Origin: a virus
DNA: 35,677 nucleotides
IMG/VR virus record: IMGVR_UViG_3300045972_000100
Span: 1 to 35,677 of that record
Strand: one strand, 5' to 3'
Shown piece by piece: positions 1 to 35,677 of this stretch (position 1 is its first letter; each line of letters begins with the position of its first letter). A model generated the notes under the pieces. The model was not told where the DNA came from and did no database searches. It worked only from the letters and a program-made list of their open reading frames with translations. The position numbers and the translations under genes were made by a program.

Positions 1-180
1 CAAATCACTGCATTGCCTGAAAACTTGACCGTTGGCGGTTCGCTCTACCTTGAGAATACTCAAATCACTGCATTGCCTGAAAACTTGACCGTTGGCGGTT
101 CGCTCTACCTTGAGAATACTCAAATCACTGCATTGCCTGAAAACTTGACCGTTGGCGGTTCGCTCTACCTTGAGAATACT
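1..180 (+). repeat. Perfect 60-bp tandem repeat, at least three copies
   Basis: Positions 1-60, 61-120 and 121-180 are identical base for base, and 181-186 begins a fourth copy before diverging. The period is 20 codons, so copy-number change keeps the frame of the repeat protein. The array runs off the left edge, so its true copy number is unknown. Complete DNA identity, including third codon positions, points to recent expansion or ongoing homogenisation. An assembly break at the repeat is also likely. Confidence 0.97.
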
Positions 181-654
181 CAAATCAAAGGTACAAGTAA
201 GGTAAACCAAAACATTAACGAAGAATCATTCTTTTCATGGAGAAATAACAAATACATAAAGGCTGACGGCATTTTCTCAAAGGTTATTTCTCATAAAAGG
301 AATGTATATAAAATTCAGAAAATCGGACAAACCAAAGAGTCGTATTTGGTGACTGACGGAAACGGTAAATTCTCACATGGAGAAACAATCAAAGAAGCCA
401 AAGAAGACTTGATTTTCAAAATATCGAATCGTGATAAATCAGATTACAAAGGATTGACCCTTGAAAGTAAAATGAGCTTTGAAAAGGCAATTGAATGCTA
501 TCGAATCATTACCGGTGCTTGCAGTTTTGGAACGAAAGACTTTGTTTCAAACAGACTTATCAAAAAAGAAAAGGAGTACACAATCGCTCAAATGATTGAA
601 GTTACGAAAGGAGAATACGGAAACTCAACGTTCAGACAGTTTTTTAATAATTAA
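1..654 (+). CDS. Leucine-rich-like repeat protein, 5' end missing
   Basis: The frame is open from the first base, so the gene starts outside the window and only the last 217 codons are present. The visible N-terminal part is three identical 20-residue units of the type LPENLTVGGSLYLENTQITA, followed by the first residues of a fourth unit that then diverges. The unit has the regular leucine/isoleucine spacing of a leucine-rich-like solenoid, as in bacterial and phage LRR proteins. The remaining ~150 residues are a non-repetitive C-terminal domain, ending in a conserved-looking helical segment around MSFEKAIECYRIITGAC and a terminal GEYGNSTFRQFF. A TTG codon at 13 could be read as a start but lies inside the repeat, so I reject it. 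Function is unknown; such solenoids usually bind proteins. It precedes the early gene cluster by only 17 bp and may be a phage accessory gene. Confidence 0.7.
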   Translation, partial: QITALPENLTVGGSLYLENTQITALPENLTVGGSLYLENTQITALPENLTVGGSLYLENTQIKGTSKVNQNINEESFFSWRNNKYIKADGIFSKVISHKRNVYKIQKIGQTKESYLVTDGNGKFSHGETIKEAKEDLIFKISNRDKSDYKGLTLESKMSFEKAIECYRIITGACSFGTKDFVSNRLIKKEKEYTIAQMIEVTKGEYGNSTFRQFFNN

Positions 655-671
655 AATAAAATCAATTTAAA

Positions 672-1277
672 ATGGAAAAAGATTATTTACCAAGTGACGT
701 CAAATTTGACGTACCAGAACAGCTCGGATTTCCGACCGTGATTTTTGTAGAGTGTACAGATATTGAAGAAGTTAGAAAAAAGGTATCTGAACACCTGATT
801 GCCATTCAGGAAAAAGACACCGTGGCAATTCGATTTCTTGACGACAACGAAAAAGAATGGATTCGTGACGAGTATCAAATTTTACTCGAAAACAAAAAGC
901 CACGTCTGGAAGCTGAACTTGATGCAATCATAGCTGAAGCTAAAAACAAAATCAAAGAAGCTAAAGCCAAGTATCAGGCTGTGAATACCGAGATTGACGA
1001 TTTAGTTAGTCAAGTAAGAATTGGAACAAAACGCATGGAGTTGAAATTTGGCGAAACGTTCCGAATTCCGGTGGGTGAAAACTACTTGTATTATTCGTGG
1101 ATAAATGAAAAATTCAAGCTGGCTTATGTTCGACCAATTCCACAATGGGAAAGACGTGACGTTTTCAATTCTTCAACCAAAAATGCTGAAACATTCACCG
1201 AACTGTATGGAGTTGAAGTAAAAGAACTGAAACCAATTGAAGAGTCTACAGAAGTTGAAGAAGTAACTGAAGAATAA
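672..1277 (+). CDS. Phage protein of unknown function with central coiled coil
   Basis: This is an intact 201-residue gene starting at ATG 672. I do not recognise the family. The N-terminal ~75 residues look like a small alpha/beta domain. Residues ~75-115 are a Lys/Glu/Ala-rich helix (DAIIAEAKNKIKEAKAKYQA) likely to form a coiled coil. A basic and aromatic segment follows (GENYLYYSWINEKFKLAYVR), then a very acidic C-terminal tail rich in Glu and Val. It is the first complete gene of the early cluster and stops two bases before the HNH gene, so it is almost certainly co-transcribed with the replication and modification genes downstream. An accessory role in DNA metabolism is possible from context only. 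Confidence 0.6.
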   Translation: MEKDYLPSDVKFDVPEQLGFPTVIFVECTDIEEVRKKVSEHLIAIQEKDTVAIRFLDDNEKEWIRDEYQILLENKKPRLEAELDAIIAEAKNKIKEAKAKYQAVNTEIDDLVSQVRIGTKRMELKFGETFRIPVGENYLYYSWINEKFKLAYVRPIPQWERRDVFNSSTKNAETFTELYGVEVKELKPIEESTEVEEVTEE

Positions 1278-1279
1278 TT

Positions 1280-1549
1280 ATGGGACGAGTTCAACACATT
1301 CGGGGACGACCTACAAAATACAGGTCGTCTCTTAGAAACAATGATTATTGGAACAACGTAAAACGAGAAGTAAAGCTACGAGATAAGCATAAATGCAAAC
1401 ACTGCGGTAAAGATTACAACCTCGAAATACACCATATCACATACTTTGTCGATGGACAAAGTATTGTCGGTAAAGAACTTGAACATTTAAATTGTCTTAT
1501 CACTCTTTGCGAGGATTGTCACGCAAGGATTCACAACAAAAAATCATGA
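1280..1549 (+). CDS. HNH endonuclease-like protein
   Basis: This small protein of 89 residues has a textbook HNH layout. A CKHCG zinc knuckle is at about residue 39, the catalytic-type HH pair is in LEIHHI, Asn is at ELEHLNCL, and a second zinc knuckle plus terminal His is in CEDCHARIH. HNH domains bind a divalent metal and cut DNA. In phages they serve as packaging-associated nickases, homing endonucleases or recombination nucleases. The basic N-terminus (GRVQHIRGRPTKYRSS) may contact DNA. Terminase-associated HNH proteins usually sit beside terminase. This one lies in the early cluster instead, overlapping the next gene by ATGA, so a recombination or repair role is as likely. It is short but complete for a minimal HNH protein. 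Confidence 0.85.
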   Translation: MGRVQHIRGRPTKYRSSLRNNDYWNNVKREVKLRDKHKCKHCGKDYNLEIHHITYFVDGQSIVGKELEHLNCLITLCEDCHARIHNKKS

Positions 1550-1911
1550 GCAACTTAGCCATACATATCAATCTAACACGAATACCAGGCGTAATATTTA
1601 CTAAACTAACCGGAAAGTCAGGAACTCCTACAGACTGCATAGTTATACCGGTTGACGGTGCTAATCTATTCAGAGGCGAAAAAGGAATTTACCTTGATGC
1701 AATTGGTCTCGAATTCAAAGAGCAAAAATTTACTGATACTCACTTTATTAAAATGAGTGTTCCCAAAGAAGTATTCGATTTAATGAGTGAAGAAGAGAAG
1801 AATCAAATACCAATTATCGGAGGTATTAAGCCAATTGAAAAACCACAAATGCAAGCTCAATCAAGTGATTTTGCACCCGGTGCCGGTGAAGGTTCTGATT
1901 TACCATTTTGA
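1546..1911 (+). CDS. Candidate single-stranded DNA-binding protein with SSB-type tail
   Basis: The gene starts at ATG 1546, which overlaps the HNH stop as ATGA. An upstream TTG in the same frame gives an implausible extension. The 121-residue product has a beta-rich N-terminal ~95 residues (IHINLTRIPGVIFTKL; DCIVIPVDGANLF), then a Gln/Pro/Gly-rich linker, and ends exactly in GSDLPF. Bacterial SSB proteins end in an acidic tip of the DDDLPF type, used to recruit repair and replication proteins. A compact folded domain, a flexible linker and a DLPF terminus together suggest a phage ssDNA-binding protein. I do not see a clear OB-fold signature, so the call rests on tail and context (HNH, helicase and initiator genes nearby). 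Confidence 0.55.
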   Translation: MSNLAIHINLTRIPGVIFTKLTGKSGTPTDCIVIPVDGANLFRGEKGIYLDAIGLEFKEQKFTDTHFIKMSVPKEVFDLMSEEEKNQIPIIGGIKPIEKPQMQAQSSDFAPGAGEGSDLPF

Positions 1912-1916
1912 TAATT

Positions 1917-2001
1917 AAAAATAATGGTTGCTGCAACTCGTAAGATTGTAGACTTGACACAGATTAAACGCACCCGCAAGCCTAGGACAACCATTATTTT
2001 T
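1917..2001 (+). repeat. Perfect 14-bp inverted repeat enclosing a possible three-way-junction RNA
   Basis: AAAAATAATGGTTG at 1917-1930 is the exact reverse complement of 1988-2001. The 57 nt between the arms can fold again: CTGCAA (1931-1936) pairs with TTGTAG (1946-1951), including one G-U that forms only on the plus strand, and CTTG (1953-1956) pairs with CAAG (1977-1980). This gives a three-way junction in the only gap of about 100 bp in the first 5 kb. It could be a regulatory RNA element, a processing site or a weak attenuator. The short reading frame at 1924-2004 overlaps it completely. Confidence 0.6.
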
Positions 2002-2004
2002 TAA
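1924..2004 (+). CDS. Possible 26-residue basic peptide
   Basis: An ATG at 1924 opens a frame of 26 codons ending at TAA 2002-2004. The peptide is strongly basic in its second half (IKRTRKPRTT). It fills the otherwise empty space between two tightly packed genes, which favours a real gene. However, it is completely covered by the inverted repeat structure at 1917-2001 and has no evident ribosome binding site, so it may be a chance frame. No function can be assigned. Confidence 0.3.
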   Translation: MVAATRKIVDLTQIKRTRKPRTTIIF

Positions 2005-2015
2005 ACATAAACTAT

Positions 2016-2189
2016 ATGGCAAAGAAAAAAGAAACTGAAAGAATAATCCCTCCAGTTTGCTATTGCATAAAATGCGAAAATGGAGGAGTAATTGAAGATT
2101 ATAAGGTAATGTGTACTATCAAAAAGATATGGCAGCATTCACCACCTAATTGCATGAATTACATTGAAAAAGAAGAAAATGGAATATAA
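2016..2189 (+). CDS. Small Cys-rich protein, possible zinc-binding
   Basis: This gene of 57 codons starts at ATG 2016 and ends at TAA 2187-2189, overlapping the start of the helicase-methyltransferase gene by 11 bp. The N-terminus is basic (AKKKETER). A cysteine cluster follows (VCYCIKCENGG), with further cysteines at residues 33 and 46, giving five in all. The CxC-xx-C spacing with two distal cysteines suggests a small metal-binding fold, but no named family is evident. Translational coupling to the following gene suggests it accompanies or regulates that enzyme. Confidence 0.6.
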   Translation: MAKKKETERIIPPVCYCIKCENGGVIEDYKVMCTIKKIWQHSPPNCMNYIEKEENGI

Positions 2190-4683
2190 AGAATTTATTG
2201 AGCAAAAAATAAAGTTTTCACCACTTAGCGGATTTGAAATTGAACGTGGCGAGATCAATCCAATGTGTTTTGAATTTCAGAAAGATTCAATTATATGGGG
2301 ATTGAGAGGTGGAAAACGTGCACTGTTCTCCTCATTCGGACTTGGTAAAACATTCTGTCAGTTAGAAATGGCACGATTGACAATCAAATACAAAGGTGGT
2401 TTGGCTTTGATTATTTGCCCTTTGGGAGTGAAACAAGAATTCACAGAAGACGGAAAGAAGTTAGACATTCATATAACCTATGTGAAATCGAACGAGGATA
2501 TTCTAAAGTCTGAAAATCAGATAATGATAACTAACTACGAGCGTGTTCGTGACGGTGGTATTGACGTGAACCAGTTCACTTTCGTGACCCTTGACGAGGC
2601 TTCTGTTTTGCGTTCTTATGGCTCAAAGACTTATCAGGAGTTTTTGCCATTGTTTGAAAGTGTTCCGTATCGTTTCGTTTGTACCGCAACACCCTCCCCG
2701 AATAAATTCAAAGAGTTGATTCATTATGCCGGATTCTTAGGTATTATGGACACAGGGCAAGCTTTGACACGGTTCTTTGCAAGAAACTCACAGAAAGCAA
2801 ATGACCTTACTTTGTACCCTCACAAAGAAGAGGAGTTCTGGTTTTGGATGTCTTCATGGGCTTTATTTATTACCAAACCCTCAGACTTGGGATATTCAGA
2901 CGAAGGATACGATTTACCTGCTCTCAACATTCACTATCACTGTGTAACGGTTGACCACTCACTGGCCATTGACGAACTGGACGGACAAAAGAAAATGTTT
3001 CGTGATTCAGCTATGGGATTAGCGGAGGCTTCTCGTGAAAAGAGATTGACACTTGACGACCGAATTATAAAAATGCAGGATATTATTGAAAGTGACGATC
3101 CTGATAAGCATTGGATAATATGGCACGATTTGGAAGACGAACGCCGTGCGATAAAAAAAACAATTCCAGAAGCCATAGAAGTTTACGGTTCACAGGATAT
3201 TGAAACCAAAGAATCCAATATCATTAAATTCTCAAACGGAGAAATTAAATACTTAGCCACAAAACCACGTATCAGCGGTTCAGGTTGCAATTTTCAGCGG
3301 TATTGTGCTGACATGGTTTTTCTAGGAGTTGGATATAAATTCAATGACTTTATACAAGCTATTCACCGCTGTTACAGATTCTTACAACAGCACGAAGTAA
3401 ACGTGCATGTAATTTATGCCGAAAGTGAAGAAAGTATTTTAAAAGTACTTCTTGGAAAATGGGCGCAACATGTGGAATTAGTGGAAAATATGACACGAAT
3501 TATTAAACAATACGGATTAACTCAAAATGCAATGGAATCACTAAAAAGAACAATCGGAATGGAACGATACGAAGTAAACGGACAATTTTATACTGCGGTG
3601 AATAATGACTGCGTAGAAGAGACTAAGAATATGCAAGAAAACAGCATTGATTTGATTCACACGTCAATTCCTTTCGGGAACCAATATGAGTATTCCCCTT
3701 CTTATAATGACTTCGGACACAACGAGGATAACGACCAGTTCTTTGAACAAATGGACTTCTTGGTACCTGAACTACTTCGAGTTTTAAAACCCGGTAGAGT
3801 AGCTGCCATTCACGTGAAAGACCGGATATTATTTGGAAATGCAACCGGATTGGGAATGCCGTCAGTAGATCCTTTCTCTGACATGACCGTTGCGAGTTTC
3901 CGCAAACATGGATTTATCTTTTTTGGTCGTATAACGGTCGTTACAGACGTGGTAAGGGAAAATAACCAGACATACCGTTTGGGTTGGACAGAGAACTCCA
4001 AAGACGGCTCAAAAATGGGTTGTGGAATGAATGAATATGTTTTGCTTTTCCGTAAACTCCCAACTGACACCTCAAAAGCTTATGCTGACGAACCGGTAAT
4101 GAAAAGCAAAGAGGATTACACACGTGCAAGTTGGCAGATAGATGCTTCAGGATTTTGGAGAAGCTCCGGTGATAGGTTCTTATCGAGTGAAGAAATTAAA
4201 TCTTTGCCTATCGAAAAAGTACAACGCTATTTTACAGATTTCAGCAAAAACACACTGTACGATTTTGCCGAACACGTGAGAGTGGCTAAAGTTATGGAAG
4301 ATGCCGGAAAGCTCCCTGCAACCTATATGAGCGTTGCACCTGTATCGAATGACCCGAATGTGTGGACGGACGTGATTCGTATGCGAACACTCAACTCCAA
4401 TCAGACACAAAAGAAACTCCAGAATCATGTTTGTCCACTTCAACTGGACATAGTAGAACGGATTATCGGACGTTTCTCTAATCCTGGTGATTTGGTTATG
4501 GACCCGTTCGGAGGTCTTATGACAGTTCCGTACATGGCACTCAAAATGAAACGCAAAGGAATGGGGATTGAACTTAATTCGGACTATTTCCGTGACGGTC
4601 TTTTCTATCTCAGAAAAGTAGAATGCGAACTGACAGCTCCTACTTTATTTGACTTTGAAAAAGAGGAGGATATAGCTGTATGA
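2179..4683 (+). CDS. SNF2/DEAD-type helicase fused to a beta-class N6/N4 DNA methyltransferase
   Basis: The start is taken as ATG 2179; a TTG at 2164 would add five lysine-rich residues. The 834-residue product has two enzymes in one chain. The N-terminal half is a superfamily 2 helicase/ATPase: Walker A SFGLGKT near residues 52-58, a DEAD-box-like LDEAS near 138-142, TATP (motif III) near 169-172, and a second RecA-like lobe with SGSGCNFQRYCADMVF and AIHRCYRF (motifs V and VI). The C-terminal half is a DNA methyltransferase in beta-class order: motif IV as TSIPFGNQY near residue 493, and motif I as DPFGGLMT near residue 774. Motif IV is TSIPF where DPPY or SPPY is usual. No nuclease domain is visible, so it is not a complete type I, III or ISP restriction enzyme. 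It probably methylates adenine or N4-cytosine in phage DNA, with the ATPase used for translocation or remodelling. Confidence 0.85.
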   Translation: MEYKEFIEQKIKFSPLSGFEIERGEINPMCFEFQKDSIIWGLRGGKRALFSSFGLGKTFCQLEMARLTIKYKGGLALIICPLGVKQEFTEDGKKLDIHITYVKSNEDILKSENQIMITNYERVRDGGIDVNQFTFVTLDEASVLRSYGSKTYQEFLPLFESVPYRFVCTATPSPNKFKELIHYAGFLGIMDTGQALTRFFARNSQKANDLTLYPHKEEEFWFWMSSWALFITKPSDLGYSDEGYDLPALNIHYHCVTVDHSLAIDELDGQKKMFRDSAMGLAEASREKRLTLDDRIIKMQDIIESDDPDKHWIIWHDLEDERRAIKKTIPEAIEVYGSQDIETKESNIIKFSNGEIKYLATKPRISGSGCNFQRYCADMVFLGVGYKFNDFIQAIHRCYRFLQQHEVNVHVIYAESEESILKVLLGKWAQHVELVENMTRIIKQYGLTQNAMESLKRTIGMERYEVNGQFYTAVNNDCVEETKNMQENSIDLIHTSIPFGNQYEYSPSYNDFGHNEDNDQFFEQMDFLVPELLRVLKPGRVAAIHVKDRILFGNATGLGMPSVDPFSDMTVASFRKHGFIFFGRITVVTDVVRENNQTYRLGWTENSKDGSKMGCGMNEYVLLFRKLPTDTSKAYADEPVMKSKEDYTRASWQIDASGFWRSSGDRFLSSEEIKSLPIEKVQRYFTDFSKNTLYDFAEHVRVAKVMEDAGKLPATYMSVAPVSNDPNVWTDVIRMRTLNSNQTQKKLQNHVCPLQLDIVERIIGRFSNPGDLVMDPFGGLMTVPYMALKMKRKGMGIELNSDYFRDGLFYLRKVECELTAPTLFDFEKEEDIAV

Positions 4684-5015
4684 TAGTTTATATAAGTCTG
4701 CCTATTACAGGCAAATGCGAGATAAAACAACGTATTCTTGCACGGAAATTCCAACTGAAATTTGAAGCATTAGGACACGAAGTTATCAATCCTTTCGACC
4801 TTGCAGACCAACTCAAGAAATGCCATTTATTGATAGCTAAACGTGAACCAACTTATGAAGAGTATATGCAAGAAGACTTGTGTAATCTGGACTTTTGTTC
4901 GCATGTATTCCTATTGAATGGTTGGAGTGAATCAAAAGGCTGCATTCGTGAATGTGAACGTGCTTTAGACAATGATATTCAGTTTCTTTTCGAATCAACC
5001 TTTAAGTTTATATAG
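4680..5015 (+). CDS. DUF4406-family protein (nucleoside deoxyribosyltransferase-like)
   Basis: A protein of 111 residues, near the usual family length. It begins MIVYISLPITG, followed by a helical region, VINPFDLAD, then PTYEEYMQEDL and FLLNGWSESKGCIRECERA. These are the hallmarks of DUF4406, which belongs to the nucleoside 2-deoxyribosyltransferase-like fold; the acidic YEEYMQED stretch and the late Glu occupy positions used for catalysis in that fold. Substrate is not known. The gene overlaps the stop of the helicase-methyltransferase as ATGA, so the two are translationally coupled. A role in nucleotide metabolism or base modification is possible but inferred from fold and neighbours only. 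Confidence 0.8.
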   Translation: MIVYISLPITGKCEIKQRILARKFQLKFEALGHEVINPFDLADQLKKCHLLIAKREPTYEEYMQEDLCNLDFCSHVFLLNGWSESKGCIRECERALDNDIQFLFESTFKFI

Positions 5016-5026
5016 CTCGCATTGAC

Positions 5027-5057
5027 TTGAACGGTTGGAAAAGGAGCGTTAACTTTG
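5027..5057 (+). promoter_or_regulatory. Bacteroidetes-type promoter before the initiator gene
   Basis: TTG at 5027-5029, 20 nt, then TAACTTTG at 5050-5057 matches the Bacteroidetes consensus TTG-N17-23-TAnnTTTG. It sits in the 70-bp gap before the initiator-like gene, leaving a leader of about 25 nt. Confidence 0.6.
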
Positions 5058-5085
5058 AATAAATAATTAATACATAGACTTTTGA

Positions 5086-5904
5086 ATGGACGGATATACT
5101 TTAATAGATAAAATGCGAAAAGTACGCAGGAGGTTTCGATTTACTGCAATTGAACAGGCTCTATATCATGAATTAGTTTCGATTTGTAATAATGAAGGCT
5201 GGAGTGATGTTTTCGGGTGTTCAAACACAGAACTTTGTTTTGCACTTGATATAACCGAACCTACATTAATTAAGTCGAGAGAATCGCTTGTAAATTCCAG
5301 TTTGCTTTTTTATCAGTCCGGAAATGGAAGAAGGTCAATTGGTAGTTATTCCTTTGAAAAAGAAACAAAGGCTAAAGAAAAGGCTAAAACTATTTTAGTT
5401 GATAATGAAAAGGCTAAAGAAAACACTAAAACAGATTTATCCTTTAATGCCGAAATTGACGAAAAGGCTAAAGAAAACACTAAAGAAAAGGCTAAAACTA
5501 TTTTAGTACCTTATAAAGAAAACAATAAACAAGAAACTAAAACAAGAAAGAAAGATATCATCGATTTAATTTTTCCATTTCAATCTGAAAAGTTTTTAGA
5601 GAATTGGAAAATTTTAGCTGATATGCCAAAATGGAAAAAGAAAATACCTCACTCACTCCAATTGGCTTTAAATTCTCTTGGAAAATATGAAGAGGAGTTT
5701 GCGGTCGAATTAATCGAAAAAGCAATTGAGGGAAATTGGCAGGGAGTTACATTCACAAATACACCGGACGATTATCAAAAATGGAAAAAAAGAAATGGAA
5801 AAAATCAACACATTAGTTCTGAAAGCCAAGAGCGAGCTTTTCTCGAATCAGTCGTCAGTGGAATTGGACGTGCAGAATTCGAACGAAATAACAATTTACA
5901 ATGA
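5086..5904 (+). CDS. Replication initiator-like protein with N-terminal winged helix
   Basis: This 272-residue protein begins with a region typical of phage replication organisers: a helix-rich winged-helix-like domain at about residues 18-85 (FTAIEQALYHELVSICN; CSNTELCFALDITEPTLIKSRESL). A low-complexity linker of repeated KAKENTK and EKAKTILV motifs follows (residues ~93-150), then a second conserved-looking domain (FPFQSEKFLENWKILADMPKWKKK) of the type found in phage replication proteins. The DNA encoding the linker is an array of direct repeats, which recalls lambdoid O genes where the origin lies inside the initiator gene. A Bacteroidetes promoter lies just upstream. The C-terminal ~37 codons overlap the next gene in another frame. 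Alternative: a plain HTH regulator. Confidence 0.7.
   Translation: MDGYTLIDKMRKVRRRFRFTAIEQALYHELVSICNNEGWSDVFGCSNTELCFALDITEPTLIKSRESLVNSSLLFYQSGNGRRSIGSYSFEKETKAKEKAKTILVDNEKAKENTKTDLSFNAEIDEKAKENTKEKAKTILVPYKENNKQETKTRKKDIIDLIFPFQSEKFLENWKILADMPKWKKKIPHSLQLALNSLGKYEEEFAVELIEKAIEGNWQGVTFTNTPDDYQKWKKRNGKNQHISSESQERAFLESVVSGIGRAEFERNNNLQ
5367..5507 (+). repeat. Iteron-like direct repeats inside the initiator gene; candidate origin
   Basis: AAAGGCTAAA occurs five times (5367, 5379, 5409, 5463 and 5487), with two related AAACACTAAA copies (5421, 5475). A 23-nt unit, 5377-5399, is repeated exactly at 5485-5507 and contains a small palindrome, CTAAAA-CTA-TTTTAG. Very AT-rich DNA follows (5520-5600). 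Repeats of this kind inside an initiator gene are the layout of lambda-type origins. The repeats also encode a low-complexity linker, which is the competing explanation. Confidence 0.6.
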
Positions 5905-6271
5905 TACCGTTGCAGATACAATGCTGATTGCAACCGAACTCAGAAAATTAAAAGCCGTGTTTCCGGCTATTGAGAATGATTTTATAAGTGTGCTTTCGGA
6001 GCGATTGAAATCAAATGAATTTACCGAAAAGAGGCTCAAAGATTCTATTGGGTTTGTGATAGATAACTTCGAGTATCAAAAACCGAACATTGCAAACATA
6101 ATCAGCTTTGACAAAAAAATTAAGCTGTATACTCATAACGAAGTTTGCCTTTTGGTGACTGGACACGAAGCTTCATTTGAGGATTTCGCTCATTACCGGA
6201 AAAACGGCACATTATTTTGGATTAAGAAAACAGATAAAATTAAGTATAACATTAAAGACGAAAATTTATGA
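5795..6271 (+). CDS. Phage protein of unknown function, early replication cluster
   Basis: The frame is open from before 5726, but ATG 5795, preceded by a purine-rich GGAAAAAAAG, gives a 158-residue product of sensible composition; ATG 5921 is a shorter alternative. The start is uncertain because 5795 overlaps the previous gene by 110 bp. The core (TMLIATELRKLKAVFPAIENDFISVLSERL, then RLKDSIGFVIDNFEYQKPNIANIISFDKKIKLYT) is helical, and I recall similar proteins next to initiators in Bacteroidetes prophages. By position and size it could be a helicase loader or replication accessory factor, but no motif shows this. Confidence 0.6.
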   Translation: MEKINTLVLKAKSELFSNQSSVELDVQNSNEITIYNDTVADTMLIATELRKLKAVFPAIENDFISVLSERLKSNEFTEKRLKDSIGFVIDNFEYQKPNIANIISFDKKIKLYTHNEVCLLVTGHEASFEDFAHYRKNGTLFWIKKTDKIKYNIKDENL

Positions 6272-6474
6272 AACAAGAATTACAGGATTCCGAAATCGGA
6301 ACAATCAACGGAAAAAAGGTTATTTGCCAAACGCTGAACCCAAACACCAAATGTTCGGCATGTAGAAAATGTATATTCGATAAAGAGCGAATGACTGATT
6401 ATTGCGACCATGTGGCATGTACTCCAAGTGAGAGAAAAGATAAAACGCATGTTTATTTTGAGGGGGTGAAATGA
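6268..6474 (+). CDS. Small Cys-rich protein, probable zinc knuckle
   Basis: The 68-residue product has cysteines in the pattern VICQTLNP, CSACRKCIFDK, YCDHVAC, giving seven in a 33-residue stretch, consistent with zinc binding. The start at ATG 6268 overlaps the previous stop as ATGA, and its own stop overlaps the start of the C5-methyltransferase. That chain of overlaps marks a single translational unit. Its C-terminus (KDKTHVYFEGVK) is not acidic or membrane-like. No named family is recognised; it may be a partner of the methyltransferase or a general phage zinc protein. Confidence 0.65.
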   Translation: MKQELQDSEIGTINGKKVICQTLNPNTKCSACRKCIFDKERMTDYCDHVACTPSERKDKTHVYFEGVK

Positions 6475-8117
6475 TGACAACAAACGAAAATATCAGACTT
6501 ATCTATGTTGATTTGTTTTGCGGTGCCGGTGGTACCTCAACAGGAGTTGAGAATGCAAAAGGTTACAATAGAACTATTGCCAAAGTAATCGCTTGTGTAA
6601 ATCATGACGAAAATGCAATAGCTTCACATAATGCCAATCATCCGGATGCACTCCATTTCACAGAAGACATACGAACACTTGACCTGACTAAATTGATTGC
6701 ACACGTTCAATTTATGAGGTTAATGTATCCGAATGCAAAGCTTGTTTTGTGGGCTTCACTTGAATGCACTAATTTCAGTAAGGCAAAAGGAGGTCAATCA
6801 CGAGATGCAGATAGCAGGACGTTGGCTGAACATTTGTTCCGATATGTTGCAGCATTGAATCCTGATTACATTCACATTGAGAATGTGGAAGAGTTTATGA
6901 GTTGGGGCGAACTTGACGAAAATGGGAAACCAGTAAGCAAAAATAACGGGAAAGATTATTTACGTTGGATTAAAGAGATTTGTTCACACGGTTATCATTC
7001 TGATTTCAGGATATTGAATTCAGCAGATTTTGGGGCGTACACTTCCAGGAAGAGATTGTTTCTTCAATTTGCAAAATACGATTTACCGATAGCATGGCCA
7101 GAGCCTACGCATTGCAAAGGAGGTTCGACCGGAATGTTTTCTTTCAAGAAATGGAAACCGGTAAAAGACGTGTTGGATTTCACAGATGAAGGTGTTTCGA
7201 TTTTCATACGAAAAAAAGATTTATCCGAAAAAACGCTCGAAAGGATTTATGCAGGACTTATTAAGTTCGTTGCAGGCGGTAAGGATAAATGGATTTTGAA
7301 ATACAACTCCACGAATGGAAAGACTGGGAAGCATAACCCACCTTCAATTGACGAACCGTGCCCGGTTGTAAGTTGTCAGAATAGACTTGGATTAGTAACT
7401 GCTAATTTTATATCAAAGTATTATTCTGGTCATCCTGATAGCTTCATTTCTGCATACTACGGAAATGGTGATAATGTCAGTTCAGTTGACAATCCAAGTC
7501 CGACCGTAACCACAAAAGATAGATTGGCTTTAGTTTCTCCACGGTTTATTGACCAACAGTTTGGAAACGGTAAAGCTGCAACGGTAAACAATCCACTCGG
7601 AACGATAACAACAGTTCCGAAATACAATCTTGTCACAATTAAACCGTGGATAATGAATACCAACTTCAACAACGTTGGCAGCTCGATTGACGAACCTTCA
7701 CAGGTCGTTACAGCTAATCGAAAATGGCATTATCTTATGAATCCACAATTTGCAAGTTCGGGAGGATCCGTTGACAATCCATGTTTTACTCTGATTGCCA
7801 GAATGGACAAAATGCCACCTTATTTGATAATTGCCGAAAACGGTCAAATGTCGATTCGTATTGAAAAAGACGATTCTGAATTCACTGTAAAAATCAAAGA
7901 GTTCATGTCGATTTACGGAATTATTGACATTAAAATGCGAATGCTCAAAATTCCTGAACTCAAAATGATAATGGGATTTCCAAAGGATTACAAGCTTATC
8001 GGAACTCAAGCTGAACAAAAGAAGTATATCGGAAATGCCGTGGAGGTAACAATGGCACGTGTTCTTTGTGAAGCTGTAGCAATGAAGTTAAACGAACAAA
8101 CAAAAATAGCAGTATGA
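6471..8117 (+). CDS. DNA (cytosine-5)-methyltransferase with internal repeats
   Basis: The 548-residue product has the ordered motifs of C5-methyltransferases: motif I VDLFCGAGGTSTG near residues 13-25, motif IV ASLECTNFSKAKGG with the presumed catalytic Cys99, motif VI HIENVEEF, motif VIII SADFGAYTSRKRLFLQ, and a terminal motif X IGNAVEVTMA. The usual Pro-Cys of motif IV is Glu-Cys here, a variant known from some orphan enzymes. Residues ~280-455 hold about five degenerate 30-45-residue repeats with cores such as SVDNPSPTVTTKDRLALV and SIDEPSQVVTANRKWHYL, occupying the target-recognition region. The predicted reaction is AdoMet-dependent 5-methylation of cytosine in phage DNA. No restriction enzyme is adjacent. 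A GAGGGGG stretch upstream is an unusually good ribosome binding site for this window. ATG 6474 is an alternative start. Confidence 0.92.
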   Translation: MMTTNENIRLIYVDLFCGAGGTSTGVENAKGYNRTIAKVIACVNHDENAIASHNANHPDALHFTEDIRTLDLTKLIAHVQFMRLMYPNAKLVLWASLECTNFSKAKGGQSRDADSRTLAEHLFRYVAALNPDYIHIENVEEFMSWGELDENGKPVSKNNGKDYLRWIKEICSHGYHSDFRILNSADFGAYTSRKRLFLQFAKYDLPIAWPEPTHCKGGSTGMFSFKKWKPVKDVLDFTDEGVSIFIRKKDLSEKTLERIYAGLIKFVAGGKDKWILKYNSTNGKTGKHNPPSIDEPCPVVSCQNRLGLVTANFISKYYSGHPDSFISAYYGNGDNVSSVDNPSPTVTTKDRLALVSPRFIDQQFGNGKAATVNNPLGTITTVPKYNLVTIKPWIMNTNFNNVGSSIDEPSQVVTANRKWHYLMNPQFASSGGSVDNPCFTLIARMDKMPPYLIIAENGQMSIRIEKDDSEFTVKIKEFMSIYGIIDIKMRMLKIPELKMIMGFPKDYKLIGTQAEQKKYIGNAVEVTMARVLCEAVAMKLNEQTKIAV

Positions 8118-8287
8118 CACTAACAGACAAATCCCCGATGCCATTCGGAGTTCACAAGGGAACTGAAATGGCGAATGTACCCGCCTCATATCTGATTTGG
8201 TTGTATGAAAACGACAAATGCAGTGATTCGGTAAGAGAATATATCGAAGATAATATGGACGTTTTAAAAATGGAGGTAAACAAATGA
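8114..8287 (+). CDS. DUF3820-family small protein
   Basis: This 57-residue gene, below usual length cut-offs, starts at ATG 8114 overlapping the methyltransferase stop as ATGA. The sequence MPFGVHKGTEMANVPASYLIWLYEN matches the DUF3820 pattern MPFGKYKGxxxxDVPxxYLxWL. DUF3820 domains occur as stand-alone phage proteins and fused to exonuclease or other nucleic-acid enzymes; their biochemical role is unclear. Its stop overlaps the next start as ATGA. Confidence 0.8.
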   Translation: MTLTDKSPMPFGVHKGTEMANVPASYLIWLYENDKCSDSVREYIEDNMDVLKMEVNK

Positions 8288-8973
8288 AAGTAGGAACAAA
8301 ATCAGTTTTATTCGGGGCACATTGTTTTTTCTTGCACCCGATTTTCGTAGCAATAGCATGGACTAAGTTATACGGTTTTCCTTTTGACCCTCGTTTGTGG
8401 GTTGCATTTTTTGTTCACGATTTGGGATATTTAGGAAAACCAAATATGGACGGAAAGGAAGGCGAAACGCATGTTGAATTAGGAGCAAAGATAATGAGGT
8501 TTTTATTTGACACCTATCCTAACACAATAAAATTCTGTATATGGAAAATAAACTTATTTCTATATATCTATAAAATTAAGTTAGGTTTATTTATAAAATT
8601 AACCCCCAAAAGCAGACTTCCAAAATATTCTACAAAATGGTCTGACTTTTCAAAGTACCATTCTCGATATTATGCAAAGAAAGACGGCGCAAAACCCTCA
8701 AAACTTTGCTTTGCTGATAAGCTGTCTTTTTGTGTTACTCCACGTTGGTTGTACCTCCCAATGGTAAATGCAACTGGTGAAATTCACGAATACTTAAAAA
8801 TGGCTAAGAAATCAGAAACGGCACACTGGAAACCAGTTGAAGGTCAAAAAGTATGGCATAAACAATTATGTGAATATATGACTAAATGGGTTGAAGAACA
8901 TAAGGACGGACGTGAGGATACTTGGACAAATTCAAATCGACACGCCATTACGGATAGTGGAGTTTATAAATAG
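8284..8973 (+). CDS. HD-type phosphohydrolase-like protein with an AT-rich internal insertion
   Basis: The N-terminal half has HCFFLHP, then FVHDLGYLGKPNMDGKEGETHVELG, and later KYHSRYYAKK and LCFADKLSFCVTP. The HD doublet, spaced histidines and late Asp-Lys fit an HD-domain metal-dependent phosphohydrolase, and I recall similar proteins in Bacteroidetes prophages. Residues ~79-115 (TYPNTIKFCIWKINLFLYIYKIKLG and following) do not fit: this stretch is hydrophobic, lysine-rich and encoded by much more AT-rich DNA (about 8519-8620), between the helix ending MRFLFD and the conserved-looking KWSDFSKYHSR. It reads as an in-frame insertion. Whether the enzyme is still active is unknown. The substrate may be a nucleotide. 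It is coupled to DUF3820 upstream. Confidence 0.65.
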   Translation: MKVGTKSVLFGAHCFFLHPIFVAIAWTKLYGFPFDPRLWVAFFVHDLGYLGKPNMDGKEGETHVELGAKIMRFLFDTYPNTIKFCIWKINLFLYIYKIKLGLFIKLTPKSRLPKYSTKWSDFSKYHSRYYAKKDGAKPSKLCFADKLSFCVTPRWLYLPMVNATGEIHEYLKMAKKSETAHWKPVEGQKVWHKQLCEYMTKWVEEHKDGREDTWTNSNRHAITDSGVYK

Positions 8974-8977
8974 AATC

Positions 8978-9268
8978 ATGAAAACAACCTGTGAACCAAT
9001 GTTCAGCAATGGAAGCGAACACATGACGTGGACGGCTCATAATTGCGATAAATGCCTGAAACAGTCGAAATATAAAGAGAAAACCGATACTTATACCGGT
9101 TTCCGTTGCTCAATCGACCGGGACATAAATGCTCAAATTATCGGACTTCACGAAATAAGTCAAAAGAGCTTTGACTCAGTTCAAAATTCAGAATGTCCGT
9201 ATATTCAGACAGAACGAAAACTCCCAAAGAAACGAAAAATCAAAAATCAGTTAGAATTAGAATTATGA
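8978..9268 (+). CDS. Small Cys-containing phage protein
   Basis: The start is ATG 8978, just after the HD gene; an in-frame upstream start at 8891 would overlap that gene by 80 bp and is rejected. The 96-residue product contains HNCDKCLKQSKY, GFRCSIDRDINAQI and SECPYIQTERK, so four cysteines could hold a metal, and it ends in a lysine-rich tail plus NQLELEL. The tail loosely recalls sliding-clamp-binding peptides (QLxLF) but lacks the final Phe, so I do not claim that. Function unknown. Confidence 0.6.
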   Translation: MKTTCEPMFSNGSEHMTWTAHNCDKCLKQSKYKEKTDTYTGFRCSIDRDINAQIIGLHEISQKSFDSVQNSECPYIQTERKLPKKRKIKNQLELEL

Positions 9269-9561
9269 CAGCACTCGAATCAGCCATTAAAAAAGGGTAC
9301 GACCCTCAAAAATACGACAAACTACTTGGAGTTCAATTTTTACTCACAACTATGATTGAAAACTACTGCAACGAATGCCAGGATTACCGGCTTCAATTCG
9401 GATTGGGAAACGATTTGAGAAATCAAGTTAGAAGTGTAGTAAAAAGCTCAAAAAGTCTTGTTTATCTGGTCAATCCGATAATCGGTCAAGAAGGTTGTAA
9501 AGCATTGTTTGAGGACTTTGAAGAATTAAGAGATATGATTGATAAATTTATAAATGTTTAA
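9265..9561 (+). CDS. Small helical phage protein of unknown function
   Basis: ATG 9265 overlaps the previous stop as ATGA, which decides the start over an upstream in-frame codon at 9193. The 98-residue product is predicted mostly helical (MTALESAIKKGYDPQKYDKLLG; FEDFEELRDMIDKFINV) with NYCNECQDYRL in the middle. No family or active site is recognised. It belongs to the early operon by overlap on both sides. Confidence 0.55.
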   Translation: MTALESAIKKGYDPQKYDKLLGVQFLLTTMIENYCNECQDYRLQFGLGNDLRNQVRSVVKSSKSLVYLVNPIIGQEGCKALFEDFEELRDMIDKFINV

Positions 9562-9967
9562 TAATTCCGGCACAAATAAACTTTTTCGGGTAATTTATGC
9601 CGATTCAACCAAATACATGAAACAGATTTCAACAAAGCAATCTCAAAAGAACAGAGAGCTAACAAGAATAAAAAAAGAACTCTTTGAAGAACATGGAGAG
9701 TTATGCATGATTTGCAAAAGAGAAAGAAGCACGGATTTAATGCACATACTTCCAAAATCATTATGGCCGGAACATTATACTGAAAAGTGGAACTTGGCTT
9801 TAGGTTGTCGAAGTTGTCATGATTTGTTTGATTCAAGTGCAGCTTATCGAAGAAAAACAGCCTTTTATGCTCAGGTTTCAAAACACGAACCTCAAGGTGC
9901 TTATCGATATTTTCAAATGCATAATTCAGTTAAAAATGAGTTTGATTTAAATTATTTTCATAAATAA
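9554..9967 (+). CDS. HNH-like zinc nuclease protein
   Basis: A 137-residue protein starting at ATG 9554, overlapping the previous stop. After a basic helical N-terminus (KQSQKNRELTRIKKELFEEH) it shows CMICKRERSTDLMHILPKS, then WNLALGCRSCHDLFD. This is a treble-clef HNH arrangement: CxxC, a central His before a hydrophobic-Pro turn, Asn, and CxxCH. The central motif has a single His (DLMHILP) where canonical HNH has HH, a variant also found in several phage recombination nucleases. It closes the early cluster; 73 bp of promoter-containing DNA follow. A role in recombination, or in nicking before packaging given its place near terminase, is plausible. Confidence 0.7.
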   Translation: MFNNSGTNKLFRVIYADSTKYMKQISTKQSQKNRELTRIKKELFEEHGELCMICKRERSTDLMHILPKSLWPEHYTEKWNLALGCRSCHDLFDSSAAYRRKTAFYAQVSKHEPQGAYRYFQMHNSVKNEFDLNYFHK

Positions 9968-9975
9968 TTATCAAA

Positions 9976-10008
9976 TTGAACATTATATAATCTAAATGAT
10001 TATTTTTG
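9976..10008 (+). promoter_or_regulatory. Bacteroidetes-type promoter before the ParB-methyltransferase gene
   Basis: TTG at 9976-9978, a 22-nt spacer and TATTTTTG at 10001-10008 lie in a 73-bp AT-rich gap. A very similar box (GATTATTTTTGCA) recurs before the ribbon-helix-helix-like gene on the other strand. It probably drives methyltransferase and terminase expression. Confidence 0.6.
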
Positions 10009-10040
10009 CATAAATAATTCAATACAATTCATAGTTAAAA

Positions 10041-11405
10041 ATGGAAGATTCAGGTTTAAAGTCTCGTGTTCTGAAAACAGAAAATATCAACTGGAGAGAA
10101 TTAAAATTCATTCAACAGCCGAATTTTAAGGACATTTCAAAGGAAGACATGCACGCAATCAAATTGAGTTTGCTCTCAAATAGTTTTGCACAACCGTTTT
10201 ATGTTTGGGAGGATTCGGATAGTTCTGTGTACTGTTTAGACGGTAAACACCGAACTTTAGCATTAGAAGAGTTGATTTCGGAAGGTAAAAATGTGCCATA
10301 TTCATTGCCTGCGACATTCATTCATTGCGAAAATAAAAAAGAGGCTGCCAAATTAGTAATCATATATTCTTCAATTTATGCCAAAGTAAGTCAACAGGGT
10401 TTATTTGACTTTCTGAAAGAATACGAATTGCAAATGTCGGACTTGAAAGGCGAAATAAGTCTTCCTGAATTCTCATTGCCACGGTTCGAACAGAAGTTTG
10501 ATTTGTTCGGAAGTGAAGAAATGGAGACTGATGATATCACTTTAGACGAAAACGATAACGAACCTTTGATTGTCAATAAAGGAGATATATTTGAATTAAA
10601 CCAACACCGGATTATTTGTGGTTCGTTTGAGTATCCTGAAGTAGTTGAACTTTTAATGAATGGAGAAAAGGCTCGAATTGTAAACACCGACCCTCCTTAC
10701 AATTTAGCTGCTGATTATATCGGGAACGTTGAAAAGAAAGTACATACCAACTTTGCAATGGGACATGGAGAAATGACAGATACTGAGTTCTGTGAGTTTC
10801 TTGCTAAGATTATGAAAGTATCGTGTGATAATTCAATTGACGGTGCTATTCATTTTGTATTTATGGATTTCCGTCACAGTTGGCACATGGGTGAAGCTTC
10901 ACGGAAAGTATATGGAAGCCCAGAACCTAAACAAATGGCAGTATGGGCAAAGGATATGATGGCTTTAGGTTCTTTTTATCGTGCCCAACACGAACTTTGT
11001 TTTATCTACAAATACGGAACTGAAAAGCATATTTCTAATTTGGAACTTATGGACCGTGTACGCTCTAATGTTTGGAAATATCCAAGTGCTGTGAGTGTTG
11101 CAAATCCTGACCGACACGAAATACAAAATCACCCAACACCAAAGCCGGTTGCAATGATTGCTGACTGCATTCTGGACACTACTAACGAAAGAGATATTGT
11201 TGTTGATTGGTTTTTAGGTTCAGGTACCACGCTTATAGCATGTGAAAAGACTAACCGAGTATTTCGTGGAACTGAAATAGAACCAAAATATATTCAATTA
11301 ATCATTAAACGATATATTTCGTATTGCCAAAAGAACGGCAAAGAAGTTCGGTTTACGCATTTGAACGGATGTTTAACTATAAATGATTTCGACAATGGAA
11401 AGTGA
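10041..11405 (+). CDS. ParB-like domain fused to a beta-class DNA methyltransferase
   Basis: Of 454 residues, the first ~155 resemble a ParB/sulfiredoxin-type domain: LKFIQQPNFKDISKEDMHAI and YCLDGKHRTLALEEL, the latter matching the GxHRxxA core. After an acidic linker (residues ~160-180) comes a methyltransferase in beta order: motif IV NTDPPYN with DPPY at residues 217-220, HPTPKPV near the C-terminus, and motif I FLGSGTT at about 391-397. Such ParB-methylase fusions are common in phages and mobile elements and usually act as orphan N6-adenine methyltransferases. It has its own promoter and directly precedes terminase. It may set the methylation state of DNA entering heads or protect it from host restriction. 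Confidence 0.9.
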   Translation: MEDSGLKSRVLKTENINWRELKFIQQPNFKDISKEDMHAIKLSLLSNSFAQPFYVWEDSDSSVYCLDGKHRTLALEELISEGKNVPYSLPATFIHCENKKEAAKLVIIYSSIYAKVSQQGLFDFLKEYELQMSDLKGEISLPEFSLPRFEQKFDLFGSEEMETDDITLDENDNEPLIVNKGDIFELNQHRIICGSFEYPEVVELLMNGEKARIVNTDPPYNLAADYIGNVEKKVHTNFAMGHGEMTDTEFCEFLAKIMKVSCDNSIDGAIHFVFMDFRHSWHMGEASRKVYGSPEPKQMAVWAKDMMALGSFYRAQHELCFIYKYGTEKHISNLELMDRVRSNVWKYPSAVSVANPDRHEIQNHPTPKPVAMIADCILDTTNERDIVVDWFLGSGTTLIACEKTNRVFRGTEIEPKYIQLIIKRYISYCQKNGKEVRFTHLNGCLTINDFDNGK

Positions 11406-11589
11406 AATTAAACAAAAGATTATTCAATATCTCGAAACACAAGTAAATGTCAAAACTCAATCACTAAAAGCACTTGACGTTCCGATTATAAGTGACGAAG
11501 GTAAGCGAGAAATTGAACGTGAAAGCATGATTATCAGACGTGAATTGTACGAACTCCAAAGGCATATTGAGGTAATTAAGATTTTGTAG
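11383..11589 (+). CDS. Small coiled-coil protein before terminase
   Basis: The longest frame starts at ATG 11383 (68 residues), overlapping the methyltransferase by 23 bp; ATG 11395 gives a 64-residue product and is nearly as likely. The protein is a run of charged amphipathic helix (EIKQKIIQYLETQVNVKTQSLKAL; EGKREIEREsMIIRRELYELQR) with little else, suggesting a coiled coil. It lies two bases before the small terminase gene, so it may assist packaging, but nothing in the sequence proves it. Confidence 0.6.
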   Translation: MISTMESEIKQKIIQYLETQVNVKTQSLKALDVPIISDEGKREIERESMIIRRELYELQRHIEVIKIL

Positions 11590-11591
11590 TA

Positions 11592-12023
11592 ATGGCAAAT
11601 CATAATGGTATTAAGAGTAATAAAATCGAATTTGAGAAGCGTGTTCGTGCAGTCCAAGAGTGGATTTTGCAAGGATACGCTACTTGCGATATTATTAAAC
11701 AATGTACCATAACGTGGAATGTAGGTAGCAGACAGGCTTTCAAGTATTATTCAAAAGCGTTTGACGAATTCAAAGAAGCCAATAAAAATACGATTGAAGC
11801 AAAGAAGTCATATCACATTGCTGTAAGAAAGAAGCTTTTCAGAGATTTGAAAATGAAAGAAGAGCCTATCGGTGCAAGAACAGCTCTCAGGATTATGGAT
11901 AGCATGGCACGAATAGAAGGTATAACGTTGACTGGAAATAACGGAGAAGATGATATCCCTGAACTCGGAGATGATTCAACAGCAACAATGCGATTGCCGG
12001 ACGGAAAGGAGATTGAGTTATGA
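11592..12023 (+). CDS. terS: Terminase small subunit
   Basis: This 143-residue protein sits immediately before and overlaps (ATGA) the large terminase. It begins with a helix-turn-helix region (VRAVQEWILQGYATCDIIKQC; WNVGSRQAFKYYSKA), then a long basic helical region (RKKLFRDLKMKEEPIGARTALRIMDSMARIEG), and an acidic C-terminus (EDDIPELGDD). Small terminases bind pac or cos DNA through an N-terminal HTH and form a ring through central helices, and this layout fits. Family assignment rests mainly on position and architecture. Confidence 0.8.
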   Translation: MANHNGIKSNKIEFEKRVRAVQEWILQGYATCDIIKQCTITWNVGSRQAFKYYSKAFDEFKEANKNTIEAKKSYHIAVRKKLFRDLKMKEEPIGARTALRIMDSMARIEGITLTGNNGEDDIPELGDDSTATMRLPDGKEIEL

Positions 12024-13324
12024 ATCGGGTTAATATCGACCTTACTCAGAATCCTAAACAAGCAGAATACTTTATCACGTCAATGGCAGCTGCTCAAGGT
12101 GCAAATGATTATAAGTATCTGAATTATGGAGGTGGTATTCGTGGAGGTAAGACGTTTGTAACGCTGGCTATTTTGGTAAGACTGGCAGAGGTATTCCCGG
12201 GCAGTCGTTGGCATATAATCCGAAAGGATATGCCAAGTCTTGAAGCAACAACGATACCGAGTTTTGAGAAGATTATCGCAGGGTCAAAGAATTGGAAGTC
12301 GTATCGGAATAAATCGAACTACCATTTCAGAAATAAGAAAGGTTCAAAGATATTTTTTAAAGCTGAAAATTTAAATAGAGATCCTTCTCTAACTTCTTTT
12401 TTAGGACTTGAAACAAACGGCATATTCTTAGAGCAAAGCGAGGAGTTAAATGTCAAGATATGGGAAAAAGCCCTCGAGCGTGTGGGTTCATGGTATATAC
12501 CTAAAATGCCGAGAGGTTTAATATTTCAGACATTTAATCCATGTCAAAATTGGGTTAAAGATATGGTTTACGAACCATGGAGAAAAGGGGAATTGCCAAA
12601 CGATACTTTTTTTATGAGTGCATTGCCTGGAGATAATCCATTTGTAACAAATGACCAATTTTCAGGTTGGGAGAAAATGGCAGACCGATATAAAAAGCAG
12701 TTTATTGAAGGTGATTGGACTGACTTTGACGGTGAAGAAGGTCGCTGGCTGTTTGCATTCAGCAATAAAGCCAATGTTGGAAAAGTAGCATGGAATCCAA
12801 ACGAGGATACTTATTTGAGTTTTGACTTTAACCGAAACCCTATTGTTTGCTGTGTTTTTCAGCGATATGATAACAAGATATGGGGAGTTGAAAGCATTAC
12901 GTTGAAAGATAAAACAATACAGGCTCTTAGTACTAAAGTCAAAGAGAAATATCCGAAAGCTTTTTTCCTTGTTACAGGGGATGCTTCAGGTTCAACGCTT
13001 ACAACGGTAAGCAATTTGCATAATTTCGAGATTATAAAAAACATACTCGAATTGTCAAAGAATCAAATGAAGTACAGCGGTGCAAATCCACGACTGGAAG
13101 GCAGTAGAGTGTACGTTAATTCTATATTTGAGAATTATCCGATTATACTCGATAAAGAGAATTGCAAAGAGTTGATTTATGATTGCAATAACGTGAAAGC
13201 AACATTTGAAAATAAAATTTTAAAAGAAAGTAGAAAAAAACAAGACCAACAAGCTGACTGTTTGGACGCTTTAAGATATTTTCTACATAGATTTTGTAAG
13301 GACACTTTAAATTTTGATATATGA
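12020..13324 (+). CDS. terL: Terminase large subunit
   Basis: The 434-residue packaging motor has an ATPase domain with Walker A GGGIRGGKT at residues 37-45, a Walker-B-like segment around NGIFLEQSEEL, and a coupling region near LIFQTFNPC. The RNase-H-like nuclease half has acidic residues in SFDFNRNP (Asp near 268), VTGDASGST, and the C-terminal QQADCLDALRYFLH. Length and order match phage_terminase families found in siphophages and myophages. It hydrolyses ATP to pump DNA through the portal and cuts concatemers. The next gene starts within its stop (ATGA). Confidence 0.95.
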   Translation: MNRVNIDLTQNPKQAEYFITSMAAAQGANDYKYLNYGGGIRGGKTFVTLAILVRLAEVFPGSRWHIIRKDMPSLEATTIPSFEKIIAGSKNWKSYRNKSNYHFRNKKGSKIFFKAENLNRDPSLTSFLGLETNGIFLEQSEELNVKIWEKALERVGSWYIPKMPRGLIFQTFNPCQNWVKDMVYEPWRKGELPNDTFFMSALPGDNPFVTNDQFSGWEKMADRYKKQFIEGDWTDFDGEEGRWLFAFSNKANVGKVAWNPNEDTYLSFDFNRNPIVCCVFQRYDNKIWGVESITLKDKTIQALSTKVKEKYPKAFFLVTGDASGSTLTTVSNLHNFEIIKNILELSKNQMKYSGANPRLEGSRVYVNSIFENYPIILDKENCKELIYDCNNVKATFENKILKESRKKQDQQADCLDALRYFLHRFCKDTLNFDI

Positions 13325-13743
13325 TTAAAGCATTGGAAATTTCATTGATTATTTTGGCTATTTATGCAAGTATGCAACCGGGAATGATATTATCTGGAGT
13401 TAGGATTTTATTAGGAAAATGTATACGTGGATTTGTGTTTGAAATTTATTGGAGGGTTGAAGAACGAAAAAACAGCAACAAATTAAAAGGCGTAACTCTA
13501 TTCTCTGAACAGGCAGACGAGATAAGAAATCAAATCGAGGATGATAAATACGTGTATGTCGAACGCATTTCATCATTGATTGAGAAACCACTCTATGAAT
13601 GTATTACATGCATGGGCGGAATCTGGACGGTCCTACTCTATCCGATTTTATTTGGATTCGACATTGAAATTATAAAAACAATACTTCTTGTGATTGGTAT
13701 AAACACACTTATTGCAGGATTAATAAGCAGACTTTATGAATAG
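13321..13743 (+). CDS. Membrane protein, DUF1360-like
   Basis: The 140-residue product has an N-terminal hydrophobic segment (SLIILAIYASMQPGMILSGV), a charged middle, then YECITCMGGIWTVLLYPILFG and a final hydrophobic stretch (ILLVIGINTLIAGLIS). The conserved-looking CxxCMGGIW followed by membrane segments recalls DUF1360 proteins, which occur in phages near structural genes. It overlaps terminase at its start and the next membrane gene at its end. Role unknown; it could alter the host envelope or act in superinfection exclusion. Confidence 0.65.
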   Translation: MIKALEISLIILAIYASMQPGMILSGVRILLGKCIRGFVFEIYWRVEERKNSNKLKGVTLFSEQADEIRNQIEDDKYVYVERISSLIEKPLYECITCMGGIWTVLLYPILFGFDIEIIKTILLVIGINTLIAGLISRLYE

Positions 13744-14059
13744 TATTAAATTTCACTTACTTTCAATTATCCTTACAATACTGTTTTGTTGGGTTATTTT
13801 CCCATATAAATGGATTAAACTGTTTTCATTCAATATCCGGAAGGCAAATGCTATCCGACAAGCTGAACAGTTGACAGCAGATACAAACAAACAAGCTTAT
13901 GTGGTTCAATATAGAATGAGTTTCAAAGTTGGGTTACGTTCTGAATTCAGACAATCGAATAGCCGAATAAGACGTGATTTGGATAAAGAAATGAAAGGAT
14001 TTTTAGATTACGACTATCGGAATGGTATCATTTATAAAACAAAAGCAATGCAAAAATAA
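13736..14059 (+). CDS. Single-pass membrane protein of unknown function
   Basis: The N-terminal segment IKFHLLSIILTILFCWVIFP is a clear transmembrane or signal-anchor helix, followed by a basic cytoplasmic-type region (YKWIKLFSFNIRKANAIRQAEQ) and a ~60-residue soluble tail. The whole protein is 107 residues. It overlaps the preceding membrane gene by 8 bp, suggesting the pair are made and act together. No family is recognised. Confidence 0.6.
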   Translation: MNSIKFHLLSIILTILFCWVIFPYKWIKLFSFNIRKANAIRQAEQLTADTNKQAYVVQYRMSFKVGLRSEFRQSNSRIRRDLDKEMKGFLDYDYRNGIIYKTKAMQK

Positions 14060-14063
14060 CATT

Positions 14064-14303
14064 ATGGAAACAATGCAACAAATTTTAGAATCTAATGGAT
14101 TCAAGCTATTACGTCAATGCTCGTGTGGTGGAACTCACAACATGACATTTGGTAAAACTGTCAATTTAAAGAATTATGATGTGGTAATCAGACCGTCACG
14201 CAAAACGTGGGTTTTGAATACAAATAATACCCGGATTGATTCAGGTAAAGAAGATAACTTAACTCAAAAACTAACTGAAAATGAGGTTATTAAAGCTGTT
14301 TAA
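14064..14303 (+). CDS. Small protein with a CxCGGTH motif
   Basis: ATG 14064 is preferred over the upstream in-frame start at 14022, which overlaps the previous gene. The 79-residue product contains FKLLRQCSCGGTHNMTFGK, where two cysteines and a histidine could bind metal, then a beta-rich stretch (YDVVIRPSRKTWVLNT). It overlaps the next gene by 23 bp. Function unknown; its place just before the tail chaperone suggests a structural or assembly role. Confidence 0.55.
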   Translation: METMQQILESNGFKLLRQCSCGGTHNMTFGKTVNLKNYDVVIRPSRKTWVLNTNNTRIDSGKEDNLTQKLTENEVIKAV

Positions 14304-14868
14304 ACGGAAGTTTCGAGATGTAAAGAGTGTATTTCCCGAACAAAAGCACATTATTGAATGGGCTTTTAATGTGGGAGGCACAGACTACTTTCAGTTTGCG
14401 GACGTGTTTTCATTACCTTATGAGAGAGGTCTTATGGCAGTGGCTGTTTACAACGAGATAGACATGCGGTGTTCACGCAACTATCTAATGAAACATACCG
14501 AAACCATATCCGACCTACTTAAACAACAGGAAATTGACATTTTCAAAATAAACACGCTGAACGAGCAAATGAAGCAACGACTTCAATTGGTTACGGACGT
14601 GGATTTGCTGTATAAAATTGCAAGCGTTGTATTCTTTGATAAGAATGAGAATCCGGCACTATATGAACCTGATTATTGCAAAAAGAAAATAGCACATTGG
14701 AAAGAACACAGAGGTGTGGCTGATTTTTTTTTACAGAAGCCTCTCATGGAGTTGATTCCCTACTTGCAGAATGTAGAAGTAGATTTGGATACGTTTTCGA
14801 GACTAAACGAGGATCTAAACGAACTTCATTTGGAACGTTTCCGTATGTTCAGCTCCAAAAAAGCATAG
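14281..14868 (+). CDS. Tail assembly chaperone, upstream (G-like) product
   Basis: This 195-residue protein lies directly upstream of the tape measure gene with no complete gene between, the position of the tail assembly chaperone in long-tailed phages. The sequence is helical throughout (VYNEIDMRCSRNYLMKHTETISDLL; LQLVTDVDLLYKIASVVFFD). It ends at TAG 14866-14868 immediately after a run of six adenines. The -1 frame from that run stays open to the first base of the tape measure start codon, as expected for a G/GT pair. The assignment comes from position and the frameshift architecture rather than recognised motifs. Confidence 0.7.
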   Translation: MRLLKLFKRKFRDVKSVFPEQKHIIEWAFNVGGTDYFQFADVFSLPYERGLMAVAVYNEIDMRCSRNYLMKHTETISDLLKQQEIDIFKINTLNEQMKQRLQLVTDVDLLYKIASVVFFDKNENPALYEPDYCKKKIAHWKEHRGVADFFLQKPLMELIPYLQNVEVDLDTFSRLNEDLNELHLERFRMFSSKKA

Positions 14869-15017
14869 ACGGATTTGAAAACTGGAAAGAGTTAGTTTCC
14901 GGCGGTAATGATTCAAATTTAGAGGGGTTGACATTTTATGATTTCATGTTTAAACTCAACAAGGCGATTGAACGCAATAAAAAAGAACTCGAAAAAATGC
15001 GTAAAAACAAAAAGTAA
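14857..15017 (+). other. Probable -1 frameshift site and chaperone extension (GT-like)
   Basis: Zero-frame codons are TCC AAA AAA GCA TAG, with six A at 14857-14862 followed by G. Slipping back one base on the A-run gives AGC ATA GAC and then 51 open codons, ending at TAA 15015-15017, whose last base is the A of the tape measure ATG. The extension begins SIDGFENWKELVSGG and ends in a basic helix (ERNKKELEKMRKNKK). It has no usable start codon before 14946. The fused product would be about 245 residues. The heptamer is not the textbook A-AAA-AAG in phase, so efficiency is uncertain. Confidence 0.65.
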
Positions 15018-18010
15018 TGTCCGACAACATAATTATCAAAATTACTGCTGATAGTAATCTGAAATCTGCCAATGACGACCTTCAATCGCTTCAAGACCGC
15101 GAACGTGATATTCAGAATGAAATGCGTAAATCGCAAGCCGATTATCAAAAACAACTACAAAACATACAGGCTACTGTAAAAGGTCGTGAAGCTCAAGTTG
15201 CAGCAATTGATAAGTTGAATGCAGCTCAAACCAAACAACAACGCTCGTTAGAAGATGAACAAAAGAAGATGAAAGCCACGCTTACGGATTTCACTTCTAA
15301 AATGGGAGCTGTAAACGATACAATCGCTAAAGGTGCAGTTCAAACTCCAAAGTTCACAACTCAAATGCGAGCTATGAAACAAGAATTGACCAGAATGCAA
15401 ATGGAAGGAGTTGCTCCAACCGATAAAGCATTTATGGAGCTTTCTATCCGTGCCGGCGAAATGGGTAATGAAATTGACGATGCACGTTCGAGGGTAAAGG
15501 TTTTAGCGAGTGATACCAAATACTTAGATGCAACTATGGGTTTGGGAAATGGTTTAGCTGGTGGATTCGCAGTTGCTACAAGTGCAGCTGCTTTGTTGGG
15601 TGGAGAGAATGAACAATTAGCGAAAGCATTTCTTCAGGTTCAAGCGGTTATGTCAATCCTAAACGGAGTTCAGGCGGTTGCAATAGCTTTGAATAAAGAT
15701 GAAGCATTTAGTGTAATGTTGAATAACACACTAGAAAAAAGCAGTATTGTAACTAAAATAAAAAGTACGGCTGCAAGCGGAATGCAAGCCGTTGCAACCA
15801 GACTGAATGCAGCTGCTGAAAATGGAAGCAAAATAGCAAAGGTAGGTTCAACAGTGGCTCAGTGGGCATTGAATAGTGCTATGCTCGCCAACCCTGTATT
15901 TTGGCTTATTGGAGGTATAGGTTTATTGGTTGGTGCATATTTGCTATTTAGTGATTCTGCCAAAGAATCAAAAAAGAGACAAGAAGATTTCAATCTGTCT
16001 TTGCAATCAATGAAAAATATAACTGAGCAAATGTCGGGTGATACTGATTTCTACAAACAAATAGCAGAAGCTCAGGGCAAATCGAAACAAGAAGTGATGA
16101 AAATTGCACGTCAAGGTGCAAAAGATGAAGTCGATATTGCTGAAAAGAAGTATGCCGAACTCATGAAGAAATATCTTGCTGCAAGTAAGTCAGAAAGAGA
16201 GAAAATGAAAGATGGACTGAAAGAAGCCGAAGGTATTCAGACCAACGCTCGTAAAAACCTGAGTAAAATAAACCAAGATGCAACAGTCTTAGACCAAGAA
16301 ACAATCTACGAAGCTACTAAAGTAGTAAATCAGGGAAAAATTACTTTAATGAAAGAAGGTTATGAAAAAGAAAAGGCTCAAATTGAGCTCGATTTTAATG
16401 AAAAAATGAAATTGTATTCTGGGCAATCACAAGAAGAGTTAAACGCTCGTGCAATGCTTGAATCAGAAAGAAACAAAGCCATACTTACGTTACAGAAAAA
16501 ATATATTGCTCAAGCTGCTGAAATTAAAGCAACTGATGCAAAGACAGCTGAACTGAATGACAGGGCAAATTATGAACTTAAAAAGAAAACCATTCAAGAA
16601 GAGGCTAATGCTCAAATAGCCTCTGCAAATGCTTCAACCGACACAGAATCGAAAAAGGCTTCCAATATAAAAAAGATAAGGGCTCAACTAAAAATAGACC
16701 TAAAAGCAATTGACGACCAACAGGCAAACGATAAAGCTGAAAACCTTGTATTGCAAGACAAGAATGTCGAAATGGCAATGAAACTTCAACACAATAAGGA
16801 TTTGAAACTTCAAGATGACCTCAATAAACAAACACTCGAAGACCAGGCGAAAGCTGACATTCTGAAAGTAAAACAGTCAGTTGCAACAGCCGAACAAAAA
16901 GCAGATAAAATCAAAGCCATTGAACTGAAACTCTCAACTGACGTTCAGGCTATTGACAATGCAGCTAAACAACGTGAAATAGACGACACTAAATTCTTTG
17001 CAGACAAAAAGATAGCAGACGAAAAGTTCGCAAACGAAAAAATTCTTGCTGATTTCAAATCAACTGGAGATCAAAAAATAGCTGCTCAAAAACGATTGAA
17101 TGAATTAGAAACTGCTTCGATTAAATTCGAAAAGGATTTTGTTCAAGCACAGTACGACCAGAATCTGATTGACAAAAAAGTATATCAGCAAAAAATGTTT
17201 GATATTGGTCAGAAGAAAAGAGACAAAGAGCTGGCAGATATTCAGAAAAAAGCAGAGATAGAAAAAGAAGTTCGTCAAGCTATATTTGACTTAGGAAGTA
17301 CATTAGTTAATGGTTTGTTTGATGCAAAAAAAGAAGCTTTAGCACAGGAATCATCTGACCTTGACCAATTTTACACGACCGATATTGAGGCTGCAAAAAA
17401 GAATAAAGATTTGAAGTTGATAACCGAGAATGAAATGGCAGCTAAAAAACTCGATATCAAACGTAAAGAAGCTGCATTAAACAAAGCTCAGGCTATTTTT
17501 AATATTGCATTAAGTACGGCAGAAGCCGTTATGGCAGCAGCTAAAACACCACCTTTAATACCGTGGATAATTGCATTAGGAGCAGTTGAAGCAGCTTTAG
17601 TTATGGCAAAACCTCTCCCAAAATACGCAAAAGGCCGTAAAGGTGGACGTGGTGAATTTGCGACGGTTGGTGAACGTGGACCCGAAACAATGTGGATTCC
17701 TGAAGGTGCGAGTATCGTTCCGACACACAGACGGTTGGATAACCGAACGTTTAAAGAGTTCGGAATACCCCAACTCCATATTCCCGAACTGCCAAATGTT
17801 GATAGCCGGTTGATAGAACAAAGCATTATATCCAATCGAATGGATATTGACTACAACAGACTTGGAAAAGCCGTTGCAGATAACGTGAAGATTCCTAAAT
17901 ACGAACAAAAACACGTTACTGTGAATGTGGATAAGAATGGAATAATCGTAAAAGACGGAACTCAAACAACTCATTATCTGAATAAAAAATATAGCTCAAA
18001 ATGGAATTAA
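15017..18010 (+). CDS. Tail tape measure protein
   Basis: The 997-residue product is dominated by long coiled coils (residues ~10-150 and ~320-830; rich in Lys, Glu, Gln, Ala) with a hydrophobic central region including MLANPVFWLIGGIGLLVGAYLLF at about residues 288-312. This is the usual layout of tape measure proteins, whose length sets tail length. The C-terminal part contains GRKGGRGEFATVGERGPETMWIPEGASIVP, a motif often seen near the end of tape measure proteins. It overlaps the chaperone extension by one base and the next tail gene by ten. By the common rule of about 0.15 nm per residue, the tail would be near 150 nm. Confidence 0.92.
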   Translation: MSDNIIIKITADSNLKSANDDLQSLQDRERDIQNEMRKSQADYQKQLQNIQATVKGREAQVAAIDKLNAAQTKQQRSLEDEQKKMKATLTDFTSKMGAVNDTIAKGAVQTPKFTTQMRAMKQELTRMQMEGVAPTDKAFMELSIRAGEMGNEIDDARSRVKVLASDTKYLDATMGLGNGLAGGFAVATSAAALLGGENEQLAKAFLQVQAVMSILNGVQAVAIALNKDEAFSVMLNNTLEKSSIVTKIKSTAASGMQAVATRLNAAAENGSKIAKVGSTVAQWALNSAMLANPVFWLIGGIGLLVGAYLLFSDSAKESKKRQEDFNLSLQSMKNITEQMSGDTDFYKQIAEAQGKSKQEVMKIARQGAKDEVDIAEKKYAELMKKYLAASKSEREKMKDGLKEAEGIQTNARKNLSKINQDATVLDQETIYEATKVVNQGKITLMKEGYEKEKAQIELDFNEKMKLYSGQSQEELNARAMLESERNKAILTLQKKYIAQAAEIKATDAKTAELNDRANYELKKKTIQEEANAQIASANASTDTESKKASNIKKIRAQLKIDLKAIDDQQANDKAENLVLQDKNVEMAMKLQHNKDLKLQDDLNKQTLEDQAKADILKVKQSVATAEQKADKIKAIELKLSTDVQAIDNAAKQREIDDTKFFADKKIADEKFANEKILADFKSTGDQKIAAQKRLNELETASIKFEKDFVQAQYDQNLIDKKVYQQKMFDIGQKKRDKELADIQKKAEIEKEVRQAIFDLGSTLVNGLFDAKKEALAQESSDLDQFYTTDIEAAKKNKDLKLITENEMAAKKLDIKRKEAALNKAQAIFNIALSTAEAVMAAAKTPPLIPWIIALGAVEAALVMAKPLPKYAKGRKGGRGEFATVGERGPETMWIPEGASIVPTHRRLDNRTFKEFGIPQLHIPELPNVDSRLIEQSIISNRMDIDYNRLGKAVADNVKIPKYEQKHVTVNVDKNGIIVKDGTQTTHYLNKKYSSKWN

Positions 18011-20316
18011 TATTTTGGATAAATGCGACTGAGATTGAAGAGCCTATGGGTTTTGACAGTTTTAAGTCAAAGATAGAACGTGGAAGTGAACATGGCATTA
18101 GTGCCGAAGTGTCGGTTGATTCATTAGAGTTCTATGGAGATGCAGCAGATATGGTTCGTAATGCTTATGCAGCGGATATTGACAGCCAATTGATCTTCAA
18201 AGTAGAACTGAAATGTGCTGATTCTGACGAATACTCAGAAATATACCGGGGGCTTATTGATCTATCTACCTATGAGGAGTTGATTGCTGAATATTGTTCG
18301 GTAAGTTGCAAAGTGGGTGAAATTGGGGTTCGGACTACGTTTAATAACAGGGCTGAAACGGTTCTTAATTTGCATAATGGGGTAATGACTGATTTGGACG
18401 GTGTGGATTTGGTGAGTAGGGAGATATCAAGAGAAGTGGTGATTCCAAGTAAAGCGATATTATTTTCAATCAATACTATAGTTACTGATAATGAGAAAAG
18501 CGTATTTAATGGCGCAAATACAAGCGATGTAATAGTGTATAAAGTTCCTATGGGAAATCAAAACATATCTGAAATAAAAACCTTGCAATCAGATACACAA
18601 TTAAGAATGATAGGAAACATAGCTAATGGAGTTGATTATAGAACTTTTGTTTATGGAGCTGAAGATGCCATATTTATATATGACAAACAAGATGGATTTG
18701 AGGATACTACTACCTTTAAATTGGATTATAAGATTAGCTGTAAAATATATAGAAATTTATTCTCTTCAGCTATCCTAGTACTTCATGTTGATAAAGATGG
18801 GCATTTTAAATCGTTACTTAAAAACTGGAATCCAAGTAGCTATAGTTTACCCATTCAAATTGACTTGGAAGGATCTCATGAGGTGGAAATGTCGTTAGGA
18901 GAAATGATTGTAATTTCTTTTTTTGAGACGTGGTTACAAAGCTTTGACTGGGAAATTCTTTCAAGCACATTTTTCTCAATAAAAAATTTAAACCAAATGA
19001 TTGATTCAACCTGTGACCTTGCTTTAGCACATGAAACTTTATCGAGAGTATCGGAGGTAATTAGTGGAATGACTGTAAAGAGCGATTGGTATGGACGGGT
19101 TAATTCGGGAATTAATCCATTGACAAGCGGTGTAGTTGGAGGTGGAGCGTTGAAAGGATTGGTAAAGGGTTTACGATTAAGGAATGGAGATACTAATCGA
19201 ATTAATCCAACAGTAATTAATACTTCATTTAAGGATTTGTTTTTGAACCTGAAAGCAATGGATAATGTGGGTTGGGGATTTAGTGAAGAAAATGGACAAT
19301 TATTTATCCGTGTGGAAAATTGGAAGTGGTTCTATAAGGACGATGTGATATTGACTATTACAAACCCAAAAGAGAAAACCCGAAAGCTGAATGAAAAGAG
19401 TGTTTATTCGAGATTAAAAATAGGCTATGATAAATACGCAGCTATCGAGGATATAAATTCAGTAGATACATTTCACACAAATAGGTGTTATTCGAGTAGT
19501 CTGAAAGCGATTGACCACGAAATGAGCCAACTGTGTAAGTTTATAGCAGACCCCTATATTATTGAGTTTACCAGAAGAAAAAGTTTTGAAAAGGATACGA
19601 AAGACTGGAAGTATGACGAAAATATATTTGTATTTGCGCTTAGAGGTGCTTATGCAAACCTACCGCTATATCGTTCGTCCGGTGTTCTTACAGCCAATGC
19701 TTATTTTGACAAGATATTTGTGGGTACAAAGCTGTTTTTTGAGGGTTCTGAGTATGTAGTTACCACTTACAATGCTTCAACTCATGTAATGACTACCACT
19801 CCAACTATACGTCCCGGATATGAGGGCGGTATGAATGTATTAATGACAGAAGTATTGAATTATGGTGTTGAGGTTGGGGTTGACAATTCAGATAATACTG
19901 TTATTTCGCCTGAAACAATGATTAATTTCAGACTAAGTCCATACAGAAATGCTTGTAAGTTTACGGACATAATTATGCAGGGAAATATGTCAAAGGTATT
20001 CAAATTGACTTCGGGAACCGGTAATACAACAGCAAAAGGAAAATCTATATCGGCAACAGGTTCATTTTATTTGACAGATCCTGCGGGAAATAATGTTGTT
20101 TCTGAAAATGACAGTCTTACGATAATCAATGAACCTATTCTAAAACCCGAAACACTCGAATTTGAATATCCAATAACAATAGAGCAGTATAATTTAATCA
20201 AACAAAACCCATACGGAAAGATAGTGGTTGATGGTGAGCCTTGTTATTTGGATAAATTTGAGTATTCTTTTATGGAAGGGTCGGGAAACTTCGCTTTGAT
20301 TCCGGTTGCTGAATAA
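18001..20316 (+). CDS. Large tail or baseplate structural protein
   Basis: A 771-residue protein immediately after the tape measure, overlapping it by 10 bp, where distal tail and tail-associated proteins are expected. The N-terminal region (MELIFWINATEIEEPMGFDSFKSKIER; DSQLIFKVELKCADSDEYSEIYRGLIDL) reads like a beta-rich tail-hub domain, and I recall similar proteins in Bacteroidetes prophages. Residues ~160-300, encoded by 18480-18900, are locally richer in A+T than the flanks. The C-terminus (YDVDGEPCYLDKFEYSFMEGSG-like segment, residues ~740-770) is beta-rich. No enzyme motif was seen. Likely baseplate hub or tail-tip protein. Confidence 0.75.
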   Translation: MELIFWINATEIEEPMGFDSFKSKIERGSEHGISAEVSVDSLEFYGDAADMVRNAYAADIDSQLIFKVELKCADSDEYSEIYRGLIDLSTYEELIAEYCSVSCKVGEIGVRTTFNNRAETVLNLHNGVMTDLDGVDLVSREISREVVIPSKAILFSINTIVTDNEKSVFNGANTSDVIVYKVPMGNQNISEIKTLQSDTQLRMIGNIANGVDYRTFVYGAEDAIFIYDKQDGFEDTTTFKLDYKISCKIYRNLFSSAILVLHVDKDGHFKSLLKNWNPSSYSLPIQIDLEGSHEVEMSLGEMIVISFFETWLQSFDWEILSSTFFSIKNLNQMIDSTCDLALAHETLSRVSEVISGMTVKSDWYGRVNSGINPLTSGVVGGGALKGLVKGLRLRNGDTNRINPTVINTSFKDLFLNLKAMDNVGWGFSEENGQLFIRVENWKWFYKDDVILTITNPKEKTRKLNEKSVYSRLKIGYDKYAAIEDINSVDTFHTNRCYSSSLKAIDHEMSQLCKFIADPYIIEFTRRKSFEKDTKDWKYDENIFVFALRGAYANLPLYRSSGVLTANAYFDKIFVGTKLFFEGSEYVVTTYNASTHVMTTTPTIRPGYEGGMNVLMTEVLNYGVEVGVDNSDNTVISPETMINFRLSPYRNACKFTDIIMQGNMSKVFKLTSGTGNTTAKGKSISATGSFYLTDPAGNNVVSENDSLTIINEPILKPETLEFEYPITIEQYNLIKQNPYGKIVVDGEPCYLDKFEYSFMEGSGNFALIPVAE

Positions 20317-20327
20317 ATAATTATCAT

Positions 20328-20361
20328 TTTGATTTGTTTATTATCTTTTTGAGTATATTTG
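20328..20361 (+). promoter_or_regulatory. Bacteroidetes-type promoter inside the structural region
   Basis: TTTG at 20328-20331, 22 nt, then TATATTTG at 20354-20361 (a second TTTG at 20333 gives a 17-nt spacer). It lies in a 59-bp gap, 14 bp before ATG 20376, and would start a new transcript for the portal block. Confidence 0.6.
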
Positions 20362-20375
20362 CAAAAAATTACATT

Positions 20376-21104
20376 ATGAATTCAGAATTTAGTTTTTATA
20401 ATTTCGCTCAAACAATCGAATCAGGTTGTGATTATTGCGACTTATCAATTCCGGTTTGTTTCGGTAGTGATATTGCTTTTTTTACCGACCAATCAATAAC
20501 CGAAGTTGCTTATTGTGCTCAATCCGGAGACTTGATAAAAGTGGCTGAAAGTGTAGTTTATGGAACGGGTAATAAATATGCCAAATTAAGTGACGATTTG
20601 ACTAAGGTACTTGCTTTAGGTGATTGCTTTAGATTGAGGATAAACGGTACCTATTTTTCAAACACACTAAGATATGTTGAGTATGAAGCGGACATTGCAC
20701 TACTTGAATATCGCTGCAATGAAGCTCAGTTTGGATTTGATTATGACGTTACGACTGAAAGAAATAAGGTTCGATTGCCATTGCGACTTTTCAATCCAAA
20801 GTTTCCACAAGATGAAAAGGTGTATGTTACTTCAACCGGCCAGCGGAAAGTGCAATATGCAAAGATTGATAAAGAATGGGAATTAGAAACTGAATACCTT
20901 CCGGAATCAATTCACGAAAAAATAATTGTTGCTTTAGCGCATGATACGGTTGTTATTAATGACGAGGAGGTTACTAAAAGTGCAGAATATGACATAGACT
21001 GGGCTGAATATATTAATCTTGATACAGACTGCACCGGAAAACTCGCAAAAGCAACGTGCAAGGTGCAACAAAACAGAACGCTACGAAATAGCAATTGCAA
21101 ATAA
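20376..21104 (+). CDS. Unknown protein, probably structural
   Basis: ATG 20376 is chosen over an in-frame upstream start at 20334 because the promoter box at 20354-20361 would otherwise be inside the gene. The 242-residue product is rich in Cys, Tyr and Asp (ESGCDYCDLSIPVCFGSDIAFF; GDCFRLRINGTYFS; ALLEYRCNEAQFGFDY), beta-strand heavy, and ends in a Cys- and Asn-containing basic tail. No signal peptide or membrane helix was seen. Its position between the tail hub and portal genes suggests a virion protein; similar proteins follow the tail hub gene in Bacteroidetes prophages as far as I recall. Confidence 0.55.
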   Translation: MNSEFSFYNFAQTIESGCDYCDLSIPVCFGSDIAFFTDQSITEVAYCAQSGDLIKVAESVVYGTGNKYAKLSDDLTKVLALGDCFRLRINGTYFSNTLRYVEYEADIALLEYRCNEAQFGFDYDVTTERNKVRLPLRLFNPKFPQDEKVYVTSTGQRKVQYAKIDKEWELETEYLPESIHEKIIVALAHDTVVINDEEVTKSAEYDIDWAEYINLDTDCTGKLAKATCKVQQNRTLRNSNCK

Positions 21105-21152
21105 AGTCCGAATGGAAATACTTTCTTTAAAGCACTCTTTCAATTCAATTGT

Positions 21153-22958
21153 ATGCCATTTGAAATAACAGCGGATTTTATCCGTAGAGCCATTGCCGGG
21201 AAACATTATAACTACTATGAAACGGTAAATCTTGCATTCAAAATCAGACTTCATGCTGACGGTATTATACCTGAAGAACTTATCAATGTTCGCAGACCTA
21301 GCGAACCTGAAGAAATCAAAAAATACAGGAGCAAAATATATGTTCCAAAAACCCGCAATCCGATTTCTAAAGTAATTAATTCACTCGAGAAAATAAGACG
21401 GTCGAGTGATTGGAATATTCAGTATGATTCCAAAAAGGTAAAAAGTTCAATAGCAGAAGATGAACGGTTAGAGGATTATTGCGAAAAGAACTATCCTGGT
21501 TATTCGAGTGTTACGAACTGGGCTTTTTCTGAACTTATGAAGCAATACCTATTGGATGCCAATGGAATTGTAGCAGTGGTTCTTGACGAAATACCAGTTC
21601 CAAATGAATATCCAAAACCAACAGCAAAGTTCTTTGGAAGTAATCAGGTGATTGATTATGTAGAAGGTAAATATGCCGTTTTGTTGAGTTCGGATACCTC
21701 TCAATACTTCACACCAGGCGGAAAGATACAGCGAACTGAAGGTGCTATTTATTATATTATAACTGATACGCAAATAATCAAGTATGAGCAAATCAATTCT
21801 CAAAAAGATTTGAATGCAACGGTTATTTATAATCATAATTTTGGCAAAGTTCCGGCATTTAAAGTTGGAGGTATTTTTCTGAAGCGAAAAAACAACGATA
21901 CGATTTTTGAAAGTCGTATTGCTTCCATGGTGCCAAGTCTTGACGAGGCTGCACGTGAGTATTCAGATTTGCAAGCTGAAATCGTTCAACATATTCATTC
22001 TGAAAAATATGCCTATACAAATTCTGAATGTCCGGATTGCCGTGGTACCGGAAAGACTGATAATTCTGAAGGTAAAAAAATAGAATGTAAGCGCTGTACA
22101 GGTTCAGGTTCTATTTTGAATACTTCACCTTATGGAATTCATTTAATCAATGCGACTTCGATTGGTGAACACCAATTGCCAAATCCTCCAATGGGATATG
22201 TTCAGAAAACAGCGGACATTGCCAAGCTTCAGGATGACAGGATAAGACAACATATTTACGATGCACTTGCAACATTGAATATGGAGTTTTTAGCAGAAAC
22301 TCCACTAAGTCAAAGCGGTACCGCTAAAATGGTAGATAAAGACGAGTTGAATAACTTTGTCAATTCTATTGCAGAGGATATAGTTCGGATTTTGGATAAT
22401 GTATATTTCTACATAAACGAGTACCGGTATCAGGTTGTAGTTCCAAATAAAGCTGACCGTGAAGAAATGCTTCCAAGTATCAATGTTCCGACACGTTATG
22501 ACCTGATTACTTCAAGTCAGTTATTAATGGAGCTGGACACGGCTTCACGGTTTAATATGAGCCCGGTTATTAAACGTTCGTTGGAGATTGATTTTGCAAA
22601 GAAACGCTTCAATACTGAACCCGAAATAAGTTACGAAGCTGAAGCTATATTTGAACTTGACCCGTTATACGGATTAAGTGAAGATGATAAAATGACAAGG
22701 AAGTCAAATGGAGGTATTACCGAGTTGGATTATATCATTTCTTGTAATATCGTTTCGTTTATCAAAAAGGCTTCGAAAGGAGATGACAAGTTTTTTCAGA
22801 AAAGCTATGACGAAAAAATGAAAGTCATGATTCAGTATGCAGGTGAAGTTCAAAAAGCAAATAAGCTTCCAGAACCTCAACCGATTGATTTGGGCGGATT
22901 GAAACCACCTATTCCGCCTATACCTGCAGTTCCACCAACTCCACCGGTTGCTAAATGA
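21153..22958 (+). CDS. Portal protein with an embedded DnaJ-like zinc motif
   Basis: The 601-residue product has a portal-like order: an N-terminal alpha/beta region (RNPISKVINSLEKIRRSSDWNI), a central wing and stem (FGKVPAFKVGG; PSLDEAAREYSDLQAEIVQHIHS), then a helical crown (QDDRIRQHIYDALATLNMEFLAETPLSQSGTAKMVDKDELNNF), and a Pro-rich C-terminal tail. The QSGTA motif with its following helices is frequent in portal proteins. Unusually, residues 293-320 contain CPDCRGTGK and CKRCTGSGS, the paired CxxCxGxG zinc motif of DnaJ. The 12-subunit portal ring is the DNA channel and the docking point for terminase. It overlaps the MuF-like gene by 4 bp. Confidence 0.85.
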   Translation: MPFEITADFIRRAIAGKHYNYYETVNLAFKIRLHADGIIPEELINVRRPSEPEEIKKYRSKIYVPKTRNPISKVINSLEKIRRSSDWNIQYDSKKVKSSIAEDERLEDYCEKNYPGYSSVTNWAFSELMKQYLLDANGIVAVVLDEIPVPNEYPKPTAKFFGSNQVIDYVEGKYAVLLSSDTSQYFTPGGKIQRTEGAIYYIITDTQIIKYEQINSQKDLNATVIYNHNFGKVPAFKVGGIFLKRKNNDTIFESRIASMVPSLDEAAREYSDLQAEIVQHIHSEKYAYTNSECPDCRGTGKTDNSEGKKIECKRCTGSGSILNTSPYGIHLINATSIGEHQLPNPPMGYVQKTADIAKLQDDRIRQHIYDALATLNMEFLAETPLSQSGTAKMVDKDELNNFVNSIAEDIVRILDNVYFYINEYRYQVVVPNKADREEMLPSINVPTRYDLITSSQLLMELDTASRFNMSPVIKRSLEIDFAKKRFNTEPEISYEAEAIFELDPLYGLSEDDKMTRKSNGGITELDYIISCNIVSFIKKASKGDDKFFQKSYDEKMKVMIQYAGEVQKANKLPEPQPIDLGGLKPPIPPIPAVPPTPPVAK

Positions 22959-24220
22959 CAGATATAGAAAAAATACAATCTATAATCGATAATGCCTCAG
23001 ATAAATTCTCTTCCAAATTAAGCGTAACAGAAAAAGGGCTATTAAACGAAGTGCTCACATTGACCCAACAACTCAATGTGAGCAATGGTCGTATTGCTTC
23101 CACGGTTGAAAATCTAAAGTTAGTCAATAAGATTAAAGCCAAACTCAATCAGGTAGTTTTGAATAAAGACTATTTGAAAGACGTTTCAAACCTTGTAAAG
23201 TCGTTTGATGATATCAGTTCGGCACAAATGCAATACTTTTCAAGCCTTACTGACAAGCTACCTGCAACCGATAAGTACAAACTTATGCAGAGCATGGCAA
23301 TTGATAATACCATAACCTCACTTACAAAAGCAGGAATAGAATCTAACGTGACAGGGAAGTTATCGGATATGCTTTTGAAAAGTGTAACCAGTGGAGGTAT
23401 GTATTCGGATTTGGTAGGTAGCATGACTGAGTTTCTGACTGAAACCGAAAAAAGCCCCGGAGCATTGACCCGATTTGCTCAAACGTATGCAAATACAACA
23501 CTCAATCAATTTGCCGGACAGAATAATAAATTAATAACTGACGATTTAGGCTTGGAGTGGTTTCAGTATGTAGGGTCCAATAAAGAAACAACAAGGGAAT
23601 TTTGCGAGGAGCTGTCTAAAAAAGAATATGTACATGTTAGTGAGATTCCTGAAATAGTCAAAGGACATATTGGCGGACATGCGTGTGAGATTTACGAACG
23701 TACCGGATTACCTTACGGAATGATTGACGGAACAGATCAATACAATTTTCAGGTCTATTGTGGAGGGTGGAACTGCGGGCACAAACTCAATCCTATTTCT
23801 AAAGCTGCCGTACCGCTGAACGTTCGGTCAAAATTTGAGGATATGACAATAGAACATGTTATAAAGTCTATTGAAAATGTGAATTCTGAAAAAGGCGTTA
23901 TCAATACAGATAGATTTGGAGACGTTTTGATAAACAAAACAAGTATTAATAAAACCCGAAATGCAAATAATGGAAGTTATAAAAATCAAGTAGATGCACT
24001 TCATGAAATACAGAATGCTAAAAAGTATCTAAATGAATATAAAGGTGATATAAAAATAGAACCTATTAAAGACCCGAACAAAGCAAAAAGTAAAAATAAT
24101 ATTGCAGGATATACAACATTTACAACAAAGGACGGTAAATATGAAATTAGTTTAGAGGTGGACAAGTCTATAAAAGAAAATTACAAACTATATTACATGA
24201 AAAAGCTGGGTAACTTTTAG
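22955..24220 (+). CDS. MuF-like minor head protein with extra C-terminal domain
   Basis: This 421-residue protein directly follows the portal, as MuF head-morphogenesis proteins do. Residues 1-190 are helical. Residues ~205-280 carry the MuF-type signature: FQYVGSNKETTREFCEELSKKEYVHVSEIPE and YNFQVYCGGWNCGHKLNPIS. The last ~120 residues form a separate Lys/Asn-rich module (GDVLINKTSINKTRN; VDALHEIQNAKKYLNEYKGD; GKYEISLEVDKSI; YYMKKLGNF). Its pattern resembles small domains found at MuF C-termini and in phage polyvalent proteins (LPD3 or PBECR-like), some proposed to be nucleases delivered with phage DNA. That assignment is tentative and no catalytic residues can be named. The stop lies inside a hairpin of a candidate RNA on the opposite strand. 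Confidence 0.8.
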   Translation: MTDIEKIQSIIDNASDKFSSKLSVTEKGLLNEVLTLTQQLNVSNGRIASTVENLKLVNKIKAKLNQVVLNKDYLKDVSNLVKSFDDISSAQMQYFSSLTDKLPATDKYKLMQSMAIDNTITSLTKAGIESNVTGKLSDMLLKSVTSGGMYSDLVGSMTEFLTETEKSPGALTRFAQTYANTTLNQFAGQNNKLITDDLGLEWFQYVGSNKETTREFCEELSKKEYVHVSEIPEIVKGHIGGHACEIYERTGLPYGMIDGTDQYNFQVYCGGWNCGHKLNPISKAAVPLNVRSKFEDMTIEHVIKSIENVNSEKGVINTDRFGDVLINKTSINKTRNANNGSYKNQVDALHEIQNAKKYLNEYKGDIKIEPIKDPNKAKSKNNIAGYTTFTTKDGKYEISLEVDKSIKENYKLYYMKKLGNF

Positions 24221-24271
24221 GTCTGTATCGACCTTGCGGTTCGATGGTCAGACAAGTCACTCAGCTTTTAG
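24200..24271 (-). ncRNA. Candidate structured small RNA, antisense to the MuF gene end
   Basis: Read on the minus strand, the outer stem AAAAGCTG...CAGCTTTT pairs 16 positions (24254-24269 with 24201-24216) with only one mismatch and one G-U. An inner stem GTCTG/CAGAC (24249-24253 with 24221-24225) leads to TCGA/TCGA and a CC-GCAA-GG tip, which is a GNRA tetraloop only on this strand. A promoter-like TTG-N20-TATATTTG lies directly upstream, placing the start at about 24270, just where the stem begins. The 3' side ends in five T (24200-24204 complement). The simpler alternative is a bidirectional terminator between convergent genes. Confidence 0.5.
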
Positions 24272-24276
24272 AACTG

Positions 24277-24307
24277 CAAATATAATACATCCAACATAAA
24301 AAGTCAA
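24277..24307 (-). promoter_or_regulatory. Promoter-like element for the candidate RNA
   Basis: On the minus strand, TTG (complement of 24305-24307) is followed after 20 nt by TATATTTG (complement of 24277-24284), matching the Bacteroidetes consensus. The upstream box overlaps the stop codon of the ribbon-helix-helix-like gene. Confidence 0.5.
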
Positions 24308-24450
24308 GTCTTTTTTGAATTTTCTTTCAATAATATGTAAATAATACGTTCAAGACTCACAAATTTGCCCTTTTCTTTGAATTCGGCTTGTTTTTGGATA
24401 AGTATTTCATGAATGCAATCAGGCATGTTTCTGAGCTTATAGGTTTTCAT
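24304..24450 (-). CDS. Small ribbon-helix-helix-like DNA-binding protein
   Basis: A 48-residue gene on the minus strand, the only such gene among the plus-strand structural genes and shorter than normal annotation limits. The sequence has the form of a ribbon-helix-helix repressor: a short strand (KTYKLRNM), a helix beginning PDCIHEILIQKQAEFKEK, a loop, and a second helix beginning VSLERIIYILLKE. RHH proteins bind DNA as dimers through the N-terminal strand, as Arc, MetJ and ParD antitoxins do. It has a promoter (24477-24511 on the minus strand) that overlaps the divergent capsid-operon promoter, so autoregulation and control of the head genes are natural possibilities. An antitoxin-like role towards the adjacent MuF C-terminal domain is a weaker alternative. 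Confidence 0.65.
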   Translation of the reverse strand: MKTYKLRNMPDCIHEILIQKQAEFKEKGKFVSLERIIYILLKENSKKT

Positions 24451-24476
24451 ATATTTTGGGGTCAATTATTTTACTG

Positions 24477-24511
24477 CAAAAATAATCAAATTGAGTAAAT
24501 AAATAACAAAA
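24477..24511 (-). promoter_or_regulatory. Promoter of the ribbon-helix-helix-like gene
   Basis: On the minus strand TTTTG (complement of 24507-24511), 22 nt, then TATTTTTG (complement of 24477-24484). The ATG is 26 bp further on. It overlaps the plus-strand promoter at 24491-24523. Confidence 0.6.
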
Positions 24512-24523
24512 TGAGTATTTTTG
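24491..24523 (+). promoter_or_regulatory. Promoter of the scaffold/capsid operon
   Basis: TTG at 24491-24493, 22 nt, TATTTTTG at 24516-24523, 37 bp before ATG 24561. Box sequence and spacing match the divergent promoter on the other strand, so one bound protein could control both. Confidence 0.65.
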
Positions 24524-24560
24524 TTCGATATATTTTCACAACCATTAAAAAATTAATAAA

Positions 24561-24971
24561 ATGAACACTGAAAAGTACATTAAAGTAACTCCAAAAGACT
24601 TAAAGGAGTCGTTTGTAGTAACAGCCGTAAATGCTGATTTTCATAAATCGCAGGGCGCAAAAGTTGAACAGGCTACTGAAGAAGAGATTCTTAGTTATTT
24701 CCCCGAAGAAAAAGCAACTGAAGCAACTAAAGAATTGGAATCAATTCCGGTTGAAGAAACGGAAGAGTACAAAGCACTTCAAAAAAGTGTTCAAATTCTT
24801 ATAGAAGATCAAAAGAAGGTATTTGAATTAGAACTGGAAGCTGCAAAAGTTGAGAGAGACGAAACAGTTAAGTCTTTAACCGAAGAATTGGGAGCTTCTA
24901 AAACCGAACTTTCGACTGTAAAATTAGAACTGGAAGCTGCAAAAGTTGAGATTTTAAAACAAAAAAAATAA
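24561..24971 (+). CDS. Coiled-coil protein at the start of the capsid operon
   Basis: The 136-residue product has a short N-terminal domain (EKYIKVTPKDLKESFVVTAVNADFHKS) and an acidic coiled coil for the remainder, ending in lysines. A 30-nt stretch is repeated exactly at 24826-24855 and 24922-24951, encoding LELEAAKVE twice at a spacing of 32 residues, so the coiled coil grew by duplication. It is the first gene after the promoter and six bases before the scaffold gene. It could be a head decoration, scaffold partner or assembly factor; no family is recognised. Confidence 0.6.
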   Translation: MNTEKYIKVTPKDLKESFVVTAVNADFHKSQGAKVEQATEEEILSYFPEEKATEATKELESIPVEETEEYKALQKSVQILIEDQKKVFELELEAAKVERDETVKSLTEELGASKTELSTVKLELEAAKVEILKQKK

Positions 24972-24977
24972 TTATTT

Positions 24978-25856
24978 ATGAAACTCGGTGAATTTCTCAC
25001 AACACTGGCTCGTAAGAGCAACATGGAAAACGATGCAGCTTTAGTATCGATACTTTCCAATTCCGACCTCGCTAACAGAGATATTGCGGATTCATTCGCA
25101 AATGCTTTGGATACGAATCTTATGTCGCTCGAAGGTGCGAAAAACAATCCGGCTGTACTTAACCACTACAAACCAATTATTCTAAAAGCTGCTGACGATA
25201 AGTTCACCATGCTTGCTGAAAAATTTGGAATGAGTGACGAAATTTCTGCTGAAAAATCGACTTACAAGAAATTTGATATTCTTGAAAGCAAATTGGAAGC
25301 GAAGATTTCAGACCTCGAAAAGAAACAAGGTAAAGCAACGGATCCTCAAAAAGAACTTGAATTTACAAAACAGATTCAGGAATTACAGACTAAACTTGGA
25401 CAACTTAACGACCAGAAGTCAACTGAGTTGAATGGTTTGAAAAGTCAACATAATTCTGAAATGACTGATATGTTGGTAAAGTTCAACTTAACAGGAAAGA
25501 AATTTGCAAACAAAGAACTTCCAATTGAAGTAAACACGACTGTAGCCAAAACACTTCTTGATGCCAAGCTGAAAGAAAGCGGTGCCATTCTTGTAAACGA
25601 AAACGGAACTTTGAAACTGAAACAAGCTGAAAATCCGACTATGGATTATGTGGATAAAGGTTATAAAGCAGTTTCTTTCGCTGATTTCACAGACCAAACC
25701 CTTGCAGCTAATAAGTTGCTCGAAGTATCCGGCGGTGGACTTCCACCAGCAACACCCGCTACACCTCAAACTATACCAGGAGGAGGCGGACAACAAGTAA
25801 ACATGTCACAGTTCAATTCAGCTATTGAGGCTTCAATGAGTGACGTAAAACAATAA
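24978..25856 (+). CDS. Probable scaffolding protein
   Basis: The 292-residue product is immediately upstream of the major capsid gene. It has a helical N-terminus, a long charged coiled coil (residues ~90-165: FDILESKLEAKISDLEKKQGK; ELEFTKQIQELQTKLGQL), a mixed domain (NLTGKKFANKELPIEVNTTVAKTLLDAKLKESG), and a Pro/Gly-rich C-terminal linker (LPPATPATPQ...GGGGQQ). This is the usual build of phage scaffolding proteins. No protease motif was seen in it or its neighbours, so capsid maturation may not require a dedicated protease, or an unrecognised gene supplies it. Confidence 0.7.
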   Translation: MKLGEFLTTLARKSNMENDAALVSILSNSDLANRDIADSFANALDTNLMSLEGAKNNPAVLNHYKPIILKAADDKFTMLAEKFGMSDEISAEKSTYKKFDILESKLEAKISDLEKKQGKATDPQKELEFTKQIQELQTKLGQLNDQKSTELNGLKSQHNSEMTDMLVKFNLTGKKFANKELPIEVNTTVAKTLLDAKLKESGAILVNENGTLKLKQAENPTMDYVDKGYKAVSFADFTDQTLAANKLLEVSGGGLPPATPATPQTIPGGGGQQVNMSQFNSAIEASMSDVKQ

Positions 25857-25861
25857 ATAAA

Positions 25862-26998
25862 ATGAATTTACAAGGATTTGTGCAAGCGTTGTTGATTAAT
25901 ATCGCAGTTCTTGCAGGGTTAGATAACCCTCAGTACAAAATTACTCCAGTTGGTTTCATGCAAATGTTGCTTGAAAATCCAACTACTGCCAAAATATCGA
26001 ACGCAAAAAACATTCTGTCAGGTGCAGAGCGTGAATTGAAAGTTAGATATGCCACTCGTGGACTTGAATCGGACGTCACGGATACCGATAATTGCGACAC
26101 TCCAACAAGCTTGTCGTATGAAGAAACCACTATCGGTCGACCTTTATTCTCGAAGTTAGGTATTTTCATATCCGATGACGATATGCGAAAGTATCAGGAC
26201 GATGCACAAAAAACATTAGCTGAAGGAACTCCTTCCAGTCCGCTAATGGTACCGCTGTACGAAGCTATTTTAGTGAAATTGAACGGTATTATTCAGAAAA
26301 TGGACGCTAATTTGTTAGCTGCTCAAACTACTAAATGGGGTAAAAATGCCGTAACCGGTGCAACCACTGCTCAAACTATTAATTTTGATAATACGCTTCA
26401 CATGGATGACGGTGTTGTGAAATTAATTTCTGACTATCAATTAAATGAGGGTTACGAAACTCCTATCATTGTTGGTAACGGTGTAGTAGCCAATTATAAC
26501 ATTGCTCAGGGATTGAAGAAAGCAGCTGACCAGTTCGGATTTGGAGCTAATCAGACTTTCCGTTTTTACAACGATTTCCGTTCAGCTACTTCTTGGGGTG
26601 CAAATCACTTCGGTGTATTCATTCCGGGTATGGTTGGATTAGTTGACTTCAATAAAAACGTTGGAAGTTATGCAGGCGAAAAAGGAGGTTCTTTCTTCTT
26701 TACGTTACCAGTTCCGGTTCAATTGTCGAATGGTCAATTAAGTGCATTAGTTTTCGACTGTCAGTTGAAATACAACGATTGCCCGATTGTTGACGGTGAA
26801 ACCACAACTCCACGTGGTTGGAATTTAATCATTTCTAAATCATACGGTCTTTACAACGCTCCAACCAACATGTTTGCAGCAACCGACCGTTTGACTGGTG
26901 TAAATGGTGCATTCCATTATGTAGGTGCATTTGGTCAGAATGTTCAGACTATCGCACCGTCTGCAACTGCTATTTTCAAAACACAGGAGCAAGTCTAA
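25862..26998 (+). CDS. Major capsid protein
   Basis: This 378-residue protein follows the scaffold gene by five bases and precedes the connector genes. Composition and order fit an HK97-fold capsid: an N-terminal arm region, an E-loop-like part around SYEETTIGRPLFSKLGIFISDDD, a long helix (SPLMVPLYEAILVKLNGIIQKMDANLLAA), and beta-rich A/P domains (FGVFIPGMVGLVDFNKNVG; FFFTLPVPVQLSNGQ; PRGWNLIISKSYGLYN). Codon use is biased toward frequent codons relative to neighbouring unknown genes, as expected for an abundant virion protein. The assignment rests on position, size and fold-like pattern. Confidence 0.85.
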   Translation: MNLQGFVQALLINIAVLAGLDNPQYKITPVGFMQMLLENPTTAKISNAKNILSGAERELKVRYATRGLESDVTDTDNCDTPTSLSYEETTIGRPLFSKLGIFISDDDMRKYQDDAQKTLAEGTPSSPLMVPLYEAILVKLNGIIQKMDANLLAAQTTKWGKNAVTGATTAQTINFDNTLHMDDGVVKLISDYQLNEGYETPIIVGNGVVANYNIAQGLKKAADQFGFGANQTFRFYNDFRSATSWGANHFGVFIPGMVGLVDFNKNVGSYAGEKGGSFFFTLPVPVQLSNGQLSALVFDCQLKYNDCPIVDGETTTPRGWNLIISKSYGLYNAPTNMFAATDRLTGVNGAFHYVGAFGQNVQTIAPSATAIFKTQEQV

Positions 26999-27001
26999 TA
27001 A

Positions 27002-27520
27002 ATGGATTGTCTTAACGGATATATAGGTGTATCGAGTAAAGAATCGACTGAAGCCGAAAGCGGTTTATATGTCGATTCTTTACCGGACATTTCTTTGAGT
27101 TCAATCGAGAAGCTTTCGGATATTGACAGTGCAGATTTTAATGAACTTTGGAAAAGCGTGGAAAAACGTGGAATTCTAAAATTCAGAACATTGTTTATCA
27201 ATGAAGTAAATCGCTGTCACAGGATCAGTAAAATCAGTATTTGTGAATGTTTGATTTGCAGCAATAAAACCCTTTTAGCAACTTCAATTTGGTATCTGTT
27301 AGGTGCTGAAATCATGTTCGAAAGAGCTAATTCAAGTCGATTAAACAAATACACAACTATTGACAGAGCCAAAGCCAAAGAATTAAGAGCCGAATTCATG
27401 GATTTATTCCATTCTGAGTTATCCGTTGCCGTTGCCGGTATCAACATTCACGAAAGTGATTGTATTGAAGAGCAAGTTGGAGAGCGAAATTTAATTACCA
27501 CTTATACGCCAATCATGTGA
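27002..27520 (+). CDS. Head-tail connector protein (adaptor)
   Basis: First gene after the major capsid gene, starting three bases after its stop; 172 residues. It is helical (LSDIDSADFNELWKSVEKRGILKFRTLFINEVNRC; AKAKELRAEFMDLFHSELSVAVAGINIH) with a short cysteine-containing middle (ICECLICSNKT). Gene position and helical content fit the head completion or adaptor protein that docks beneath the portal. It ends ATGTGA, giving the next gene a GTG start overlapping the stop. Confidence 0.6.
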   Translation: MDCLNGYIGVSSKESTEAESGLYVDSLPDISLSSIEKLSDIDSADFNELWKSVEKRGILKFRTLFINEVNRCHRISKISICECLICSNKTLLATSIWYLLGAEIMFERANSSRLNKYTTIDRAKAKELRAEFMDLFHSELSVAVAGINIHESDCIEEQVGERNLITTYTPIM

Positions 27521-28062
27521 TAAATGTAACCTCAAATATAGCTGAAGTAATCAATACCGTTTCTGATAAACTCAAAAACGTGGATATTAAAGCTATGACA
27601 AGGGAACAGGCTACTACTTTAATGAGTGTGATTCGGAAACGAGTACACCAACAAGGTAAAGCTTCTGACGGTTCGGGAATTGGCACTTATTCGAAAGAAT
27701 ATCTTGCTGTACGAAGTGGACACTTTCAGAATTCAGCCAAAGCTACTAAAGGAAAAAGTAAAGGCAAAATAAAAAATGCCGGAACTCATACCAAAGGTAC
27801 AAAACAAGGTGGTAAACGAATTATGTACAATCGTGGTAGCGACCCGAAAGTAATTCTATCACTTACCAGGCAAATGGAGCAGGATATGATTCTTATTCCG
27901 ATTGAAAACGGTACGGCAATTGGTTATAGCAATGAAGAGAATTACAAAAAATCTCAGTGGGCTGAAAAAACCTACAAAAAGAAAATTTTCAATGCAACTC
28001 AGGAAGAGCGAAAGTTGGTAAATGATATAGCTGAAGAATACATTCAAAAATCACTGAAATGA
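27517..28062 (+). CDS. Head closure or tail-terminator-type neck protein
   Basis: Starts at GTG 27517, overlapping the previous TGA. The 181-residue product has an N-terminal helical segment (AEVINTVSDKLKNVDIKAMTREQATTLMSVIRKRVHQQG), a Gly/Ser/Lys-rich flexible middle (AKATKGKSKGKIKNAGTHTKGTKQGGKR), and a beta-containing C-terminus (DMILIPIENGTAIGYSNEENYKKSQWAE). The build resembles HK97 gp10-type or Mu virion-morphogenesis-type neck proteins. It lies in the second position after the capsid, as those do. Confidence 0.65.
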   Translation: MINVTSNIAEVINTVSDKLKNVDIKAMTREQATTLMSVIRKRVHQQGKASDGSGIGTYSKEYLAVRSGHFQNSAKATKGKSKGKIKNAGTHTKGTKQGGKRIMYNRGSDPKVILSLTRQMEQDMILIPIENGTAIGYSNEENYKKSQWAEKTYKKKIFNATQEERKLVNDIAEEYIQKSLK

Positions 28063-28598
28063 TAACAGAAGTCGTAAAACAAATAAATGATTCATTATTA
28101 CCTTCTTTCGAGGGTATTGACGTTTCTATATTTGGAATTGCTGAATCTGTTCTAATCAGAGAAGATGACAAAGAGACAGACGATCTATATATCCCTTCTA
28201 TCATTAATAGTGACGGTGAATGTCATTCTGTTTTTGTGGACGATGATTATAAACTGGGAATCTATCACCGGATAATTGGAAAGAATTATACCAATCAACC
28301 TAACAAAGGATTTGGAGACAGTTCAGGTGTTCTTGTAGTGGCAGATATGCAACTTGTTTGTTGGGGTTTCTCCAACGCTGTAAAAGCAGAATCAGTTGAA
28401 CAATTGATTTTCTCAAAAAGTCCTGAAAGTATGCAATTTGCAAGTTCTGATTTTGACCGTAAACGTGTTTTTTCGGGCGAAATGCAAGGAACTCCATTCT
28501 TTTTACCTCCTGAAGTTTTTCTTTTTTCAATAAAATATAAAGTCCAGTACAAAGCCAAACGGTCTTGCATGGAAATAAACGAAATTTTTAATACGTAA
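28059..28598 (+). CDS. Tail completion/neck protein
   Basis: The start overlaps the previous stop as ATGA. The 179-residue product has alternating strands and short helices (GIDVSIFGIAESVLIREDD; LYIPSIINSDGECHSVFVDDDYKLGIYHR; VLVVADMQLVCWGF), with no recognised family. Third gene after the capsid and just before the putative tail tube protein, so a tail-terminator or head-tail joining role is the likely one, by position. Confidence 0.55.
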   Translation: MITEVVKQINDSLLPSFEGIDVSIFGIAESVLIREDDKETDDLYIPSIINSDGECHSVFVDDDYKLGIYHRIIGKNYTNQPNKGFGDSSGVLVVADMQLVCWGFSNAVKAESVEQLIFSKSPESMQFASSDFDRKRVFSGEMQGTPFFLPPEVFLFSIKYKVQYKAKRSCMEINEIFNT

Positions 28599-28609
28599 TA
28601 AAAAATATT

Positions 28610-29161
28610 ATGATAGTCTATAAACAATGTTCAACAGACGAAAGTGCATTAGTTCATACATGTGACCCTTGTTTAGTTACTGAACTTGGAAATGTACGTT
28701 CGTTTTGTTTAATCAAAAAAGGTACTGTTATCGCAGTTCCTTTCACACTCGAAGCATGGACGGCAGCCGTAGAGTCTGGAGATATTATTATCATACCTGA
28801 TTCACGTGGTACGTTTGACGGTGGAACTCCTAAAATGGGAGCAGGATACGGAAACGAAAAAGAACGTAAATTAGGTTCTGATTATACGCTTGCAGTGAAA
28901 GACCCTGCTTATGTTGAAAATGTGGAATTTTGGCAAACAGCCGAAAAAGCAGGACCGTGGAATATCGGTTTCCGTTCTGAAACTCAACTTCACTATGTGA
29001 ATTCGGACGTAACTATTACAGCCAAAGCTCCAATTGCAGAAGATATTGAATCTGAAGTAATCTGGGAGGTAGAAGCTAAATGGTTCTCGAAAGACAAGCC
29101 AAAAGTAAGTGCATTTGCACCACTCGTTTCTCTTTTCAAATGCTTTGAAGTAACAGAGTAA
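28610..29161 (+). CDS. Major tail tube protein (probable)
   Basis: The 183-residue product is beta-rich and Gly-containing (MIVYKQCSTDESALVHTCDP; TFDGGTPKMGAGYGNEKERKLGSDYTLAVKDPAY; WNIGFRSETQLHYVNSDVTITAKAPI; VIWEVEAKWFSKDKP). Size, position after the neck genes and the following transcription terminator fit an abundant tail tube protein. It is an alternative candidate for a decoration protein. The chaperone and tape measure genes that usually follow it are instead upstream at 14281-18010. Confidence 0.65.
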   Translation: MIVYKQCSTDESALVHTCDPCLVTELGNVRSFCLIKKGTVIAVPFTLEAWTAAVESGDIIIIPDSRGTFDGGTPKMGAGYGNEKERKLGSDYTLAVKDPAYVENVEFWQTAEKAGPWNIGFRSETQLHYVNSDVTITAKAPIAEDIESEVIWEVEAKWFSKDKPKVSAFAPLVSLFKCFEVTE

Positions 29162-29167
29162 TCACTA

Positions 29168-29197
29168 AAAGTCCGGTTGTTAGTTCAGCCGGACTTT
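29168..29197 (+). terminator. Hairpin terminator after the tail tube gene
   Basis: AAAGTCCGG (29168-29176) and CCGGACTTT (29189-29197) form a perfect 9-bp stem with a 12-nt loop, directly after the stop codon. The T run is short, so termination may be partial. Confidence 0.65.
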
Positions 29198-29210
29198 AAA
29201 ACTTATTATC

Positions 29211-29570
29211 ATGAATCATTATCAAGGCGAAAGTTTAGAATTCAGACTCGAACTAAAACCAATAGTTACAGACAATTCACAAATTGACGATTTCAGTCAA
29301 CTAGCCAATGTAACACTTTACTTCTACACAGATAACCATGTGAGTAAATTCTCAATGGCTCATAAAGAAGGATACAATGACATGGAACTGACAGAAGGCA
29401 AAATACTCACTGGAGTTATTCCAAGTAACGATTCAAAACTTATGTGTGGAGCGCTAAAAGTTGATATTTTATGCGTAACTGAAGGTGAAATGTCCGAAAA
29501 TATAATTGAAGCCGGAAGACTTACCGGAATAGCTATTTTGAAATCAAAGATTAAAAACGAACTAACATAA
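29211..29570 (+). CDS. Small beta-rich tail or baseplate protein
   Basis: The 119-residue product is strand-rich (GESLEFRLELKPIVTD; VTLYFYTDNHVSKFSMAHK; GALKVDILCVTEGEM; AGRLTGIAILKSKIK). The pattern of an Ig-like sandwich in this position resembles the N-terminal domain of baseplate upper proteins, which attach fibres. It overlaps the fibre gene at its stop (TAATGG), so the two are probably partners. No firm family. Confidence 0.55.
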   Translation: MNHYQGESLEFRLELKPIVTDNSQIDDFSQLANVTLYFYTDNHVSKFSMAHKEGYNDMELTEGKILTGVIPSNDSKLMCGALKVDILCVTEGEMSENIIEAGRLTGIAILKSKIKNELT

Positions 29571-31828
29571 TGGCTGAAATAAATTTAGTATTGACCGTTG
29601 GAACCGGTGCATCGGCAATTCAATATATAACTGCTGAAGTTTTAAATAAAACAGTAAAGGTAGAATCCCAAACCCTCACCTCCACCCAAAAAGCACAAGC
29701 CCGTGTCAATATCGGTGCAACAGAAGTAATCAATATAACCAAGTTGATTCCACCGGCAGGTTATTACAATATAGACACAGCTAGAGCGGCTGTACCTGAA
29801 ATTTTGCGACAACCGGGAATTACTATTTTATATGCCGTTGGCATTGATGCCTGGGAAGCGCGAAGATATAAGGCTACGAGTTACGTTCCGGATATATGGT
29901 TAAGTCAGGGTGAATATATTAATCGAAGGGATGAATTTTGGAAATCCATTCCTATTGATTTGGAAGCTATAAACACCGCCATTTCCAGCGCAATAAACGA
30001 CCTGAAAAACGGTGTAGGTGGCGCTTATGATACTCTCAAGAAAATTCAAACAGAGCTTGAACTCGATGACAGCCAGTATGCAGCTTTAATCACTACCATT
30101 TCAGGCAAAGCCGACCAATCAGCACTTGAATCCGAAATTACCAATCGTAATATCGCTATCGGTAATGCCGTGGCCAACAAAGTTGACTATGCCGAAGGTG
30201 TAGGTTACGACCCAACTGACCAAACTAGCAAAATGTTTGATGTCTATTTTGCAAAATCGGCCGGAACGGCAAACAGTGCTTATACTGACGAAAATGGTGA
30301 CAATATTGTTGAAAACTATGCTAGAAAAGATGTAGTTGCAGATGATATAACCAACGCAATCAATGACCTCAAAAATGGTGTTGGTGGTGCTTATGATACC
30401 CTCAAGAAAATTCAAACCGAACTTGAATTGGATGACAGTCAGTATGCCGCGTTAGTAACTGCTATAGCAGATAAAGCTTCTAATGCTTCTTTACAGGCTT
30501 TAGCCACCCTTACTGATATGGGTATATCCGGCAAAGTTAACATAGTTGCCGGAAAAGGCTTATCAACAAACGATTTTACAAACGCACTCAAAACAGCTTA
30601 TGATGCTGCTGTAACGGCGGTAGCAGGAAAAGCAAGTCAAACAGCATTGAATGCTACTAATGAAAACGTTGACGCTATTAATGAGAATATAGGGGACTTA
30701 TATACAGGACTAAGTAGCAAAGCAAATCAGGAGGAAGTATCAACTTTATTTGATGGTACAGGCGGTTATGTACTTTCAGCAGTCGAAGCCACAATGACTA
30801 ATACTGGCAACCCGTTAGCATCTCTTTTCAATATGGAGGGCGGGAGAGTGTCTGATTTTGCAACGTATGCCGGTAGGGCAGCTGCAGATTGGGAAGGAAC
30901 TCCATTCTCAACTTTATTTGACGGTAAAGCAACGTTAGATAGCAGTATTAATGAATGGGATTTGGTGTTCTATCAAGCTGGCATTCTTAAAGACACCAAC
31001 TTGACGATTGAACCTAACGTTGGTGGCGGTGGAGCTACGTTAAGAGGGTATAATGGCGCTGCACTTGATTTACTTGAGAACTATTTTGCTCTCGGTGCTA
31101 CAGGTGGTGGATTAAGCTCAAGTGCTACGTGGAATACCAGTACTCCTGGCTATGATGGAAATTTAAAACTTCAACACGGATTGGCTAACGTACCAAAATT
31201 AGAGTTCACGGGTCAAGATTATGACTTAGGTGGCCCTCCTGTAAATAACGTATACTTAGGTACAGAATCGTGTAAATTCTCAATGGAGATTTATCCTTAT
31301 GGGTTTGACTATCAAAACATAGCACGTTTACAAAGCCCACACATCGCAATTCAAAGTGATACGTTTAATCTTACTGACAGTTATTTAGGGTTTAGTGGTG
31401 GAGACGCGTACAACTATTTTAGTGCTGCTTTTGGTAGTGATATATCCCATACCGACGTATGGGACGATGGGGCAGTATATGGGGGTGTTATGTCTGGTAG
31501 TTACGGTATGCACGTAAACAGAAATAGCTGGGGGATAAACACATCCGCCAGCGATTGGACAGCACCTTTTGATTCCTCACAATACTCCAGTATAATGGGA
31601 AGTAATGGAAGTTTGGAAATAGTTGCAAGGGACTATGCTGGCTTAAATCTGGGTGAACAAACTATACGTTTAAACTATCAAGGCATCAGTCTACTTGGTA
31701 TGGGCACATTTGATACTGATGGATATTATCAAGACTATGTAGATGCAACTGGGGTATACATGATGACAAGTATAGGAACAATAGTTCCAATGCCAAAATC
31801 AGCTTTTATAGCGTGGTTAGCCGCTTAA
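29570..31828 (+). CDS. Tail fibre / receptor-binding protein
   Basis: The 752-residue product starts with a virion-attachment region containing TLTSTQKAQARVNIGA, a motif characteristic of phage fibres. A shaft follows with two copies of a 33-residue unit (residues ~141-173 and ~263-295, beginning AINDLKNGVGGAYDTLK) and further heptad-like repeats (ALNATNENVDAINENIGDLYTGL). The C-terminal ~350 residues are Gly/Asn/Ser/Tyr-rich beta structure (ATLRGYNGAALDLLENYF; YGFDYQNIARLQSPHIAIQ), the usual receptor-binding portion. No intramolecular chaperone motif (peptidase S74 type) was recognised. It determines host range. Confidence 0.85.
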   Translation: MAEINLVLTVGTGASAIQYITAEVLNKTVKVESQTLTSTQKAQARVNIGATEVINITKLIPPAGYYNIDTARAAVPEILRQPGITILYAVGIDAWEARRYKATSYVPDIWLSQGEYINRRDEFWKSIPIDLEAINTAISSAINDLKNGVGGAYDTLKKIQTELELDDSQYAALITTISGKADQSALESEITNRNIAIGNAVANKVDYAEGVGYDPTDQTSKMFDVYFAKSAGTANSAYTDENGDNIVENYARKDVVADDITNAINDLKNGVGGAYDTLKKIQTELELDDSQYAALVTAIADKASNASLQALATLTDMGISGKVNIVAGKGLSTNDFTNALKTAYDAAVTAVAGKASQTALNATNENVDAINENIGDLYTGLSSKANQEEVSTLFDGTGGYVLSAVEATMTNTGNPLASLFNMEGGRVSDFATYAGRAAADWEGTPFSTLFDGKATLDSSINEWDLVFYQAGILKDTNLTIEPNVGGGGATLRGYNGAALDLLENYFALGATGGGLSSSATWNTSTPGYDGNLKLQHGLANVPKLEFTGQDYDLGGPPVNNVYLGTESCKFSMEIYPYGFDYQNIARLQSPHIAIQSDTFNLTDSYLGFSGGDAYNYFSAAFGSDISHTDVWDDGAVYGGVMSGSYGMHVNRNSWGINTSASDWTAPFDSSQYSSIMGSNGSLEIVARDYAGLNLGEQTIRLNYQGISLLGMGTFDTDGYYQDYVDATGVYMMTSIGTIVPMPKSAFIAWLAA
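29990..30454 (+). repeat. Duplicated 99-bp fibre unit
   Basis: 29990-30088 and 30356-30454 encode the same 33 residues with one conservative difference at most, but differ at many third codon positions. The duplication is therefore old and kept by selection on the protein. Confidence 0.85.
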
Positions 31829-31871
31829 TAAATAATTTCAAAACGTAAAATAATTTTAAAACAAAAGTAAA

Positions 31872-32225
31872 ATGAAAAAAGTAATTTTAAATGCAGCAGT
31901 ATTGGGGTTGAATAACGAAGTAATCAACGTACCAACAGGTCGCACCATTATGGGTGAAAACAACGTTCAACGTCAGGAAACACGTCCAGTGAAATTTGGA
32001 TTTGAAGTATTGAAAGCTATTATGGGCGTTCAAACCAAAACAGACGAAGAAGCAACTGCAAAATGGGCATTCGCAAAAAGCGTGAACGAAAACCTTAACG
32101 TAGAAACTCCTACCGTTATGGAATTATCTGATGAGGACTTTGCATTTGTTCAAAACGTGATGTCACGTCAACCATTAACTGTCAAAGCACGGTTTATCGA
32201 AATGGTGGCAGAACAGAATGTGTAA
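31872..32225 (+). CDS. Small phage protein after the fibre gene
   Basis: The 117-residue product is soluble and mixed alpha/beta: a beta-like N-terminus (KKVILNAAVLGLNNEVINVPTGR), then an Arg-rich segment (ENNVQRQETRPVKFG) and an acidic/helical second half (ATAKWAFAKSVNENLN; LSDEDFAFVQNVM). No family recognised. Position between fibre and holin suggests a fibre assembly or late accessory function. A hairpin follows the gene. Confidence 0.55.
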   Translation: MKKVILNAAVLGLNNEVINVPTGRTIMGENNVQRQETRPVKFGFEVLKAIMGVQTKTDEEATAKWAFAKSVNENLNVETPTVMELSDEDFAFVQNVMSRQPLTVKARFIEMVAEQNV

Positions 32226-32239
32226 AAAGAGAAAGTAAA

Positions 32240-32265
32240 ACAGCCCTGAATTAGTTCGGGGCTGT
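32240..32265 (+). terminator. Hairpin between the fibre block and lysis genes
   Basis: ACAGCCC (32240-32246) pairs with GGGCTGT (32259-32265), extended by a T-G pair and GAA/TTC to an 11-bp stem with a TTAG loop. There is no strong T tract, so it may be an attenuator or RNA-processing hairpin rather than a full terminator. Confidence 0.5.
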
Positions 32266-32287
32266 AAATGTTTAACGTGTAAAATCT

Positions 32288-32776
32288 ATGAAACCAATGG
32301 AAGAATTTCTAAACTCACTTGTCAATTTTTTTAAACCGATATTGCTAATAATCTTGACAGGGATAACGAGCCTTTGCGCTCCAATTGGCGATGTATTAGC
32401 AGTACTTTTTTACGCTTTTCTATTCAATATTTTTGCAGGAATAGCATCCGATGCCAATGTAAACGCCAAACAATTCAGTTTAAAAAAAGCCTTTGAAGCA
32501 ATTAAGCAAGCATTATTTTATTTTTTCCTTATTTGGTTCATTCATTATTCGGCTGAAAATTTAGGTTATGACGGTAACGGTCATTTAGCAATTAAGTGGG
32601 TTACTATTACGGTTGTTTATTTCTACCTAACTAATATACTTCGAAATGCTTCAGCAATTTTCCCCAACAATAAAGCCATTGCCTTTATGTATGTAGTTTT
32701 GACAACGCAGATTTTCAATAAATTACGGAATTACTTCGGATTTCAAGAAAAACAAAAAGATTATGAACGCGATTAA
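32288..32776 (+). CDS. Holin-like membrane protein
   Basis: The 162-residue product has an N-terminal soluble helix and several hydrophobic segments: FFKPILLIILTGITSLCAPIG, DVLAVLFYAFLFNIFAGIA, QALFYFFLIWFIHYSA and VTITVVYFYLTNIL, making about four membrane spans, and a charged C-terminus. It lies at the start of the lysis cassette before the muramidase gene and overlaps the next small membrane gene. This context and topology suit a holin. Its exact family cannot be fixed. Confidence 0.7.
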   Translation: MKPMEEFLNSLVNFFKPILLIILTGITSLCAPIGDVLAVLFYAFLFNIFAGIASDANVNAKQFSLKKAFEAIKQALFYFFLIWFIHYSAENLGYDGNGHLAIKWVTITVVYFYLTNILRNASAIFPNNKAIAFMYVVLTTQIFNKLRNYFGFQEKQKDYERD

Positions 32777-32984
32777 AACATTCTTGAATTTTATTGCTCG
32801 TTTTTTTAAAAAATCGACTGACGAAAGCTCGAAGCGACTAAACGGAACTATTGGATTTATAGCGGTAGTCATTGTTATTTGTGGCTTTGAACACCAATAT
32901 ATTCGTGAACTTCTTTATACCAGTGCAGCACTCTTAGGTCTTGGAATTGCAGACAGTCTAACCTCTAAAATTAAAGAAAAATGA
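32763..32984 (+). CDS. Small lysis-cassette membrane protein
   Basis: A 73-residue protein with a basic, amphipathic N-terminus (NAIKTFLNFIARFFKKS) and two hydrophobic segments (GTIGFIAVVIVICGF; LLYTSAALLGLGIADS). It overlaps the preceding holin-like gene by 14 bp and the muramidase gene by 4. It may be the second holin or an antiholin-type partner. No family recognised. Confidence 0.6.
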   Translation: MNAIKTFLNFIARFFKKSTDESSKRLNGTIGFIAVVIVICGFEHQYIRELLYTSAALLGLGIADSLTSKIKEK

Positions 32985-33550
32985 AATCACTCATACCAAT
33001 TATCAAAACCATTGCAGCCCTTTTCAATTTAGATTGGGTTGCAGTTTGCGCATTTATTTCAGTCGAAACCGGTGGACTTGGATTTGATTCCAAAACAGGG
33101 AAAATAATCATTCAGTTTGAGCCATGTTGGTTCAAGCGCAAAGCTCCGTTTGCACCCTCAGGTTTATGGAGTGTAAATAAAGTGGACGTTCAACGCAAAG
33201 AATGGGAAGCGTTTAATAATGCCTTTTCACTCAATCCTGATTCTGCTATGCAAAGTACTTCAATAGGTTTAGGTCAGATAATGGGTTTTCATTATGCCCG
33301 ACTTGGTTATAAATCTGTTGGCGAAATGTGGGACGATGCCAAAAAAGGACTTGACCGTCAGATATGGCAAATATGCAAATTTATAGCTACCGACATAAAG
33401 CTGCAATCAGCACTAAAAGCGAAAGATTGGGACGCTGTGGCTTCAATCTACAACGGTTCTGGATATAAGGCTTTAGCAGCTAAATACGGACGTGAACCTT
33501 ATGATATTTCAATGGAGAAAGCATTTAATAAATATGAAAATTTAGCATGA
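32981..33550 (+). CDS. Endolysin, N-acetylmuramidase family
   Basis: The 189-residue product resembles N-acetylmuramidases (DUF3380/PF11860): the presumed catalytic Glu29 in ISVETGG, then FEPCWFKRKAP, QSTSIGLGQIMGFHYARLGY and DWDAVASIYNGSGYKALAAKYG. The GLGQIMG and YNGSGY elements are characteristic of this lysozyme-like fold, which cleaves the glycan between MurNAc and GlcNAc. No signal peptide is seen, so export would need the holin upstream. The gene overlaps its neighbours by ATGA at both ends. Confidence 0.85.
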   Translation: MKSLIPIIKTIAALFNLDWVAVCAFISVETGGLGFDSKTGKIIIQFEPCWFKRKAPFAPSGLWSVNKVDVQRKEWEAFNNAFSLNPDSAMQSTSIGLGQIMGFHYARLGYKSVGEMWDDAKKGLDRQIWQICKFIATDIKLQSALKAKDWDAVASIYNGSGYKALAAKYGREPYDISMEKAFNKYENLA

Positions 33551-34164
33551 TACTAAAATTAGCACTTAAATACTGGTACATCATAGCGATTACCGTATTA
33601 TCAATTTTTCTTTTCATTTTTATTAGTTCCAACGCTAAACTTCAAAAAGAAGTCGAACGGCAAACCCAGAACGTAGAAGTTTTGAACTCGAATTATTTGA
33701 GTTATAAAGTAGCCTACAATACGAAGCTAAAGACAATTCACGGAAAGGATTCCATTATAAATCTAAACGTTGCCAAAGTGCAGGCATTAACCTATACCGT
33801 GAGCGACTATAAGAAGTATGAATGGCAAGATGCACAAACTATCCAATCATTGCGTACACAGCTTAAATACGCTCAGAATGCTTCAAATATCAGCACTCAA
33901 ACCATAACGAATACCGTAACAGTTCTGAAAGATAGCTGCTTCAATCAAACCTCCAAATGGCAGGATATTTCCGGCTGTATAAAGTCAGGAACGATAAGCA
34001 TTAAATCAGTCAATCGGGATAGTCTGTTAGCTGTTATTTCCACAAAGTCAAAGCATAATTTTCTTTTCTTCCATTGGGGCGAAAAAATAACGGATTTAAA
34101 CGTTATCTCAAAAAACCCAAATACACAAATAACCGGAGTGAAATTCACGGTTATAAAACATTAA
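33547..34164 (+). CDS. Inner-membrane spanin-like protein
   Basis: The start overlaps the endolysin stop as ATGA. The 205-residue product has a single N-terminal membrane anchor (YWYIIAITVLSIFLFIFISS), then a long coiled coil (NAKLQKEVERQTQNVEVLNSNYLSYKVAYNTKLKTI), and a periplasmic domain with two cysteines (DSCFNQ; SGCIKSG). This is the plan of an i-spanin (Rz-like), which links inner to outer membrane at the last lysis step in Gram-negative hosts. No separate outer-membrane lipoprotein was found in the cassette. It ends before a strong terminator. Confidence 0.65.
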   Translation: MILKLALKYWYIIAITVLSIFLFIFISSNAKLQKEVERQTQNVEVLNSNYLSYKVAYNTKLKTIHGKDSIINLNVAKVQALTYTVSDYKKYEWQDAQTIQSLRTQLKYAQNASNISTQTITNTVTVLKDSCFNQTSKWQDISGCIKSGTISIKSVNRDSLLAVISTKSKHNFLFFHWGEKITDLNVISKNPNTQITGVKFTVIKH

Positions 34165-34193
34165 ATCTTGTTTGTGCCATATATTAAGTTTTG

Positions 34194-34232
34194 AACCGGA
34201 ACCGCTTGTGAAAGTAGTTCCGGTTATTTTTT
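34194..34232 (+). terminator. Strong intrinsic terminator ending the late operon
   Basis: AACCGGAAC (34194-34202) pairs perfectly with GTTCCGGTT (34217-34225), followed by A and six T (34227-34232). It separates the rightward late genes from the leftward integrase. The complement has no equivalent T tract after the stem. Confidence 0.9.
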
Positions 34233-34267
34233 AAGTATTGTTCCTTTTTGTCATCTTTTGTTCCCCT

Positions 34268-35392
34268 CTATTTTAGTAATACCTCCATATCGCTAATTAC
34301 TGTTTTTCCCAACATACGAGCATAATGTTGTGTCATTCTGATAGAACTATGTCCCATTGCCCGGCTAACAGATTCAATTGGGATTCCTTTATTCAATAAC
34401 CAGGTTGCATAGGTATGTCTTGCAACGTGCGAAGTTAGGTTCTTTGATATTTCAACTCCAGCCTGAAGTAATTTCAAGTAGTCGTTGTATTTCTGATTGG
34501 TCATTATTGGCAGCTTATAGGCATATTTAATGAGAATCTTTTCGGCTTCAGGCAGCAAAAGAGATATGAATGACTCGTTTGTTTTTTTTCTATTGCTTTT
34601 GATTATTTTTTTACCTTCAGATAGTAACACGCTTGAATTATCAAATCTAATCATATCGATATATGCTAATCCGGTAAAAATTTGAAAAATGAATAAATCT
34701 CTGGTATGTTCTAATTTTTCATTCAATGATTTGTATTCTAATATCTTGTTTATTTCACATTCTTCTAAATAAATAGGTTCTTTGCTTTTTTTAGGTGGCA
34801 TTTTAAACATAGAATAGGGGTCTTTCTTGAGTAAATCCATATTTATAGCTTGCTTGATATACTGTCTGAAAGCGCAATGTCTTTTATTCAAAGTAGCTGA
34901 AGAGTTTATTTTTTTTCTCAAAAAACCGTCAAAGTCGGATATGTTTGTGTAAGTCAGATCTGAAAATGTTTTTATTTTTCCAAACTCTTCCAATCTCCTA
35001 ATTAATATGTTATGGTGCTCGATTGTAGCCCACGTTGGGTTTCTTTTGCGGAGTTCGGATTTCATAAACTCAATGACTGAATGAATATCGGATTCATTCT
35101 TATCCCAGTTCTTAACGTCATGTATTGAAAGGCATTTATCAGACAAACAGAATGCTTCTATTTCCCTGAAAATACGAGTAGACTTTCCGTTTATAAGAAT
35201 GGCATTATCGTGATTCCGGCACGTAAATCCGTTTTTATCCGAGAATTGATTTTTTAAAAGATGAATACCCGTTGAGATAAATACCTTTTTAGTGGTTTTT
35301 TGAAGCCTAACTTCAATCTGAAGTAATCCTTTTTGCGTGTTGCTTGCATGACCTTTCCTGTCAAATACAAACCTGATTTGTAGATTGTCCAT
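34268..35392 (-). CDS. int: Tyrosine integrase, Bacteroidetes type
   Basis: The 374-residue site-specific recombinase has an N-terminal arm-type DNA-binding domain (LLQIEVRLQKTTKKVFISTGIHL), a SAM-like core-binding domain (residues ~100-200), and a C-terminal catalytic domain. Visible catalytic elements are HVARHTYATW (His322 and Arg325), GHSS (His348) and the nucleophile Tyr357 in MTQHYARM. The position of the first catalytic arginine reads TGLAYIDM, with Ala instead of Arg, a variant typical of integrases from Bacteroidetes mobile elements. It faces away from the tRNA, and its 5' end lies 160 bp from the tRNA gene. Its job is integration and excision at the tRNA-Ser site. Confidence 0.93.
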   Translation of the reverse strand: MDNLQIRFVFDRKGHASNTQKGLLQIEVRLQKTTKKVFISTGIHLLKNQFSDKNGFTCRNHDNAILINGKSTRIFREIEAFCLSDKCLSIHDVKNWDKNESDIHSVIEFMKSELRKRNPTWATIEHHNILIRRLEEFGKIKTFSDLTYTNISDFDGFLRKKINSSATLNKRHCAFRQYIKQAINMDLLKKDPYSMFKMPPKKSKEPIYLEECEINKILEYKSLNEKLEHTRDLFIFQIFTGLAYIDMIRFDNSSVLLSEGKKIIKSNRKKTNESFISLLLPEAEKILIKYAYKLPIMTNQKYNDYLKLLQAGVEISKNLTSHVARHTYATWLLNKGIPIESVSRAMGHSSIRMTQHYARMLGKTVISDMEVLLK

Positions 35393-35400
35393 TTTACTTG

Positions 35401-35512
35401 ATTTTTAAACGATTAAAAATGTATACCGTTTTTTATACCATTCCGATTTAAAGTATAAAAAATCGGTGTAAAATGGTGTAACTAAATGTAGATAAATGTA
35501 AGCTAATACTCT
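35401..35512 (-). other. Probable attachment-arm region with inverted and direct repeats
   Basis: Between the integrase start and the tRNA lie ATTTTTAA/TTAAAAAT (35401-35420, perfect 8-bp inverted repeat) and a second inverted repeat with arms at 35425-35438 and 35453-35467 that differs by one inserted base. Direct repeats follow: GGTGTAA at 35465 and 35475, and AAATGTA twice at about 35484 and 35494. Such clustered repeats next to an integrase suggest arm-type integrase sites and operators. No gene is seen here. Confidence 0.5.
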
Positions 35513-35520
35513 CTAAAACA

Positions 35521-35546
35521 AAGAAAAGCCCTCATTATGAGGACTT
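35521..35546 (-). terminator. Terminator of the tRNA transcript
   Basis: On the minus strand AAG-T-CCTCA, a 3-nt loop and TGAGG-G-CTT form a 9-pair stem (35526-35546), followed by TTCTT. It lies six bases after the tRNA 3' end. Confidence 0.75.
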
Positions 35547-35551
35547 CTCTG

Positions 35552-35638
35552 CGGAAGCTACGAGATTCGAACTCGTGGTACGGTTGCCCGTACGTCAGTT
35601 TAGCAAACTGGTGGTTTCAGCCACTCACCCAAACTTCC
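35552..35638 (-). tRNA. tRNA-Ser (anticodon GCT)
   Basis: On the minus strand the molecule begins GGAAGTT and its 3' end AGCTTCC pairs with it to form the 7-bp acceptor stem, followed by G as discriminator base. The anticodon arm is CCAGT-TTGCTAA-ACTGA-like, giving anticodon GCT. A long variable arm (CGTACGG...CCGTACC) identifies the class II structure of serine tRNAs, and the T arm carries GTTCGAATC. CCA is not encoded. The length of 87 nt fits tRNA-Ser. It is the likely integration site: the 3' half faces the integrase. Confidence 0.96.
35553..35580 (-). other. Presumed att core at the tRNA 3' end
   Basis: Tyrosine integrases of this type recombine within tRNA 3' ends, and the phage side restores the tRNA. 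The T arm and acceptor stem (35553-35580) are the likely core. The matching copy should lie left of the window; none was found inside it. Confidence 0.5.
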
Positions 35639-35658
35639 AAACTTCGCTTTAGCGGGTG

Positions 35659-35666
35659 CAAATATA
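35659..35666 (-). promoter_or_regulatory. -7 box of the tRNA-Ser promoter
   Basis: The minus strand reads TATATTTG at 35666-35659, matching TAnnTTTG, 21 bp before the tRNA 5' end. The upstream -33 element is outside the window. Confidence 0.65.
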
Positions 35667-35677
35667 GCAAAGAAATT

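Follow-up and report, generated by a model that had tools for sequence, protein, structure and literature searches.

We propose, with slightly better than even confidence, that positions 24307-24200 on the minus strand of the window (the whole 35,677-nt stretch of DNA that was analysed) are a structured RNA with its own promoter, and that this RNA is the cognate immunity determinant, i.e. an RNA antitoxin, of a toxin that forms the C-terminal part of the convergent MuF protein. The IMG/VR record that makes up the window is from a temperate phage and has an integrase and a tRNA at its right end. The proposal is built on the observed anatomy of the locus, on the recurrence of a toxin with a convergent structured RNA in other loci and, for one RNA type, on covariation and on a linkage to toxins that was recovered when the search started from the RNA.

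The portal gene (21153-22958; PHROG portal match, 3e-11) is followed by a gene for a MuF-like minor head protein. In a search with the portal protein, relatives were found in Bacteroidales phages and prophages, e.g. those of Proteiniphilum sp. X52 and Dysgonomonas alginatilytica. Residues 1-295 of the MuF protein are 25-53% identical to its relatives, and the C-termini differ beyond this point. MuF polymorphic toxins have a MuF N-terminus encoded after the portal and an exchangeable C-terminal toxin (PMC5576092). As the relatives share the N-terminus and vary at the C-terminus, and the portal gene adjoins, the window MuF has the layout of a polymorphic toxin. Its tail, the putative toxin domain, matched no family in Pfam or NCBIfam, and AlphaFold gave a pLDDT of 47 for the tail alone. 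We found no homologues of the tail among 393 Bacteroidales genomes, a set that had no positive control. Comparing the whole MuF protein with phages revealed no relatives of the tail, and a MuF profile search of genome contigs revealed no relatives. The idea that the tail is a CdiA_C domain (PF18451) was rejected, with an hhalign probability below 1% and no Pfam match. The features of the locus are listed in Table 1.

Table 1. Features of the MuF locus and of the convergent minus-strand unit in the window
Feature	Coordinates	Strand	Basis or remark
MuF-like minor head protein, 421 aa	22955..24220	+	Straight after portal; PHROG head maturation protease, E 4e-4
MuF C-terminal tail (about residues 296-421), variable, putative toxin domain	23834..24217	+	Absent from the short MuF of L002, L004, L019 and L021
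Promoter: TTG (24307-24305), N20, TATATTTG (24284-24277)	24277..24307	-	Matches the Bacteroidetes consensus
Predicted structured RNA, about 70-75 nt	24200..24272	-	Fold and z-score; start inferred at about 24272-24269, end inferred at the T-run 24204-24200
GCAA (GNRA) tip loop	24234..24237	-	Fold
Terminator-like end: 3' arm of the outer stem and five T	24200..24208	-	Within the last MuF codons
48-aa ORF, rival candidate for an immunity or regulator gene	24304..24450	-	Ends just upstream of the RNA promoter
Promoter-like TTG-N22-TATTTTTG upstream of the 48-aa ORF; TATTTTTG at 24484-24477	24477..24509	-	Pattern search
Promoter-like TTG-N22-TATTTTTG ahead of the downstream structural genes (24561 onward)	24491..24523	+	Pattern search

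A sequence-only reading of the window had proposed a small RNA at the end of the MuF gene, rather than just a terminator, and its anatomical description was borne out when each element was located and counted again. The 48-aa ORF and the variable, toxin-like MuF tail are features beyond those that it described. The promoter-like element lies where that reading had placed it and fits the Bacteroidetes consensus, which is TAnnTTTG at -7 and TTTG near -33 (PMC7366714). The long stem (24269-24201, minus strand) has 8 + 7 pairs flanking one mismatch, i.e. 15 of 16. The inner helix joins GTCTG (24253-24249) to CAGAC (24225-24221), the GNRA loop is limited to the minus strand because the plus strand reads UUGC, and the 3' side runs into five T. 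The hairpin also overlaps the six final MuF codons, as had been described, and the stop; the terminator-like arm of another locus (L035) likewise overlaps the end of its toxin gene.

The strict promoter pattern, TTG-N18-22-TAnnTTTG, occurred 13 times over both strands of the window; the expectation for the loci of this study is about 0.025 occurrences in 160 nt. The minimum free energy of the hairpin was -30.2 kcal/mol, with z-scores of -6.3 to -6.5 on the minus strand and -4.2 to -5.2 on the plus strand. After GC correction, it ranked second among 76-nt segments on both strands of the 35.7 kb. The top-ranked hairpin is at 27022-27096 (+), inside the start of the gene 27002-27520, and has about 13 consecutive pairs (AGTAAAGAATCGAC/GTCGATTCTTTAC). 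A blastn search of phages with the hairpin region gave chance matches only, and the exact hairpin pattern did not occur in the viral contigs. In the window, Rfam identified only the tRNA at 35552, with no plausible match below threshold. An attC-like or recombination site was also considered and set aside, as no feature supported it.

For the window copy, the hairpin might instead be a bidirectional terminator shared by the MuF gene and the convergent 48-aa ORF, with the ORF serving as the protein immunity gene or as a regulator. Both reading frames converge on the hairpin, T-runs are found on both of its sides (five on the minus strand and four on the plus strand), and the ORF has its own promoter-like box. 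A small ORF is also the usual neighbor after MuF toxins (89.4% of 191; PMC5576092), and the 48-aa ORF may be such an immunity gene. However, it matched no family and no phage relative of it was found, a consensus-like promoter between its stop and the hairpin would be purposeless, and a terminator would need less than a 68-nt fold of several parts whose GNRA loop exists on one strand only. We consider this explanation unlikely. By eye, the ORF looked ribbon-helix-helix-like. The plus-strand box of Table 1 was present ahead of the same downstream structural gene in several relatives.

The region behind MuF was then compared among phage relatives. Some of them stop at about residue 295 and are followed by nothing or by an unrelated ORF; others have C-terminal domains of 120-540 residues. 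The tails of L010 and L013 are ADP-ribosyltransferases (PF03496), and on the minus strand behind them a TAnnTTTG promoter leads to an ADP_ribosyl_GH gene and a small ORF. These two loci (L010:2879-5376 and L013:9173-11887) resemble Bxa/BAH/Bsi; the MuF toxin Bxa of Bacteroides stercoris is toxic and has two immunity proteins, one of which is an ADP-ribosylhydrolase (PMC11699363). In the same slot and on the same strand, L005, L012, L014, L017 and L024 have a TAnnTTTG promoter followed by 70-140 nt with no evident protein gene, which are folded and have their terminator where the toxin gene stops. Among the toxin tails of these loci, two (L014 and L017) matched CdiA_C above the Pfam cut-off and two (L012 and L024) did so weakly. 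The window RNA has the same promoter as these units, the same spacing (20), the same 56 nt to the stop and a similar fold strength. Neither the window RNA nor the units of the relatives matched Rfam at the gathering score, except a tRNA-like element in L058; these RNAs fall in no Rfam family.

An RNA in this position could also be a moron sRNA, i.e. a phage-borne regulatory RNA that acts on host or phage mRNAs and has no connection with the toxin. The slot is also a general cargo site, because a phage with a short MuF and no toxin tail carries a 95-aa HTH-like ORF in it (L002:4885-5172, minus). However, no such noncoding unit was found in the other short-MuF relatives (L004, L019 and L021), and the type of RNA tracks the type of toxin. 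We regard an unconnected regulatory RNA as quite improbable.

The reading as a cognate immunity RNA was pursued with the CdiA_C toxins. A published listing counts two members of this family, SitA3 and CdiA-CTII of Bp1026b, among the PD-(D/E)XK tRNases (PMC9990079). With the L014 toxin as query, seven further matches were obtained from 344 Bacteroidales genomes, and all six confirmed homologues (L033, L034, L035, L037, L038 and L039) had a box and a folded unit behind the stop; the box of L038 reads TACATTTA in place of TAnnTTTG. The same arrangement was present in phages of Elizabethkingia (L040) and Riemerella (L041), and loci of this kind also occur in Dysgonomonas alginatilytica DSM 100214 (L027) and Proteiniphilum sp. 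X52 (L026). Toxin type and RNA type stay together from Bacteroidales through to the Riemerella phage. A PDB search with the L014 toxin gave no match. The PF18451 search of 393 genomes yielded 42 places. We pooled the results of all searches into a set of 35 CdiA_C-type loci, cleaned by hand. Left out were other proteins (the sub-threshold CdiA_C matches L067 and L069-L073), a broken copy (L053), a duplicate (L054), one locus with unconfirmed toxin homology (L036) and two weak, distant loci (L042 and L043).

The set was compared with 332 control ORF ends from the same loci. Effect sizes weigh more than p-values in this comparison, given that related loci were counted as separate cases, that some control frames are spurious and that the toxin set was curated manually. 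A TAnnTTTG box facing back toward the gene lay 30-190 nt from the stop in 34 of 35 toxin loci and at 30 of the controls. The strict -33/-7 pattern was found in 26 toxin loci and at seven controls. Around the toxin stop, the median fold z-score on the minus strand was -3.7, compared with -0.3 for controls, and the window's own stop gave -6.0. The CdiA_C relatives thus combine a promoter that faces back, a structured noncoding unit and an end at the toxin stop. The toxins themselves may be fused to MuF or free-standing, and in L047 the domain lies within a protein that has, by eye, a hedgehog/intein-like stretch. A protein-coding role of the units was rejected: there was no conserved frame, and indels and compensatory changes were present. 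A further RNA type, with a GTCGTCTGCGGATGGCAGCAA core, was noticed behind two free-standing CdiA_C toxins (L046 and L049; mean column identity 92%).

One RNA type, R1, permitted a test of the fold. The RNAs of L012, L024, L041, L064 and L068 have a common core, CCGATTAA-TTCG, followed by a helix and a terminator. In a MAFFT alignment of these five sequences, which was not fitted to the R1 model, RNAalifold and pair counts showed that 12 of 20 pairs had changed on both sides (0/500 shuffles). Among 16 distinct aligned copies, in an alignment that was fitted to the model and so favours structure, double changes were found in 15 of 18 pairs (69 cells, compared with 20.5 expected by shuffling; 0/500 shuffles). 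When the R1 model alone was used to search 393 Bacteroidales genomes, 13 matches were obtained in six genomes. Nine of them, found without protein data, end no more than 4 nt from the stop codon of a convergent CdiA_C-like protein, mostly of about 220-230 aa; two of the nine (L074 and L075) are the model seeds L064 and L068, and seven are new. The other four (L076, L078, L079 and L085) are orphans with no toxin within 1.5 kb, and they retain a promoter-like region, the core fold and a terminator. Two orphans, L078 and L079, are near-identical copies that adjoin the same glycosyltransferase-like gene in two genomes.

These results support, for this type of locus, the earlier view of a structured RNA with its own promoter and not merely a terminator: the relatives have a promoter at the same place and on the same strand, with a folded unit and a terminator, one RNA type covaries, and a search with the RNA only arrived at toxin stops. 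The sequence-only reading had also suggested that paired substitutions be sought in related prophages. They are strong in one RNA type of the relatives; for the window RNA, no homologous sequence was found and the R1 model gave no match. The window copy joins the group only through its anatomy, since its tail lies outside CdiA_C, R1 does not recognize its RNA, and no relatives of either were detected.

We favor an RNA antitoxin that binds the toxin; its main rival is antisense pairing, in which a real RNA with its own promoter would base-pair to the toxin mRNA at its 3' end and lower toxin expression in the lysogen, as in type I systems. There are precedents: in the convergent bsrG/SR4-type pairs of Bacillus prophages, whose toxins are small hydrophobic peptides, the antitoxin RNA is on the opposite strand and overlaps the toxin 3' end. 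The RNAs described here similarly lie on the opposite strand over the end of the toxin gene, they are complementary by position to the end of the toxin mRNA at every locus, and many cis-antisense RNAs are made by B. thetaiotaomicron. However, pairing alone needs no conserved fold, and compensatory changes keep the fold across different toxins. The four orphans have no adjacent toxin mRNA to pair with, and most of the RNAs stop at the stop codon, barely reaching into the coding sequence. The conserved fold and the orphans argue against a pure antisense action, and we consider this rival unlikely. Together, the recurrence of the pair, the linkage found by searching in both directions, the conserved fold and the orphans suggest that the RNA works in its folded form and that its target is the product of the neighboring gene.

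The toxin and RNA also seem to change together. The toxins of L074 and L083 have 99% identity in the first 136 aa and 33% in the remainder; the first 44 nt of their RNAs are identical, and the RNAs diverge after that. As judged from these sequences, an exchangeable half of the toxin and an exchangeable half of the RNA change together, like the toxin and immunity gene of polymorphic toxins. In L058, a tRNA-like element (1933-2007, minus) lies within the RNA unit behind a MuF/CdiA_C toxin. It was the weakest of 43 tRNA matches in that genome, and its T-arm is like that of tRNA-Pro. This single case is suggestive of a tRNA decoy, i.e. of substrate mimicry.

Under the RNA-antitoxin reading, we infer that the RNA would be transcribed constitutively from its own promoter in the lysogen, and that the folded RNA would bind the toxic domain of the MuF tail and block it in the manner of type III RNA antitoxins. 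Such neutralization would shield the lysogen from toxin produced at a late stage of the phage cycle or delivered by sister phages. Where the toxin belongs to the CdiA_C (tRNase) family, its RNA might act as a mimic of the substrate tRNA.

Among known systems, the type III systems (ToxIN, CptIN, TenpIN; AbiF/RCd22) are similar in having an RNase-type toxin and a small structured RNA with its own terminator, which is the proposed neutralizer, and in the existence of orphan and chromosomal copies. The RNA of AbiF is able to neutralize in trans (PMC12373285). However, type III antitoxin RNAs are upstream of the toxin, in one operon, and usually consist of repeats (PMC5086642, PMC12373285), whereas the RNAs found here are downstream and convergent with their own promoters and are, by inspection, single structured RNAs without tandem repeats. 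The toxins here are PD-(D/E)XK CdiA_C proteins, many of which are fused to phage head proteins. We did not file these modules as type III because the upstream operon and the repeats are lacking, although they may still work alike. MuF toxins and Bxa/BAH/Bsi share with our loci a MuF N-terminus next to the portal, an exchangeable toxin and an immunity determinant just downstream (PMC5576092, PMC11699363), but their immunity determinants are proteins and here it is a putative structured RNA. Similarly, the CdiA_C (PF18451) tRNase toxins paired with CdiI belong to the toxin domain family of the Bacteroidales loci (PMC9990079), but they are neutralized by proteins, whereas an RNA unit lies downstream in the Bacteroidales loci examined. 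When we searched the open-access literature for RNA antitoxins of CdiA, tRNase or polymorphic toxins, only protein immunity and type III systems were found.

These comparisons show that RNA units regularly accompany one family of tRNA-cutting toxins, at the place where similar toxins have an immunity protein; this suggests that RNA can serve as the antidote. A wider generalization is possible, although we hold it with less than even confidence. Polymorphic tRNase toxins of Bacteroidota, whether delivered by phage heads or chromosomal, may be neutralized by cognate immunity RNAs; the toxin C-termini would co-vary with RNA helices, some RNAs would imitate tRNA and orphans would immunize without a toxin. 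The window RNA would extend RNA immunity to a toxin that is not CdiA_C, and hence to several folds. In the open-access literature searched, immunity to delivered polymorphic toxins is a protein matter. If our proposal is true, a convergent structured RNA in the immunity slot would be a new form of toxin immunity. It would account for toxin genes without a visible immunity ORF and would offer a handle on how RNA restrains RNase toxins.
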